The notes under the pieces are model-generated. The model was not told the origin of the DNA and made no database searches. It saw only the letters and a program-made list of their open reading frames with translations. The translations under genes and the position numbers were made by a program. Shown piece by piece: positions 1 through 51,323 of a stretch of 51,323 nucleotides of DNA. This stretch comes from Nitrospirota bacterium (GTDB lineage: Bacteria; Nitrospirota; Nitrospiria; 2-01-FULL-66-17). Each line of letters opens with the position of its first letter. Position 1 is the first letter of the stretch. The DNA is taken from positions 1 to 51,323 of the forward strand of contig JBFLXB010000027.1 of the NCBI GenBank assembly GCA_040757335.1, given 5' to 3'.

Positions 1-3000
1 GGACGGGGAGCGCGGCGCAAATCATCTGGGCAGGCACCGGGGTGACGGATACCGGGACCACGGGGACCTTGGCCGCGGGCAACTTCAGCAATGGCCTCGC
101 TACCGTGACGCTGACCGATCAGGTGGCGGAAGGGCCGGTGACCGTGACGGTGACCGATGCGGTCACAGGCACGACCGGCACCACCAATGACGCGGCGCAT
201 CCGCCGACCACGAACGTGACGTGGACGGTGGGCGCGGTCTCCGCGACCACGTCCACGGTGACGGCGAGCCCGGGCACGGTGGCGGCCGACGGGGTGGCGA
301 CATCGACGATCACGGTGACCTTGCGGGACGCGAATGGGAACCCGGTGAGCGGCAAGGCGGTGAGCCTGGCCTCCTCGCGGGGGGCGACGGACACGCTGGT
401 GCAGCCCGCGGCGGTGACCAATGCGGCGGGGCAGACCACGGGGACCGTGCGCTCCACCACGGCGGGGACCAGTACGCTCACGGCCACGGACACCACGGAT
501 AGTGTCACGCTGACGCAGACCGCGGCCGTGACGTTTACCGCGGGGGCGGTGTCGGCCACGGTGTCGACCGTGACGGCGAGTCCGAGCACGGTGGTGGCGG
601 ACGGGACGACCACGGCGACGATCACGGTGACGCTGCGCGATGCGAACAACAACCCGGTGGGCGGCAAGACCGTGATCTTGGTCTCCTCGCGGGGCGCGAC
701 CGATACGATCGTGCAGCCGGCCACGGTCACGGATGCCAACGGGCAGACCACCGGGACCGTGCGCTCCACCACGACAGGCACCGCAACGATAACCGCGACA
801 GACTCCACCGACGCGATCACGGTGACTCAGACCGCGAGCGTGACGTTTACGGCGGAGGCAGTGTCGGCGAGCGCCTCCACGGTGACAGCGAGCCCGAGCA
901 CGGTGACGGCGGACGGGACGACCACGGCGACGATCACGGTGACGTTGCGCGATGCGAACAACAACCCGGTGGCGGGCAAGAGCGTGACCTTGGCGTCGTC
1001 GCGGGGCGCGACCGACACGATCGGGCAGCCGGCCACGGTCACGGATGCCAATGGGCAGACCACGGGGACGGTGCGGTCGAGCACGGCGGGAACCAGCACG
1101 CTGACGGCGACCGATACCACCGATACCATCACGCTCACGCAGACCGCCGCGGTCACGTTTGCGCCGGGGGCAGTGGCGCACTTCCGGGTCGCGGCCAGTC
1201 CGACGAGCCTCTCGGTGAGCACCCCCACCTCGGTGACGATCACCGCGCACGACGGCAATCACAACGTGGTGACGACCTACAGCAATCCCAACGGGCTGAC
1301 CCTGACCCAGACCGGGACGGGCACCGCGGCACAGATCCTCTGGGGCGGCACCGGGGTGACCGATACCGGGACCACGGGGACCTTGGCCGCGGGCAACTTC
1401 AGCAACGGGAGCGCCACGGTCACGCTGACCAACCAGCAGGCCGAAGGCCCGGTGACCATCACGGTGACCGACGCGGTGGCAGGCACGACCGGCAGCACCA
1501 ATGATGCGGCGCACCCGCCGACGTCGAACGTGACGTGGACCGTGGGGGGCGTGTCCGCGACGACCTCCACGGTGACGGCGAGCCCGAGCACGGTGGAGGC
1601 GGACGGGACGACCACGGCGACGATCACGGTGACGTTGCGCGATGCGAACAACAACCCGGTGGCGGGCAAGAGCGTGACCTTGGCCTCCTCGCGGGGTGCG
1701 ACGGATACGATCGTGCAGCCGGCCACGGTCACGGATGCCAATGGCCAGACCACCGGGACCGTGCGGTCGAGCACGGCGGGGAGCAGCACGCTGACCGCGA
1801 CCGATACCACGGATACCATCACCATCACGCAGACCGCCGCCGTGACGTTTACGGCCGGGGCGGTCTCGGCGACGGCCTCGAGCGTGGTGGCGGCGCCGGG
1901 CACGGTGACGGCGGACGGGGTGGCGACCGCCACCATTACGGTGACGTTGCGCGATGCGAACAACAACCCGGTGGCGGGCAAGAGCGTGAGCTTGGCGTCC
2001 TCGCGGGGCGCGACCGACACGATCGGGCAGCCGGCCACGGTCACGGATGCCAATGGGCAGACCACCGGGACCGTGCGGTCGAGCACGGCGGGGACGGCGA
2101 CGCTGACCGCGACCGATACCACGGATACCATCACCCTGACGCAAACCGCCACGGTGAGCTTTGCCATTGGCGCGGTGTCGGCCACGACCTCGACGGTGAC
2201 GGCGAGCCCGAGCACGGTGGTGGCGGACGGCACGACCACGGCGACGATCACCGTGACGCTGCGGGATGCGAACAACAACCCGGTGGCGGGCAAGAGCGTG
2301 AGCTTGGCGTCGTCGCGGGGCGCGACCGACACGATCGGGCAGCCGGCCGCGGTCACGGATGCCAGCGGCCAGACCACCGGGACCGTGCGGTCGAGCACGG
2401 CGGGGACGGCGACGCTGACCGCGACCGATACCACGGATACGATTACCCTCACGCCCACCGCCTCGGTGACGTTTGCGCCGGGGGCAGTGGCCCACTTGCT
2501 GGTGCGGGCGGCGCCGACGACCTTGACCGCCGGCAGTGTGACGGCGGTGACGATCACGGCGCACGACAGCAATCACAACGTGGTGACCACGTATAGCAAT
2601 CCCAACGGGCTGACCCTGACGCAGAACGGGACGGGGAGCGCGGCGCAAATCATCTGGGCAGGCACCGGGGTGACGGATACCGGGACCACGGGGACCTTGG
2701 CCGCGGGCAACTTCAGCAATGGCCTCGCTACCGTGACGCTGACCGATCAGGTGGCCGAAGGGCCGGTGACCATCACGGCGACCGACGCGGTGGCAGGCAC
2801 GACCGGCAGCACCACTGATGCGGCGCATCCGCCGACCACGAACGTGACGTGGACGGCAGGGGGCGTGTCCGCCAGCACCTCCACGGTGACGGCGAGCCCG
2901 AGCACGGTGGCGGCGGACGGGACAACCACGGCGACGCTGACCGTGACGTTGCGGGACGGCAATGGCAACCCGGTCAGCGGGAAGACCGTGACATTGGTTT

Positions 3001-6000
3001 CCTCGCGGGGTGCGACCGACACAATCGTGCAACCCGCAGCCGTGACCAATGCGAGCGGGCAGACCACCGGGACCGTGCGCTCGAGCACGGCGGGGACCGC
3101 GACGCTGACCGCGACCGATACCACGGATGGGATCACGCTGACGCAGACCGCCGCCGTGACGTTTACGGCGGGGGCGGTGTCGGCAACCGTCTCGAGCGTG
3201 GTGGCGGCGCCGGGCACGGTGACAGCGGACGGGGTGGCGACGGCGACCATCACGGTGACGTTGCGGGATGCGAACAACAACCCGGTGGCGGGCAAGAGCG
3301 TGAGCCTGGCGTCGTCCCGGGGCGCGACCGACACGATCACGCAGCCCACGGCGGTGACCGACGCGAGCGGGCAGACCACCGGGACCGTGCGCTCGAGCAC
3401 GGCGGGGACGGCGACGCTGACCGCGACCGATACCACGGATACCATTACCATCACGCAAACCGCCACCGTGACGTTTACGGTGGGGGCAGTCTCCGCGACG
3501 ACCTCGACCGTGAGTGCGAGCCCGGCGACGGTCACCGCGGACGGGGTGGCGACCTCGACGATCACGGTGACGCTGCGGGATGCGAACAACAACCCGGTGG
3601 CGGGCAAGAGCGTGACCCTCGCGTCGTCCCGGGGCGCGACCGACACGATCGGGCAGCCGGCGACGGTCACGGATGCCAATGGGCAGACCACCGGGACCGT
3701 GCGTTCGAGCACGGCAGGCACGAGTACGATGACCGCGATCGATACCAGCGATGCGATCACGCTCACGCAGACCGCGGCCGTGACGTTTACGGCCGGGGCG
3801 GTGTCGGCGACCGTTTCGAGCGCGGTGGCGGCGCCGGGCACCGTGACGGCGGACGGAGTGGCGACGTCCACGATCACGGTGACGTTGCGGGACGCCAATG
3901 GCAACCCGGTCAGCGGCAAGAGCGTGACCTTGGCCTCCTCGCGGGGCGCGACCGATACGATCACGCAGCCCACGGCGGTGACCGACGCGAGCGGGCAGAC
4001 CACCGGGACCGTGCGCTCGACCACGGCGGGGACCGCAACGCTGACCGCGACCGATACCACGGATACGATTACCCTCACGCCCACGGCTTCGGTGACGTTT
4101 GCGACCGGGGCGGTCTCCGCGACCACTTCCACGGTGACGGCCAGCCCCCCCACGGTGGTGGCGGACGGCACGACCACGGCGACGATTACGGTGACCCTGC
4201 GCGATGCCAACAACAACCCAGTGAGCGGGAAGACGGTGACCTTGGCCTCCTCGCGGGGCGCGACGGATACCATTGTGCAGCCCGCGACCGCGACCGACGC
4301 GAACGGGCAGACCACGGGGACGGTGCGCTCCACCACAGCGGGGAGCAGCACGCTGACCGCGACCGATACCACCGATACGATCACGCTGACGCAAACCGCG
4401 GGCGTGACGTTCACGGTAGGGGCGGTGTCGGCCGCCACGTCCTTGGTGACGGCGAGCCCGAGCACGGTGGTGGCGGACGGGACGACCACGGCGACGATCA
4501 CCGTGACGCTGCGCGATGCGAACAACAACCCGGTAAGCGGCAAGACCGTGACGCTGGCCTCCTCGCGCGGGGCGACGGACACGGTGGTGCAGCCGGCCAC
4601 GGCGACCGACGCGAGCGGGCAGACGACCGGGACCGTACGGTCCACCACGACGGGGACGAGCACGCTCACCGCCACGGATACCACCGACTCCATCGTCGTC
4701 ACCCAGACGGCAACGGTGACGTTCGCGGCAGCGGCTGCGGGCCACTTTGTGGTCAGCGCCAGCCCGACGACGCTGACCGCGGGTTCTCCCACGACCATCA
4801 CGATTACCGCCCACGACAGCAACCACAACATCGTGACCAGCTACGCCAACCCCAACGGGTTGACCCTCAGCCAGAACGGCACGGGGAGCGCCGCGCAGAT
4901 TGTCTGGGGTGGGGCAGGGGTGACGGATGGCGGGACCACCGGGACCCTGGCGGCGGGGAACTTCACCAACGGTGTGGCCACCGTGACGCTGGCGGATCAG
5001 CGAGCGGAAGGGCCGGTGACGATCACCGTGACGGATCCTGTGACCGGCGCGGCGGGGAACAGCAATGACAACGTGCATCCGCCCACGTCGAACGTGACAT
5101 GGGCGGCAGGCCCGGTGTCGGCAGCGCTCTCGACCGTCACCGCGAGCCCGACCACGGTGACGGCGGATGGCGTGGCGACTTCGACGATCACGGTCACCCT
5201 TCTCGACGCGTACAGCAACCCGGTCGGCGGCAAGGCGGTGACCCTCGCCTCCTCCCGGGGCGCGAGCGATACGATGACGCAGCCGTCGGCGGTTACCGGC
5301 TCCAACGGTGTGACGACGGGGACCGTGCGGTCGACCACCGCGGGCGCTAGCGTCATCACGGCGACCGATGCGGCCGACGGGATCGTGGTGACCCAGACCG
5401 CGACCGTCAACTTTGTCGCTCCCAATCCGCCGACCGGACTCCTGGCGACGGATCGCCCCGGCGACGCCGGGAACGCCATCGACTTGACCTGGGTCCCGTC
5501 GACGAGCTCGACCGCGACGAGTCAGCGGGTGTATCGGAGCCTGGCGAGCGGGGGGCCGTACACGCTCGTCACGAGCTTCACCAATAACACCACGTCGAGT
5601 TATACCGATGACAACGGCGGGACGGGCCTGACCAACGGGGTGACGTACTTCTACGTGGTGCGAGCGGCCAACAGCGCGGGGGTTGAGTCTGCCAATTCGA
5701 ACGTCGCCAGCGCGGTGCCGCTTGGGCCTCGCAAGCTCTCACAGGAGGGGCCGGACCAGCCGGCGACGACGATCACCAGCCCCGATCTGGTGGGACGATC
5801 CGGGGTGGTGGTCTTGTGGGAGCTCGAGACCCAGGTCGGTGACCCCAACGCCGCCCGGACCCTGGCCGCGGGCGCGACGTTCACGGTCATCCTCTACCAG
5901 CAGCGCACAGGAACCGACGGCACCCTAGTCCCATACGCCGCGGTGTACCGCAACACGCCGACCGCGTCCAACCTCATTTGCAGCGCGACCGGATCAACGC

Positions 6001-6203
6001 CGCTCACCAGCACGCTGACCGCGTACACGCTGACCTGCCCGGTCGGCGCAGCCGGGCTGACCCTGGTGCCGGCCGATCGCCTGTATCTAGAGGTCGGGGT
6101 CCAGATCGGAACCGCGCCCACCACGTCGGCAACCGTGTCGCTCGGCGTGGAAGGGACGCTCGACGGGTTCAATGATTCCAGGATGGTGGTGCCATGGCCG
6201 TAG
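1..6203 (+). CDS. Giant repetitive surface protein, 5'-truncated (Big_1 Ig-like repeats, FN3)
   Basis: The reading frame is open to the left edge (first full codon at base 3), so this is the C-terminal 2,067 or so residues of a longer protein. It holds 13 invasin/intimin-type bacterial Ig-like (Big_1) repeats of exactly 104 residues, starting at 231, 543, 855, 1545, 1857, 2169, 2859, 3171, 3483, 3795, 4107, 4419 and 5109. A second module of 126 residues starts at 1167, 2481 and 4731, with a partial copy at 3-230. A fibronectin type III-like domain covers about 5421-5720, followed by an unassigned ~160-residue C-terminal region. Repeats are rich in Thr, Val and Ala and contain almost no Cys. 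Such proteins normally act as adhesins or stalks on the cell surface. No sorting motif or autotransporter barrel is visible at the C-terminus, and the N-terminus is outside the window, so the export route is unknown. Confidence 0.9.
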   Translation, partial: TGSAAQIIWAGTGVTDTGTTGTLAAGNFSNGLATVTLTDQVAEGPVTVTVTDAVTGTTGTTNDAAHPPTTNVTWTVGAVSATTSTVTASPGTVAADGVATSTITVTLRDANGNPVSGKAVSLASSRGATDTLVQPAAVTNAAGQTTGTVRSTTAGTSTLTATDTTDSVTLTQTAAVTFTAGAVSATVSTVTASPSTVVADGTTTATITVTLRDANNNPVGGKTVILVSSRGATDTIVQPATVTDANGQTTGTVRSTTTGTATITATDSTDAITVTQTASVTFTAEAVSASASTVTASPSTVTADGTTTATITVTLRDANNNPVAGKSVTLASSRGATDTIGQPATVTDANGQTTGTVRSSTAGTSTLTATDTTDTITLTQTAAVTFAPGAVAHFRVAASPTSLSVSTPTSVTITAHDGNHNVVTTYSNPNGLTLTQTGTGTAAQILWGGTGVTDTGTTGTLAAGNFSNGSATVTLTNQQAEGPVTITVTDAVAGTTGSTNDAAHPPTSNVTWTVGGVSATTSTVTASPSTVEADGTTTATITVTLRDANNNPVAGKSVTLASSRGATDTIVQPATVTDANGQTTGTVRSSTAGSSTLTATDTTDTITITQTAAVTFTAGAVSATASSVVAAPGTVTADGVATATITVTLRDANNNPVAGKSVSLASSRGATDTIGQPATVTDANGQTTGTVRSSTAGTATLTATDTTDTITLTQTATVSFAIGAVSATTSTVTASPSTVVADGTTTATITVTLRDANNNPVAGKSVSLASSRGATDTIGQPAAVTDASGQTTGTVRSSTAGTATLTATDTTDTITLTPTASVTFAPGAVAHLLVRAAPTTLTAGSVTAVTITAHDSNHNVVTTYSNPNGLTLTQNGTGSAAQIIWAGTGVTDTGTTGTLAAGNFSNGLATVTLTDQVAEGPVTITATDAVAGTTGSTTDAAHPPTTNVTWTAGGVSASTSTVTASPSTVAADGTTTATLTVTLRDGNGNPVSGKTVTLVSSRGATDTIVQPAAVTNASGQTTGTVRSSTAGTATLTATDTTDGITLTQTAAVTFTAGAVSATVSSVVAAPGTVTADGVATATITVTLRDANNNPVAGKSVSLASSRGATDTITQPTAVTDASGQTTGTVRSSTAGTATLTATDTTDTITITQTATVTFTVGAVSATTSTVSASPATVTADGVATSTITVTLRDANNNPVAGKSVTLASSRGATDTIGQPATVTDANGQTTGTVRSSTAGTSTMTAIDTSDAITLTQTAAVTFTAGAVSATVSSAVAAPGTVTADGVATSTITVTLRDANGNPVSGKSVTLASSRGATDTITQPTAVTDASGQTTGTVRSTTAGTATLTATDTTDTITLTPTASVTFATGAVSATTSTVTASPPTVVADGTTTATITVTLRDANNNPVSGKTVTLASSRGATDTIVQPATATDANGQTTGTVRSTTAGSSTLTATDTTDTITLTQTAGVTFTVGAVSAATSLVTASPSTVVADGTTTATITVTLRDANNNPVSGKTVTLASSRGATDTVVQPATATDASGQTTGTVRSTTTGTSTLTATDTTDSIVVTQTATVTFAAAAAGHFVVSASPTTLTAGSPTTITITAHDSNHNIVTSYANPNGLTLSQNGTGSAAQIVWGGAGVTDGGTTGTLAAGNFTNGVATVTLADQRAEGPVTITVTDPVTGAAGNSNDNVHPPTSNVTWAAGPVSAALSTVTASPTTVTADGVATSTITVTLLDAYSNPVGGKAVTLASSRGASDTMTQPSAVTGSNGVTTGTVRSTTAGASVITATDAADGIVVTQTATVNFVAPNPPTGLLATDRPGDAGNAIDLTWVPSTSSTATSQRVYRSLASGGPYTLVTSFTNNTTSSYTDDNGGTGLTNGVTYFYVVRAANSAGVESANSNVASAVPLGPRKLSQEGPDQPATTITSPDLVGRSGVVVLWELETQVGDPNAARTLAAGATFTVILYQQRTGTDGTLVPYAAVYRNTPTASNLICSATGSTPLTSTLTAYTLTCPVGAAGLTLVPADRLYLEVGVQIGTAPTTSATVSLGVEGTLDGFNDSRMVVPWP
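231..5420 (+). repeat. Tandem 312-bp Ig-domain repeats interspersed with 378-bp modules
   Basis: Thirteen A units of 312 bp and three complete B units of 378 bp tile this interval without a single-base gap. From the left edge the order is B(partial)-3A-B-3A-B-6A-B-1A. Every start lands on the predicted base, so no indels have accumulated. The most diverged copies are the last A (5109-5420) and last B (4731-5108) units. Bases 1-127 are identical to 2629-2755, which points to recent internal duplication or gene conversion. Confidence 0.93.
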
Positions 6204-6220
6204 CCGCGGCCGCGCGTCGG

Positions 6221-6249
6221 TTGACAGGTCCGCCACCCGCCGCTAGGCT
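6221..6249 (+). promoter_or_regulatory. Sigma70-type promoter for the beta-propeller lipoprotein
   Basis: A perfect -35 box TTGACA (6221-6226) lies 17 bp from a -10-like TAGGCT (6244-6249). Predicted transcription start is near 6256. This lies downstream of the first ATG of the long reading frame (6194), so a start at 6194 could not be used from this promoter. Confidence 0.6.
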
Positions 6250-6259
6250 TCAATCAACC

Positions 6260-6282
6260 CCCACATCCCTGTGGGATGTGGG
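6260..6282 (+). promoter_or_regulatory. Perfect 10-bp hairpin over the lipoprotein start codon
   Basis: CCCACATCCC (6260-6269), loop TGT, GGGATGTGGG (6273-6282) form a perfect stem. It would sit at the very 5' end of the mRNA from the 6221 promoter, and its right arm contains the preferred GTG start (6278). No T-tract follows, so it is not a terminator. It may modulate initiation. Confidence 0.5.
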
Positions 6283-7930
6283 ACGGTGGCGACGGGCTGC
6301 TGTCGGTGTGGGGCTCGCGGTGATCCTGGGAGGGCTCGTCGGATGTGGGGATAAGAATGGGGGCGGGAACGGGATTGGAAACGGGACGGTGGATGAAAAC
6401 GGCCCCTCGGAGTCGCCGGTACCGGTCGTGGCGGTCTTCCCCTCTCAGGTCACGGTTGCCAAGGGACAAACCGTCACGTTTGCGGCCACCGTGGACGGCT
6501 CGGCGGGCCCGGTGGTGTGGTCGGTTGAGGGCGGAGCCGCTCAGGGGACGGTGGATTCGCTCGGGACGTACACCGCACCGCCGACCGTCTCCGACCAGCC
6601 TGTGATCGTTCGAGCGACCAGCGCAAGCGATTCACGGGGGACCGCGACCGCGTCCGTGCGGCTCGTCGTGGGCGGGGCCCTGACGGTGAACCAGAATCAG
6701 GCTCTCAGTCCAGCGGGTACGCGGGCCAACACGTTCTCCGGCGGACAACGCAGCGTCGCGGTGTTCGGATCGACGGTGTATCTGGTCTGGAACGATGACC
6801 GGGAGGGCCAGGGCAATGAGGACGTGTACCTCGCGGTAAGCCGTGACCGCGGCCAGACCTTCACGGGTCCGGCCCTGCGAGTCAACGACGACAATGGAAC
6901 CGCCCCCCAGCGGGCTCCCTCGGTGGCGGTCGATGGGATGGGTCGCGCAGTCATCGCGTGGCTCGACGGACGGCATGATCCCACGCCCAATGATGCGGAG
7001 TTGTTGTTCGACGTGTACATCGCGACCGTCAACGCCAGCGGCAGCGGGCCGGTCACGGTGGGCGGCAACCAGCGCGTCACCATCGCGGGAACGCCCGAAG
7101 AGCGCGATCCGTCGGTCGCGCTGGCACTCGCCCCATCCGGGAATCTCTACCTGGCGTGGGGGGACGGCTCCGGCGGGGACACCGATATCTTGGTGGCGAA
7201 GGGTACGCGGAATGCGAGTGGCGGATTCGATATCGCGCAGCCGCCAACCCGTGCCAACGACAACACGTTCTCGGATCAGTCGCGCCCGACAGTGGCCGTC
7301 GACGCTGCCGAGAGCCTCCTGGTGGCGTGGAACGATCGCCGATCCGGAGACCAAGATGTGTACTGGCGGCGGGGGCGGTTTCTGCCAGCAGGTGGGGTGG
7401 CGTGGACCACATCGCCAGAGGTTCGAGTCAACCTGGGGGTTGACGGCGATCAAACCTCGCCCAGCGTCGCGTGGAGTCAGGACGGCGGCGCTCATATCGC
7501 GTGGAGCCAGCAGAAGGGTCTGCTGGGCCGTCGCCGCCTGTTCTTTGCCACGAGCCTGCAGGAGAACCTCGCCGTCGCATCCAACCGCGAAGTGATCGAT
7601 TCGACGACCGTTGCCGACCAGAACTTCCCCAGCCTGGCGGTCGATGGCGCCGAGGTCACGATTGCCTTCGCCGACAATCGGAAATGCACGGGAGACCCCC
7701 AGACTCCCTGCCCGGAAGATCCGAACGGCACCGGGCCCACGGATGTCTACGTCGTGCGGAGCCTCGACGGCGGCGCGACGTTCTTCCCGAGCGTACGGCT
7801 CAACAATGATCAGACCTCGAGCCCGCACGGCCGCCCGTCGGTGGCGCTCGATGACGTGGGCCGAGCGTACGCGATCTGGACCGATGACCGGAACGGGTCG
7901 TCGCAGGCGTTCATGACGCGGGCGGAGTGA
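6278..7930 (+). CDS. Lipoprotein with Ig-like domain and sialidase-type beta-propeller
   Basis: Predicted 550 residues from GTG 6278. This start gives a classic lipoprotein signal: an n-region with three Arg, a hydrophobic stretch, and lipobox LVGC with Cys at residue 23. The frame extends upstream to ATG 6194, which overlaps the preceding gene by 10 bp, but that gives an improbable signal and precedes the predicted transcription start. After a Gly/Asn-rich linker comes one Ig-like domain with the typical 'GTYTAPP' segment. Then come about six propeller blades with repeated 'VAWxDxR' strands and Asp-box motifs such as SRDRGQTF and SLDGGATF. Asp-box propellers occur in sialidases and in non-enzymatic binding proteins. 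The sialidase catalytic Arg triad cannot be confirmed by eye, so a binding role is as likely. It probably faces the periplasm or surface and may partner the giant repeat protein upstream. Confidence 0.8.
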   Translation: MGRWRRAAVGVGLAVILGGLVGCGDKNGGGNGIGNGTVDENGPSESPVPVVAVFPSQVTVAKGQTVTFAATVDGSAGPVVWSVEGGAAQGTVDSLGTYTAPPTVSDQPVIVRATSASDSRGTATASVRLVVGGALTVNQNQALSPAGTRANTFSGGQRSVAVFGSTVYLVWNDDREGQGNEDVYLAVSRDRGQTFTGPALRVNDDNGTAPQRAPSVAVDGMGRAVIAWLDGRHDPTPNDAELLFDVYIATVNASGSGPVTVGGNQRVTIAGTPEERDPSVALALAPSGNLYLAWGDGSGGDTDILVAKGTRNASGGFDIAQPPTRANDNTFSDQSRPTVAVDAAESLLVAWNDRRSGDQDVYWRRGRFLPAGGVAWTTSPEVRVNLGVDGDQTSPSVAWSQDGGAHIAWSQQKGLLGRRRLFFATSLQENLAVASNREVIDSTTVADQNFPSLAVDGAEVTIAFADNRKCTGDPQTPCPEDPNGTGPTDVYVVRSLDGGATFFPSVRLNNDQTSSPHGRPSVALDDVGRAYAIWTDDRNGSSQAFMTRAE

Positions 7931-7931
7931 C

Positions 7932-9383
7932 ATGTCTCGCGCGGGGTTGACCTGGGTGCGCGAGATGACGCTGCGGAGCAAGCTGGTCGCGGCGTTCGCC
8001 ACGTGGACCATCTTCGTTCTGCTGCTCACGGCCGGGTACGTGGTGATACGGTTCGGCGCGTTGACCGAAGGGTTGTCCCCTGCGCGGCTGATGCAAAGCC
8101 AAGACGTTCTGGGGGCCCTGTTGTGGCTGGCGGGCGCCCTGTCGGTGGCCACCGTGATCTTTTCGGTGGTGGTCGCCCGCTATATTCTGCACCCCGTGGC
8201 CGCGCTGGCGCGGGCGGTCCGGGAGACCAAACCGGGCGCGGCGCACATCCCCTTGCCCCCGGTGGTGACCCGCGACCGCGACTTGTGGGAGCTGACGCAG
8301 GCGTTCGACCAGATGGCCTACGCGCTCGGCGAACGCGATGCCGCGCTTCAACAGACGCTGAGGGAACGCGAGCGACAACTCAATGAACTGGGCATGATCT
8401 CCCGGTTCGTGGAAGGGTGCGCCCAATTCCAGGACGGGGATGAGCTGTACCGGCACCTCACGACGCATATCGCCCAGGCGGTGAACGCCGAGGTCTGTTT
8501 CATCTTGCGGTATGAGAAGAACTCAAACGAGATGGTCGCGCAGATCCCAGGTTTCGGCCTTGGCGACGAGCAACTCATCGCGATCAAGTACCAGGTGACG
8601 CCGGAGATCCGGTCGGCGTGGGACTTCAAAACCCAAGGCGCCCTGTTGTGCAACGATCCTCAGTCGGACCAGCGGATCGTCCGCGAACTCATCCGCCCGC
8701 TAGGATTTTACAACCTCATCGTGGTGCCGTTCTATTTCCAGCAACGCGTCACTGGGCTCATCGTGGTGGCGAACAAGCCGCGGTGGCTGACGCATGAAGA
8801 CGCGAGGTTGCTGTCGGTGTTCGCCAATCATACGTCGATCGCCGTGGCCAACCAGAGTTATTATCAAGAAATCCAACAACTCGCGGTGCGGGACGGTCTC
8901 ACCGGTTTGTACAACTACCGGCATTTCCGACAGCAGATCGAGCGGATCGTGCAACAGGCGCGTCGCTACGGCTCGCCCCTGTCGATGTTGATGATCGATC
9001 TGGACAACTTCAAGACGTACAACGACTCGTACGGCCATCTCAGGGGCGATATGATCTTGAGGGAGGTCGCCGCGTTGTTGCTGGCGCACACGCGCGCCTC
9101 GGATTTGGTGGCCCGCTACGGCGGCGAAGAATTCGCGGTGCTCTTACCTGAGACGGGTGAAGAACAGGCGCACAGCGTGGGAGAGAAGATCCGGCAGGTC
9201 GTTGAGGAGCACCCGTTCGCGCTGGCCGCCGGCGAGTTGCCGAAATCCCTGACCATCAGCGTGGGGGTGGCCTCATCCAGCGCAGAGCCGTCCGCCGACG
9301 CGCTCATCCAGAAAGCCGACATCGCCCTCTACCGCGCCAAAGAATCCGGGAAGAATCGGGTGGTCATCTCCAAGGCCGCGTAA
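7932..9383 (+). CDS. Membrane diguanylate cyclase (2 TM, HAMP-like, GAF, GGDEF)
   Basis: 483 residues, predicted to make c-di-GMP from two GTP. Two transmembrane segments (about 18-42 and 57-81) frame a very short extracytoplasmic loop. A HAMP-like linker runs to about 135, followed by a coiled coil (about 135-155), a GAF domain (about 160-310) and a GGDEF domain (about 315-480). The signature is GGEEF (397-401), an active form. An RxxD inhibitory site (RASD, 388-391) lies exactly five residues upstream, so product feedback is expected. The DGLTGLYN motif starts at 321. It begins 1 bp after the lipoprotein stop with a GGAG ribosome site inside that gene's end, so the two are probably co-transcribed. 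Context suggests a link between c-di-GMP and the surface proteins upstream; that link is inference. Confidence 0.9.
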   Translation: MSRAGLTWVREMTLRSKLVAAFATWTIFVLLLTAGYVVIRFGALTEGLSPARLMQSQDVLGALLWLAGALSVATVIFSVVVARYILHPVAALARAVRETKPGAAHIPLPPVVTRDRDLWELTQAFDQMAYALGERDAALQQTLRERERQLNELGMISRFVEGCAQFQDGDELYRHLTTHIAQAVNAEVCFILRYEKNSNEMVAQIPGFGLGDEQLIAIKYQVTPEIRSAWDFKTQGALLCNDPQSDQRIVRELIRPLGFYNLIVVPFYFQQRVTGLIVVANKPRWLTHEDARLLSVFANHTSIAVANQSYYQEIQQLAVRDGLTGLYNYRHFRQQIERIVQQARRYGSPLSMLMIDLDNFKTYNDSYGHLRGDMILREVAALLLAHTRASDLVARYGGEEFAVLLPETGEEQAHSVGEKIRQVVEEHPFALAAGELPKSLTISVGVASSSAEPSADALIQKADIALYRAKESGKNRVVISKAA

Positions 9384-9420
9384 CCAGAGCTGAGTCGGTT
9401 CCACCCACTGCGGCGTTGCC

Positions 9421-9450
9421 TTGCCGCCCGTCACGCGGCGGTGATATACT
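9421..9450 (+). promoter_or_regulatory. Candidate promoter for queC-folE-folB
   Basis: TTGCCG (9421-9426), 18-bp spacer, TATACT (9445-9450). Transcription would start near 9457, about 18 bases before the queC ATG. The -10 matches 5 of 6 consensus bases, the -35 4 of 6. Confidence 0.45.
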
Positions 9451-9474
9451 ACGGCTCCTTTTCCGTAGGAACCG

Positions 9475-10179
9475 ATGCCGACGTCGTCGCAGACCGTGTT
9501 GTTGTTGAGCGGAGGGCTCGACTCCGCCGTGACGTTGGGGATGCTCCACGCCGAAGGGCGAACGGTGCATGCCCTCACCGTGGAGTACGGGCAACGGCAC
9601 GCCGTTGAATTGGCGCGCGCGCGAGCTCTAGCCTCGCACTACGGCGTGGCCCACCGGACCGTCACCGTGGACTTACGGGCGCTGGGGGGATCCGCGTTGA
9701 CCGACGAGATCGACGTGCCCAAGGATCGCCAGCCCGGCGCCGGCGGCATTCCGGCGACTTACGTTCCGGCTCGCAATACCATCCTGTTGTCGTTGGCGTT
9801 GGCCTGGGCTGAGGTGGTGAACGCAGGGGCGATCGCCATCGGGGTCAACGCCGTGGACTACTCGGGTTATCCCGACTGTCGCCCCGAGTACCTCACGGCG
9901 TTTCGGCAGCTGACGCGCCTTGCCACGCGGATGGGCGTCGAGACCGGCTCGGGCGTGGACGTGATCGCACCGTTGAGCGGACTCAATAAGGCGGAAATCA
10001 TCAGACGAGGCGTGGCGCTGGGAGTGCCGTTGGCCCTCACACATAGCTGCTATGACCCGGTCGGTGATTTGGCCTGCGGCCGCTGCGACAGTTGCCGGAT
10101 ACGGCGCAACGGGTTTGAGGCCGCCGGAGTTCCGGATCCCACGCGGTACGCGGCGTCCCAGGCTGCGGTCGGTCTGTGA
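9475..10179 (+). CDS. queC: 7-cyano-7-deazaguanine (preQ0) synthase QueC
   Basis: 234 residues. QueC converts 7-carboxy-7-deazaguanine to preQ0 using ATP and ammonia, a step in queuosine tRNA modification. The PP-loop motif SGGLDS is at residues 12-17. Four zinc-binding Cys (192, 201, 204, 207) form the family's C-terminal CGRCDSC pattern. Length is normal. The stop codon overlaps the next start (GTGA), so it is translationally coupled to folE, whose product makes dihydroneopterin triphosphate, the entry compound for both folate and deazaguanine synthesis. QueD and QueE are not in this window. Confidence 0.95.
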
Positions 10180-10844
10180 ACAACCCCAAACGATCGATAG
10201 TCGGCAAGCGACCGCCAGGTGGGTCCGCGGTCAGCAGCAATGGCGAGCGTGGACCAGCCGAAAACAACGGTGAGCGCGAAGACTCGCGGCAGATCGAGGA
10301 CCTGGTCTTCCGACTCCTGGCCCTTCTGGGGGAGGACCCGAGGCGGGAGGGGTTGGTGAACACCCCGGCTCGGGTGGAACGGGCTCTCAGATACTTCACG
10401 TCGGGATACCATCAAGACGTCGACGACGTGCTCAACGGCGCGCTCTTTCCTATCGAATACAACGAGATGGTCATCGTCCGCGACATCGATTTCTACTCGT
10501 TGTGCGAGCACCACCTGTTGCCGTTCTTCGGAAAGTGCCACGTCGCGTATTTGCCCAATAAGAAGATCATCGGCTTGTCCAAGCTGCCCCGACTGGTGGA
10601 GATGTTCAGTCGCCGTCTTCAAGTGCAGGAGCGGTTGACGCAACAAATCGCCGACACGATCCAGGATCGCATCGATCCATTCGGGGTCGCGGTCGTGATC
10701 GAAGGACAGCACCTCTGTACCATGATGCGGGGCGTTGAGAAACAGAACGCCCTGGCGGTGACCAGCGCGATGCTGGGCACCTTCAAGGCCGACTACAAAG
10801 CGCGGGCCGAGTTTCTCAACCTGATTCACCGCCGGCCGTCGTGA
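10176..10844 (+). CDS. folE: GTP cyclohydrolase I FolE
   Basis: 222 residues. Converts GTP to 7,8-dihydroneopterin triphosphate. Zinc ligands and active site are seen as Cys110 and His113 in the LCEHHLLP motif and Cys181 in the QHLCTMMRG motif. The first ~35 residues are a low-complexity hydrophilic extension not needed by the family. The GTG start overlaps the queC stop by 4 bp, and the TGA stop overlaps folB by 4 bp, giving a tightly coupled queC-folE-folB operon feeding folate and possibly queuosine. Confidence 0.95.
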
Positions 10845-11215
10845 CGGACCGGTTGATCGTGTCGGGTCTCGCGCTGTTCACGCATTGCGGAGTCACACCC
10901 GAAGAGCGCGCGGTGGGACAGCGCATCGTCGTGGACGTCGACATGACCGTTGAGCTCGGGGAGGCGGCTCGTCGAGGCGGTCTTGAGGCCACCGTGGACT
11001 ACGCCGACCTCTGTCGGCAGGTCATCGAGGTCGGGGAGAAGGCACGGCATACCTTGTTGGAGTCCCTGGCCATAGACGTCGCCGAGGCGGTGCTCTCGAG
11101 GCCTCGAGTCCGTGAGGTGCGCGTCCGAATCATCAAACCCACCCCGCCCATCGTGCCCGCGGTCGAGGCGTTCATCGTCGAGTTGGTCCGCAGCCGGACG
11201 CGGGGAGCGGCGTAA
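10841..11215 (+). CDS. folB: Dihydroneopterin aldolase FolB
   Basis: 124 residues, a T-fold enzyme that cleaves dihydroneopterin to 6-hydroxymethyl-dihydropterin in folate synthesis. Family features visible are the N-terminal GxxPEER segment, the VDYADLC segment near residue 53, LLESLA near 72 and the KPTPPI motif near 100. QueD is another T-fold protein, but the spacing and KP motif favour FolB. It is coupled to folE by a GTGA overlap. msrA follows after 10 bp. Confidence 0.9.
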
Positions 11216-11225
11216 AGGACGTTCG

Positions 11226-11882
11226 ATGTCGTTTTGGGGAATGGAAGGAAAGCTCCGGATGCCGAAACCGGGCGAGGCGTTGCCCGGGAGGGCGGAGGCG
11301 ATGCGGGTCCCGCAGAAACACTTCGTACACGGGCGGCCGCTCCAGCCGCCGTTTGCGGACGGTCTTGAAATGGCAATGTTCGGTATGGGCTGCTTCTGGG
11401 GGGCGGAGCGAAGGTTCTGGCAACTTCACGGCGTCCACACGACGGCGGTAGGGTATGCGGGCGGGTTGACGCCCAATCCCACCTACGAAGAAGTGTGTAC
11501 GGGGTTGACCGGCCACAACGAGGTCGTCCGCGTGGTCTTTGATCCCGCCGTGGTCAGTTACGAGCACCTGCTCAAGGTCTTCTGGGAATCCCACGATCCG
11601 ACGCAAGGCATGCGCCAGGGCAACGATGTGGGTACTCAGTACCGATCGGGTATCTACTGCTATGGGGCCATTCAACAGGCCGCGGCGCTGGCGTCGCGGG
11701 ACACCTATCAGGAGGCGCTGCGGGCGGCGGGTCACGGACGGATCACCACCGAAATCGTGGACGCCCCTCCCTTCTACTACGCCGAGGCCTATCATCAACA
11801 GTACCTGGCCAAGAACCCCGGAGGGTACTGCGGACTGGGCGGCACCGGAGTATCGTGTCCGGTCGGCCTGGTTGCGGGCTGA
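11226..11882 (+). CDS. msrA: Peptide methionine-S-sulfoxide reductase MsrA
   Basis: 218 residues from ATG 11226, preceded by AAGGA at 8 bp. MsrA repairs oxidised methionine using thioredoxin. The catalytic motif GCFWG has Cys56, and resolving cysteines lie at 202 and 211 in the C-terminal [12 protein letters not shown] segment, a pattern also known from animal MsrA. Residues 1-48 are an extra N-terminal region as in other long MsrA forms. An in-frame extension to 11112 lies inside folB and is not needed. Probably the last gene of the queC operon; a strong inverted repeat follows at once. Confidence 0.95.
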
Positions 11883-11920
11883 ACGCGTTCGCTCACCGCG
11901 CGCGTGGCGAACGCGCGTTC
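11881..11920 (+). terminator. Inverted repeat after msrA, probable terminator
   Basis: GAACGCG (11881-11887) pairs with CGCGTTC (11914-11920), and TTCGC pairs with GCGAA inside it, giving a stem of about 15 bp with small bulges. It starts at the msrA stop codon. Only a short T-rich stretch follows, so termination efficiency is uncertain. Confidence 0.45.
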
Positions 11921-11950
11921 TTGACGGCATTTCGATCCATCCTTTATTCT
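11921..11950 (+). promoter_or_regulatory. Sigma70-type promoter ahead of the TusA-ABC gene
   Basis: TTGACG (11921-11926), 18-bp spacer, TATTCT (11945-11950). The first base transcribed should be near 11957-11958, which is the ATG of a 25-codon upstream ORF. Confidence 0.6.
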
Positions 11951-11957
11951 GACTCCC

Positions 11958-12035
11958 ATGCGAAGTCTCCCTGTCGGGGTCGGTGACGTGAGCGGGCCGC
12001 TGGCGCGGGAGTCCGCCCAAAGGCGCATGCCGTGA
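11958..12035 (+). CDS. Possible leaderless 25-codon upstream ORF
   Basis: ATG 11958 lies 7 bp after the -10 box, so the transcript would begin at or next to the start codon. The ORF encodes 25 residues (starts MRSLPVGVGD) and its TGA overlaps the GTG start of the TusA-ABC gene in the same GTGA arrangement used by real genes in this window. It may be a leader peptide that couples translation into the downstream gene, or a chance ORF. No homology is recognised. Confidence 0.35.
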   Translation: MRSLPVGVGDVSGPLARESAQRRMP

Positions 12036-13063
12036 GTCAGCCGACCCCGCACGCCGTGGTCGACGTCAGGCGCCAGCAGTGTCCGTATCCGCTGCTCATG
12101 ATCAAAAAGGCGCTCGACGGGCTGCGCGAAGGCGACGTGTTGGAGGCGCAGACCGACCATCTGCCGACCGCTCGCGAGACCACCCCGCGGTTCTGTCGCG
12201 ACATGGGCTACGGCCTTCACGTCATTGAGGAACCCGGGTTGTGGCGACTCATCATCACCAAAGGCAATGAAGCTCCCAAGCCCGTGAGCCTCACGCTCGA
12301 AGGGGTTGGAAAGTCCTACCCGTCGAGCGGTGGCCGGGTGACCGCTCTGGAAGGCATCAATCTCCAGATCCCGGAGGGTGAATTTTTCTGCATCGTCGGG
12401 CCGTCGGGATGCGGGAAGTCCACGCTGTTGAACCTGATTGCGGGGCTGGAGTTTCCCGATCGCGGGGCGGTGAAGATCAAGGGACACGCGGTGACGGGCG
12501 CGGGCGCGGACCGTGTGGTGATCTTCCAGGAGGGCGCGTTGTTCCCGTGGTTGACGGTCCGACAGAACGTGGAGTTCGGACTGAAGATCAATGGGGTAGA
12601 ATCCCAGGTCCGTCGAGACCTCGCGATGGATTACCTCAAAATGGTGCATCTGCCCCGCTTCGCGGACTCGCTGGTGCACGAACTCTCCGGCGGGATGCGA
12701 CAACGCGTGGCCATCGCGCGCGCTCTCGCGATGGATCCCGACATCTTGCTGATGGATGAGCCGTTCGCCGCGCTCGACGCGCAAACGCGCGACCTGCTCC
12801 ACGTCGAACTGCAGGAGATCTGGACCGCGACCAACAAGACGATCCTGTTCATCACCCACAACGTGCGGGAAGCGGTGTGTCTGGCCAGCCGTATCGCCGT
12901 GATGACGTACCGTCCGGGTCGCATCAAAGAGACCTTCACGCTGACCCACCACCGCCCCCGACATCTGGAGGACCCCGGTCTGATCGATATGTCGGCGCTG
13001 ATTCTCAAAACCCTCCGCGCCGAGGTTGACAAAGCGGTCAAAGCCGAGCTCGGCGATGCATAA
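12032..13063 (+). CDS. TusA-like domain fused to ABC transporter ATPase (nitrate/sulfonate/taurine type)
   Basis: 343 residues with two parts. Residues 8-78 resemble TusA/SirA sulfur-carrier domains, including the hallmark CPYP motif with Cys17. Residues 86-343 are an importer ATPase of the SsuB/TauB/NrtD group: Walker A GPSGCGKST (123-131), signature LSGGMRQ (218-224), Walker B ending MDEP (241-244), and switch His276. The N-terminal domain could accept sulfur or act as a sensor; this is inference. The permease follows with an 8-bp overlap. No periplasmic binding protein is adjacent, so the substrate cannot be named. The GTG start has a weak ribosome site (AAAGGCG) and overlaps the stop of a small upstream ORF. 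Confidence 0.88.
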   Translation: MSQPTPHAVVDVRRQQCPYPLLMIKKALDGLREGDVLEAQTDHLPTARETTPRFCRDMGYGLHVIEEPGLWRLIITKGNEAPKPVSLTLEGVGKSYPSSGGRVTALEGINLQIPEGEFFCIVGPSGCGKSTLLNLIAGLEFPDRGAVKIKGHAVTGAGADRVVIFQEGALFPWLTVRQNVEFGLKINGVESQVRRDLAMDYLKMVHLPRFADSLVHELSGGMRQRVAIARALAMDPDILLMDEPFAALDAQTRDLLHVELQEIWTATNKTILFITHNVREAVCLASRIAVMTYRPGRIKETFTLTHHRPRHLEDPGLIDMSALILKTLRAEVDKAVKAELGDA

Positions 13064-13823
13064 TGCCCGCAACGCCGCGATCCGCGTCGGCTTCTTCGCG
13101 CTGTTGCTGGGACTGTGGGAGGCGGTAGTCTGGATCGAGATCTGGCCCGACTACCTGTTCCCTGGTCCGATCCAAGTGTTCGAGGCGCTGCGACTCGGCG
13201 TCGAGGACCTGACCTTCCTGTACGCGATTGCGACGAGTCTCCGCCGGTTTGTCATCGGATTCAGCGTGGCGCTGGCCATCGGCATCGGATTGGGGCTCGC
13301 GATCGGGAGTTTGCGCCTCGTGCGCGAAACCCTGGGACCCCTGCTCATCGGACTCCAGAGTCTGCCGAACATCGCGTGGCTCCCGATGGGATTGCTGTGG
13401 TTCGGACTCAACGACGGGGCGATCCTGTTCGTGATCGTCATGGGGGTCATCAACTCGGTGGCCATGTCCACGGCCGACGGTATCCGCAACGTGCCGCCCA
13501 TCTACCGCCGCGCCGCGCGCACCATGGGCGCCCAAGGCGTCACCCTCTACCTGAACGTCGTGCTGCCCGCCGCGCTGCCGTCGATCATGACCGGGGTCAA
13601 GCTCGGTTGGACGTTCGGCTGGCACGCGTTGATCGCGGGTGAGATGTTGTTCGTGAGCCTGGGCCTGGGGCACCTGCTCGTGATGGGCCGCGAGTTGTCG
13701 GACATGGCGCAGGTGATGGCCGTCATGTTGGTCATCATTGCGATCGGTCTGGCCATGGAACGGTTGGTCTTCTCGCCGTTGGAGCATCGCGTCCGCCGTC
13801 GCTGGGGACTGGAGAGGGCGTAG
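13056..13823 (+). CDS. ABC transporter permease (SsuC/TauC/NrtB family)
   Basis: 255 residues from ATG 13056, which overlaps the ATPase stop by 8 bp. About six transmembrane segments are visible. The cytoplasmic EAA-type loop that contacts the ATPase is present as 'AARTMGAQG' followed by the PAALPSIMTG segment near residue 170. It forms the channel for the TusA-linked ATPase. Family members import sulfonates, taurine, nitrate, cyanate or thiamine precursors. The substrate is unknown because the binding protein is missing here. Confidence 0.9.
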   Translation: MHNARNAAIRVGFFALLLGLWEAVVWIEIWPDYLFPGPIQVFEALRLGVEDLTFLYAIATSLRRFVIGFSVALAIGIGLGLAIGSLRLVRETLGPLLIGLQSLPNIAWLPMGLLWFGLNDGAILFVIVMGVINSVAMSTADGIRNVPPIYRRAARTMGAQGVTLYLNVVLPAALPSIMTGVKLGWTFGWHALIAGEMLFVSLGLGHLLVMGRELSDMAQVMAVMLVIIAIGLAMERLVFSPLEHRVRRRWGLERA

Positions 13824-13855
13824 GCCCATCGTCTGCATCAAGGGGCGACGTCGCG

Positions 13856-13884
13856 TTGACGCGTCGAAGCGGTCCTGCTATATA
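13856..13884 (+). promoter_or_regulatory. Promoter of the EVE-domain gene
   Basis: TTGACG (13856-13861), 17-bp spacer, TATATA (13879-13884). Transcription would start near 13891, about 26 bases before the GTG start. Confidence 0.6.
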
Positions 13885-13916
13885 CCAGGTCGGAACCTCG
13901 TAAAATCGGAGGACCC

Positions 13917-14396
13917 GTGGCTGTTGCGCGAAGGTTCTGGCTGATGAAATCGGAGCCGGACGTGTTTTCAATCGACGACCTTCGTCGCGCGCCGAACCAA
14001 ACCACGTATTGGGACGGCGTCCGAAACTACCAGGCCCGCAACCTGCTTCGGGACGAGATCCGGCGCGGCGACGGCGTCTTGTTCTACCACAGCAGCGTGG
14101 AGCCTCCCGGGATCGCGGGCGAAGCCGTCGTAGCTCGCGAGGGGTACCCCGATCCTACCGCGTTCGACCCGAGCGATCCGCACTACGATCCCAAGAGTGA
14201 TCCGCAACGCCCGACGTGGTTCGTGGTCGACGTACGGTTCGTCCGCGCGTGCCGGACGCTGATTCCGCTCGATCGCCTGAGAGCGATTCCCGCGCTGCGA
14301 AACATGCTGGTGGTACGGCGAGGGATACGGTTGTCGGTCCAGCCGGTCACGCCGCCCGAGTGGGACGTGATTGTGGCGCTTCCCGAGTGGGGATGA
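13917..14396 (+). CDS. EVE-domain (PUA-like) protein
   Basis: 159 residues. The sequence matches the EVE family seen in thymocyte nuclear protein 1: FWLMKSEPDVFS near the start, WDGVRNYQARN at about 32-42, and a 'GDGVLFYHSS' strand near 51-60. EVE domains bind modified bases in DNA or RNA; the ligand here is unknown. GTG 13917 is preceded by GGAGGA only 3 bp upstream, which is closer than usual, but no better in-frame start precedes the conserved WLMKSEP segment. A DUF1499 gene follows 1 bp after the stop. Confidence 0.85.
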   Translation: MAVARRFWLMKSEPDVFSIDDLRRAPNQTTYWDGVRNYQARNLLRDEIRRGDGVLFYHSSVEPPGIAGEAVVAREGYPDPTAFDPSDPHYDPKSDPQRPTWFVVDVRFVRACRTLIPLDRLRAIPALRNMLVVRRGIRLSVQPVTPPEWDVIVALPEWG

Positions 14397-14397
14397 C

Positions 14398-15126
14398 GTG
14401 AGCGAGCGAAAAACATCGTGGTTCGCACGATGGGGTTTCGTCATGGTGGTGGCGGGCGCTGCGGCCGCGGTCCTTGCCGGATGGGGCACCCGAGCCGACC
14501 TGTGGTCGTTCAGGGTCGGCTTTCTGCTCCTGCAGGGAGCGGTGATCGGGGCTGCGGCGGGAGGGTTGCTCGGTCTGATCGGTGTGTGGCGAACCCGCGG
14601 CGGTAAAAAACGAGGGAGATGGCGGGCGGTGCTGGGGGTGCTGCTCGCAGTCGTTGTCGCGGGGATCCCCGCGATGTACATGCGGAAGGCCAGCACCCTG
14701 CCCGCGATTCACGACATCACGACCGATCCGGAGAATCCCCCCGCGTTCTCGGCGGTCGCGCCGTTGCGGCGGGGCGCGCCCAACCCGGTGGAGTACGGCG
14801 GCCCCGCGGTGGCCGAGCAGCAGCGCCGCGCGTACGCCGACATCCAGCCCCTGAGGCTGGAGACTCCCCCGGCGCGCGCGTGCGACCGCGCGCTGGAAGC
14901 GGCTCGGGAGATGGGATGGGAGATCGTGGACGCGAACCCCGCGCAGGGCCGAATCGAAGCCACCGCGACGACGTTCTGGTTCGGGTTCAAGGACGACGTG
15001 GTCGTCCTCGTGTCCCCCACGGAAACCGGCAGCCGGATCGACGTCCGGTCGCTCTCGCGCGTGGGCCGCAGCGACGTCGGCACCAACGCCGCTCGGATAC
15101 GAGCGTATCTTACGAAACTGTCCTAA
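14398..15126 (+). CDS. DUF1499 membrane protein
   Basis: 242 residues from GTG 14398, directly after the EVE gene stop. Three hydrophobic segments lie at about 12-30, 40-62 and 75-95, followed by a soluble DUF1499 domain (about 110-240) containing the DIQPL segment and TTFWFGFKDDVVV. Family function is unknown. It runs convergently toward mutS with 51 bp between the stops. The pairing with the EVE gene suggests co-transcription but gives no clear role. Confidence 0.8.
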   Translation: MSERKTSWFARWGFVMVVAGAAAAVLAGWGTRADLWSFRVGFLLLQGAVIGAAAGGLLGLIGVWRTRGGKKRGRWRAVLGVLLAVVVAGIPAMYMRKASTLPAIHDITTDPENPPAFSAVAPLRRGAPNPVEYGGPAVAEQQRRAYADIQPLRLETPPARACDRALEAAREMGWEIVDANPAQGRIEATATTFWFGFKDDVVVLVSPTETGSRIDVRSLSRVGRSDVGTNAARIRAYLTKLS

Positions 15127-15177
15127 TCCGTCAGGCCTGTGGCGGCAGTAATCGAGCCGACTTCAGACGGACGATTT

Positions 15178-17739
15178 TCAATCCGGCGATCCGGTCGCGC
15201 GCTTCTTCAGTCGATCCAACACGGTCAGCGCTTCCAGCGGCGTGAGATTGAGCACGTCGAGTTCGACGATCTCTTCGACCACCGGATGCGTCGGCGCGGT
15301 GAACAGGTCGGGTTGAGGGGGCGTTTCGCGCGCGGGCCCCGGTGGACGGGCCCCGCGTTGTTCTAGTTCGTGTAGGAGTTCGCGGGCCCGGCGGACCACG
15401 GCGTCGGGCAAGCCGGCCAGACGCGCCACCTGGATGCCGTAGCTGCGATCGGCGCCGCCTTCTACGATTTTCCGCATGAACACGATTTCGTCGTTCCACT
15501 CCCGGACCGCGGCTTTGTAGTTTTTCAGCCCGGGCAACGACTCCGCGAGCGCGGTCAACTCGTGGTAGTGCGTGGCGAACAGGGTCCGCGCTCCGATCCG
15601 GGTGTGCACGTCTTCCGCTACCGCCCACGCGATACTGATCCCGTCGAACGTGCTGGTCCCTCGACCGATCTCATCGAGCAGGATCAGGCTGCGGGGAGTG
15701 GCCCGCGCCAGGATCGACGCGGTTTCGCTCATCTCCACCATGAACGTGCTGCGTCCGCTCGCGATATCGTCGTGCGCGCCCACGCGCGCGAACAGACGGT
15801 CAGCGAGTCCCACGGTAGCGGCTTCCGCGGGCACGAACGACCCCATCTGCGCCATGATCACGATCAGCGCCACCTGCCGCATGTAGGTGGATTTTCCCGC
15901 CATGTTCGGGCCGGTGAGCAGGATCAGCCGGGTCGCGGCGCCGTCCATTTCGGCGTCGTTGGGCACAAATCGTTGCGCGGGCAGCAGGCGTTCGACCACC
16001 GGGTGCCGCCCGGCTCGAATGTTCAGCACGGGTTCGTCCACGACCACGGGCCGGACCCATCGGTGGCGATGCGCTCCCTCCGCGAGTGCCGCGGTCACGT
16101 CGATCTCGGCGATCCGAAGCGCGTGAGTCCGGAGCCGGGTGGTGTGTCTCACCACGGCCCCGCGCAGGTCATCGAATAGCTGGGCTTCGAGCGCCCGGAT
16201 TTTTTCGTCCGCAGTCATGACTTTGGATTCGATCTCGGCCAGTTCGGGCGTGACGTAGCGCTCCGCGTTCACCAGGGTTTGACGGCGCTGGTAGTCGGCC
16301 GGGACCCGGCCGGCATTGGCCTTGGTGACTTCGATGTAATACCCGAACACCTGATTGTGTCTGATCTTCAGCGAGTCGATGCCGGTACGGGCGCGTTCGC
16401 GCGCTTCGAGTTCGGCGAGCCCTCCCGCGCCGTTTCGGCGCAGCGCGCGGAGCGCATCCAACTCGGCGTGGTACCCGTCGCGGATGACGCCGCCGTCGCG
16501 CACGGTGGGAGGCGGAGACGGCGCGACGGCCGCGGCCAGTTGATCGGTCACGGATCCAAAGTCTTCCCATCGATCGGCCAATGCCGACAGGCCGGGGTCC
16601 GGACTCGCGGTCAACGCTTTGGCCGCCAAGGACGCGGCTTCGAGCGACCGGCCGAGCTGGGCCAAATCCCTGGGCGAGCAGGAGCCGATTGCGGCCCGCG
16701 CGAGCGCGCGGTCGATGTCTCCGATCTCGCGGAGATGAGTGCGAACCGCGGCGCGCGTCGAGGGATCGGCGACGAACGCCGCCACCGCATCCAGGCGGCT
16801 GTTGATGACGGCGCGGGAGCACAGGGGGCGCACGAGCCGCTCGCGAAGCAGCCGCGAGCCCATTGGGGTCAGCGTCTCGTCGAGCGTCTTGAGCAGCGAG
16901 CCGTTGGCGGACCCGTCTGCGCCGCGGATCAGTTCGAGGGTCCGCTGGGCCGCTTCGTCGATGTCGAGAAAGTCTCCGAACGCCGCGCGGGTGGGCGGGG
17001 ACAACGCGGCGGTCCGGCCCTTGAGCGCGTGCCGCACGTAGCGGAGCAGCGCACCCGCCGCGCGGCGTTCGATGGGGCGAAGCGACTCCCACGCTTCGGA
17101 GGAAGAAAATTGTTCGCGCAGCGCCTGCTCGGCGTGATGGAGGTCGAACGCCTCGGGTCCACACGCCTGGTAGACCGCGTCGTGTCGCGGGGGCCACGTC
17201 CATCCGGGCCCCACCAGCACTTCCCGCGGATCGGTGCGCGCCAGTTCGTCGGCGAGCAGCGCCGCGCATTCGCTCCCGCGCGCGGCGATCACGTGGAAGG
17301 CCCCGGTCGAGAGATCGGCGCGCGCCAAGGACGCCTCATCCCCGTCTTGGATCACCGCGGCCAAATACGCGTGGTCGGCTCCCGACAACAACGCGTCGTC
17401 CAGCACCGTGCCGGGGGTGAGCACGCGCACCACGTCGCGACGCACCAACGCGCCGGGCGTGGGTTCCTCCATCTGCTCGGCCAGCGCCACGGTCCTGCCC
17501 GCGGCGAGCAGTTTGGCGACGTAGCCGGGCGCGGCGTGATACGGCACGCCGCACAGCGGGACCGCATTGTCCTTATTTTTGTCGCGGGTGGTCAGGGCGA
17601 TCTGCAGGATCGGCGCGGCGACGGCCGCGTCGTCTCCGAACAGCTCGTAGAAGTCGCCCACGCGAAACAACAGCAGCGCGCCGGGGTGCTCGGCTTTGAG
17701 CGCCTCGTACTGGCGCATCAACGGGGTCAAATCGGCCAT
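15178..17739 (-). CDS. mutS: DNA mismatch repair protein MutS
   Basis: 853 residues, full length for MutS1. The mismatch-reading Phe-x-Glu motif is in GDFYELF (Phe30, Glu32). The ATPase domain carries Walker A GPNMAGKST (near residue 608), the Walker B/signature DEIGRGTST, and the 'FATHYHEL' segment. It recognises mismatches and recruits MutL, which is not in this window. It is the last gene of the long minus-strand operon, starting 3 bp after the lapA-like gene. Its presence beside UDG in the same operon makes this a repair-rich transcript. Confidence 0.97.
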   Translation of the reverse strand: MADLTPLMRQYEALKAEHPGALLLFRVGDFYELFGDDAAVAAPILQIALTTRDKNKDNAVPLCGVPYHAAPGYVAKLLAAGRTVALAEQMEEPTPGALVRRDVVRVLTPGTVLDDALLSGADHAYLAAVIQDGDEASLARADLSTGAFHVIAARGSECAALLADELARTDPREVLVGPGWTWPPRHDAVYQACGPEAFDLHHAEQALREQFSSSEAWESLRPIERRAAGALLRYVRHALKGRTAALSPPTRAAFGDFLDIDEAAQRTLELIRGADGSANGSLLKTLDETLTPMGSRLLRERLVRPLCSRAVINSRLDAVAAFVADPSTRAAVRTHLREIGDIDRALARAAIGSCSPRDLAQLGRSLEAASLAAKALTASPDPGLSALADRWEDFGSVTDQLAAAVAPSPPPTVRDGGVIRDGYHAELDALRALRRNGAGGLAELEARERARTGIDSLKIRHNQVFGYYIEVTKANAGRVPADYQRRQTLVNAERYVTPELAEIESKVMTADEKIRALEAQLFDDLRGAVVRHTTRLRTHALRIAEIDVTAALAEGAHRHRWVRPVVVDEPVLNIRAGRHPVVERLLPAQRFVPNDAEMDGAATRLILLTGPNMAGKSTYMRQVALIVIMAQMGSFVPAEAATVGLADRLFARVGAHDDIASGRSTFMVEMSETASILARATPRSLILLDEIGRGTSTFDGISIAWAVAEDVHTRIGARTLFATHYHELTALAESLPGLKNYKAAVREWNDEIVFMRKIVEGGADRSYGIQVARLAGLPDAVVRRARELLHELEQRGARPPGPARETPPQPDLFTAPTHPVVEEIVELDVLNLTPLEALTVLDRLKKRATGSPD

Positions 17740-17742
17740 GGA

Positions 17743-18075
17743 CTATGAGCCCGTCCAAATGTCCGGAGGGGGTATATTCCCTGTTGAAGGGGCGCTTCCT
17801 GGCTGGGGGGGCGCCGCGACCACTTGCGCTTCCAGAGACTCGATCTGTTTTCGCTGACGCCGCGCCAGGAGTGATGCGTGTACCCATGCCGGCACCAGCC
17901 ACAAGGCCGTGATGACCGCGCCCGCCGTGAAGCACACGAGGATGAGGAGTCCAAGCGAGAACGGAGGCGTCCGGAACCCGAAGAGCATTTGCAGCATCAC
18001 CAGGTCGGCGCGGTTTTCGCTGGCCACCACCAGCACCGCGGCCGTCAGGACCACGATCAGCCCCCAACGGATCAC
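17743..18075 (-). CDS. LapA-domain (DUF1049) inner-membrane protein
   Basis: 110 residues with two transmembrane helices (about 3-20 and 40-64) joined by a short loop holding the N-R-A-D-LV segment typical of LapA/YciS (DUF1049) proteins. A positively charged coiled-coil tail and Pro-rich C-terminus follow. E. coli LapA works with LapB in controlling LPS synthesis, but this family is broad and no lapB is nearby. GTG start overlaps the HIT gene stop by GTGA. It precedes mutS by 3 bp. Confidence 0.75.
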   Translation of the reverse strand: MIRWGLIVVLTAAVLVVASENRADLVMLQMLFGFRTPPFSLGLLILVCFTAGAVITALWLVPAWVHASLLARRQRKQIESLEAQVVAAPPQPGSAPSTGNIPPPDIWTGS

Positions 18076-18560
18076 GGTCGTTTCCCTTGGAAATAGGGGA
18101 GCAACCGGTCATATGTGGCGACCAGGTGTTCCGGGATCACGCGGACTTCCGCAAACAGCGTCATGTAGTTCGTATCGCCGCTCCAGCGCGGCACGATGTG
18201 AAAGTGCAGGTGGGTCTCGATACCGGCGCCCGCCGCCCTTCCGAGGTTCAATCCCACGTTGAATCCTTCCGGGGAGAGCGCGGCGCGCAGGCGTTCCAAG
18301 GCGCGACCGAGCGTGGCGGTGAGGTCGAGCGCCGCCGCGTCATCCAGCGCGAACAGGCGATCGACGTGCGCGTACGGCGAAACCATCAGGTGGCCGTTCG
18401 AGTACGGGTAGAGGTTCATCATCACAAAGCTGTGTGCGGTGCGCTCGAGGATGAAGTTCTCCCGGTCTTGTGACGCCGAAGGTTTTGCGCACAGGATGCA
18501 CGGCCCGGACTTGTCGCTCGTGATGTACTCCATTCGCCACGGGGCCCAGAGCGGTCGCAC
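18072..18560 (-). CDS. HIT-family nucleotide hydrolase/phosphorylase
   Basis: 162 residues from GTG 18560, supported by GAGGAGG 8 bp upstream. A longer reading frame continues upstream but runs through the udg gene in another frame. The catalytic histidine triad HLHFH is at 117-121 and is followed by IVPRW. An N-terminal zinc site is suggested by Cys21 and Cys24. This layout resembles the Ap4A phosphorylase-like HIT branch, acting on dinucleoside polyphosphates; exact substrate is unknown. It begins 14 bp after udg and overlaps the lapA-like gene. Confidence 0.88.
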   Translation of the reverse strand: MRPLWAPWRMEYITSDKSGPCILCAKPSASQDRENFILERTAHSFVMMNLYPYSNGHLMVSPYAHVDRLFALDDAAALDLTATLGRALERLRAALSPEGFNVGLNLGRAAGAGIETHLHFHIVPRWSGDTNYMTLFAEVRVIPEHLVATYDRLLPYFQGKRP

Positions 18561-18574
18561 CGGCGAGACCTCCT

Positions 18575-19300
18575 CTAACGGCGTCCGGGTGCGGACGAGG
18601 GAAGGCCGAGCTGCGCCATGACCAACCTGACGTCCGCCCACACCGTCTTCTTGTCCCCGGGGTTGCGCAACAGGTAGGCGGGATGGAAGGTCGGCATCAG
18701 CGGGATCCCCTGGTAGGCGTGCCACCGACCGCGCAGGCGCGAAATGGGTTCTTTGGTCCTCAGCAGCGTCTGTGAGGCGAACGTGCCGAGCGCGCAGATG
18801 ACCCTGGGACGGATGATGTCCAATTGCGCGATCAGAAACGGCTCGCACGACGCGATCTCGTCGGGCTGAGGGTTGCGGTTGCCGGGAGGGCGGCACTTGA
18901 TGATATTGGCGATGTACACGTTGTCTCGCCGCAACCCCATCGCTTCGATGATCTTGGTCAAGAGTTGACCGGCCGCGCCGACGAACGGGATGCCTTGGGC
19001 GTCTTCCTCCGCTCCCGGGGCCTCCCCCACGAAGACCAGTTCGGCCCGGGGGTTGCCGACGCCGAACACGAGGTGCGTCCGGCCCGGCGCCAGCTTGCAC
19101 CGACGGCAATCGCCGATCGTCTCGCGGCGCAGCCGCTCCAAATCCACAGCGGGATCACGTTCCACACCGGGAGCGGCGCTTCGCGACGGCGCAGGGACGT
19201 CCCGCACGCCCACCTCGCGCGCGTACGCGAGGTGGAGCTTCGCCTGGCGCACGATGTCGCCGAAGGGCCGGGAGTCTCGAACGGGATGGTCAGCCGCCAT
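18575..19300 (-). CDS. Family 4 uracil-DNA glycosylase (Fe-S)
   Basis: 241 residues from ATG 19300. Four Cys expected to bind a [4Fe-4S] cluster are at 65, 68, 136 and 152, with the CxxC-x67-C-x15-C spacing close to the family norm. Motif [10 protein letters not shown] starts at 93 and the uracil-pocket HPAYLLR at 206. Removes uracil arising from cytosine deamination, a frequent problem in GC-rich DNA. Start overlaps the end of tsaE by 11 bp. The longer upstream frame is a shadow of tsaE. Confidence 0.93.
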
Positions 19301-19793
19301 GAACGGCGCGAACCGCGGCGAGCGCGCGTTCGTGGCGCGGGCCCCGAGCGGTCCACGAAAGGATCCGGTCCCCAGCGCCCTGGGCCGCGGTGAACACGAT
19401 GTCCAGCCGGTCGGCGGGCAAGGCATCCGGCAGGCGATCGGCCCACTCGATGGCAATCACGGCCTGCTCGGGCGCGTCCAGGACGCCGAGCCAATCGATC
19501 TCGTCGGCGTCGTGCAGTCGGTAAAAGTCCAAATGGAGCAACGCGAACCGCCCGACGTGATCGTGTCGGATGGCGAAGGTCGGGCTGGACACGCGCCGCG
19601 GCTCCACGCCCAATCCCTCGGCGAGCCCCTGCACGAAACGCGTCTTGCCGGCGCCGAGTTCGCCGATCAACGCCAGCACTTCACCTCCGGTCGCACGGGT
19701 GCCCAACGTCCGGCCCAACTCCCGCGTGTCGTCCTCCGAGGCCGACACGCAGCGCCACGCGGTGCCCGGTCCCATCACAGCCGCCATAGTCAC
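19290..19793 (-). CDS. tsaE: tRNA t6A biosynthesis ATPase TsaE
   Basis: 167 residues. Works with TsaB, TsaC and TsaD to install t6A37 on ANN-decoding tRNAs. Walker A GELGAGKT is at 44-51. The SSPTF and HLDFYRL segments are family hallmarks. GTG 19793 overlaps the stop of the upstream hypothetical gene (GTGA); ATG 19787 is an alternative. The C-terminal ~20 residues overlap the udg start. The nearby nnrD is a common genomic partner of tsaE in bacteria. Confidence 0.93.
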
Positions 19794-20398
19794 GCGGGGG
19801 CTTCCATCTCCGCCGCGATCTTCCCGAGCGCGCGGAAGTGTTTGAGGGCCGCGTCCGGATCGGTATCCGAGAGGTTCTCGAACGGCTTGCCCGCGACCAG
19901 CAGATCCGGGCCGAACACGAGGCTGGGAAACGTGTCCAGGCCGTCCAGATGCTCGCGCAGGTTGCCTTGCGTGAACAGGCGGTTCGCGCGTTCGGGGTCG
20001 GTGGAGCGCACTTCGAACCGACCGTCAACGCCGGGAACCACGTCGCCCACCTCGCGGGAGAGCTTGGTGGGATCGTTCAGCGGCTTATAGTATTTCTGTT
20101 TGGACAGGAACAACGCGGTCGCGGCTTTGACCGACAGCGTGTAGACGAGATAGATGATGCTGGCCTTTTCCCCTTTGGCGAGATGGAACGAGACCGAGGC
20201 GTTCCGTCCGTCATAGCGACCGTCCACTCGCGGGAACGAGAAGAGCGTGGGCTGGGAAACCTGCCCGCCGATCCGTTCGGAGAGCCGACGAAAGTCGGTG
20301 ACGATGCGTCGTTTCCCGACGATGGAATGGATGATCATGGCCGCGCCGAGCGCGGCAAGCAAGATCGCGAACGCGAGGGTGATTCCGAAAAGAGTCAT
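19790..20398 (-). CDS. Uncharacterised membrane-anchored protein
   Basis: 202 residues, not recognised. Residues about 3-27 form one transmembrane helix, followed by a basic KRR segment, so the rest is probably cytoplasmic. The soluble part has alternating hydrophobic strands, including '[11 protein letters not shown]' near 69 and '[10 protein letters not shown]', and no Cys or known catalytic motif. It lies between nnrD and tsaE with 4-bp overlaps at both ends, so it is a true operon member. No function is suggested beyond that. Confidence 0.75.
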
Positions 20399-22005
20399 TC
20401 GTCACTCCTGGTGCTGGATGGTGGACGTTTGAACAGCCGTTGCCCCGAGGTCGCCGGCGGCGGAACCAGATGATTCAGAACGGACGGAATACGGTCGATC
20501 AAATCTCCGGCCATCATGCCGCGCTCTCCGCGCTCCCCGGCCACCGCGTCGCCGGCCGCCCCGTGGAGATACACCCCGAGCCGCGCGGCATCCGCCGGCG
20601 CCAGGCCCTGAGCGAGCAGCGCCGCGATCATCCCGGTCAGCACGTCGCCGGTTCCGGCCGTGGCCATCCCGGAGTTGCCGGTGGGGTTGAGCGTGACGCG
20701 CCCGTCCGGACTCGCTACCACGGTTCGCGCGCCTTTGAGCACCAACACGACTTGGTGCGCCTTGGCGAATTCCATGGCCAGGTCGATCCTTCGGCGTTGC
20801 ACCTCGCGCGCGCCCAGGCGGGTCAGTCGTCCCATTTCCCCGGGGTGTGGGGTCAGGACCATGGGCGCGTGCGGGCGTTTCAGGGGATCCAGATGATCGG
20901 CGAGCGCGTTGAGCCCATCGGCGTCGATGACCATCGGTATCGACAGGCGCGCCACCAACTCGCGGATCGTGGCTTGCGTCTCGGGATGGGTGGAAAGCCC
21001 CGGTCCGATCGCAGCGACCGTGGCATTCTTCGGCGCGGTGAGCAAGAGGTCGAGGCTGCGCGCCGAGAGCGCGTGTTCCGGGGTCTCGGGCAGAGGAAGG
21101 GTCATGATTTCCGCGGGCTTCTCCTCCCCGGAGCGCAGGACGCTTTCCGGGCAGGCGAGCGTGGTCAACCCCGCGCCGGTGCGCAGCGCGGCTCGGGACG
21201 TGAGAATCGCGGCGCCGCTCTTGCCGACCGACCCCGCCACCACCAGGACGTGACCGAACGTGCCCTTGTGCCCCTCGCGCGGGCGGGTGGGAACCACGGC
21301 CGCGGCGTCTTCTTTGGTGAAGACCGACAGCGGGAGTGCGGCGCGTTCGATGGCTCGGCGCGGGATGCCGATGTCCACCACCCGCAGCTCGCCGGTGTGA
21401 TCGGATCCTGGCGGCAAGAAATGCCCGCGCTTGGGCAGAGCGAACGTCACGGTGAGCGCAGCGCGCACCGCGGTGCCGAGCGGTTCCCCGGTGTCGGCGC
21501 TGATTCCGGAGGGGATGTCCACCGCGGTCACGGGTTTGCCGGACGAGTTGAGATCCGCGATCAGGTCGGCGGCGAGACCGGTGATGGGCGCGGACAGCCC
21601 GGTCCCGACTAGGGCGTCGATGATCAGGTCGGCCTCCTGCAACGCGGCGCGAAACCGGTCCCGATCGTATCCCGAGGGATCGAACATGAGTCCGCCGATT
21701 GCGCGGACGATCTGGCTCTGGACTCGTGCTTCACCGCGACTGGCGTCAAAAGGAAAGGTCAAGAACACGCGGACGTGCGCCCCGCGTTGGATGAGATGCC
21801 TGGCCGCGACCAGGCCGTCGCCCCCGTTGTGGCCCTTGCCGGCCAGCACCACGACCGAGCGCCCCGCCGGGTCCCCAAAGCGCCGCTCCAGCTCGCGCAC
21901 GACCCCCATGCCGGCTTGCTCCATGAGGATCGTGACCGGGATGCCGTACGTGCTCTGGGCGTCGGCGTCGAGCCGGCGCATTTCCTCTGCGGTGACGATA
22001 TGCAT
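20395..22005 (-). CDS. nnrD: Bifunctional NAD(P)H-hydrate epimerase / ADP-dependent dehydratase
   Basis: 536 residues from ATG 22005, two bases after the acpS stop. Repairs damaged NAD(P)H hydrates. The N-terminal YjeF_N epimerase domain (about 1-215) contains GKGHNGGDGLVAAR near 52-65. The C-terminal ribokinase-like dehydratase domain (about 230-520) contains the GSVGKSGAA region and the NPTGNSGMATAGTGD ADP-binding loop. This is the same fused layout as E. coli YjeF/NnrD. A longer frame reaching 22344 is only a shadow of acpS. Its stop overlaps the next gene (ATGA). Confidence 0.95.
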   Translation of the reverse strand: MHIVTAEEMRRLDADAQSTYGIPVTILMEQAGMGVVRELERRFGDPAGRSVVVLAGKGHNGGDGLVAARHLIQRGAHVRVFLTFPFDASRGEARVQSQIVRAIGGLMFDPSGYDRDRFRAALQEADLIIDALVGTGLSAPITGLAADLIADLNSSGKPVTAVDIPSGISADTGEPLGTAVRAALTVTFALPKRGHFLPPGSDHTGELRVVDIGIPRRAIERAALPLSVFTKEDAAAVVPTRPREGHKGTFGHVLVVAGSVGKSGAAILTSRAALRTGAGLTTLACPESVLRSGEEKPAEIMTLPLPETPEHALSARSLDLLLTAPKNATVAAIGPGLSTHPETQATIRELVARLSIPMVIDADGLNALADHLDPLKRPHAPMVLTPHPGEMGRLTRLGAREVQRRRIDLAMEFAKAHQVVLVLKGARTVVASPDGRVTLNPTGNSGMATAGTGDVLTGMIAALLAQGLAPADAARLGVYLHGAAGDAVAGERGERGMMAGDLIDRIPSVLNHLVPPPATSGQRLFKRPPSSTRSDE

Positions 22006-22007
22006 GT

Positions 22008-22415
22008 TCAGGCGTGTTCCGCCGCCGGTGAGCTGCGACTCAAGATCACGTGGGCCGCGGCATAATCGCCGTCGTGGGTCAGGCTGACCAATGCATTGTC
22101 CGCGCCCAGAGACGCCATGCGCGCCGCGGCGCGGCCTGACACGCGCAACTGGGGCTGGCCCGAGGGCGCGTTCACGATCTCCACCTCGCGCCAGGACGCG
22201 CCGACCCACCCGAGGCCCAGGGCTTTCATCGCGGCTTCTTTGGCCGCGAACCGCGCCGCCACGTGCGGCGCGGGATCGCGGCGAGCGCGGCAGTAGGCCG
22301 TCTCCTGCGGACTGAGCACGCGCTGGAAGAAACGATCCGCCCACCGTCCGAGGATGCCCCGCACCCGAGAAATGCGAACCAGATCAATGCCGACGCCGAT
22401 GACCGCTGAGTTCAT
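22008..22415 (-). CDS. acpS: Holo-[acyl-carrier-protein] synthase AcpS
   Basis: 135 residues. Transfers the 4'-phosphopantetheine of CoA to acyl carrier protein. The magnesium-binding GIDLVRI segment is at 9-15 and the second motif ARFAAKEAAMKALG at about 54-67. First gene of the minus-strand operon that ends with mutS. Its ATG lies only 8 bp from a -10 box, so the mRNA probably has almost no leader. Confidence 0.94.
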   Translation of the reverse strand: MNSAVIGVGIDLVRISRVRGILGRWADRFFQRVLSPQETAYCRARRDPAPHVAARFAAKEAAMKALGLGWVGASWREVEIVNAPSGQPQLRVSGRAAARMASLGADNALVSLTHDGDYAAAHVILSRSSPAAEHA

Positions 22416-22423
22416 CGGCGAGG

Positions 22424-22453
22424 ATTATGGCAGCGTAACGACGATCAAATCAA
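22424..22453 (-). promoter_or_regulatory. Promoter of the acpS-to-mutS operon
   Basis: On the minus strand TTGATT (22453-22448), 18-bp spacer, CATAAT (22429-22424). Only 8 bp separate the -10 box from the acpS ATG, so transcription would begin about one base before or at the start codon. Confidence 0.55.
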
Positions 22454-22471
22454 GTTAACCGTAAATGCGGA

Positions 22472-23536
22472 TCAGAACGTAACTTGAAGTTGTGCCACCG
22501 CCAGATTGTCTACGCCGGGGTGGGCGTCGTCGGAGCGAAATTCGTAGTTTGCGGACAGCGCGGTGTGGTCGGCGAGGGCGTAGGTCACACCAAGAGTGGT
22601 GCGGGTGATGGCGTCAGAGGCTGCGGATCGGTCGGGGTCCCAGCGCTCGACGCGGGCGGCGGGGGTCCAGCGGTCCGCGATCGTATATGCGGCGAGAAGG
22701 TACCAGCCGCGGTGACCGATCGAGCCGTCGTCGCCGGAGATCAGCTCGCCGCGGATGAGCAGGGCTTTGAGCGGGTTAGGGTTGAACTCAATGTCCCACC
22801 CGGCGCGGTTGCGCGTCTGATCAACCAGCGAAACGTCCTGCTGCTTGCCGCGGTACCACGACGCACCGAGTTGAAACCCGGCCAGGCGCAAACCGATACG
22901 GCCCACGACATCCTTTGCGCTGTTCGTGTCGTCCTCGTTCAGTCCGTTGCCGTTGATGACAGCGAGGGCATACGCCAGGTTGAGCGGTCCGCTGATCGGT
23001 TCGCCGTAGAGTTCGACGCCCTGGTCCCACTCCTGGAGGAAGCCGGGGATTTCGTCGGGCTGCTCGCTGAGGAACGTGGCCACCATCCGGTTCACAAAGG
23101 GCAAGGCGTAGGACGGGAGTTGCGTCTCGATCCCGAACGGGATGCGGAACTGCCCGACGCGCAGAGTGAACATGGGCGTTGAGCCGAGGTCGATCAGCGC
23201 GTCCCGAATGATCGGTGATGACTCAGCCGCCAGGTCGGCGACCACCAGATAGCGGACCATCGGGGCGACGCGGCCCGAAGCTGATAACTCGGCGCGCCGA
23301 AGCAGCGCCCCGCTGGATCCGGTGGCGGTTCCCGAGCCGATGGGTGTTCCGTCCATGAGCTGGGTGCCTTCGTCGCGAAAGGCCTGGATCTGAAGTGCGC
23401 GCAGATGAACTTCGATCATCCCGCTCGTGATGGGGGATGCGTTGTCGGGATAGGGAGAAAACGAGGTGGCGAGGAGTGATCCGGGGGCGCCCAGGATCAG
23501 GAGCCCGAGTAACGCGGCGGCGACCCGCCGAATCAT
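22472..23536 (-). CDS. Phosphate-selective porin O/P-like outer-membrane protein
   Basis: 354 residues with a signal peptide (hydrophobic residues about 5-22, cleavage likely after the LLA segment). The rest has alternating beta-strand character and ends in Phe (QVTF), the outer-membrane insertion signal. Segments such as 'RRAELSASGRVAP' and 'LRVGQFRIPFG' are typical of the porin O/P family, where they mark barrel strands. A channel role is likely, but phosphate or polyphosphate selectivity cannot be assumed. It begins 7 bp after rpsU and is probably co-transcribed with it, an unusual pairing. Confidence 0.8.
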   Translation of the reverse strand: MIRRVAAALLGLLILGAPGSLLATSFSPYPDNASPITSGMIEVHLRALQIQAFRDEGTQLMDGTPIGSGTATGSSGALLRRAELSASGRVAPMVRYLVVADLAAESSPIIRDALIDLGSTPMFTLRVGQFRIPFGIETQLPSYALPFVNRMVATFLSEQPDEIPGFLQEWDQGVELYGEPISGPLNLAYALAVINGNGLNEDDTNSAKDVVGRIGLRLAGFQLGASWYRGKQQDVSLVDQTRNRAGWDIEFNPNPLKALLIRGELISGDDGSIGHRGWYLLAAYTIADRWTPAARVERWDPDRSAASDAITRTTLGVTYALADHTALSANYEFRSDDAHPGVDNLAVAQLQVTF

Positions 23537-23543
23537 CGGATAC

Positions 23544-23735
23544 TTACGGGGTTTTCTTGGCTTGGAGCTTGCGGAGGCGTTTGCGCGATTCCTTTTCCTT
23601 GCGTTTACGTTTCACGCTCGGCTTTTCGTAGTACTCGCGCTTCTTCATTTCCTTGAGCAGGCCCTCTTTGATGAGTTTCTTCTTGAGGACCCGAAGGGCC
23701 TTATCGACCTGATTATCGCTGACAACGATTTTCAT
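23544..23735 (-). CDS. rpsU: 30S ribosomal protein S21
   Basis: 63 residues, highly basic, with the S21 pattern: residue stretch 'ALRVLKKKL' early, then KKREYYEKPS near 31-40 and a Lys/Arg-rich tail. S21 helps mRNA selection during initiation near the anti-Shine-Dalgarno end of 16S rRNA. A dedicated promoter lies at 23792-23821. The porin gene follows after 7 bp. Confidence 0.95.
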   Translation of the reverse strand: MKIVVSDNQVDKALRVLKKKLIKEGLLKEMKKREYYEKPSVKRKRKEKESRKRLRKLQAKKTP

Positions 23736-23791
23736 GACGCAGAATCACATCTCCCGCCGGTGGCTCAAAACGCCCACAACGATAACGGCGC

Positions 23792-23821
23792 ACAGTACCG
23801 GAAGCTCCCTTGAGATGTCAA
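23792..23821 (-). promoter_or_regulatory. Promoter of rpsU
   Basis: On the minus strand a perfect TTGACA (23821-23816) is followed after 18 bp by TACTGT (23797-23792). About 50 bases of leader would precede the rpsU ATG. Confidence 0.5.
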
Positions 23822-23884
23822 GGATTTTCTTTGGTATTTTCTTTGATACGCGCCAGTATGGGGGTGTCTAGCCCCAAAGGGTAA

Positions 23885-24139
23885 GTGCGATGCTGGCAAA
23901 ACCGGATTGCCCGCCGAAATTGGTCGAGGACCGTGGTCTCGGTCCCACCAAGCCAGGAGACGTATTTAAACACGTCCGGGTATCAATCGTATCCGTACCC
24001 GATTGACTCCAAAGAGGAATCGGAATATATCTTGAATCTTCTGGGGCTAGAAAGATTGCGGGGTGAATTCGGGAATGGCGATCGTTGTCCCATCGCTATC
24101 AATTTCCCGGGTTTCCGTGATAAATTTCTCCGTAGATAG
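23885..24139 (+). pseudogene. Possible gene remnant upstream of hicB
   Basis: The 84-codon frame has a coding-like second half (KEESEYILNLLGLERL) but an implausible Arg/Trp-rich beginning. Another frame from ATG 23890 gives 38 coding-like residues (MLAKPDCPPKLVEDRGLG) and stops at about 24006. Together they look like one small protein broken by a frameshift near 24000, but no homologue is recognised and both frames could be chance. Confidence 0.2.
24003..24031 (+). promoter_or_regulatory. Candidate promoter for hicBA
   Basis: TTGACT (24003-24008), 17-bp spacer, TATATC (24026-24031). It lies about 115 bp ahead of the hicB start. Confidence 0.4.
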
Positions 24140-24150
24140 GGGTGATTGCG

Positions 24151-24375
24151 ATGCAGATACGACTGACGGCTGTATTTAGAACTGTTCCGGAAGGGTATAT
24201 CGGGTTTGTGGAAGAGCTGCCCGGGGCTAACACGCAGGGCGCCACCCTCGAAGAAGCACGGGCCAACTTGCAGGAAGCGGTGGCGTTAGTCTTGGAAGCC
24301 AATCGGACACTTGCTGAAGAATCCCTGCGGGGTCAAGATGTGATCCGCGAGCCGCTGTCCATCACCGCTGCGTGA
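24151..24375 (+). CDS. hicB: HicB-family antitoxin
   Basis: 74 residues from ATG 24151, which has AGGGGTGA 5 bp upstream; GTG 24142 is a weaker alternative. The partial RNase-H-like HicB fold is recognised from 'GYIGFVEELPGANTQGATLEEARANL', split here as GYIGFVEELPGA then TLEEARANL, followed by a long helix. No C-terminal DNA-binding domain is present, so this is the short HicB type. Neutralises HicA encoded immediately downstream with a GTGA overlap. Lower GC than neighbouring housekeeping genes suggests acquisition. Confidence 0.85.
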   Translation: MQIRLTAVFRTVPEGYIGFVEELPGANTQGATLEEARANLQEAVALVLEANRTLAEESLRGQDVIREPLSITAA

Positions 24376-24557
24376 AACGGCGTGACCTTATCCGCCATTT
24401 GGAAGTGCACGGTTGTGTGCTGTTGCGTGAAGGCGGTAGCCACAGCGTCTATGTGAACCGGGCCGCGCAAAAGACCTCGACGGTTCCTCGCCATCGCGAG
24501 ATCAACGACTTTCTGGCACGCAAAATCTGCCGAGATCTCCAGATTCCAGAGCCTTAA
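24372..24557 (+). CDS. hicA: HicA-family mRNA interferase toxin
   Basis: 61 residues. HicA toxins have a dsRNA-binding-like fold and cleave mRNA; the essential His is His24 in GGSHSVYVN. The segments MKRRDLIRHL and VPRHREI are also typical. The GTG start overlaps the hicB stop. Antitoxin-first order differs from the commoner hicA-hicB arrangement but is known. Its 3' end overlaps the convergent MFS gene stop by 4 bp. Confidence 0.88.
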   Translation: MKRRDLIRHLEVHGCVLLREGGSHSVYVNRAAQKTSTVPRHREINDFLARKICRDLQIPEP

Positions 24558-25762
24558 ACTGGCGAAGCCTGATTCTCGTTTGTGCGCTCAGGGGCGCGAA
24601 GCGCGGTCAAGAACAGGACCGAGGCGAGCAGGGCCAGGGTGGCGCCGAACGAAAATGCTGCGGCGGGACTCACCTGCTCCCAAATCAGCCCCATGAGCAG
24701 GCTTGAGGGCAGGGCGGCCACGCCCACGGCGGCGTGGTACAGGCCGTAGGCGGTTCCGCGATGTTCAGCGGGGGCGAGGTCCGCGACGTAGGCCTTTTCC
24801 ACGCCCTCGGTCAAGCCGAAGAACAGCCCGTAAACGGCGAACAATAGCCAGATTTGCCAGGCGGCATCCGCCATCGCAAAGCCCGCATACACCGCGGCAT
24901 AGACCAGCCATCCCGCAATGATGAGTCGGGGTCTGCCGACTCGATCGGATAGCGCCCCAGCAGGTGTTGAACTGACGGCCTTGCTCAGGTGCAGGACAAT
25001 CCACAGCAGCGGAATCGAGGCAGCGCCGATGCCGGCTGCGTTGGCTTTGAGCAACAAGAACGCGTCGCTGGAGTTGCCCAGGGTGAACAAGGTCACCACG
25101 CCGAGCACGGCCTTGAACCGCGGCGAGAACGGGGCAAGGCTGAGACGGATCGGTGGGTCGGCGGAGGGAGAGGCTACCGACGGTTCCTTCACGGCCGTCA
25201 CCAACAGTGCGACCGCCAGGATGCCGGGAATGGCAGCCAGCGCGAAGAGGACTCGCAGATCCGTCAGCACCCAGGCCAGCAACGCCGAGGCAATGAGCGG
25301 GCCGATGATGGCGCCGGTGTGGTCCATGGCGCGGTGGAATCCGAAGGCTTTGCCCCAGGAGTCCGGTTGGGTGGAGACGGCCAGTAACGCGTCGCGCGGA
25401 GCCGTGCGCACGCCTTTGCCCACGCGGTCGGTAAAGCGAATCACCAACACGTGCCAGCCCGCGCCGGCGAGCGCGACCAAGGGTCGCGCGCACGCCGAAA
25501 GGGTATATCCCGCGACCACGATCGGCTTGCGTCGTCCCAGACGGTCCGACCACCATCCCGACGCGAGCTTGAGCAAGCTGGCCGTGCTCTCCGCCACGCC
25601 TTCGATCAATCCGATGAACGTGGCGCTGGTCCCGAGCGTGGTGACCAGGAACAGGGGCAGCAACGGGTAGATCATCTCGCTGCTGGCGTCGGTCAACAGA
25701 CTGACCACCCCGAGCATCACCACGGTTCGCGGCAGCGAGAACATGGAGCGGGTGTCGCTCAT
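24554..25762 (-). CDS. Major facilitator superfamily transporter
   Basis: 402 residues with about 12 transmembrane helices in two halves separated by a hydrophilic loop near 190-210. The MFS loop 2-3 signature appears as 'GWWSDRLGRRKP' near residue 70 and again as 'GALSDRVGRP' in the second half. Substrate not predictable; the family includes drug and metabolite exporters. Its promoter is 9 bp from the ATG, so the mRNA may lack a leader. It is divergent from tadA and convergent with hicA. Confidence 0.88.
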   Translation of the reverse strand: MSDTRSMFSLPRTVVMLGVVSLLTDASSEMIYPLLPLFLVTTLGTSATFIGLIEGVAESTASLLKLASGWWSDRLGRRKPIVVAGYTLSACARPLVALAGAGWHVLVIRFTDRVGKGVRTAPRDALLAVSTQPDSWGKAFGFHRAMDHTGAIIGPLIASALLAWVLTDLRVLFALAAIPGILAVALLVTAVKEPSVASPSADPPIRLSLAPFSPRFKAVLGVVTLFTLGNSSDAFLLLKANAAGIGAASIPLLWIVLHLSKAVSSTPAGALSDRVGRPRLIIAGWLVYAAVYAGFAMADAAWQIWLLFAVYGLFFGLTEGVEKAYVADLAPAEHRGTAYGLYHAAVGVAALPSSLLMGLIWEQVSPAAAFSFGATLALLASVLFLTALRAPERTNENQASPV

Positions 25763-25771
25763 GAGGAGGCG

Positions 25772-25800
25772 AGTATACGAATGCGGAGTGAGGCCGTCAA
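25772..25800 (-). promoter_or_regulatory. Promoter of the MFS gene, nearly leaderless
   Basis: On the minus strand TTGACG (25800-25795), 17-bp spacer, TATACT (25777-25772), both close to consensus. Only 9 bp lie between the -10 box and the ATG, leaving about 2-3 leader bases. Confidence 0.65.
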
Positions 25801-25823
25801 ACGCCTGAAATACCGTCGATTTT

Positions 25824-25852
25824 CTTGACTTTGCCCAGGTGGCTGTCTAGAA
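25824..25852 (+). promoter_or_regulatory. Promoter of tadA
   Basis: TTGACT (25824-25829), 17-bp spacer, TAGAAT (25847-25852). Transcription would begin near 25859. This excludes the in-frame upstream start at 25825 and supports ATG 25879. Confidence 0.65.
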
Positions 25853-25878
25853 TGTCGTGCTTTGCGGAACCGGTTTCG

Positions 25879-26385
25879 ATGAACGTTGAGATGACCGCGG
25901 CGGCCGTGGACGAGCAGTGGATGGGGCTCGCGCTGCAAGAAGCCAAGGCTGCGGCGCAGGAAGATGAAGCGCCGGTGGGCGCGATCGTGGTGCTGGACGG
26001 AGAAGTCGTTGCCCGCGCCCGCAACCGCCGCGAAAGCGACCGCGATCCCACCGCCCACGCGGAGTTGATCGCGTTGCGCGACGCGGCCACAACCCTCGGC
26101 CGCTGGCGTCTGTCCGGCGCGACGGTGTACGTGACCCTGGAGCCGTGCCCGATGTGCGCGGGCGCGATGATTCTGGCGCGCGTCGATCGCGTCGTGTACG
26201 GTGCGGCTGATCCCAAGGCCGGAGCGTGCGGGTCGGTCGTGGATCTGTTCGAACCAAGACGGTTCAACCATCGCCCGGAGATCATCGGCGGCGTCATGGC
26301 CGAGGCGTGCGGGCGGGTGCTCAGCGATTTTTTTGTGGGCAAGCGAGGAAAGGAGAGATGGCCGAGTCCGGTTGAAGGCGTCTGA
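25879..26385 (+). CDS. tadA: tRNA-specific adenosine deaminase TadA
   Basis: 168 residues from ATG 25879; ATG 25891 is an alternative. Converts A34 to inosine in tRNA-Arg(ACG). Zinc site and catalysis are visible as HAE (His60, Glu62) and PCPMC (Cys90, Cys93). The body ends near residue 155; the last ~11 residues are encoded inside the tRNA-Ser(CGA) gene, which starts at 26352 on the same strand, so 34 bp are shared. The stop TGA falls in the anticodon arm. If RNase P processes a read-through transcript at 26352, the tadA message loses its stop codon. Confidence 0.95.
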   Translation: MNVEMTAAAVDEQWMGLALQEAKAAAQEDEAPVGAIVVLDGEVVARARNRRESDRDPTAHAELIALRDAATTLGRWRLSGATVYVTLEPCPMCAGAMILARVDRVVYGAADPKAGACGSVVDLFEPRRFNHRPEIIGGVMAEACGRVLSDFFVGKRGKERWPSPVEGV

Positions 26386-26440
26386 CTCGAAATCAGATGT
26401 GGGGGTAACTCCACCGGGGGTTCAAATCCCTCTCTCTCCG
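26352..26440 (+). tRNA. tRNA-Ser(CGA)
   Basis: Class II cloverleaf. Acceptor GGAGAGA pairs with TCTCTCC (26433-26439) and the discriminator is G26440. Anticodon CGA lies in the loop between TCTGA and TCAGA arms; a long variable arm and the TTCAAAT loop are present. The bases after the discriminator are CCC rather than CCA, so CCA is added after transcription. The 5' 34 bases overlap the end of tadA. Confidence 0.95.
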
Positions 26441-26570
26441 CCCATCCTCGCTTGCGTAGCGCAACGTAGGCCCGCAGTCCCAGGGCCGAGGCTGCGAGAT
26501 CATTTGGTGTTGAGCAGTGTAGTTGGAACGCTGACTCCGATGTCACAATGGAGCACGCTCGGTAGGGTAG

Positions 26571-26662
26571 GGAGAGATGTCCGAGCCCGGCTGAAGGAGC
26601 ACGACTGGAAATCGTGTAGGGGGCCAAAAGCTTCCTCGGGGGTTCAAATCCCCCTCTCTCCG
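26571..26662 (+). tRNA. tRNA-Ser(GGA)
   Basis: Class II cloverleaf with the same acceptor GGAGAGA/TCTCTCC, anticodon GGA inside CACGACT-GGA-AATCGTG, long variable arm, TTCAAAT loop with a 5-bp GGGGG/CCCCC stem, and discriminator G26662. CCA is not encoded (CTG follows). The 130 bp between the two tRNA-Ser genes hold nothing else recognised. Confidence 0.95.
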
Positions 26663-26717
26663 CTGAGTGCCGTATGTTGTGTACAATGGGCGTGATGTTG
26701 CCTCGATCACTCTCGCA

Positions 26718-26826
26718 AAAGAAGACCGGGCCCTGTGCGACAGGAGACTTCGAACCCCGCCAGGTCCGGAAGGAAGCAACGGTAAGGAGATCCTCCTGGG
26801 TGCCGCAGACCAGCCTGGTCTTCTTT
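26718..26826 (+). ncRNA. ffs: Bacterial SRP RNA (4.5S RNA)
   Basis: The conserved apical core CAGGTCCGGAAGGAAGCA is at 26761-26778, the Ffh-binding loop of signal recognition particle RNA. The ends AAAGAAGACC (26718-26727) and GGTCTTCTTT (26817-26826) are perfectly complementary and the right arm carries the T-rich tail. Size near 105 nt fits the short, Alu-less form. The order ffs-dnaX-ybaB-recR is widely conserved. Confidence 0.93.
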
Positions 26827-26893
26827 CTCTGATCGCGACGGCGGCCGGACGGCTCGATCCGAGCGTCCGGCCGCATCGCGCTGTGCCAAACCG

Positions 26894-28648
26894 ATGACGT
26901 ACCAAATTCTCTCGCGTAAGTGGCGGCCGCAAGGTTTTGCGGAAGTGGTCGGGCAGGAGCACGTGACCCGCACGCTGATCAACGCGATCACCTCGAACCG
27001 CCTCGCGCAAGCCTACTTGTTTTCCGGGCCGCGCGGCGTGGGCAAGACCACGACCGCCAGAATCCTCGCCAAGGCGCTCAACTGCTCCGCCGCCGCGCAG
27101 CCGACACCGACTCCGTGCGGGCAGTGTCCGTCGTGTCGCGACATCGCGGCCGGAGCGTCGGTCGACGTGCTCGAAATCGACGGCGCGTCCAACACCGGCG
27201 TCGACGACGTGCGCGAGCTGCGCGAGCAGGTCAAGTACGTGCCGTTTCAGGGGCGTTACAAGATCTACATCATCGATGAAGTGCACATGTTGTCCAACGC
27301 GGCGTTCAATGCGTTGCTCAAGACGCTCGAGGAACCCCCTCCGCATTTGATTTTCCTCTTCGCCACCACCGAATCCCACAAGATCCTGCCCACGATCCTG
27401 TCGCGTTGCCAGCACTTTCATTTCAAGCGGGTGGGGCGGCTGGATATGATGGCGCAACTCGGCAAGATCGCGGCTGCCGAGGGGCTGGACATCGAAGAGC
27501 GCGCGTTGGCGCTGATCGCCAAGGTATCGGAGGGCAGCGTGCGCGACGCGCTGAGCGTGGTGGACCAGGTCGTGGCGGCCAGCGGGTCCACGGTCCGAGA
27601 AGGCGATGTCGTGGCCATGCTGGGCGTGGTGGATCGCGAGGGGTTTTCGGCGTTGACGCGGGCGATCTGCGACAAAGACGCGGCGGCGGCGCTGACGGCG
27701 GCACGCGCGTTGTTCGACCACGGGCACGACGTCAAGTTGCTGTGTGCGGACCTGGTCGAGTACGTCCGTCATCTGACCGTCCTCAAGCTGGGGGGCAAGG
27801 CGGCGGAAGCGATCGATCTCCCGCGAGAGGAAGTCGACGAGTTGCGGACCGCCGCGGCGTCATTCGAGTTGGATGAGCTGGTTCGACTCTTCAGCGTGTT
27901 TTCGCAAGCCCAAGAGGACATCCGGTTTGCGATGTATCCGCCCTTCACCTTGGAAATGGCGTTGGTGAAGGCCACGCGGGTGGTGGCGTTGGAACCCATC
28001 GAACGCCTCATCGCGCGGGTCGAGGCGATCGGTTCAGGGATCGAGCCGGGGACGCCGCAGCCACCGTCGGCACGACCGCCTTCCGCGCAGCCGGTGGCCG
28101 CCGCTCCCCCACCGAAACCCACTGCTGCACCGGAACAGGCGGCGAATCAACCGATCGTGGGACCGATGCCGGACGCGGACCACCTGTGGCGCCTGGTCAT
28201 GCAACGGGTCGCGGAAGAAAAGCCCCATTTGGAGTCGTACCTTCGCAGCGGTCGGCCGATCGCCGGTGGGGAGAGTGAATTGGCGGTGGAGTATGTGCAA
28301 CAGGACGCCTGGGCCGCTGACTTGGCGTCTCGGGATGATAACCAGGCGTATGTCGGTCGACTCCTGAAGGAACTCGTGGGCCGTGACGTCGCGTTTCGTA
28401 TCCGTCGCGCTGCGGACGCCCCGCGCGACGGCGCGCCCGGACGGCGCGCCTCCTCCGAACGCACCGACACGCGGGCGCCCATCGGCCGGACCCCTCCTGA
28501 TGATCGCGGCACCGAGTCGCGCCAATCGGCGCTCTCCGAGGTGATGGCGCATCCCGTGGTCAAAGACGCGTTGACGATATTCGGCGGCGAGGTGATGGAG
28601 ATCCGGGATCTGGGACGGCGCGGGGATCGACGTGAAGACGAGGCGTGA
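26894..28648 (+). CDS. dnaX: DNA polymerase III subunit gamma/tau
   Basis: 584 residues. Clamp-loader ATPase of the replisome. Walker A GPRGVGKTT is at 45-53; zinc-binding Cys at 64, 75, 78 and 81; Walker B 'IIDEVHML' near 127; sensor region SRCQHF near 170. Domains I-III end near 370, then a Pro/Ala-rich linker (about 385-420) leads to a tau-specific C-terminal domain. No slippery A/T run for programmed frameshifting into a gamma form was noticed. ybaB and recR follow. Confidence 0.96.
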   Translation: MTYQILSRKWRPQGFAEVVGQEHVTRTLINAITSNRLAQAYLFSGPRGVGKTTTARILAKALNCSAAAQPTPTPCGQCPSCRDIAAGASVDVLEIDGASNTGVDDVRELREQVKYVPFQGRYKIYIIDEVHMLSNAAFNALLKTLEEPPPHLIFLFATTESHKILPTILSRCQHFHFKRVGRLDMMAQLGKIAAAEGLDIEERALALIAKVSEGSVRDALSVVDQVVAASGSTVREGDVVAMLGVVDREGFSALTRAICDKDAAAALTAARALFDHGHDVKLLCADLVEYVRHLTVLKLGGKAAEAIDLPREEVDELRTAAASFELDELVRLFSVFSQAQEDIRFAMYPPFTLEMALVKATRVVALEPIERLIARVEAIGSGIEPGTPQPPSARPPSAQPVAAAPPPKPTAAPEQAANQPIVGPMPDADHLWRLVMQRVAEEKPHLESYLRSGRPIAGGESELAVEYVQQDAWAADLASRDDNQAYVGRLLKELVGRDVAFRIRRAADAPRDGAPGRRASSERTDTRAPIGRTPPDDRGTESRQSALSEVMAHPVVKDALTIFGGEVMEIRDLGRRGDRREDEA

Positions 28649-28663
28649 CGCGGAGGCGGGACC

Positions 28664-28993
28664 ATGTTGGGGAACAAACGAATGATGGGTGATCTCTTGC
28701 GCCAGGCTCAGGCGCTTCAAGAGCGGATGGCGAAGCTACAGGAAGAAGTCGGGCGGAAAACCGTCGAGGGGTCGGCCGGCGGGGGAATGGTCACGGTCGT
28801 GGCCAACGGCCGTCAGGAGGTGCTGTCCATCAAATTGGACCCCGAAGTGGTGAAGGCCCAGGATCAGGAGATGCTGCAAGACCTGATCGTGGCGGGTGTC
28901 AACGACGCGTTGAAGAAAGCGCAGGCGATGATGGCGGAGGAGATGAAGGGGATCACCGGGGGGTTGGGGCTCAACATTCCAGGGTTGATGTGA
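28664..28993 (+). CDS. ybaB: YbaB/EbfC nucleoid-associated protein
   Basis: 109 residues. Small dimeric DNA-binding protein of unknown precise role, possibly chromosome organisation. Long N-terminal helix ([15 protein letters not shown]) followed by a central sheet with the [11 protein letters not shown] segment near 38-48 and a C-terminal helix, as in the family. It is 15 bp after dnaX in the standard dnaX-ybaB-recR order. Confidence 0.93.
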
Positions 28994-29036
28994 ACAGCCA
29001 TGAGCCGGTGGTTCATCCTGCGGCGTGACAATGCAC

Positions 29037-29091
29037 CCCCCACCCTCCCCTCCCCTCCCCCTCAAGGGGGGAGGGCAAGGGAGGGGGTGGC
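29037..29091. repeat. Palindromic C-run/G-run intergenic repeat
   Basis: Imperfect inverted repeat built of CCCTCCCC-type runs facing GGGAGGGG-type runs around a central TCAA. It lies in the 130-bp gap between ybaB and recR. A similarly built hairpin occurs at 43811-43857. Such elements are often dispersed, REP-like repeats; the sequence also looks like a transcription-stopping hairpin but lacks a T-tract. Confidence 0.6.
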
Positions 29092-29123
29092 CTTTCGCGT
29101 CTTCTGAGCACTGTGGACGGCTG

Positions 29124-29717
29124 ATGGTCAACGGTGTCTTTCAACGGGTAGTGGATTCGTTTAAGCGGTTGCCAGGCATCGGGCAAAAAACCGCGCAGCG
29201 TCTCGGCTTCTACCTCCTGAAAATGCCCGAGGGTGAGGCCGAGGCGATCGCCCAGGCCATTCTCGATCTGAAGGCGCGGATGCGCTTTTGCCCGGTGTGC
29301 CAAAACATGACCGAGGCCGCGCTCTGTGAGCTCTGTTCCGACCCCGGACGGGACCGCACGCGGATCTTGGTGGTGGAGGAGCCCAGCACGGTCTATGCGA
29401 TCGAACGCACGGGCGAGTACCACGGGCTGTATCACGTGTTGCTGGGGGCGATTTCTCCGCTGGACGGCGTCAGACCGGAAGACATCAAGGCCAAAGAACT
29501 GCTGGACCGCCTCAACGGGGGCGAGGTTCAGGAAGTGATCATGGCCACGGACCCCAACATCGAGGGCGAAGCCACGGCGCTCTACCTGACCCGTTTGATC
29601 AAGCCGTTGGGCATCAAGGTCACCCGCCTGGCCTACGGGATTCCGGTCGGGATCGACCTCGAGTTTGCCGACGATGTGACGCTCATCAAGTCGTTGGAGG
29701 GCAGGAGGGACTTCTGA
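29124..29717 (+). CDS. recR: Recombination protein RecR
   Basis: 197 residues from ATG 29124; an in-frame extension to 29025 runs through the palindromic repeat and is not credible. RecR loads RecA with RecF/RecO at gaps. The helix-hairpin-helix RLPGIGQKTAQRL (15-27), the zinc finger Cys56, 59, 68, 71, and the Toprim segment ILVVEEPSTVYAIE (near 81-94) with the later ATDPNIEGEATA are all present. Full family length. Confidence 0.96.
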   Translation: MVNGVFQRVVDSFKRLPGIGQKTAQRLGFYLLKMPEGEAEAIAQAILDLKARMRFCPVCQNMTEAALCELCSDPGRDRTRILVVEEPSTVYAIERTGEYHGLYHVLLGAISPLDGVRPEDIKAKELLDRLNGGEVQEVIMATDPNIEGEATALYLTRLIKPLGIKVTRLAYGIPVGIDLEFADDVTLIKSLEGRRDF

Positions 29718-29730
29718 AAGTGTGCGCGGG

Positions 29731-29805
29731 AAGACCATGCACCTTCCTGAACACGCTCCGGTGGGCCTGGAGCCCTAGGAGCACGTGGGCGGGTGGGTCT
29801 TTTTC
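29731..29805 (+). ncRNA. Candidate structured RNA or terminator after recR
   Basis: AAGACC (29731-29736) and CACC (29740-29743) pair with GGTG (29792-29795) and GGTCTT (29796-29801), followed at once by a T-run. Inside is a second hairpin GCTCC/GGAGC (29755-29773). About 75 bases ending in an intrinsic-terminator-like stem, larger than a normal terminator. No known RNA family was recognised; it may simply terminate the dnaX-recR operon. Confidence 0.35.
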
Positions 29806-30012
29806 TCGGTGCGAAGGGGCTTTTGCCGCGTTGACTTGGTTTGCGCATCCGCGGTAAGGTGATCGCGCGGTCGGGGAGCCGCGCACGAACGTTCCAAATC
29901 CCCGAATTCAATTGACAATCTCGTCGGGGCTGCACTATGATTAGGTAGTTTTTTCCCCGCTCACGAGACCACACGGCCTGGGCGCGTTGTCCATCACCAT
30001 AGGGAGGGGGCC
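29806..30012 (+). promoter_or_regulatory. Leader region of the oxidoreductase operon
   Basis: A strong promoter TTGACA (29912-29917), 18-bp spacer, TATGAT (29936-29941) gives a start near 29948 and a leader of about 65 bases. A weaker upstream candidate is TTGACT (29831-29836), 18 bp, TAAGGT (29855-29860). AGGGAGGGGG just before ATG 30013 is a strong ribosome site. No riboswitch fold was recognised. Confidence 0.65.
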
Positions 30013-31215
30013 ATGGAGTCACCGACACTCATCGGAACCGCTAATAAGAAGGGTCAGATCTATACGGATCCCAAACGCCTCTTCTTCGAAGCGCAACGGA
30101 CCCCGGCGTTTCTCACCGGCAGTGAGGTAATCAAAGAGGCGATCCGACGCGCCAGCGTGGACGTCATGGTGGCGTACCCAATCACCCCGCAGAGCGAAGC
30201 CGCCGCGTTGATCGGCGAACTCTTCGCCGAAGGGTACGTGGGCGACTACATGCGCGGCGAGAGCGAGTTCGCCGTGATGTCGCAGTGTGCGGGTGCGGCG
30301 TTCGGGGGGGCGCGGGTTTTCACGACTACCGCGGGACCAGGTACGCTGCGCGCGTACGAGAACTTTCCGATGTGGGCCGGCGCGCGTCTTCCCATCCAGG
30401 TGATCGTGACCTGCCGTGGCATCAACTCCCCGCTGAATATTCAGCCCGATACGCTCGAGATCGGGATGATCCTGGACACCGGCATGTTGGTGTGGCACGC
30501 CGAAACCGCGCAGGATTTCTTCGACTGGATTTTGATGGGGTACATCGTGTCGGAGCAACCCGACGTGCACCTGCCTCTTGCGGTGTGTTGTGACGGGTTC
30601 TTCGTGACCCATACCAAAGACACCGTGAATCTGACGCCTGCGGACATGGCTCTGCCGCCCTACGATCCCTACCGCTCGCCGGTGCCGTGTATGGATATGG
30701 AATGTCCGCCGGTGCGCATGATGCGTGATCCGTTCGTCATGAAGTCCAACTACATCAGCTATGCCACGCACGCGTCGTGGCAGCAGGAGATCCGCGCGGC
30801 GTGCGAACGGTCGCGTAAACACATCACCTCGCTCCTGGGCGGTTTGATCGAGACCGAAAATGTGAACAACGACATCGTGATCGTGGCCTCTGGAACCGCG
30901 GTCTCGCAAGGACGGGAGGCGATCCGCCTCCTGGAAGCCGAGGGCCTGAAGGTGGGGTTGGTCAAGGTCAAGAGCCTGCGCCCGTTCCCGACCGAGGAGA
31001 TCCGCCAGGCCACCAAACACGCCAAGTGGATTTTCGTGCCGGAGTTCAACGTGGTGGGCTGGCTGGCCCGCGAAGTCTCGGCCGTCATCGAGCGTAACGA
31101 TCGCGTGATTGCCAAACCGCACGTGGCGGGTGGCATGACCATGCCGCCCGAAGTGATCGTGGAAGAGATCCACAAGGTGATCAAACTCGGGAAGGGGGAA
31201 CTCGTCCATGGGTAA
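30013..31215 (+). CDS. 2-oxoacid:ferredoxin oxidoreductase alpha subunit
   Basis: 400 residues, about 44 kDa. The alpha subunit carries the pyrimidine-binding part of the TPP fold: 'VMVAYPITPQSE' near 51-62, MRGESEFAVM near 79-88 and TTAGPGTL near 104-111. The C-terminal domain (about 285-370) has the transketolase-C-like 'VASGTAVSQG' segment. With the next three genes it forms a complete enzyme for reversible oxidative decarboxylation of pyruvate or 2-oxoglutarate with ferredoxin. The long N-terminus resembles the enzymes known from Hydrogenobacter and Nitrospira, where they run the reductive TCA cycle; substrate is inference. Confidence 0.88.
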   Translation: MESPTLIGTANKKGQIYTDPKRLFFEAQRTPAFLTGSEVIKEAIRRASVDVMVAYPITPQSEAAALIGELFAEGYVGDYMRGESEFAVMSQCAGAAFGGARVFTTTAGPGTLRAYENFPMWAGARLPIQVIVTCRGINSPLNIQPDTLEIGMILDTGMLVWHAETAQDFFDWILMGYIVSEQPDVHLPLAVCCDGFFVTHTKDTVNLTPADMALPPYDPYRSPVPCMDMECPPVRMMRDPFVMKSNYISYATHASWQQEIRAACERSRKHITSLLGGLIETENVNNDIVIVASGTAVSQGREAIRLLEAEGLKVGLVKVKSLRPFPTEEIRQATKHAKWIFVPEFNVVGWLAREVSAVIERNDRVIAKPHVAGGMTMPPEVIVEEIHKVIKLGKGELVHG

Positions 31216-32104
31216 GGACAAAATCCGCATCAACGAAGAGTTCTACGACATCATGCCCGTGGAGTATCGGGACATGGTGGAAGATGCCACGTACGGCAAG
31301 GAAGACCGCGGCTGGAAGGACATCGGAGTCCACAAGGAATTGATCGAGGAGCACTCGCTCTGCGCGGGTTGCCCCGAGTCCATGGCCTTCCGATACATCC
31401 TGGCATCGCTGCCCGCTCCCGAAGATACGGTGATGGTGGGCTCCACTGGTTGCACCAGCCTGGTGTTTCCGATGGTGGCGGTGCACAATATCCACTCGCT
31501 GTTCGGCAACCAGAACGCGATCGCCACGGGCCTCAAGCGCGCGCTGACCGTGCGCTTCCCCAACAGAGTCAAGGACGTGGTGGTCCTCGCAGGCGACGGA
31601 GCGACCGTGGACATCGGATTGGACATGACGCTGCAGGCGTGGTTCCGGCAGGAGAAGTTCACTACGATCTGTTTCGACAACGAGCTGTATGCCAATACCG
31701 GCGGCCAGGAGTCGGGCTTGATGCAGAAGGGCTTCGTGGCCAAGATGGCGCCGGTGGGCAAGAAGTTCGACAAGGTGCGACTGCCGGAAATCGCGCGGGA
31801 GTCCGGATGCGCGTATGTTGTGAACATGACGGTGAGCCAACCGGGCCGGGTGGAGAAAGTCATCAAGAACGCGGTCCACATCGCACGCGAGATTGGCCCG
31901 ACCTACGTCCAACTCTACACGCCGTGCATCCTGGAAATCGGCAAGCAGAGCATGGAAGGGCTCCAGGAGATGCGCGACTCGGAGAAACCCACGCAGCGGT
32001 TCGCATTTAAGGAATATATCAGTGACGAGGCCAAGGCCTACTTGGCCGACCTCGAGGCGAAACGCAAAGCCGCGGCTGCTTCGCAAGTGGCCGCCAAGAG
32101 CTGA
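31208..32104 (+). CDS. 2-oxoacid:ferredoxin oxidoreductase beta subunit (TPP-binding)
   Basis: 298 residues, start overlapping alpha by 8 bp. Thiamine diphosphate/magnesium motif is AGDGATVDIG (near 128-137) continuing to NELYANTGGQ (near 158-167). Cysteines at 52 and 55 (CAGCPES), Cys82 (STGCTS), and a Cys near 238 (YTPCIL) are placed as in [4Fe-4S]-binding beta subunits. Catalyses decarboxylation and passes electrons to the delta subunit. The Ala/Lys-rich tail is unremarkable. Confidence 0.92.
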   Translation: MGKDKIRINEEFYDIMPVEYRDMVEDATYGKEDRGWKDIGVHKELIEEHSLCAGCPESMAFRYILASLPAPEDTVMVGSTGCTSLVFPMVAVHNIHSLFGNQNAIATGLKRALTVRFPNRVKDVVVLAGDGATVDIGLDMTLQAWFRQEKFTTICFDNELYANTGGQESGLMQKGFVAKMAPVGKKFDKVRLPEIARESGCAYVVNMTVSQPGRVEKVIKNAVHIAREIGPTYVQLYTPCILEIGKQSMEGLQEMRDSEKPTQRFAFKEYISDEAKAYLADLEAKRKAAAASQVAAKS

Positions 32105-32113
32105 GGAGCGACC

Positions 32114-32794
32114 ATGGCCAAGCGGTTGAACATCCGGATTTCCGGGCTCGGCGGACAGGGCGCCGTGACGTCGGCACATCTGCTCGCCATGGCGGCCAAC
32201 AAGGACGGTAAATTTGCGATCTCTAACCCCTTCTTCGGCGCGGAAAAACGAATGGCACCGGCCGAGAGTTATGCGCGGATCGGGGATGAGCGGATCTACG
32301 ACCGCGGCGAGATCGTCTACCCCGAGGTCATCATGGTGTACCACCCGCAGGTGATCACCATGGGTAAGAGCTACACCATGCCGTTCTACTCCGGGATCAG
32401 GCGCAACGGGCTGATCATCATCAACTCGATCGAGCCGTTGCTGTCCGACGACGACGTCAAGACGCTCAACGATCAGAACGTCAAGGTCTTTTACATCGAC
32501 GCCACCAAATTGGCGCTGGACATCGCGGGGACGGAATTGTCGACCAATATGGCGATGATCGGCGCGCTGGCCGGCATCACCAAAGTCGTGACCATGCAGG
32601 CGCTCGATCAAGCGCTGCAGGACCGGTTTGGCAAGAAATACGTCGCGTCCGGCGGAACCGCGACGCTCGACGAAGCGATCAAGAAGAAGTTTGCCAAAAA
32701 AGAGCAGTTGCTGGCCAAGAATCTTGCGACGATGACCAAGGCCTACGAACTCGGGACGGCCTGGGCGGAAGCGCACAGCGTGGTCGCAGCCTGA
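32114..32794 (+). CDS. 2-oxoacid:ferredoxin oxidoreductase gamma subunit
   Basis: 226 residues. The gamma subunit supports the CoA-binding part of the enzyme. The N-terminal ISGLGGQGAVTSAHLLA segment (8-24) and FGAEKRMAPAESYARI near 43-58 are characteristic of the POR_N gamma family. It starts 9 bp after beta. A helix-rich Lys-containing C-terminal extension (about 185-226) goes beyond the core domain. Confidence 0.9.
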   Translation: MAKRLNIRISGLGGQGAVTSAHLLAMAANKDGKFAISNPFFGAEKRMAPAESYARIGDERIYDRGEIVYPEVIMVYHPQVITMGKSYTMPFYSGIRRNGLIIINSIEPLLSDDDVKTLNDQNVKVFYIDATKLALDIAGTELSTNMAMIGALAGITKVVTMQALDQALQDRFGKKYVASGGTATLDEAIKKKFAKKEQLLAKNLATMTKAYELGTAWAEAHSVVAA

Positions 32795-32818
32795 CGAGGA
32801 ACAACGGAGAACGGGTGA

Positions 32819-33103
32819 ATGTATAACGTCGCGTTTGTCGAAGACGAGAAGTGCGTGGCCCAGAAGGGGTGCCGGTTGTGTATCATGTACTGCCCCGAGG
32901 CCGACTGCATCAAACTCGATCAGACCAAAATGAAGGCCTACGTAGTCGTGAACCGGTGCAAGGGCTGCGAATTGTGCAAGGTCGTATGCGACGCCGCGAA
33001 GCACAGCGCGATCCTGATGGCGCCCGTCAACGGCGCGACCGGCGAGATCGATCTGAGCCGCAGAGCCGGGGAAGCGGCCGCCCTCGGCCAGGCCTACCAG
33101 TAG
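32819..33103 (+). CDS. 2-oxoacid:ferredoxin oxidoreductase delta subunit (2[4Fe-4S] ferredoxin)
   Basis: 94 residues. Two cluster motifs are seen: Cys12, Cys18, Cys21 and Cys25, where the first spacing is longer than the usual CxxC, and Cys47, Cys50, Cys53 and Cys57 in a standard CKGCELCKVVC. Relays electrons from the beta-subunit cluster to soluble ferredoxin. Last gene before a strong terminator. Confidence 0.92.
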   Translation: MYNVAFVEDEKCVAQKGCRLCIMYCPEADCIKLDQTKMKAYVVVNRCKGCELCKVVCDAAKHSAILMAPVNGATGEIDLSRRAGEAAALGQAYQ

Positions 33104-33122
33104 CGAGGCAGGAGTTCCCGCG

Positions 33123-33160
33123 ACCCCCATGGCGGTTCGTCATGGGGGTTTGTGCTTTCA
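33123..33160 (+). terminator. Terminator of the oxidoreductase operon
   Basis: ACCCCCATG (33123-33131) and CATGGGGGT (33141-33149) form a perfect 9-bp stem with a 9-base loop, followed by a T-rich stretch (TTTGTGCTTTC). It starts 20 bp after the delta-subunit stop. Confidence 0.75.
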
Positions 33161-33175
33161 GGGCAGGAGGCAGGG

Positions 33176-33439
33176 ATGACCGAGGATTTCCAACAGGCGT
33201 TGTTGCAGGTTGCGCGCGCGATGGACGCCCTGGCCCGAGTATTTGAACACCGCATCGCCGAACTCCGGGCGCTGGGGGAGTCCGAGGAACAGATCCGGGA
33301 GGCGGTCAACGGGGTTCAAGCCGTCAAGGACAGCGGCGCCATCTATCTCACCTGGGCCAACCACTACGCCAAACGGGCGACCGGCGGCGAGTCGGAGGCC
33401 CCCGACGACCTGGCCGACGAGGAAGCGCTCGACGGCTGA
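33176..33439 (+). CDS. Small uncharacterised protein after the oxidoreductase operon
   Basis: 87 residues from ATG 33176, preceded by AGGAGG at about 7 bp. Predicted mostly helical with an acidic C-terminal tail; contains 'SEEQIREAVNGVQAVKDSGAIY' split as SEEQIREAVNG and AVKDSGAIYLTW. No Cys or known motif. It lies just past the terminator, so it may be expressed by read-through. A role as an extra oxidoreductase subunit is conceivable because related enzymes have a fifth subunit, but the length does not support this strongly. Confidence 0.7.
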   Translation: MTEDFQQALLQVARAMDALARVFEHRIAELRALGESEEQIREAVNGVQAVKDSGAIYLTWANHYAKRATGGESEAPDDLADEEALDG

Positions 33440-33484
33440 CATGATCCCATCAGAGAGTATTCTCCGAGTCCTCATCCGGTTTTC

Positions 33485-33513
33485 TTGATCAATCACTGAT
33501 CGTGTGCTATACC
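33485..33513 (+). promoter_or_regulatory. Promoter of the mglB-mglA pair
   Basis: TTGATC (33485-33490), 17-bp spacer, TATACC (33508-33513). Leader of about 18 bases with GGAGG before ATG 33538. Confidence 0.5.
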
Positions 33514-33537
33514 TAGCACCGATTTTGGAGGTTTGGC

Positions 33538-34032
33538 ATGCCCGATTCCGGCCTGGTGATGTATGAAGAGGAGTTCAAACTCATCGACGCCGAACTTGCC
33601 AAGCTTCATGAGCAGGCCAACGCCAAACTCACCTTCCTCGTCGACAAGAACGGTCAATTAATCACCAGCGTGGGCGAAACCAAAGGGGTCGACACGACCT
33701 CGCTCGCTTCGCTGACCGCCGGCAACATCGCAGCCACCGGGGGGATGGCCAAACTCTTGGGGGAGAAGGAGTTCTCCATCCTCTTCCATGAGGGTGAGCG
33801 AGACAACATTCATATTTCGGTGATCGGGCAGCGCGTGATCCTGGTCGTGATCTTCGACCAGCGGTCCTCGCTGGGGCTGGTGCGCCTCCGGGCGAAAAAG
33901 TCTTCCGATGTGTTGGTGAAGCTCTTCGAGCAGATCTTCGCGAAGGTCGAGAAGGAGCGCGGCGTCAAGCAGGTGGTGAAGTCGCCGTTCGCCGAGATCA
34001 CCGAAGAGGATATCGAGAAACTGTTCGGCTGA
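33538..34032 (+). CDS. mglB: Roadblock/LC7-domain protein, MglB-like
   Basis: 164 residues. Roadblock domain about 15-125: helix, then strand 'LTFLVDKNGQLITSVG' (shown as two parts LTFLVDKNG and QLITSVG), 'GNIAATGGMAKLLGE' and a beta hairpin. MglB proteins are GTPase-activating partners of MglA in polarity and motility systems. It is 15 bp upstream of an MglA-like GTPase, which strongly supports the pairing. The C-terminal 'EEDIEKLFG' tail is acidic and may dock on the partner. No motility genes are nearby. Confidence 0.85.
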   Translation: MPDSGLVMYEEEFKLIDAELAKLHEQANAKLTFLVDKNGQLITSVGETKGVDTTSLASLTAGNIAATGGMAKLLGEKEFSILFHEGERDNIHISVIGQRVILVVIFDQRSSLGLVRLRAKKSSDVLVKLFEQIFAKVEKERGVKQVVKSPFAEITEEDIEKLFG

Positions 34033-34047
34033 GGAGAGTGATCGGCG

Positions 34048-34635
<588 letters not shown>

Positions 34636-34643
34636 GCGAAGCT

Positions 34644-34664
34644 CCCCGCAGCGTGCTGCAGGGG
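34644..34664 (+). terminator. Hairpin after mglA
   Basis: CCCCGCAGC (34644-34652), loop GT, GCTGCAGGGG (34655-34664) with one bulged A. Strong stem 8 bp past the mglA stop but no T-run; possible terminator. Confidence 0.4.
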
Positions 34665-34688
34665 ATACACTTGCAAGGCACTTTCAGA

Positions 34689-34694
34689 TATAAT
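34689..34694 (+). promoter_or_regulatory. Consensus -10 box of tRNA-Asn
   Basis: Perfect TATAAT 20 bp ahead of the tRNA. No good -35 is found at 16-18 bp; TTGCAA lies only 12 bp upstream. Confidence 0.4.
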
Positions 34695-34713
34695 CCCCGC
34701 CACAATCCGTCTT

Positions 34714-34789
34714 TCCCCGGTAGCTCAGCTGGCAGAGCGGTCGGCTGTTAACCGATTGGTCGCTGGTTCGAATCCGGCCCGGGGAGCCA
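34714..34789 (+). tRNA. tRNA-Asn(GTT) with encoded CCA
   Basis: Acceptor TCCCCGG pairs with CCGGGGA, discriminator G34786, CCA encoded at 34787-34789. Anticodon GTT sits in a CGGCT-GTTAACCG arm, and the T-loop is TTCGAAT. Unlike the two tRNA-Ser genes in this window, CCA is genomic. Confidence 0.96.
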
Positions 34790-34859
34790 TTCGATGCGCC
34801 CCGCCCTCTACATAGAGGGCGGGGCTTACTCATGGCTGGCCATAAGTCGCATCGAATGG
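34787..34859. repeat. Nested inverted repeat at the 3' end of tRNA-Asn
   Basis: Outer arms CCATTCGATGCG (34787-34798) and CGCATCGAATGG (34848-34859) are perfectly complementary. The left arm begins with the tRNA CCA. Inside, GCCCCGCCCTCTA (34798-34810) pairs perfectly with TAGAGGGCGGGGC (34813-34825). The inner hairpin can end tRNA transcription; the outer arms are unexplained. Confidence 0.8.
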
Positions 34860-35129
34860 TCCTACATCCTTCGGCTCAAATCCGGTGCGCTATATTCGGG
34901 CTCGACCACCTACCTGGAACAGCGACTTGCAGATCATTTCTCCGGGCGTGGGTGCCGCACGACCATCTTGGACCCACCATCGGATGTCGTCTACAAAGAG
35001 GAGTTTGGAACGTTCGTCGAAGCAAGGCGCCGGGAAGTGCAGGTCAAGTCGTGGACGCGCGCGAAGAAAGAAGCCTTAATTTCTGGCGATCTTGAGACTC
35101 TGAAGTACTTGTCGAAACGGCGGATATAA
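34794..35129 (+). CDS. GIY-YIG-like endonuclease domain protein
   Basis: 111 residues. From residue 23 it follows the small GIY-YIG (YhbQ/UPF0213-like) pattern: YILRLKSGALYSGST, then QRLADHFSGRG with the conserved Arg, and 'EARRREVQVKSWTRAKKEALI' (read as EARRREVQVKSW and RAKKEALI) with the catalytic Glu. The first ~22 residues are encoded by the tRNA-Asn terminator hairpin and are probably not native. ATG 34794 is 4 bp past the tRNA; GGGGAG in the tRNA acceptor strand could act as ribosome site. No other standard start exists before the domain, so this may be a truncated or displaced gene. Base composition is poorer in GC than its neighbours. Confidence 0.6.
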   Translation: MRPALYIEGGAYSWLAISRIEWSYILRLKSGALYSGSTTYLEQRLADHFSGRGCRTTILDPPSDVVYKEEFGTFVEARRREVQVKSWTRAKKEALISGDLETLKYLSKRRI

Positions 35130-35176
35130 ACGCCTGAGGCCCGGTACGAGGGCAAGGAGCAGGCAAGCTGGTCCAG

Positions 35177-35203
35177 CCTAGTTCGAGTCTCGTGCGGCGC
35201 CCA
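35177..35203 (+). other. Possible tRNA 3'-end remnant
   Basis: A T-arm-like stretch with loop TTCGAGT (35182-35188), an acceptor-like strand and a terminal CCA. The T-stem is imperfect (three of five pairs) and no matching 5' half is present upstream. It may be the scar of a lost tRNA or of an integrated element next to the GIY-YIG ORF. Confidence 0.25.
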
Positions 35204-35325
35204 CCCGAGCGACTTTTGTGCCGTTGCGCTTTTCTCCCCCTATATGGTAGCGTCTCGCCGTTGTCGATCCTTCTCCCGGTGGTCAGAGTCATGATGGCTT
35301 TCTCACCTCGGAAAGGAGCCCGCCC

Positions 35326-35805
35326 ATGTTCGATGTCCGAACCGTCCTGGTCCCGGTTGATTTCAGCTCCTGTTCGCTCGCCGCGCTCCAACACGCGGTC
35401 TCGCTGGCTGCGCCCAGACGGGGCACCGTCCACCTCCTCCACGTCGTGGACCCGATCGCCAGCGGCCTGGGCGACGGGGCGGCCGTGGGAACCGGGGTGT
35501 TGGCGCAATTTCAGGAGCGCCTGAATCGTTTGACGACGTCGGTCCGCGCGCGTGGCGTCAAGACCGAAGTGCACGTCGCGGTGGGATCGGTCGAAGACGA
35601 GGTCCTCGGCATGGTGGACCGCTCCGGCGCGGACCTCATCGTGATGGGCACACACGGCCGGTCCGGCTGGGGCCACGTGCTGCTAGGGGGAACGACCGAG
35701 CGGGTGGTGCGCCGCGCGCCGTGCCCGGTGCTCACCGTCAAGGAGCGGCGCTCGGAACACCGGTTGGACGAAGCGACCGCCGGCTTGGAGCACGCGACCA
35801 CGTGA
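35326..35805 (+). CDS. Universal stress protein, UspA family
   Basis: 159 residues, single Usp domain. Begins with the strand VLVPVDFSSCS; the ATP-binding motif G-x2-G-x9-G-(S/T) is seen as GTHGRSGWGHVLLGGTT (near 108-124), followed by RRAPCPVLTVK. ATP-binding Usp proteins support survival in starvation and oxidative stress. Preceded by GGAAAGGAG at the right distance. Stands alone between a tRNA-linked region and the S1/P1 nuclease gene. Confidence 0.92.
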   Translation: MFDVRTVLVPVDFSSCSLAALQHAVSLAAPRRGTVHLLHVVDPIASGLGDGAAVGTGVLAQFQERLNRLTTSVRARGVKTEVHVAVGSVEDEVLGMVDRSGADLIVMGTHGRSGWGHVLLGGTTERVVRRAPCPVLTVKERRSEHRLDEATAGLEHATT

Positions 35806-35877
35806 CGAGTGGGCTGCGGCCTGAGTGAAAGGCCCCACCGTCCGCTCAGTCACCGTGAAGATTTCCCGTTCGTTTTC

Positions 35878-36777
35878 ATGAGCCGCCGGCTCACCCGCCC
35901 CAGTCTGCCATACCCTCATCCATCGGTTGTCCGTCCCGCACTCGCGCGTGTTGCGTCGCCCCGGTTCGTCCTCCAGGCAGCGCTCGCCACCGCGGTCACC
36001 CTGTTCGGTGCGCAGCCGATCTTTGCGTGGGGCGACAAGGGCCACCGCGTGGTGGCGATCGTCGCGGAGGGGCGGCTGGACCCCGCGACGCACGAGGCGG
36101 TTCGGTCCCTCATCGGACCGTCTACGCTGCGCGATGTCGCCACGTGGGCGGATGACATCCGCCGTGACCGCCCGGAGACGGCTCCGTGGCACTACGTGGA
36201 CATTCCGCTCGATCGCGCCGACTATGACCCTGCCCGCGATTGTGCCCATCCCCGGAACGGCGACTGCATCGTCGGCGCGCTGGAGCGCTTCCAGCGCGTG
36301 CTGGCGGACGCTCGACGGGCTCGCGCCGAGCGGGCCGAGGCGCTTCGGTTCGTCGCGCATTTTGTCGCAGATCTGCATCAGCCGCTGCACTGCGCGGATA
36401 ACCGAGACCGCGGAGGAAACGATGTGGAGGTGGTGTTCTTCGGCGAGGTCCTGAATCCATTTTCCGGGAAACCCTGGAACCTGCACGCGGTGTGGGACGC
36501 GGGACTGATCGAGCGACGGGGGCTGAGCGTGTCGGACTATGCGCGGCGGCTGACGGGCCGGATCGGTCGCGACGTGGAGTCCGAGCTCGAGCGCGGCACC
36601 GTCGTGGACTGGGTGGCGGAGTCGCATCGCGCGGCGGTGGAGACGAGTTATCGTCTCCCGCCTGACCGCGCGCTCGGTGACGAGTACGCCGCCCAAGCGC
36701 TTCCGGTGGTGGACGACATGCTGGCCAAGGCCGGGATCCGGCTCGCCAAGATCTTAAACGACGCGCTGGACCACTGA
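35878..36777 (+). CDS. Secreted S1/P1-type nuclease
   Basis: 299 residues from ATG 35878. A signal sequence ends near 'QPIFA', so the mature protein begins with Trp-Gly, the trinuclear-zinc arrangement of the S1/P1 family in which the N-terminal Trp binds zinc. Other expected ligands are visible: GHR near the mature start, WADDIR, 'APWHYVDIP', HFVADLHQPLHC and GGNDV, and NLHAVWD. Degrades single-stranded DNA/RNA outside the cytoplasm, perhaps for phosphate recovery. The long basic n-region (~30 residues) is unusual; an upstream in-frame start (35809) adds no better signal. Family members in bacteria are less common than in fungi and plants. Confidence 0.87.
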   Translation: MSRRLTRPSLPYPHPSVVRPALARVASPRFVLQAALATAVTLFGAQPIFAWGDKGHRVVAIVAEGRLDPATHEAVRSLIGPSTLRDVATWADDIRRDRPETAPWHYVDIPLDRADYDPARDCAHPRNGDCIVGALERFQRVLADARRARAERAEALRFVAHFVADLHQPLHCADNRDRGGNDVEVVFFGEVLNPFSGKPWNLHAVWDAGLIERRGLSVSDYARRLTGRIGRDVESELERGTVVDWVAESHRAAVETSYRLPPDRALGDEYAAQALPVVDDMLAKAGIRLAKILNDALDH

Positions 36778-36842
36778 CCGCTGTTGACCGCGGGGCATGT
36801 CTCGTCGCCCTGGGCCCGATCCAGGGTAGTATCAATCGGGTC

Positions 36843-36871
36843 TTGACTGGAGAACATCTGTTCACTATAGT
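36843..36871 (+). promoter_or_regulatory. lexA promoter with LexA operator, leaderless
   Basis: TTGACT (36843-36848), 17-bp spacer, TATAGT (36866-36871). The palindrome GAACATCTGTTC (36852-36863) fills the spacer and fits the GAAC-N4-GTTC SOS box used by many non-proteobacterial LexA proteins. The lexA GTG starts 6 bp after the -10 box, so the mRNA should be leaderless. Confidence 0.85.
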
Positions 36872-36877
36872 AGCGCT

Positions 36878-37510
36878 GTGGAACGCGCGACCCGGATCCC
36901 CCTCACTAGACGGCAGGAAGCCATCCTGCGGTTTATCCAAGAGCATATCCACGCCCAGCAAGTGCCGCCCACGGTGAGGGAGATCGGGGCGCGATTTGAG
37001 ATCGGACCGGCCGGGGTGTTCGGGCACCTCAAGGCCCTCGAACGCAAAGGACAGATTCGTCGAGCGGATCGCGGGTCGCGGGCGATCGAGGTCGTGTCAG
37101 GCGGTGGGCGGAGCGCGGGGGAGAGCCGGGACGGCGTGTCCGTGCCGGTGGTGGGGCGCGTGGCGGCGGGACAGCCGATCCTGGCCGAGGAGCGGATCGA
37201 GGATCATCTGTGGGTGGATGGACGCCTGGCCGGCGGCGCGGAGCTCTTTGCCCTTCGCGTCAGCGGGCAGAGCATGATCGGCGCCGGCATCCTGGATGGA
37301 GATTACGTGATTGCGCGCCAGCAGCAAGTGGCGGACGACGGCGATATCGTGGTCGCCTTGATCGGCGACGAAGCCACGGTGAAACGGTTGCGACGCCGGA
37401 AAGGTGGATGGCGATTGGATCCTGAGAATCCGGACTTCGAGCCCATTACCGTGACGGCTCCGACGATGATTCAGGGGAAAGTGGTCGCGGTGTACCGGCG
37501 CTTGGACTAG
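36878..37510 (+). CDS. lexA: SOS repressor LexA
   Basis: 210 residues. Winged-helix DNA-binding domain 1-70, starting with the typical LTRRQEAILRFI (9-20). Self-cleavage would occur between Ala97 and Gly98 (VAAGQP); catalytic dyad Ser132 (SGQSM) and Lys169 (ATVKR). RecA-ssDNA triggers cleavage. An SOS box in its own promoter indicates autoregulation. imuA follows after 15 bp, so the repressor and the mutasome are in one SOS-induced operon. Confidence 0.97.
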   Translation: MERATRIPLTRRQEAILRFIQEHIHAQQVPPTVREIGARFEIGPAGVFGHLKALERKGQIRRADRGSRAIEVVSGGGRSAGESRDGVSVPVVGRVAAGQPILAEERIEDHLWVDGRLAGGAELFALRVSGQSMIGAGILDGDYVIARQQQVADDGDIVVALIGDEATVKRLRRRKGGWRLDPENPDFEPITVTAPTMIQGKVVAVYRRLD

Positions 37511-37525
37511 CGTGGTTGCACGGTC

Positions 37526-38215
37526 ATGGCGTCCCTCTCCATTCGTGCTGAACTCGAATCATTGTTGCGCGCGGAGGGCTTTGCCCAGGCGCTGCCGCCG
37601 CGGACCATCCTGGAATCTCCGGCCACCGAACGGCTGTCGTTCGGGATGTCGAGGGTGGATGACCGATTGGGCGGCGGAATTCCGGTGGGGGCTCTGACCG
37701 AAGTGACGGGCGCGCCGTCGTCGGGCCGGACCAGCGTGGTCGCGGCGCTCTTGGCGCAGGTGACGAACCGCCATGCCACCGCGGCGTATATCGATGCGGT
37801 GGACGCGTTCGACCCTTGGTCCGCGGCACGAAGAGGCGTCGAGCTGTCGCGCCTGCTGTGGGTGCGATGTCGCGGTCGCATCGACATCGCGTTCAAAGCC
37901 GCGGACGCGGCGGTTCGTGGAGGCGGGGCGCGCGTCGTGGTGCTCGATCTTGCGGGGGCGTCGGGTTCTCGGCTGTGGCGCATACCCGCCGCGGCCTATA
38001 TTCGTCTGCGGCGCGCGGTCGAGCACACGCCTGCCGCCCTGCTCGTGTTGGCCGATCACCCGCTCGCCGGAACCTCGGCGAGCGCCACTCTCCGCCTCTC
38101 TCGCGCGGCGGCGGTCTGGTCCGGACGCCACCCGACGTGTCGGGTGTTGCGCGATCTTCGATCTGCGCCTCCCGTGGTGGCTGGACGAAACGCGGCGTCG
38201 CGACGCGCGGGATGA
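37526..38215 (+). CDS. imuA: ImuA, RecA-like mutasome protein
   Basis: 229 residues. RecA-fold protein that works with ImuB and DnaE2 in damage-induced mutagenesis. 'LSFGMSRVDDRLGGGIPVGALTEV' (read as FGMSRVDDRLGGGIP then GALTEV) is the family's RecA-like start. The nucleotide loop reads GAPSSGRTS (62-70): the Walker A Lys is replaced by Arg, so ATP hydrolysis is doubtful. Located between lexA and imuB in the canonical cassette. Confidence 0.88.
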   Translation: MASLSIRAELESLLRAEGFAQALPPRTILESPATERLSFGMSRVDDRLGGGIPVGALTEVTGAPSSGRTSVVAALLAQVTNRHATAAYIDAVDAFDPWSAARRGVELSRLLWVRCRGRIDIAFKAADAAVRGGGARVVVLDLAGASGSRLWRIPAAAYIRLRRAVEHTPAALLVLADHPLAGTSASATLRLSRAAAVWSGRHPTCRVLRDLRSAPPVVAGRNAASRRAG

Positions 38216-38227
38216 CGGGATTACGCC

Positions 38228-39706
38228 ATGCCCCATCGCTATGCCTGCCTCGTGGTGCCGGCGTTTCCCGTTGCCGCGATTCGTCGCACCCGTCCTGATC
38301 TTCGTCACCGTTCGGTCGCGGTTGTTGCCGGCCGCGCGCCCGCGCTGACCGTGGTTGACGCGGACGCGTCGACTCGGCGAGCCGGGGTCGTGCCCGCAAT
38401 GCCGGCCGCGGAGGCCCAGGCGCGGGTGCCAGGACTCACGGTTGTACCGCGAAGCCCCGCGTGTGAAGCCTCGGCGCAGGCGGCCCTCCTCGACGTGGCG
38501 TTGGGCGTCTCGCCGCGGGTGGAACACGTCGGCGCCGGCATCGTGTGTCTCGATCTGGAGGGGCTCTCCAGGCTGCATCCGGACGAGCGCCGCGTGGCCG
38601 AGGATCTCGCGGCCCGCGCCGAGGAGGCGGGGCTCGAGGCGTCGGCGGCGATTGCCTCCACGCGGACCGCCGCTCGACTGGCAACGGCCGTGAACTCCCT
38701 GATCGTGATTCCGCCCGGTCGCGAGGCGGACGTCTTGTCCGGTCTCCCGCTCGCTCTCCTCCCCGCATCGGATGACCTCATTTCGGTGCTGACCCGGTGG
38801 GGCATCCGCACGTTGGGTGAATTGGCGGCGCTTCCCAACGCCGCGTTGACCGAGCGGTTGGGCGTGGAGGGGCGGCGCCTGCAGCGACGCGCTCGGGGCG
38901 AAGACCTCGACCCGTTGGTCCCGTATCAGCCTCCTGCGGTCGTGGAAGAAACCATGGACCTCGAATGGCCGATCGACAACCTGGAAGCGCTCGGGTTCGT
39001 GTTGAGCGGGATGCTTGATCGGCTGGTCGCGCGGCTCACGGTCCGCGGCTGGTTGCTCGGCGCGGTCCATCTCAGATTGGGGTCGACCGATCGATCGTGT
39101 CGGGACATCCCCTTGTCGTTGGCCGCGCCCCTTGCGGACAGCCGGGCCGTGCTCCCGCTGCTGGTGCAGGCCGTGCGCTCCGCTCCCGTATCCGCAGCGA
39201 TCGAGCGGGTGGTGATCCAGGCCGAGCCGGCGGCCCCGCGCCTGGCGCAGGCCGCCTTGTTTTCGGCCTCGTTGGTCAGCCCCGATCAATTGGCCGCCAC
39301 GCTGGCGCGCTTGGAGGCGCTGGTCGGGCGCGAACACGTGGGAAGCCCCGTGCTGGTGGACAGTCACCGACCGGACGCATTCGTGATGAAGCCCTTTGAA
39401 GGAGTGCAGCCTCATGTTGCGATGTCTCCCTCCCCCCTTGCGACGCCTGCGCTCCGCCGAATCCGGCCGCCCATTGATATCGACGTCGAGACGGCCACGG
39501 ACGGCTCGCCGCGTGAAATCCTCGGCGGGCCGTGGAAGAGCGTGGTCCGCGTGGCCTCCGGGCCCTGGCGCACCTGCGGCGAGTGGTGGGGCGAAACGTC
39601 GTGGCGACGCGAGGAGTGGGACGCGGAGTTGACCAGCGGGCCGGTGATCCGACTGGTGTGGGATCTCGCGCACCGAACATGGTGTGTCGAGGGGATCTAC
39701 GACTAG
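38228..39706 (+). CDS. imuB: ImuB, inactive Y-family polymerase homologue
   Basis: 492 residues. Y-family polymerase fold with palm/fingers to about 240 and a little-finger domain to about 350, plus a C-terminal extension ending near a Trp-rich 'GEWWGETSW' segment. The catalytic acids are absent: the first motif is CLVVPAFPVA instead of the DxD-type D-M-D-x-F-F, and the second lacks DE (CLDLEGLS). ImuB is thought to be a platform that links DnaE2 to the sliding clamp; the clamp motif was not identified with certainty. 12 bp after imuA, 6 bp before dnaE2. Confidence 0.9.
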   Translation: MPHRYACLVVPAFPVAAIRRTRPDLRHRSVAVVAGRAPALTVVDADASTRRAGVVPAMPAAEAQARVPGLTVVPRSPACEASAQAALLDVALGVSPRVEHVGAGIVCLDLEGLSRLHPDERRVAEDLAARAEEAGLEASAAIASTRTAARLATAVNSLIVIPPGREADVLSGLPLALLPASDDLISVLTRWGIRTLGELAALPNAALTERLGVEGRRLQRRARGEDLDPLVPYQPPAVVEETMDLEWPIDNLEALGFVLSGMLDRLVARLTVRGWLLGAVHLRLGSTDRSCRDIPLSLAAPLADSRAVLPLLVQAVRSAPVSAAIERVVIQAEPAAPRLAQAALFSASLVSPDQLAATLARLEALVGREHVGSPVLVDSHRPDAFVMKPFEGVQPHVAMSPSPLATPALRRIRPPIDIDVETATDGSPREILGGPWKSVVRVASGPWRTCGEWWGETSWRREEWDAELTSGPVIRLVWDLAHRTWCVEGIYD

Positions 39707-39712
39707 GTCGAT

Positions 39713-42700
39713 ATGATGTATGTGGAGCTGCACGCCAAGAGCACGTTCAGTTTTTTAGAAAGCAGCGCGCTGCCCGAGACCCTCGCGGACCGCGCCTCCC
39801 AATTGGAGTATCCGGCGTTGGCCGTGGTGGATCGGGACGGCGTGTACGGGGCGCCCAGGTTCTACCGGGCGGCCAAGGCCCGCGGGCTCCGTGCGATCGT
39901 GGGCGCCGAGGTGGCGCTGGAAGGCGGGGGTCGTCTGCCGCTCTTGGTGGAGAGTCGAGCCGGTTATCAAAACCTCTGCCGCATGATCACGGCTGCGAAG
40001 CTTCGCGCGCCCAAGGGCCGGGCCGCGGTCACGCCGGCTGACCTGGAAGCGCACGCCGCCGGGTTGGTGTGCCTGACCGGCGGGGATGAGGGCGCGTTGG
40101 CGCAGCGGCATCCCGAGACCTGGCCCAGGCTGCTCGATCAGCTGGTCGGGGTGTTCGGCCGCGGCAATGTGTACGTCGAACTGCAACGCCATCACGATCG
40201 AGAGCAGGAAGCCCGCAATCTCGCGCTGGTCGACTTGGCCGCGACCGCGGGGTTGCCGCTCCTGGCGACCAACGGCGTGACGCACGAGGACGCGGAGAGC
40301 AAGCCGCTGCTGGACGTGCTCACCGCTATCCGCTACGGCGTCCCGCTCGATTGCGCGGGGCGCTTGCTGGCGGCCAATGACGAGCGAAGGCTGAAATCCC
40401 CCCTCGAGATGGCTCGGCTGTTCGCCGATCATCCCGAGGCCGTGGCCAATACCGTGGCGCTGGCTGACCGCCTGCGCTTCACGTTGGAGGACCTGGGGTA
40501 TCGCTTTCCCGACTATCCGGTTCCGCCCGGCGAAACCATGGATTCGCACCTGCATCAGCTCGCGTGGGCGGGAGCAAAGGACCGCTATCGTCCTCTGCAC
40601 GAAAAGGCCCGTCGCCAGATCGAGCGCGAGTTGGCCTTGATCACCAAGCTGGAACTGGCCGGGTACTTCTTGATCGTCTGGGACGTGGTGGACTTTTGCC
40701 GGAAAGAGAACATTCTGGTCCAGGGCCGCGGGTCGGCCGCCAATAGCGCGGTCTGTTACAGCCTCGGCATCACCGCGGTGGATCCGGTGGGGATGGAGCT
40801 GCTGTTCGAACGGTTCTTGTCCGAGGAGCGGGGCGAGTGGCCGGATATCGACTTGGATCTGCCCAGCGGGGAGCAGCGCGAGCGTGTGATCCAGTACCTG
40901 TATCGCCGCTACGGCGAGCGCGGCGCAGCCATGACCGCGAACGTCATTACCTACCGCGGCCGCAGTGCGGCGCGTGAAGTGGGCAAGGCGCTCGGGTTTC
41001 CACCGGATGCGCTGGACCGGCTTTCCAAGCTGGTGAGCCAATGGGGAGATTTTGAAGCGCCGGTCGAGATGACGCGCCGGTTGTCGCAGGCCGGCGTGGA
41101 CCCCGCGCATCCCAGGGTCCGACACTTCGTGGCATTGTGGCGCAAGATCCAGGACCTGCCGCGCCACATCGGCCAGCACTCGGGCGGGATGGTGCTCTGC
41201 CAGGGCCGGCTGGACGCGGTCGTGCCCTTGGAGCCTGCCACCATGCCCGGCCGGGTCGTCATCCAATGGGACAAGGAAGATTGTGCGGACCTCGGCATCC
41301 TGAAAGTCGATTTGTTGGGGTTGGGCATGATGGCCGTGCTGGAAGAAAGCCTCGGATTGATCCGGCGACAAGGCGGCGACGTGGACCTGGCGCACCTGCC
41401 GCCGGACGATCCCACGGTCTATGCCGCGCTCCAGAAGGCCGACACGATCGGACTGTTTCAAGTCGAAAGCCGGGCGCAGATGGCGTCGCTGCCGCGGATG
41501 AAACCCGAGCGCTTCTACGACCTGGTGGTGCAGGTGGCCATCATCCGGCCCGGGCCGATCGTGGGGCAGATGGCACATCCGTATTTCAATCGCCGCGCCG
41601 GACGCGAGCCGGTGACCTATGCCCACCCGTCGTTGGAGCCGATTCTTAAACGCACGTTGGGCGTGCCGCTGTTTCAGGAACAACTGTTGCGGATCGCCAT
41701 GGTGGCGGCGGGCTTCACCGGCGGGCAGGCCGAAGAACTGCGCCGGGCCATGGGATTCAAACGCTCCGAGATCCGGATGCGGGAACTCGAAACCGCCCTG
41801 CGCAGCGGAATGAGCCGCAATGGGATCACCGGGAAGGCGCAGGACGAGATCGTGCGCGCGATCACCGCGTTCGCATTGTATGGATTTCCTGAATCCCACG
41901 CCGCGAGCTTTGCCTTGTTGGCTTATGCGAGCGCGTACCTCCGAACGCATCACGCCCCGGCGTTCTACGCCGCGCTGATCAACAACCAGCCCCTGGGGTT
42001 CTACCACGTGTCCACGGTGGTCAAAGACGCGCAGCGTCGCGGCGTGCGCATGCTGCCGGTGAACGTCCGATGCTCGGCCTGGCGCTGCACCGTGGAGCAT
42101 GGCGGGGTGCGGCTCGGGCTCTTGTGCGTCAAAGGCCTGCGGGCGGAGGTCGGTGCTAGGATCGAGACGGAGCGTCAGCGCCGGCCGTTCGCTTCGATCG
42201 AGGATTTCGCGCGTCGGACCGGCGCGAGCCCCCCGGAGCTCCGGGTGCTGGCGGAGATCGGCGCGCTCAACGGCCTGGCCCCCGAGCGCCGCGCTGCCTT
42301 GTGGGAGGCCGAGCGCGCGGCGCGGTCCACGGGGCCGCTGTTGGAGGGGATCGAGCCCACTGCCGATCCGTCACCGCTGGCTCCCATGACGACCGCCGAA
42401 CGATTGAGCGCTGATTATGGCGGCACCGGTCTCACGATCGGCCCGCATCCCATGCGTCTCTGCCGGAGGGAACTTGCGACTGATGGCGTCGTGGCGGCCA
42501 AGAACCTGGCCGCGATCCCGGACGGCCGCTGGGTCCGGACCGCGGGCATGGTGATCGCTCGCCAACGGCCGGGCACGGCCAAGGGGTTTTTCTTCGTGAG
42601 CCTGGAGGACGAGACAGGCATCGCCAATCTCATTTTTACGCCGCGCCTGTTCGAGCGCGACCGCGTGGTGCTGGTCACCGAACCGTTCCTTTGGGTCGAG

Positions 42701-42802
42701 GGCGTGTTGCAGAACCAGGACGGCGTGGTGGCCATCAAGGCGCGCCGGGTCAAACCGCTGGCAGTGGGCCACGAGGTAGTCCCCTCTCATGACTTTCACT
42801 AG
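39713..42802 (+). CDS. dnaE2: Error-prone DNA polymerase DnaE2 (ImuC)
   Basis: 1029 residues, C-family translesion polymerase. PHP domain at 1-200 beginning YVELHAKSTFSFL, in which the metal-binding His residues of DnaE1 are partly replaced. Polymerase core with GRGSAANS (near 341) and catalytic PDIDLDLP (near 377). An HhH region is followed by an OB-fold near 940-985 ('GMVIARQRPGTAKGFFF' read as GMVIARQRPG and KGFFFVSLEDE). It is shorter at the C-terminus than replicative DnaE, as expected for DnaE2. Final gene of lexA-imuA-imuB-dnaE2. ATG ATG at the start leaves a one-codon ambiguity. Confidence 0.96.
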   Translation: MMYVELHAKSTFSFLESSALPETLADRASQLEYPALAVVDRDGVYGAPRFYRAAKARGLRAIVGAEVALEGGGRLPLLVESRAGYQNLCRMITAAKLRAPKGRAAVTPADLEAHAAGLVCLTGGDEGALAQRHPETWPRLLDQLVGVFGRGNVYVELQRHHDREQEARNLALVDLAATAGLPLLATNGVTHEDAESKPLLDVLTAIRYGVPLDCAGRLLAANDERRLKSPLEMARLFADHPEAVANTVALADRLRFTLEDLGYRFPDYPVPPGETMDSHLHQLAWAGAKDRYRPLHEKARRQIERELALITKLELAGYFLIVWDVVDFCRKENILVQGRGSAANSAVCYSLGITAVDPVGMELLFERFLSEERGEWPDIDLDLPSGEQRERVIQYLYRRYGERGAAMTANVITYRGRSAAREVGKALGFPPDALDRLSKLVSQWGDFEAPVEMTRRLSQAGVDPAHPRVRHFVALWRKIQDLPRHIGQHSGGMVLCQGRLDAVVPLEPATMPGRVVIQWDKEDCADLGILKVDLLGLGMMAVLEESLGLIRRQGGDVDLAHLPPDDPTVYAALQKADTIGLFQVESRAQMASLPRMKPERFYDLVVQVAIIRPGPIVGQMAHPYFNRRAGREPVTYAHPSLEPILKRTLGVPLFQEQLLRIAMVAAGFTGGQAEELRRAMGFKRSEIRMRELETALRSGMSRNGITGKAQDEIVRAITAFALYGFPESHAASFALLAYASAYLRTHHAPAFYAALINNQPLGFYHVSTVVKDAQRRGVRMLPVNVRCSAWRCTVEHGGVRLGLLCVKGLRAEVGARIETERQRRPFASIEDFARRTGASPPELRVLAEIGALNGLAPERRAALWEAERAARSTGPLLEGIEPTADPSPLAPMTTAERLSADYGGTGLTIGPHPMRLCRRELATDGVVAAKNLAAIPDGRWVRTAGMVIARQRPGTAKGFFFVSLEDETGIANLIFTPRLFERDRVVLVTEPFLWVEGVLQNQDGVVAIKARRVKPLAVGHEVVPSHDFH

Positions 42803-42817
42803 CAGGGCTTGTCAGAA

Positions 42818-42847
42818 TTGAAGTCGTCAGATCTGTTCGAGTATGCT
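42818..42847 (+). promoter_or_regulatory. Candidate promoter of the NAD-dependent epimerase gene
   Basis: TTGAAG (42818-42823), 18-bp spacer, TATGCT (42842-42847). About 22 bases of leader with a GAGGAG ribosome site before ATG 42877. Confidence 0.4.
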
Positions 42848-42876
42848 GCGCGTACCTTCCCACGAGGAGACTGTCC

Positions 42877-43785
42877 ATGAAGATCTTCGTCACCGGGGGC
42901 ACCGGGTACGTGGGCAATGCCGTGGTCGCGGCGTTGTGCCGGGCCGGACACGACGTGAGTGCGCTCACGCGCAGTCCGGATAAGACCAAGCTGGTGGAGC
43001 GATTCGGGGCCAAGGCGGTCCAGGGCGACATCGCGCACCCGGAGACGCTCGCTGTCGTTATCAAACACACCGACGCGGTCATCCACACTGCGGCCGAAGC
43101 CTCGGCGCACGCGGGCGTGGTGGACCGGCGACTCGTCGAGTATCTGTTGGAGGCGGTGGCCCAGTCGGACGGGCTGCGGCGGTTCGTCTACACCAGCGGC
43201 GTGTGGGTGTTGGGCGATACCGGGGGCAAGTTCGTGGACGAGTCCGGGTCCACCAAGCGCCCCGCTGAGATCGTGGGGTGGCGGCCCGCGGTGGAAGAAC
43301 TGATCGACAACGGGATGGCGCGTGGCATCACGGCGTGGACCATTCGTCCCGGCATCGTATACGGCGGCTCCGGGGGGATCACGGCCATGCTGTTCACGTC
43401 GGCTGAAAAAGAAGGCGCGGTACGCGTCGTCGGTGAGGGACGCAACCACTGGGCCATGGTGCACCGAGACGATCTGGCCGATCTCTACGTTCGGGTCGTC
43501 GAGCAGGCGCCCGCGGGCCACATCTTCAACGCCACCGACGGGTCGCGGCTCACGGTTCGATCGATCGCGGAGGTGTTGAGTCGGGCCGCCGGATGCGGCG
43601 GCAAGGTCATCGCTACGCCCCTGGCCGAGGCCCGAAAAGGCATGGGCCCGTTCGCGGACGCGCTCGCACTGGACCAGCAAGTTTCCGGGGTGCTTGCGGA
43701 GCGTTTGCTTGGCTGGGAGCCCAAACATCGTTCATTGGTGGGTGAAGCAGAAGCACTCTGGCGTTCTTATAAGGCTGGCGCATAG
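42877..43785 (+). CDS. NAD(P)-dependent epimerase/dehydratase (extended SDR)
   Basis: 302 residues. Rossmann fold with the N-terminal dinucleotide motif VTGGTGYVGNAV (5-16). The usual catalytic Tyr-x3-Lys is not obvious: the region 'PAEIVGWRPAVEELI' lacks YxxxK, having W in the Tyr position, which places it with atypical SDRs that may bind rather than convert sugars or be flavin/other reductases. A 'WTIRPGIVYG' segment typical of extended SDRs follows. No sugar-pathway genes are adjacent. Confidence 0.82.
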   Translation: MKIFVTGGTGYVGNAVVAALCRAGHDVSALTRSPDKTKLVERFGAKAVQGDIAHPETLAVVIKHTDAVIHTAAEASAHAGVVDRRLVEYLLEAVAQSDGLRRFVYTSGVWVLGDTGGKFVDESGSTKRPAEIVGWRPAVEELIDNGMARGITAWTIRPGIVYGGSGGITAMLFTSAEKEGAVRVVGEGRNHWAMVHRDDLADLYVRVVEQAPAGHIFNATDGSRLTVRSIAEVLSRAAGCGGKVIATPLAEARKGMGPFADALALDQQVSGVLAERLLGWEPKHRSLVGEAEALWRSYKAGA

Positions 43786-43810
43786 CGCCCGCAGCCTGTC
43801 CATCAACCCG

Positions 43811-43857
43811 AAATCCCCCCATCCCCCTTTTGCCAAAGGGGGGGCAAGGGGGGATTT
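43811..43857. repeat. Palindromic intergenic hairpin (REP-like)
   Basis: AAATCCCCCC (43811-43820) pairs perfectly with GGGGGGATTT (43848-43857). Inside, CCCCCTTT (43823-43830) pairs with AAAGGGGG (43835-43842) around loop TGCC. It lies between two convergent genes and may terminate both. Similar C-run/G-run palindromes occur many times in several bacterial genomes; a second one is at 29037-29091. Confidence 0.7.
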
Positions 43858-43875
43858 GCCGTTCAGAGCAGAGTC

Positions 43876-45117
43876 CTACGGTGTCGTCAGCAGCGACTTG
43901 AGGTCGAACGACGGGTCGGCGAGTTGAGCACGGACGTGGTCGATGCGGATTTCCTGTTTGATCAACTGGCTGATCGTGATGTTTTCTTTGGGCGCGTTGA
44001 GGACCGCGGCGCCTTTGATGACGCCGTCGCGCACGAAGAGGCGGGCGTAGGTTCCGCGTTCGGGTGAGCGACGGGCGATGATTTCGGTCCCCGCTGGCGC
44101 GGCGGGGTCTCCGGTGAGGCCCACGCTGAGGCCGAACACGGTGATCACGTAGTTGCCGACGAACCGGTACGGCGTGGCGTCTCCCGTCATGTTCAATGCC
44201 GCCACCTTTCCCTGCTCCATCGCGTTGGACCAGTTTCCGATCTGGTTGCTCTGGCCGCGAGTCACATCGAAGAACTCGGCTACGTCGCCGGCAGCGAAGA
44301 TGTACGGATCACTTGTCCGAAGGTACTCGTCGGTCACGATGCCCTTCCGGATGTCCAACCCCGCGTCTTTGATGAACGGGTGCAGCGTGCCGATGCCGAT
44401 CCCCACGCCCATGATATCGCACGAAAAGGAAGCGCCGGTCGCCATCACGGCCTCGTGGAGGGAACCATTGCCCCGGATCGCTTGAAGCTGCTCGGAATAG
44501 CGCACGTCGACGCCGTGGTTCCGAAGGGTGCTCTCGACCATCGAGTTGGCTTCATTGTCGAAAAACTGGGGCCAGAAGCGCGGCTCCATGAGGACGAGCG
44601 TGGTCTCTCGCCCCCGTTGTGCGAAGCCTCGCGCCAGTTCCAGGCCGATGAACCCTCCGCCAACGACCACGGCGCGGGTCGCAGCCGAGATGGAAGACAC
44701 CAGTCGGTCCGCGTCATCGATGGTCCGCAGATAGTGCACCCCGGCCCAGTCCGCGCCCGGGCACGAGAGATGGCGGGCCGCGCCGCCCATCGCCAACAAC
44801 AGCGTACCGTAGCGCACGGTCGAGCCGTCGCTCAGGCGGACGGATCGGTCGGCCCGAGACAACGACTGCACCGTGCGTTCCCGCACCAGCGAGATGCCCC
44901 GCTCGCGATACCAGGGCTCATCCTTCATGAACACGCGTTCGCGGGTGATTTGCCCTGCCACGTAGTCGGGCAGGCGCACCCGGGAGTACAGCGTATGCGC
45001 CTCGCTGGTGACGATCATGACGGACCCCGCAGTTCTTTTGCGGATGCTCTCCGCCGCCGTGGTCCCGGCGATTCCGCCGCCGATGATCAGATAGTCAACC
45101 GCGTGAGTGTCGGACAT
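43876..45117 (-). CDS. FAD-dependent NAD(P)H oxidoreductase (rubredoxin/nitrite-reductase-like)
   Basis: 413 residues. Two dinucleotide folds: FAD motif IIGGGIAGTTAAE (near 11-23) and NAD(P)H motif VVVGGGFIGLELA (near 149-161), then the second FAD motif YIFAAGDVAEFFD (near 272-284). The layout resembles ferredoxin/rubredoxin reductases and the N-terminal half of NirB; no nitrite reductase Fe-S/siroheme part or CxxCxxC follows. An in-frame CDIMGVGIGI segment holds one Cys. Electron acceptor not predictable. Stands alone on the minus strand. Confidence 0.87.
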   Translation of the reverse strand: MSDTHAVDYLIIGGGIAGTTAAESIRKRTAGSVMIVTSEAHTLYSRVRLPDYVAGQITRERVFMKDEPWYRERGISLVRERTVQSLSRADRSVRLSDGSTVRYGTLLLAMGGAARHLSCPGADWAGVHYLRTIDDADRLVSSISAATRAVVVGGGFIGLELARGFAQRGRETTLVLMEPRFWPQFFDNEANSMVESTLRNHGVDVRYSEQLQAIRGNGSLHEAVMATGASFSCDIMGVGIGIGTLHPFIKDAGLDIRKGIVTDEYLRTSDPYIFAAGDVAEFFDVTRGQSNQIGNWSNAMEQGKVAALNMTGDATPYRFVGNYVITVFGLSVGLTGDPAAPAGTEIIARRSPERGTYARLFVRDGVIKGAAVLNAPKENITISQLIKQEIRIDHVRAQLADPSFDLKSLLTTP

Positions 45118-45193
45118 GGTCGCTCAGCCCCGTGAAAACATCTCGTGACGTCAGCATCTGCTGGTGAACATCAAGGCGTGAGTATACCGCAGC

Positions 45194-45211
45194 CCGACCG
45201 GATCAGGTCGG
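45194..45211. terminator. Hairpin next to the membrane protein stop
   Basis: CCGACC (45194-45199), loop GGATCA, GGTCGG (45206-45211): a perfect 6-bp stem 3 bp past the stop of the minus-strand gene. No T-tract on either side, so it is only a possible terminator. Confidence 0.3.
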
Positions 45212-45213
45212 TG

Positions 45214-46206
45214 TCATGCTTGGTGGGAGCCGGTCGACGGAAGAATCAACAGACTCAGCATCCAGCCGACAGCGCCGGCCAGGACGATCGAGCCCGTCCA
45301 CATGGGGACCGCCCACCATACGCCGGCGGCCCTGGCCAGCGCGGCGAAGTACAAAGCGTAGAACGTCGCCGGAACCAGGCAGGCGAACACGCGAAACGCA
45401 GTGGGGCGACTGATCGACGGTTTGAGCGTCCACAATAACGCGTCGGCGATGAGGCCGGAGACGAGACCGAGCCACACAAAGCCGAGATGGTTCTCCAGCC
45501 CGCCGACCAGCGCGGCGTTGAGCACGATCACCAACGAGAGGCTGCCAAACGGGAGGTCCCAGCGGCGGACCGCGAGCAAGACCGCACCGGCCATCAACGC
45601 GGCCTGGAGCAGGATCGAGGCGATGCCCAGCGCCTGGGGCATAAACGGACCGCTGGGAGGCGGCCCTGCCGACCACAAGTGCACGAGCGGGTGCGCGAAC
45701 TGCGTGAAAAACGTGAACACGGACCACACGAGCGTCAGGGAGACCAGCATCGGAACGGCCTGGCTGAACGTGAGGGCCCCGCGTCGCTGACGAAGCCATT
45801 CCGCGCGGAACGGTCCTGAAATGATGAGTGCCCCGCCGGCGGCCAGGGCCAGGTGGGTGGGGCTCAGGAGGGCGTCGAGGTCGACCTCAACCCCCAAGAG
45901 GGTGTGCCAGATGAGGTCCCCGACGCCGCCCAGCGTAAAGATCCCGACGCCAAGGAACGACGGGCCATAGCCGGGCGGGAGGGTGCCGGATCGGAGGCGT
46001 CGCCACGTGAGCAGGCCGGCACAGGCCACAAATCCCGAGTACAGCACGCCGTGCCACGGGGTGAAGAACGTGTCGAGGTCGTGCAGATGGCGGTGCGCCC
46101 AGCCGTCCAGGTACAGACCGACGACCATCCAGGACGAGCACGAGGTCAGCCACCAGTCGAACCCGCGACTCGGGCGATCCGACGGACCGCTTGCGAACGT
46201 GGTCAC
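45214..46206 (-). CDS. Uncharacterised multi-pass membrane protein
   Basis: 330 residues from GTG 46206 (GAGG about 10 bp upstream). The frame extends to 46323 but that part would overlap the promoter and start of the divergent DCC gene. About nine hydrophobic segments are visible. Distinct residues include 'HRHLHDLDTFFTPWHG' near the N-terminus, whose His/Asp cluster could bind metal, and 'GDLIWHTLLGVEVDLDALLSPTH' (split GDLIWH and DALLSPTH). No family is recognised. It could be a metal- or heme-linked membrane protein, but this is not established. Confidence 0.7.
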   Translation of the reverse strand: MTTFASGPSDRPSRGFDWWLTSCSSWMVVGLYLDGWAHRHLHDLDTFFTPWHGVLYSGFVACAGLLTWRRLRSGTLPPGYGPSFLGVGIFTLGGVGDLIWHTLLGVEVDLDALLSPTHLALAAGGALIISGPFRAEWLRQRRGALTFSQAVPMLVSLTLVWSVFTFFTQFAHPLVHLWSAGPPPSGPFMPQALGIASILLQAALMAGAVLLAVRRWDLPFGSLSLVIVLNAALVGGLENHLGFVWLGLVSGLIADALLWTLKPSISRPTAFRVFACLVPATFYALYFAALARAAGVWWAVPMWTGSIVLAGAVGWMLSLLILPSTGSHQA

Positions 46207-46307
46207 GGATACCGGGACCTCGATTGTGTCACGCAATGCGATTTTGGGCCTCCATGCGTCCGCGCTGACTGCTGTGCTATGCTGCCGCTGTCCGCCCGGA
46301 GGACGAC

Positions 46308-46754
46308 GTGTCCAACACACCACGCGCGATGTCGGAAGTCCAAGTGGGCGTCCCGACCCCGCTTATTCTATACGATGGCGTGTGCCGATTGTGCACAGGT
46401 ACGGTCCTCTTCGTCATCAAGCGCGATCGCCGCAAGCGCTTTCGCTTCGCGTCCATGCAGTCTCCATTGGGGCAGCGGCTCTTGCGGAGCGTCGGGCTGT
46501 CTCCGGACGAGCTGAAAACCTTTGTGTTGGTGGACGAGAGCCGCCATTTCACCAAGTCCGAGGCCGCGCTGCGCGTGGCCGCGGACCTGGGCGGCCTGTG
46601 GCGGGCGGTTTCTCTGCTGAGGGTGATTCCCGGACCCATCCGAGACGGGGTGTACGACTGGGTCGCGAGGAACCGGTATCGATGGTTCGGCAGATTGGAC
46701 CAGTGTCTGGTGCCGGTGCCGGATGTGCTGGATCGGTTCGTTGATGAACGTTGA
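46308..46754 (+). CDS. DCC-family (DUF393) thiol-disulfide oxidoreductase-like protein
   Basis: 148 residues. The family name motif DxxCxxC appears as YDGVCRLCTG (Cys26, Cys29 approximately), followed by the 'RFRFASMQS' strand and 'SEAALRVAADLGG' as in other DUF393 proteins. Thioredoxin-like fold predicted; partner unknown. GTG 46308 is supported by GGAGGA 6 bp upstream. Divergent from the membrane protein gene at 46206. Its end overlaps the -35 box of the polX promoter. Confidence 0.85.
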   Translation: MSNTPRAMSEVQVGVPTPLILYDGVCRLCTGTVLFVIKRDRRKRFRFASMQSPLGQRLLRSVGLSPDELKTFVLVDESRHFTKSEAALRVAADLGGLWRAVSLLRVIPGPIRDGVYDWVARNRYRWFGRLDQCLVPVPDVLDRFVDER

Positions 46755-46780
46755 CTCGTTGCGGGCGATCGGGGTATGAA
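46751..46780 (+). promoter_or_regulatory. Promoter of polX
   Basis: TTGACT (46751-46756), 18-bp spacer, TATGAA (46775-46780). Start near 46787, about 12 bases ahead of GTG 46799, with GAGGGA as ribosome site. Confidence 0.5.
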
Positions 46781-46798
46781 TCCGACGAGGGATGTGCC

Positions 46799-48526
46799 GT
46801 GACCAACGCTGACATCGCCCGGATCATGTTGGAGATCTCCATGTTCCTGGACATGGAGGGCGACAGGTTTCGACCGCGGGCGTACGAGAAGATTGCGCAC
46901 GCGATCGAATCGCTCGACGAGCCGCTGGCCGACGTCTACCACCGCGGCGGGCTCAAGGCGGTTGCGGAGATTCCCGGCGTCGGAAAGAGCACCGCCGAGA
47001 AAATTGCGACCCTCATCGACACCGGCAGCCTCCCGTACTACGAAGAGCTCCGCGCAAAAACTCCGGTCGACGTCACAGCGCTGTCCGGGATAGAAGGGCT
47101 GGGCCCGAAGATGATCAAAGCGTTGTACGACCAACTGGGCGTGAGGACGATCGACGATCTCGAAGCCGCGGCCAAAGCCGGAAAGGTCAGGCACCTCCCT
47201 CATTTCGGGGAGAAGAGCGAGCAGAAGATCCTCAGGGGCATCGCGTTCCTCAAACAGAGCGGAGGTCGGGTGCCGTTGGGCGAGGCGCTGCCCCTGATGA
47301 GCGAGCTGGCTGAGCGACTTCGCGCGGTGCCCGGCGTCGAGCGGCTGGAGGTCGCCGGGTCGATCCGGCGACGCAAGGAGACCATCGGGGACGGCGATCT
47401 GCTGGTGGTGTCCAGCGAGCCCCAGCGAGTGATGGACGCGTTGGCCGGCCTGCCGGAGGTCGCGGACGTGATCGCGCACGGCCCGACCAAAACCAGCGTG
47501 AAGCTGCGTTCGGGCATGGACGTGGACATGCGCGTGGTGCCGGCGGAGAGCTTTGGGGCTGCGCTGCTGTACTTCACGGGCAGTAAGGCGCACAACATCG
47601 TGTTGCGGAAAATGGCGCTCGCGAAGGACCTCAAACTGTCGGAGTACGGCGTGTTCCACGGCGAGCGGTCGATCGCGGGGCGCACCGAGGAAGAGGTCTA
47701 CGCCGCGCTGGGGGTGCCGTACATTCCCCCGGAGCTGCGCGAGGACACCGGAGAAATCGACGCGGCCTTGGCCGGCACCTTGCCGGAGGTGATCGGCTAC
47801 GATGACTTGCGCGGCGATGTGCAGACCCAGACGAACTGGACCGACGGCGCGAATTCGATCGAAGACATGGCGCGCGAAGCCAAACGGCACGGCCTGGAAT
47901 ACATCGCCATCACCGACCACACCAAGAGCCTCGCCATGACCAAGGGCTCGGACGAGAAGAAACTGCGAAAGCAGATGGCTGCCATCGACGAGTCGAACAC
48001 CAAGGGGCTCGGCATCAAGATCCTCAAAGGCGCGGAGGTCAACATCAACAAGGACGGCACGCTCGACATCGACGACGAGACACTGGCGATGCTCGACGTG
48101 GTGGGCGTGGCCGTGCACGCGCACTTCAATCTCTCCAGGGAGGAGCAGACCCGCCGCGTGATCCGCGCCATGGAAAACCCCAACGCCGACATCCTGTTCC
48201 ATCCCACCGGCCGCCTCATCGGCAAGCGCGAGGCCTACGACCTCGACATCGACGAGGTCATCAAGACCGCCAAGCGCACCGGCACGGTGCTGGAGATCGA
48301 CGCGTTCCCGGATCGAATGGACCTCAAGGACGAACACGCGCGCAAAGCCGTGGAAGCCGGCGTGAAACTCGTCATTGACTCCGACGCTCACCACACCAGC
48401 CACTTTGGCGTGTTGCACTACGGCATTGCGGTGGCGAGACGGGGATGGGTCAAGAAATCAGACGTGCTCAACACGCGGTCGGTCGGGGAGTTCCTGAAAG
48501 GCCTGAAGGGCCGCGGCAGGGCGTAG
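46799..48526 (+). CDS. polX: Family X DNA polymerase/3'-5' exonuclease with PHP domain
   Basis: 575 residues from GTG 46799; an upstream in-frame start at 46751 lies inside the promoter. An N-terminal helix-hairpin-helix 8-kDa-like region (1-90; IPGVGKSTAEKI near 59-70), polymerase motif GSIRRRKETIGDGD (near 186-199) with two metal-binding Asp, and a C-terminal PHP domain starting near 340 with 'ITDHTKS' (near 371), VHAHFN and DSDAHH metal ligands. Such PolX proteins fill short gaps in base excision repair and trim 3' ends. Fits the repair-rich theme of the window. Confidence 0.95.
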   Translation: MTNADIARIMLEISMFLDMEGDRFRPRAYEKIAHAIESLDEPLADVYHRGGLKAVAEIPGVGKSTAEKIATLIDTGSLPYYEELRAKTPVDVTALSGIEGLGPKMIKALYDQLGVRTIDDLEAAAKAGKVRHLPHFGEKSEQKILRGIAFLKQSGGRVPLGEALPLMSELAERLRAVPGVERLEVAGSIRRRKETIGDGDLLVVSSEPQRVMDALAGLPEVADVIAHGPTKTSVKLRSGMDVDMRVVPAESFGAALLYFTGSKAHNIVLRKMALAKDLKLSEYGVFHGERSIAGRTEEEVYAALGVPYIPPELREDTGEIDAALAGTLPEVIGYDDLRGDVQTQTNWTDGANSIEDMAREAKRHGLEYIAITDHTKSLAMTKGSDEKKLRKQMAAIDESNTKGLGIKILKGAEVNINKDGTLDIDDETLAMLDVVGVAVHAHFNLSREEQTRRVIRAMENPNADILFHPTGRLIGKREAYDLDIDEVIKTAKRTGTVLEIDAFPDRMDLKDEHARKAVEAGVKLVIDSDAHHTSHFGVLHYGIAVARRGWVKKSDVLNTRSVGEFLKGLKGRGRA

Positions 48527-48551
48527 GGCGAGCATGCCCGTTCCTCCGCGG

Positions 48552-48917
48552 TTAGGCTTGATAGGGAATACGAATGCTCGGGTGGTCGGGAGGGAAGTCC
48601 CGGGTGTTGCGAGTGACAAGCAGGGCATCGTGGCTTCGAGCCGTCGCCCAGATGATCGCGTCGGGAAGCCGAAGGCGGTCGGTGCGTCGGATGTGCACGG
48701 CTTGATCCGCCACGGCCTGCGTGATGGGTAGGATTTCGAACCGACCGAGAAAACTTCGGAGGAGGCGGTCCTCGTCGTCGCTCTGAGCGCCGACCAAGAC
48801 CTCCATCCAGGTGATCACACTGATCGCTGGCGCCCGATAACGCTGCAGTTCGGCCCGTGCGGCCTCGACGCCGCGGAGATAGTCAACGAGGACGTTTGTA
48901 TCGATGACGGCGTTCAC
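48552..48917 (-). CDS. vapC: PIN-domain toxin, VapC type
   Basis: 121 residues. PIN-domain RNase with the four acidic residues at Asp6 (AVIDTNVLVDY), Glu39, Asp86 (RLPDAIIWA) and Asp107 (TRNTRDF). Typical length. Its start lies inside the end of the upstream antitoxin gene, a 35-bp overlap that is longer than usual for vapBC. Confidence 0.92.
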   Translation of the reverse strand: MNAVIDTNVLVDYLRGVEAARAELQRYRAPAISVITWMEVLVGAQSDDEDRLLRSFLGRFEILPITQAVADQAVHIRRTDRLRLPDAIIWATARSHDALLVTRNTRDFPPDHPSIRIPYQA

Positions 48918-49134
48918 TGACGACCCATTCCGCCCTCAGAGTGTCCTGGTATTCCAGACTATCGACATCGCGCGAGCGCCAGATGCCGAAGGCTTCTTCG
49001 CTGGGTGGCGCCTTCCGGCTCGTATACGCCTCAACCGCTCGCCGAATTGCCTCGGCGCGCGAGATCTTCTCTCGCAGGCAGATCTCCGAAAGCGCTTTCA
49101 GCGCCTTCTCAGACAGTTCAATGATCGTCCGCAT
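48883..49134 (-). CDS. vapB: Ribbon-helix-helix antitoxin, VapB type
   Basis: 83 residues from ATG 49134. N-terminal ribbon-helix-helix (RTIIELSEKALKALSEI, then 'REKISRAEAIRRAVEAY') binds DNA; the C-terminal tail wraps the toxin and contains 'FGIWRSRDVDSLEYQDTLRAEW' (read as FGIWRSRDVDS and YQDTLRAEW). The operon promoter is at 49141-49170 and the ATG is 6 bp from the -10 box. An upstream ATG at 49155 is inside the promoter spacer and cannot be used from it. Likely autoregulated. Confidence 0.88.
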   Translation of the reverse strand: MRTIIELSEKALKALSEICLREKISRAEAIRRAVEAYTSRKAPPSEEAFGIWRSRDVDSLEYQDTLRAEWVVSERRHRYKRPR

Positions 49135-49140
49135 GGCGTC

Positions 49141-49170
49141 ATCATATATCGTCATCAGATGTTAAGTCAA
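49141..49170 (-). promoter_or_regulatory. Leaderless promoter of vapBC
   Basis: On the minus strand TTGACT (49170-49165), 18-bp spacer, TATGAT (49146-49141). Six bases separate the -10 box from ATG 49134. The region 49141-49160 also holds ATGACGATATATGATGACG-like alternating bases that could be an operator. Confidence 0.65.
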
Positions 49171-49262
49171 GCCAGGAGACTCAAAAGGTCAAGACGGAGC
49201 CCGTCTGCATCGGCGCCAATACGCAGCGTGGACCCGCGCGCGGACACCACGAAAGGGGATCT

Positions 49263-50045
49263 ATGAAGGCACATCATCGGCTCGGCGGTTCGTTGCTCAT
49301 TGGTCTGCTCCCGTTTATCGGTGTGGCAGACGCGGAGGCCCGCGGCTTCAAGGTCTACGGGTACGCGACCCCTTCGCAGGGCGACGTTGAACTCGTCTAC
49401 TGGTTCGACCACGTGCTGCAGTCCAGCGCGTCGTACGAGTTCGCGGGTCGCCCGCCGACGACTGTGGACAAGGAGGGCCTGTCCCGCCACTCCGTTGAGT
49501 TGGAATACGGCGTGACCGACCGCTGGACCATCGCAGCGTACGCGGACTTCGAAGACGCGCCGAACGAGAGTTTCGAGTACGTGCAGTTCCGCACCGTGGT
49601 GTCGCGTTACCGGCTTTTCGAAGCCGGCGAGCGGCTTTGGGACACCGCCTTGTACTTCGAGTACTACATGCCCAATACCGCGTACGACCAACCGGAGAAA
49701 CTGGAAACGCGCCTGATCTTCGAAAAGACCTTCGCGCCGGTAAACGTGCGAATCAACCCGATTTTCGAGAAGACCTTCAGCACCGCCGACGTGGAGGAGG
49801 GCGTGGAGTTCGAATACGCCGCGGGGGTGTACACGCCAATGGGCCCGGTCCGCCTCGGCCTGGAATTCTACGGCTCGCTGGGCCAGTTCAGCGACTGGAA
49901 GCCGTGGGATGCGCAAACCCACTACCTATTTCCAGCCGCGAAATTCCCCCTCGGCCCCACCGACGTGGATTTCGGCGTCGGCGTGGGCCTCACCCAGGCC
50001 AGCGACGATCTGCTGGTGAAGACGATCGTCGCGTACGAGTTCTAA
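49263..50045 (+). CDS. Outer-membrane beta-barrel protein, uncharacterised
   Basis: 260 residues with a signal peptide (hydrophobic about 9-22, cleavage near 'DAEA'). The mature protein alternates polar and hydrophobic residues with many Tyr, Phe and Trp at strand ends and finishes in Phe (VAYEF), the barrel-insertion signature. AAAGGGG precedes ATG 49263 at 5 bp. Family not identified; it resembles small barrels of unknown role in several Gram-negative genomes. The predicted terminator at 50157 lies 110 bp downstream. Confidence 0.75.
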   Translation: MKAHHRLGGSLLIGLLPFIGVADAEARGFKVYGYATPSQGDVELVYWFDHVLQSSASYEFAGRPPTTVDKEGLSRHSVELEYGVTDRWTIAAYADFEDAPNESFEYVQFRTVVSRYRLFEAGERLWDTALYFEYYMPNTAYDQPEKLETRLIFEKTFAPVNVRINPIFEKTFSTADVEEGVEFEYAAGVYTPMGPVRLGLEFYGSLGQFSDWKPWDAQTHYLFPAAKFPLGPTDVDFGVGVGLTQASDDLLVKTIVAYEF

Positions 50046-50351
50046 TCCAAGCAGAGACAGGAAACGGGAAGCGTGGCATCAGTCGGATAGAGCACTTGCT
50101 TCACACTCGGCAGAACGCACCCTCCTCCACAGCACTCCAACTCAGGAAGCCCAACTCCGGCAAAGGGTTTTCCCTTTCCGGCAATTTTGGCCTGAGTAGG
50201 CCTGAATAGGCTGGAAAGCGGTGGGCGTGAGCACATTCCGAGCACAATTCGTTAGAATTCGCCTCCAAGACCCCTATACGCTGGAGACCGAACTTCGTTT
50301 CAGCCGCGGCGGCTCATTCTCTCGCTAGCCGCCGTCGGCTGCAAACGCTTG
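50046..50351. other. Intergenic boundary between the OMP gene and an integron-like cassette
   Basis: 306 bp without a credible gene. It holds a possible tRNA-Val(CAC)-like remnant (50080-50106), a terminator-like hairpin (50157-50181) and the attC-like site (50287-50357). Repeated GGCCTGA/TAGGCC motifs occur at about 50188-50211. Confidence 0.6.
50157..50188 (+). terminator. Terminator-like hairpin after the OMP gene
   Basis: CCGG (50157-50160) and AAAGGG (50162-50167) pair with CCCTTT (50172-50177) and CCGG (50178-50181) across a TTTT loop with one bulged C, followed by CAATTTT. Confidence 0.55.
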
Positions 50352-50357
50352 TTACCC
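50287..50357 (-). mobile_element. attC-like recombination site (59-base element)
   Basis: Read on the minus strand: outer boxes GGGTAAC (50357-50351) and GTTCGGT (50293-50287); inner arms 50347-50328 and 50313-50296 are complementary. The stem is 5 bp (CGTTT/AAACG), an unpaired G, 6 bp (CAGCCG/CGGCTG), an unpaired A, then 7 bp (CGGCGGC/GCCGCCG), with a 14-base terminal loop. Two unpaired bases on one arm, 6 bp apart, are the hallmark of integron attC sites and the layout matches what I recall of the aadA attC. AAC and GTT of the boxes also pair. The kinase stop TAA lies inside the first box, as in many gene cassettes. The outer boxes differ from the RYYYAAC/GTTRRRY consensus. Confidence 0.75.
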
Positions 50358-51287
50358 CGCACCTGGTGCTGTCGCGTTAGGAAGACCGGGTGGGGACTGC
50401 AAGTCTCTCCAAAGTTCCTCTGCGCTGCCCGCCCGGAACGCGGCGTGTCGGCGGAGGGCCTTTTCTAGCGCGAAGTTCAGAGGAGGCGACAATTGCAGCG
50501 CCATCTCACGAGGACGGCCAGCGAGAATCTCCTCTCGGGTGAATCGGAGTTCCTTGCTGTGCGCAAGCTGTAGAAACAACAGGCCGAGGTGATAGATGTC
50601 GATTCGGTGGTCGAGCGGACCGTACTCCTCGGGATCGAGAGCCTCTGGTGGGCGCATCCACTCGGCCAGAGTATTCGCCGCGTCCAGTTCTCCAAACACC
50701 TTGCTGACACCCAAGTCGCCGAGCTTAAAGTTAATTGCCCCAGGATTCGCGGCACTCATTTCGTCTCGCGCAAACGCCGCGAAGACGTTGTTGAGGTGAA
50801 TGTCCTGATGGGCATACTGGTTCACATGGAGATACTGGACTGCCTGTAAGAGACAACGGGCTATTGGCATGATCCAGACTGAGCCATCGAATTTGTCTAG
50901 GGTAAAGAGCTGAGTGAGTGGACAATAGCAGCGCTCCGTAACTATGTAAAAGGTGTCACGGTACTCAAAGGCATCGTACACATAGGTGATGTGGGGGTGC
51001 CGCAGCAGCAAGAGGCGTTGGACCTCGGCCATCGTGGCCGCTTGGACTTCTTCGTACGAGCGCACCGGCTTCATCACCTTGACCGCAAGGTCATTGCGCC
51101 ATCTATCCGTGCACCCGAAGACGAGCCCGAAGGAACCCTCACCGATGCTCTCGCCCATGGTGTAGGTCGTTCCCGTCGCGAGGCTCGTTATTACTTCGCC
51201 TGGACTCGGAGGAATGACGCTCTTTACAGGGGGCGGAACGGGAGGGAGTTGGTCGTTACTCACGTGCTTTACCTTTGTGCAGCCGAA
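50293..51287 (-). mobile_element. Putative integron gene cassette carrying a kinase gene
   Basis: The interval is bounded on the minus strand by GTTCGGC (51288-51282) upstream and GTTCGGT (50293-50287) downstream, matching R' boxes in which integrase would cut after the first G. It contains one ORF and ends with an attC-like hairpin. Only part of the upstream site fits in the window (51282-51323), so that site is less certain. Codon and base composition are poorer in GC than the neighbouring genes. Confidence 0.6.
50352..51263 (-). CDS. Ser/Thr protein kinase-like protein in a cassette
   Basis: 303 residues, Hanks-type kinase fold. Gly-rich loop GEGSFG (41-46), ATP-anchoring Lys62 in LAVKVM, helix-C Glu80, catalytic loop HQDIHLNN (152-159: Asp154 and Asn159 kept, the usual Lys two residues after Asp is His), and metal loop GDLG (182-185) in place of DFG. 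A Pro-rich N-terminus (about 1-20) and no transmembrane segment, so it is soluble and unlike membrane PASTA kinases. Catalysis is plausible but modified. No phosphatase or obvious substrate is adjacent. Stop codon lies in the attC-like site. Confidence 0.85.
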   Translation of the reverse strand: MSNDQLPPVPPPVKSVIPPSPGEVITSLATGTTYTMGESIGEGSFGLVFGCTDRWRNDLAVKVMKPVRSYEEVQAATMAEVQRLLLLRHPHITYVYDAFEYRDTFYIVTERCYCPLTQLFTLDKFDGSVWIMPIARCLLQAVQYLHVNQYAHQDIHLNNVFAAFARDEMSAANPGAINFKLGDLGVSKVFGELDAANTLAEWMRPPEALDPEEYGPLDHRIDIYHLGLLFLQLAHSKELRFTREEILAGRPREMALQLSPPLNFALEKALRRHAAFRAGSAEELWRDLQSPPGLPNATAPGAG

Positions 51288-51323
51288 CGTTTGACATGAG
51301 CGACGGCCAACAGCGGGCTTCGC
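51282..51323 (-). mobile_element. Partial upstream attC-like boundary at the window edge
   Basis: On the minus strand the bases TCAAACGTTCGGCTGC end an element that continues past the right edge. The GTTCGGC box repeats that of the downstream site. Whether a full attC hairpin exists cannot be seen here. Confidence 0.35.

Follow-up and report, generated by a model that had tools for sequence, protein, structure and literature searches.

The closest described counterpart of the locus analysed here is the sedentary chromosomal integron, with which the genome shares an intact IntI scoring over the NCBI cut-off, an attI-like site, attC cassettes, and a cargo that includes a toxin–antitoxin pair and DUF genes. 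It differs from such integrons in being split over contigs, in carrying a second, deleted intI on contig C7, in having more than one attC sequence type, and in the mismatched ends of the unit that holds a protein kinase gene. Draft genomes break integrons at their repeats, as the IntegronFinder authors have pointed out (PMC9024848), and integrons have been presented as libraries of anti-phage functions (Darracq 2025; Getz 2025; Kieffer 2025; all as cited in PMC12444791). The cassette cargo of our window, by which we mean the whole 51,323-nt stretch of DNA that was analysed, resembles these libraries in its possible defence function; unlike them, it belongs to a different host lineage and any defence role is predicted from sequence. 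The window is the entire contig C27, and because this contig ends at 51323, the other attCs and the IntI lie on contigs other than that of the kinase. The system is a real chromosomal integron of a known kind, and the kinase is its last identifiable unit.

We searched for attCs with an arm-pairing scan and covariance models; the attC of this last unit lies at 50287-50357 on the minus strand, with R'' (GGGTAAC) at 50351-50357 and R' (GTTCGGT) at 50287-50293. From 50357 to 50287 the minus-strand letters are GGGTAAC-AAG-CGTTT-G-CAGCCG-A-CGGCGGC on one arm and GCCGCCG-CGGCTG-AAACG-AA-GTTCGGT on the other; the predicted stems leave a single unpaired G and a single unpaired A, 6 bp apart on the same arm, and the stop codon TAA of the kinase gene (50352-50354) falls within R''. 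Folding of the plus (bottom) strand, as the initial annotation had proposed, yielded -22.6 kcal/mol (z -5.6 vs shuffles), and the minus strand gave -22.7 kcal/mol (z -4.8). The attC architecture described in that annotation is upheld for the AAC/GTT core, the two unpaired bases and the stop codon in the first box, but the pairing of the outer boxes R'' and R' is restricted to AAC/GTT; the spacer before GTT is also 2 nt short of the covariance-model consensus. Given the core AAC/GTT, the extrahelical bases and the imperfect palindrome, we identify this stretch as an attC.

A GC-rich hairpin immediately after a stop codon could also be a transcription terminator, or a palindrome that arose by chance, and we consider either extremely improbable here. 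No T-run follows the hairpin, and its attC-specific bases, bulges and core agree with 25 other sites in the genome. Since the training set of our first covariance model (R1) already contained the site, a leave-one-out model (R2) was trained on 15 other sites from the same genome only; its top match in the whole 51-kb window was 50287-50357 on the minus strand, with 45.5 bits and an E value of 7.3e-9. The terminator reading was rejected on the lack of a T-run, and the leave-one-out model refutes it as far as sequence can. The site aligns with the attCs of contig C58, being 81% identical to C58:1119-1172 across 54 bases, and Rfam at its gathering threshold gave no match on C58 or at the end of C27.

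At the other end of the kinase unit, the GTTCGGC box that had been noted upstream of the gene is present at 51282-51288 (minus strand, by direct reading), close to the GTG start at 51263, and represents the 5' core box with which the unit begins. The stretch from this box to the last base (51282-51323, minus strand) gives a truncated model match as the 3' half of a preceding site, with 15.2-15.5 bits and rank 3 in the window; its E value of 0.12 is weak alone, but the half site occupies precisely the position required of the preceding attC. At 51323 the contig edge looks like a cut through that attC. Covariance-model scans of the remainder of the window beyond 50287 found nothing attC-like. 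Where the chromosomal flank of the array begins, a VapC-like PIN-domain toxin is encoded together with a ribbon-helix-helix partner (48552-49155, minus strand).

The initial annotation had suggested looking for more attC sites and an integrase past the right edge, and both are present in the same genome. Model R1 counts 26 attCs in total, nearly all of them clustered and same-stranded: six on the 3.9-kb contig C58, three beside intI on C33, eight at the two ends of C7, four on C56, four (one weak) on C1 and the one on C27, so that 25 accompany the site of the window. The C1 sites are detached, one standing alone at C1:23648-23705 and others clustered at C1:364385-366326. IntI (TIGR02249) is encoded at C33:2152-3102 with 434 bits against an NCBI cut-off of 265, in an intact open frame of 333 aa from a likely ATG, and the cassettes extend from it toward and off the left edge of the contig. 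A second integron integrase copy at C7:4993-5363, in pieces 82-89% identical to the C33 IntI, has lost a large internal part and is frameshifted, and adjoins its own attI-like site and four cassettes with long attCs (93-94 nt). The attI-like sequence CAAGTCAATCAATGGTT, recognised from sequence only, is conserved immediately ahead of both intI genes and runs into the first cassette, the shared sequence ending in ..CAATCAATGGTT. By Pfam, the cargo of C58 comprises an Unstab_antitox/ParE-toxin pair carried as a cassette (C58 592-1107, locus L004), two DUF4304 cassettes and one DUF1877 cassette. Reading of C56 (locus L025) indicated a further toxin–antitoxin pair carried as a cassette at 3177-3620.

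With a half attC at its edge, 25 other attCs in the genome and an intact intI with an attI-like site, the right end of C27 is very probably the end, distal to the integrase, of a chromosomal integron that was split at its repeated attCs. Assembly would have broken the array at these repeats, leaving intI, attI and the first cassettes on C33, nothing but cassettes on C58 and perhaps on C56, and the distal end on C27; the four contigs are consistent with such a break. No contig joins C27 to intI and the contigs are not joinable, so the linkage to the C33 integrase is inferred. C27 might instead be a detached remnant, a lone attC or CALIN without an integrase of its own, in which the kinase is stranded cargo, rather than the end of the C33 integron. 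We hold this to be a fairly unlikely alternative: the genome does contain other detached attCs, such as those on C1, and the attCs of C33 differ in sequence type from those of C27 and C58, but C27 breaks off within an attC-like half site, which is what a break in an array should give, and the attC of C27 is nearest to those of C58, a contig made up of cassettes only.

The unit at this probable array end encodes a Hanks-type protein kinase of 303 aa (50352-51263, minus strand), as had been proposed from its HQDIH loop and DLG motif. Sequence matches in Pfam (99.8 bits to Pkinase, PF00069) and the PDB leave no doubt about the fold, and the GTG start is backed by homology to the relative at locus L045. 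In the family alignment the protein has the G-loop, the VAVK Lys, the C-helix Glu, the catalytic Asp and Asn, DLG, PPE and the subdomain IX Asp. The canonical HRDxKxxN is absent; in its place stands HQDIHxxN (HQDIHLNN in the window protein), which retains the Asp and Asn and is conserved across close relatives. With K, E, D, N and D all present, the product is predicted to be an active, soluble Ser/Thr kinase. Its low GC had been taken as support for transfer: the GC content of the open reading frame (57.8%) is indeed below the window mean (65.1%), but the signal is mild, about 5% of equal-sized windows being as low.

An intact cassette opens with 7 nt (GTTRRRY) that are complementary to its own R''. 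This comparison of the start box with R'' provides a simple sequence check that tells intact cassettes from composites in an array. Among the 20 other units in the genome, 17 match at 7/7 (12.6% when starts are re-paired with the ends of other units), two at 6/7 and one, on C56, at 4/7. The start of the kinase unit, GTTCGGC, matches its R'' GGGTAAC at 4/7, three of these being the fixed AAC. Since its start and R'' boxes do not match, the unit is probably a composite or has decayed, and would not be a mobile cassette of the clean sort. The earlier proposal of a terminal cassette is therefore retained for the position at the array end, where no attC follows past 50287 and the cassettes of C33 leave the left edge of their contig, but not for the clean cassette it had implied. 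We suggest that the kinase gene would have been captured as a cassette by IntI recombining the folded bottom strand (the plus strand of the window) at G^TT, that deletion or decay then fused it to the attC of another cassette, and that the resulting unit, with its non-matching ends, would be excised poorly. The 4/7 unit on C56 (2056-3110, locus L025), which on reading seemingly carries a truncated transposase, may illustrate the way in which composite units come about.

The same mismatch of end boxes would be found if the kinase were an ordinary resident or laterally transferred gene that happens to lie beside an attC, with GTTCGGC at its 5' side by chance, and the relatives of the kinase do sit outside attC arrays. 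We nevertheless think this quite unlikely. The stop codon lies within R'', a half attC lies upstream, two relative-bearing genomes also carry attCs and integrase-like fragments, and the GTT box is the point from which the window, L045 and genome G297 are homologous (GTTCGGCTGCACA, GTTAGGCTGGCACA and GTTGGGCTGCACA, respectively). Because the homology begins there, the box may well be an old cassette start. One of these two genomes, the gammaproteobacterial MAG USCg_Taylor, has nine sites resembling attC. It also has fragments of an integrase (L087, G348:C214, 341-665; two frames, in-frame stop) whose 74-81% identity to the C33 IntI suggests that the integron lineage is shared. In the other, G297, a single good attC and an integrase-like piece each lie at the edge of a contig.

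The kinase in the window belongs to a patchy family, with 45-76% identity to proteins from Planctomycetota, Acidobacteriota and Gammaproteobacteria MAGs. Those at 59-76% come from one Planctomycetota MAG, two Acidobacteriota MAGs and USCg_Taylor, where the gene is disrupted; two relatives were found within the phylum of the window itself. The family is rare, occurring in 3/346, 6/396, 1/398 and 3/392 genomes of four phylum samples, each count including the central genome of its sample and the cut-off being E 1e-40 in the first sample and 1e-60 in the other three. No viral contig was found to carry the kinase, and plasmids gave a single distant match (30%). None of the relatives checked has an attC within the flanks examined, so the spread of the kinase need not be via integrons. 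One candidate attC, TCCTAAC...GTTGGGC, lies upstream of the kinase in G297 and has the stop of the upstream gene in its first box; it was rejected because it folds no better than shuffles (z about -0.1 to -0.3) and matches no model.

Since integron cargo is now screened as an anti-phage reservoir (papers cited in PMC12444791), the window kinase is a concrete candidate. Among PADLOC models mad6 scores best (94.5 bits), followed by PD-T4-6 (61 bits, E 4e-17); the protein shares a kinase-domain match over residues 33-234 with the MADS kinase mad6 and over residues 31-290 with PD-T4-6, a single-gene anti-phage Ser/Thr kinase, and differs from both as a kinase-only protein of 303 aa with the HQDIHxxN loop. 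It lies below the NCBIfam MAD6 equivalog cut-off (46.4 of 460 bits). From sequence leads of this kind, a role as an anti-phage or stress kinase is possible rather than probable. On such weak leads its most likely use would be single-gene stress or anti-phage signalling, and the gene would be transcribed only when read-through, or transcription from the promoter of an upstream cassette, extends as far as the array end. It is a speculative and rather doubtful proposal that the kinase represents a previously undescribed kinase-only family, marked by the HQDIHxxN loop, of stand-alone anti-phage (or toxin-like) kinases that cross phyla as integron cargo and may become fixed at an array end once joined to a foreign attC. 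A Hanks-type kinase is added to the genes that chromosomal integrons may carry, and this in a lineage in which IntI above the cut-off was present in 31 of 270 sampled genomes of the host class (about 11%). In a paper that deals with integrons, attC and a threonine protein kinase, the kinase gene is tabulated outside the super-integron range.

No recognised defence neighbours were found at the other relatives, and G734 is the only one among defence genes, with ImmA/IrrE-like and DUF4411 genes to one side and a restriction-modification pair of type III to the other. A pair of DUF4160 and DUF2442 genes adjoins the kinase in two unrelated genomes (L043 7190-7660 and L045 8731-9294), and at L045 the short repeat ACAGACCACGAT lies on both sides of this pair.
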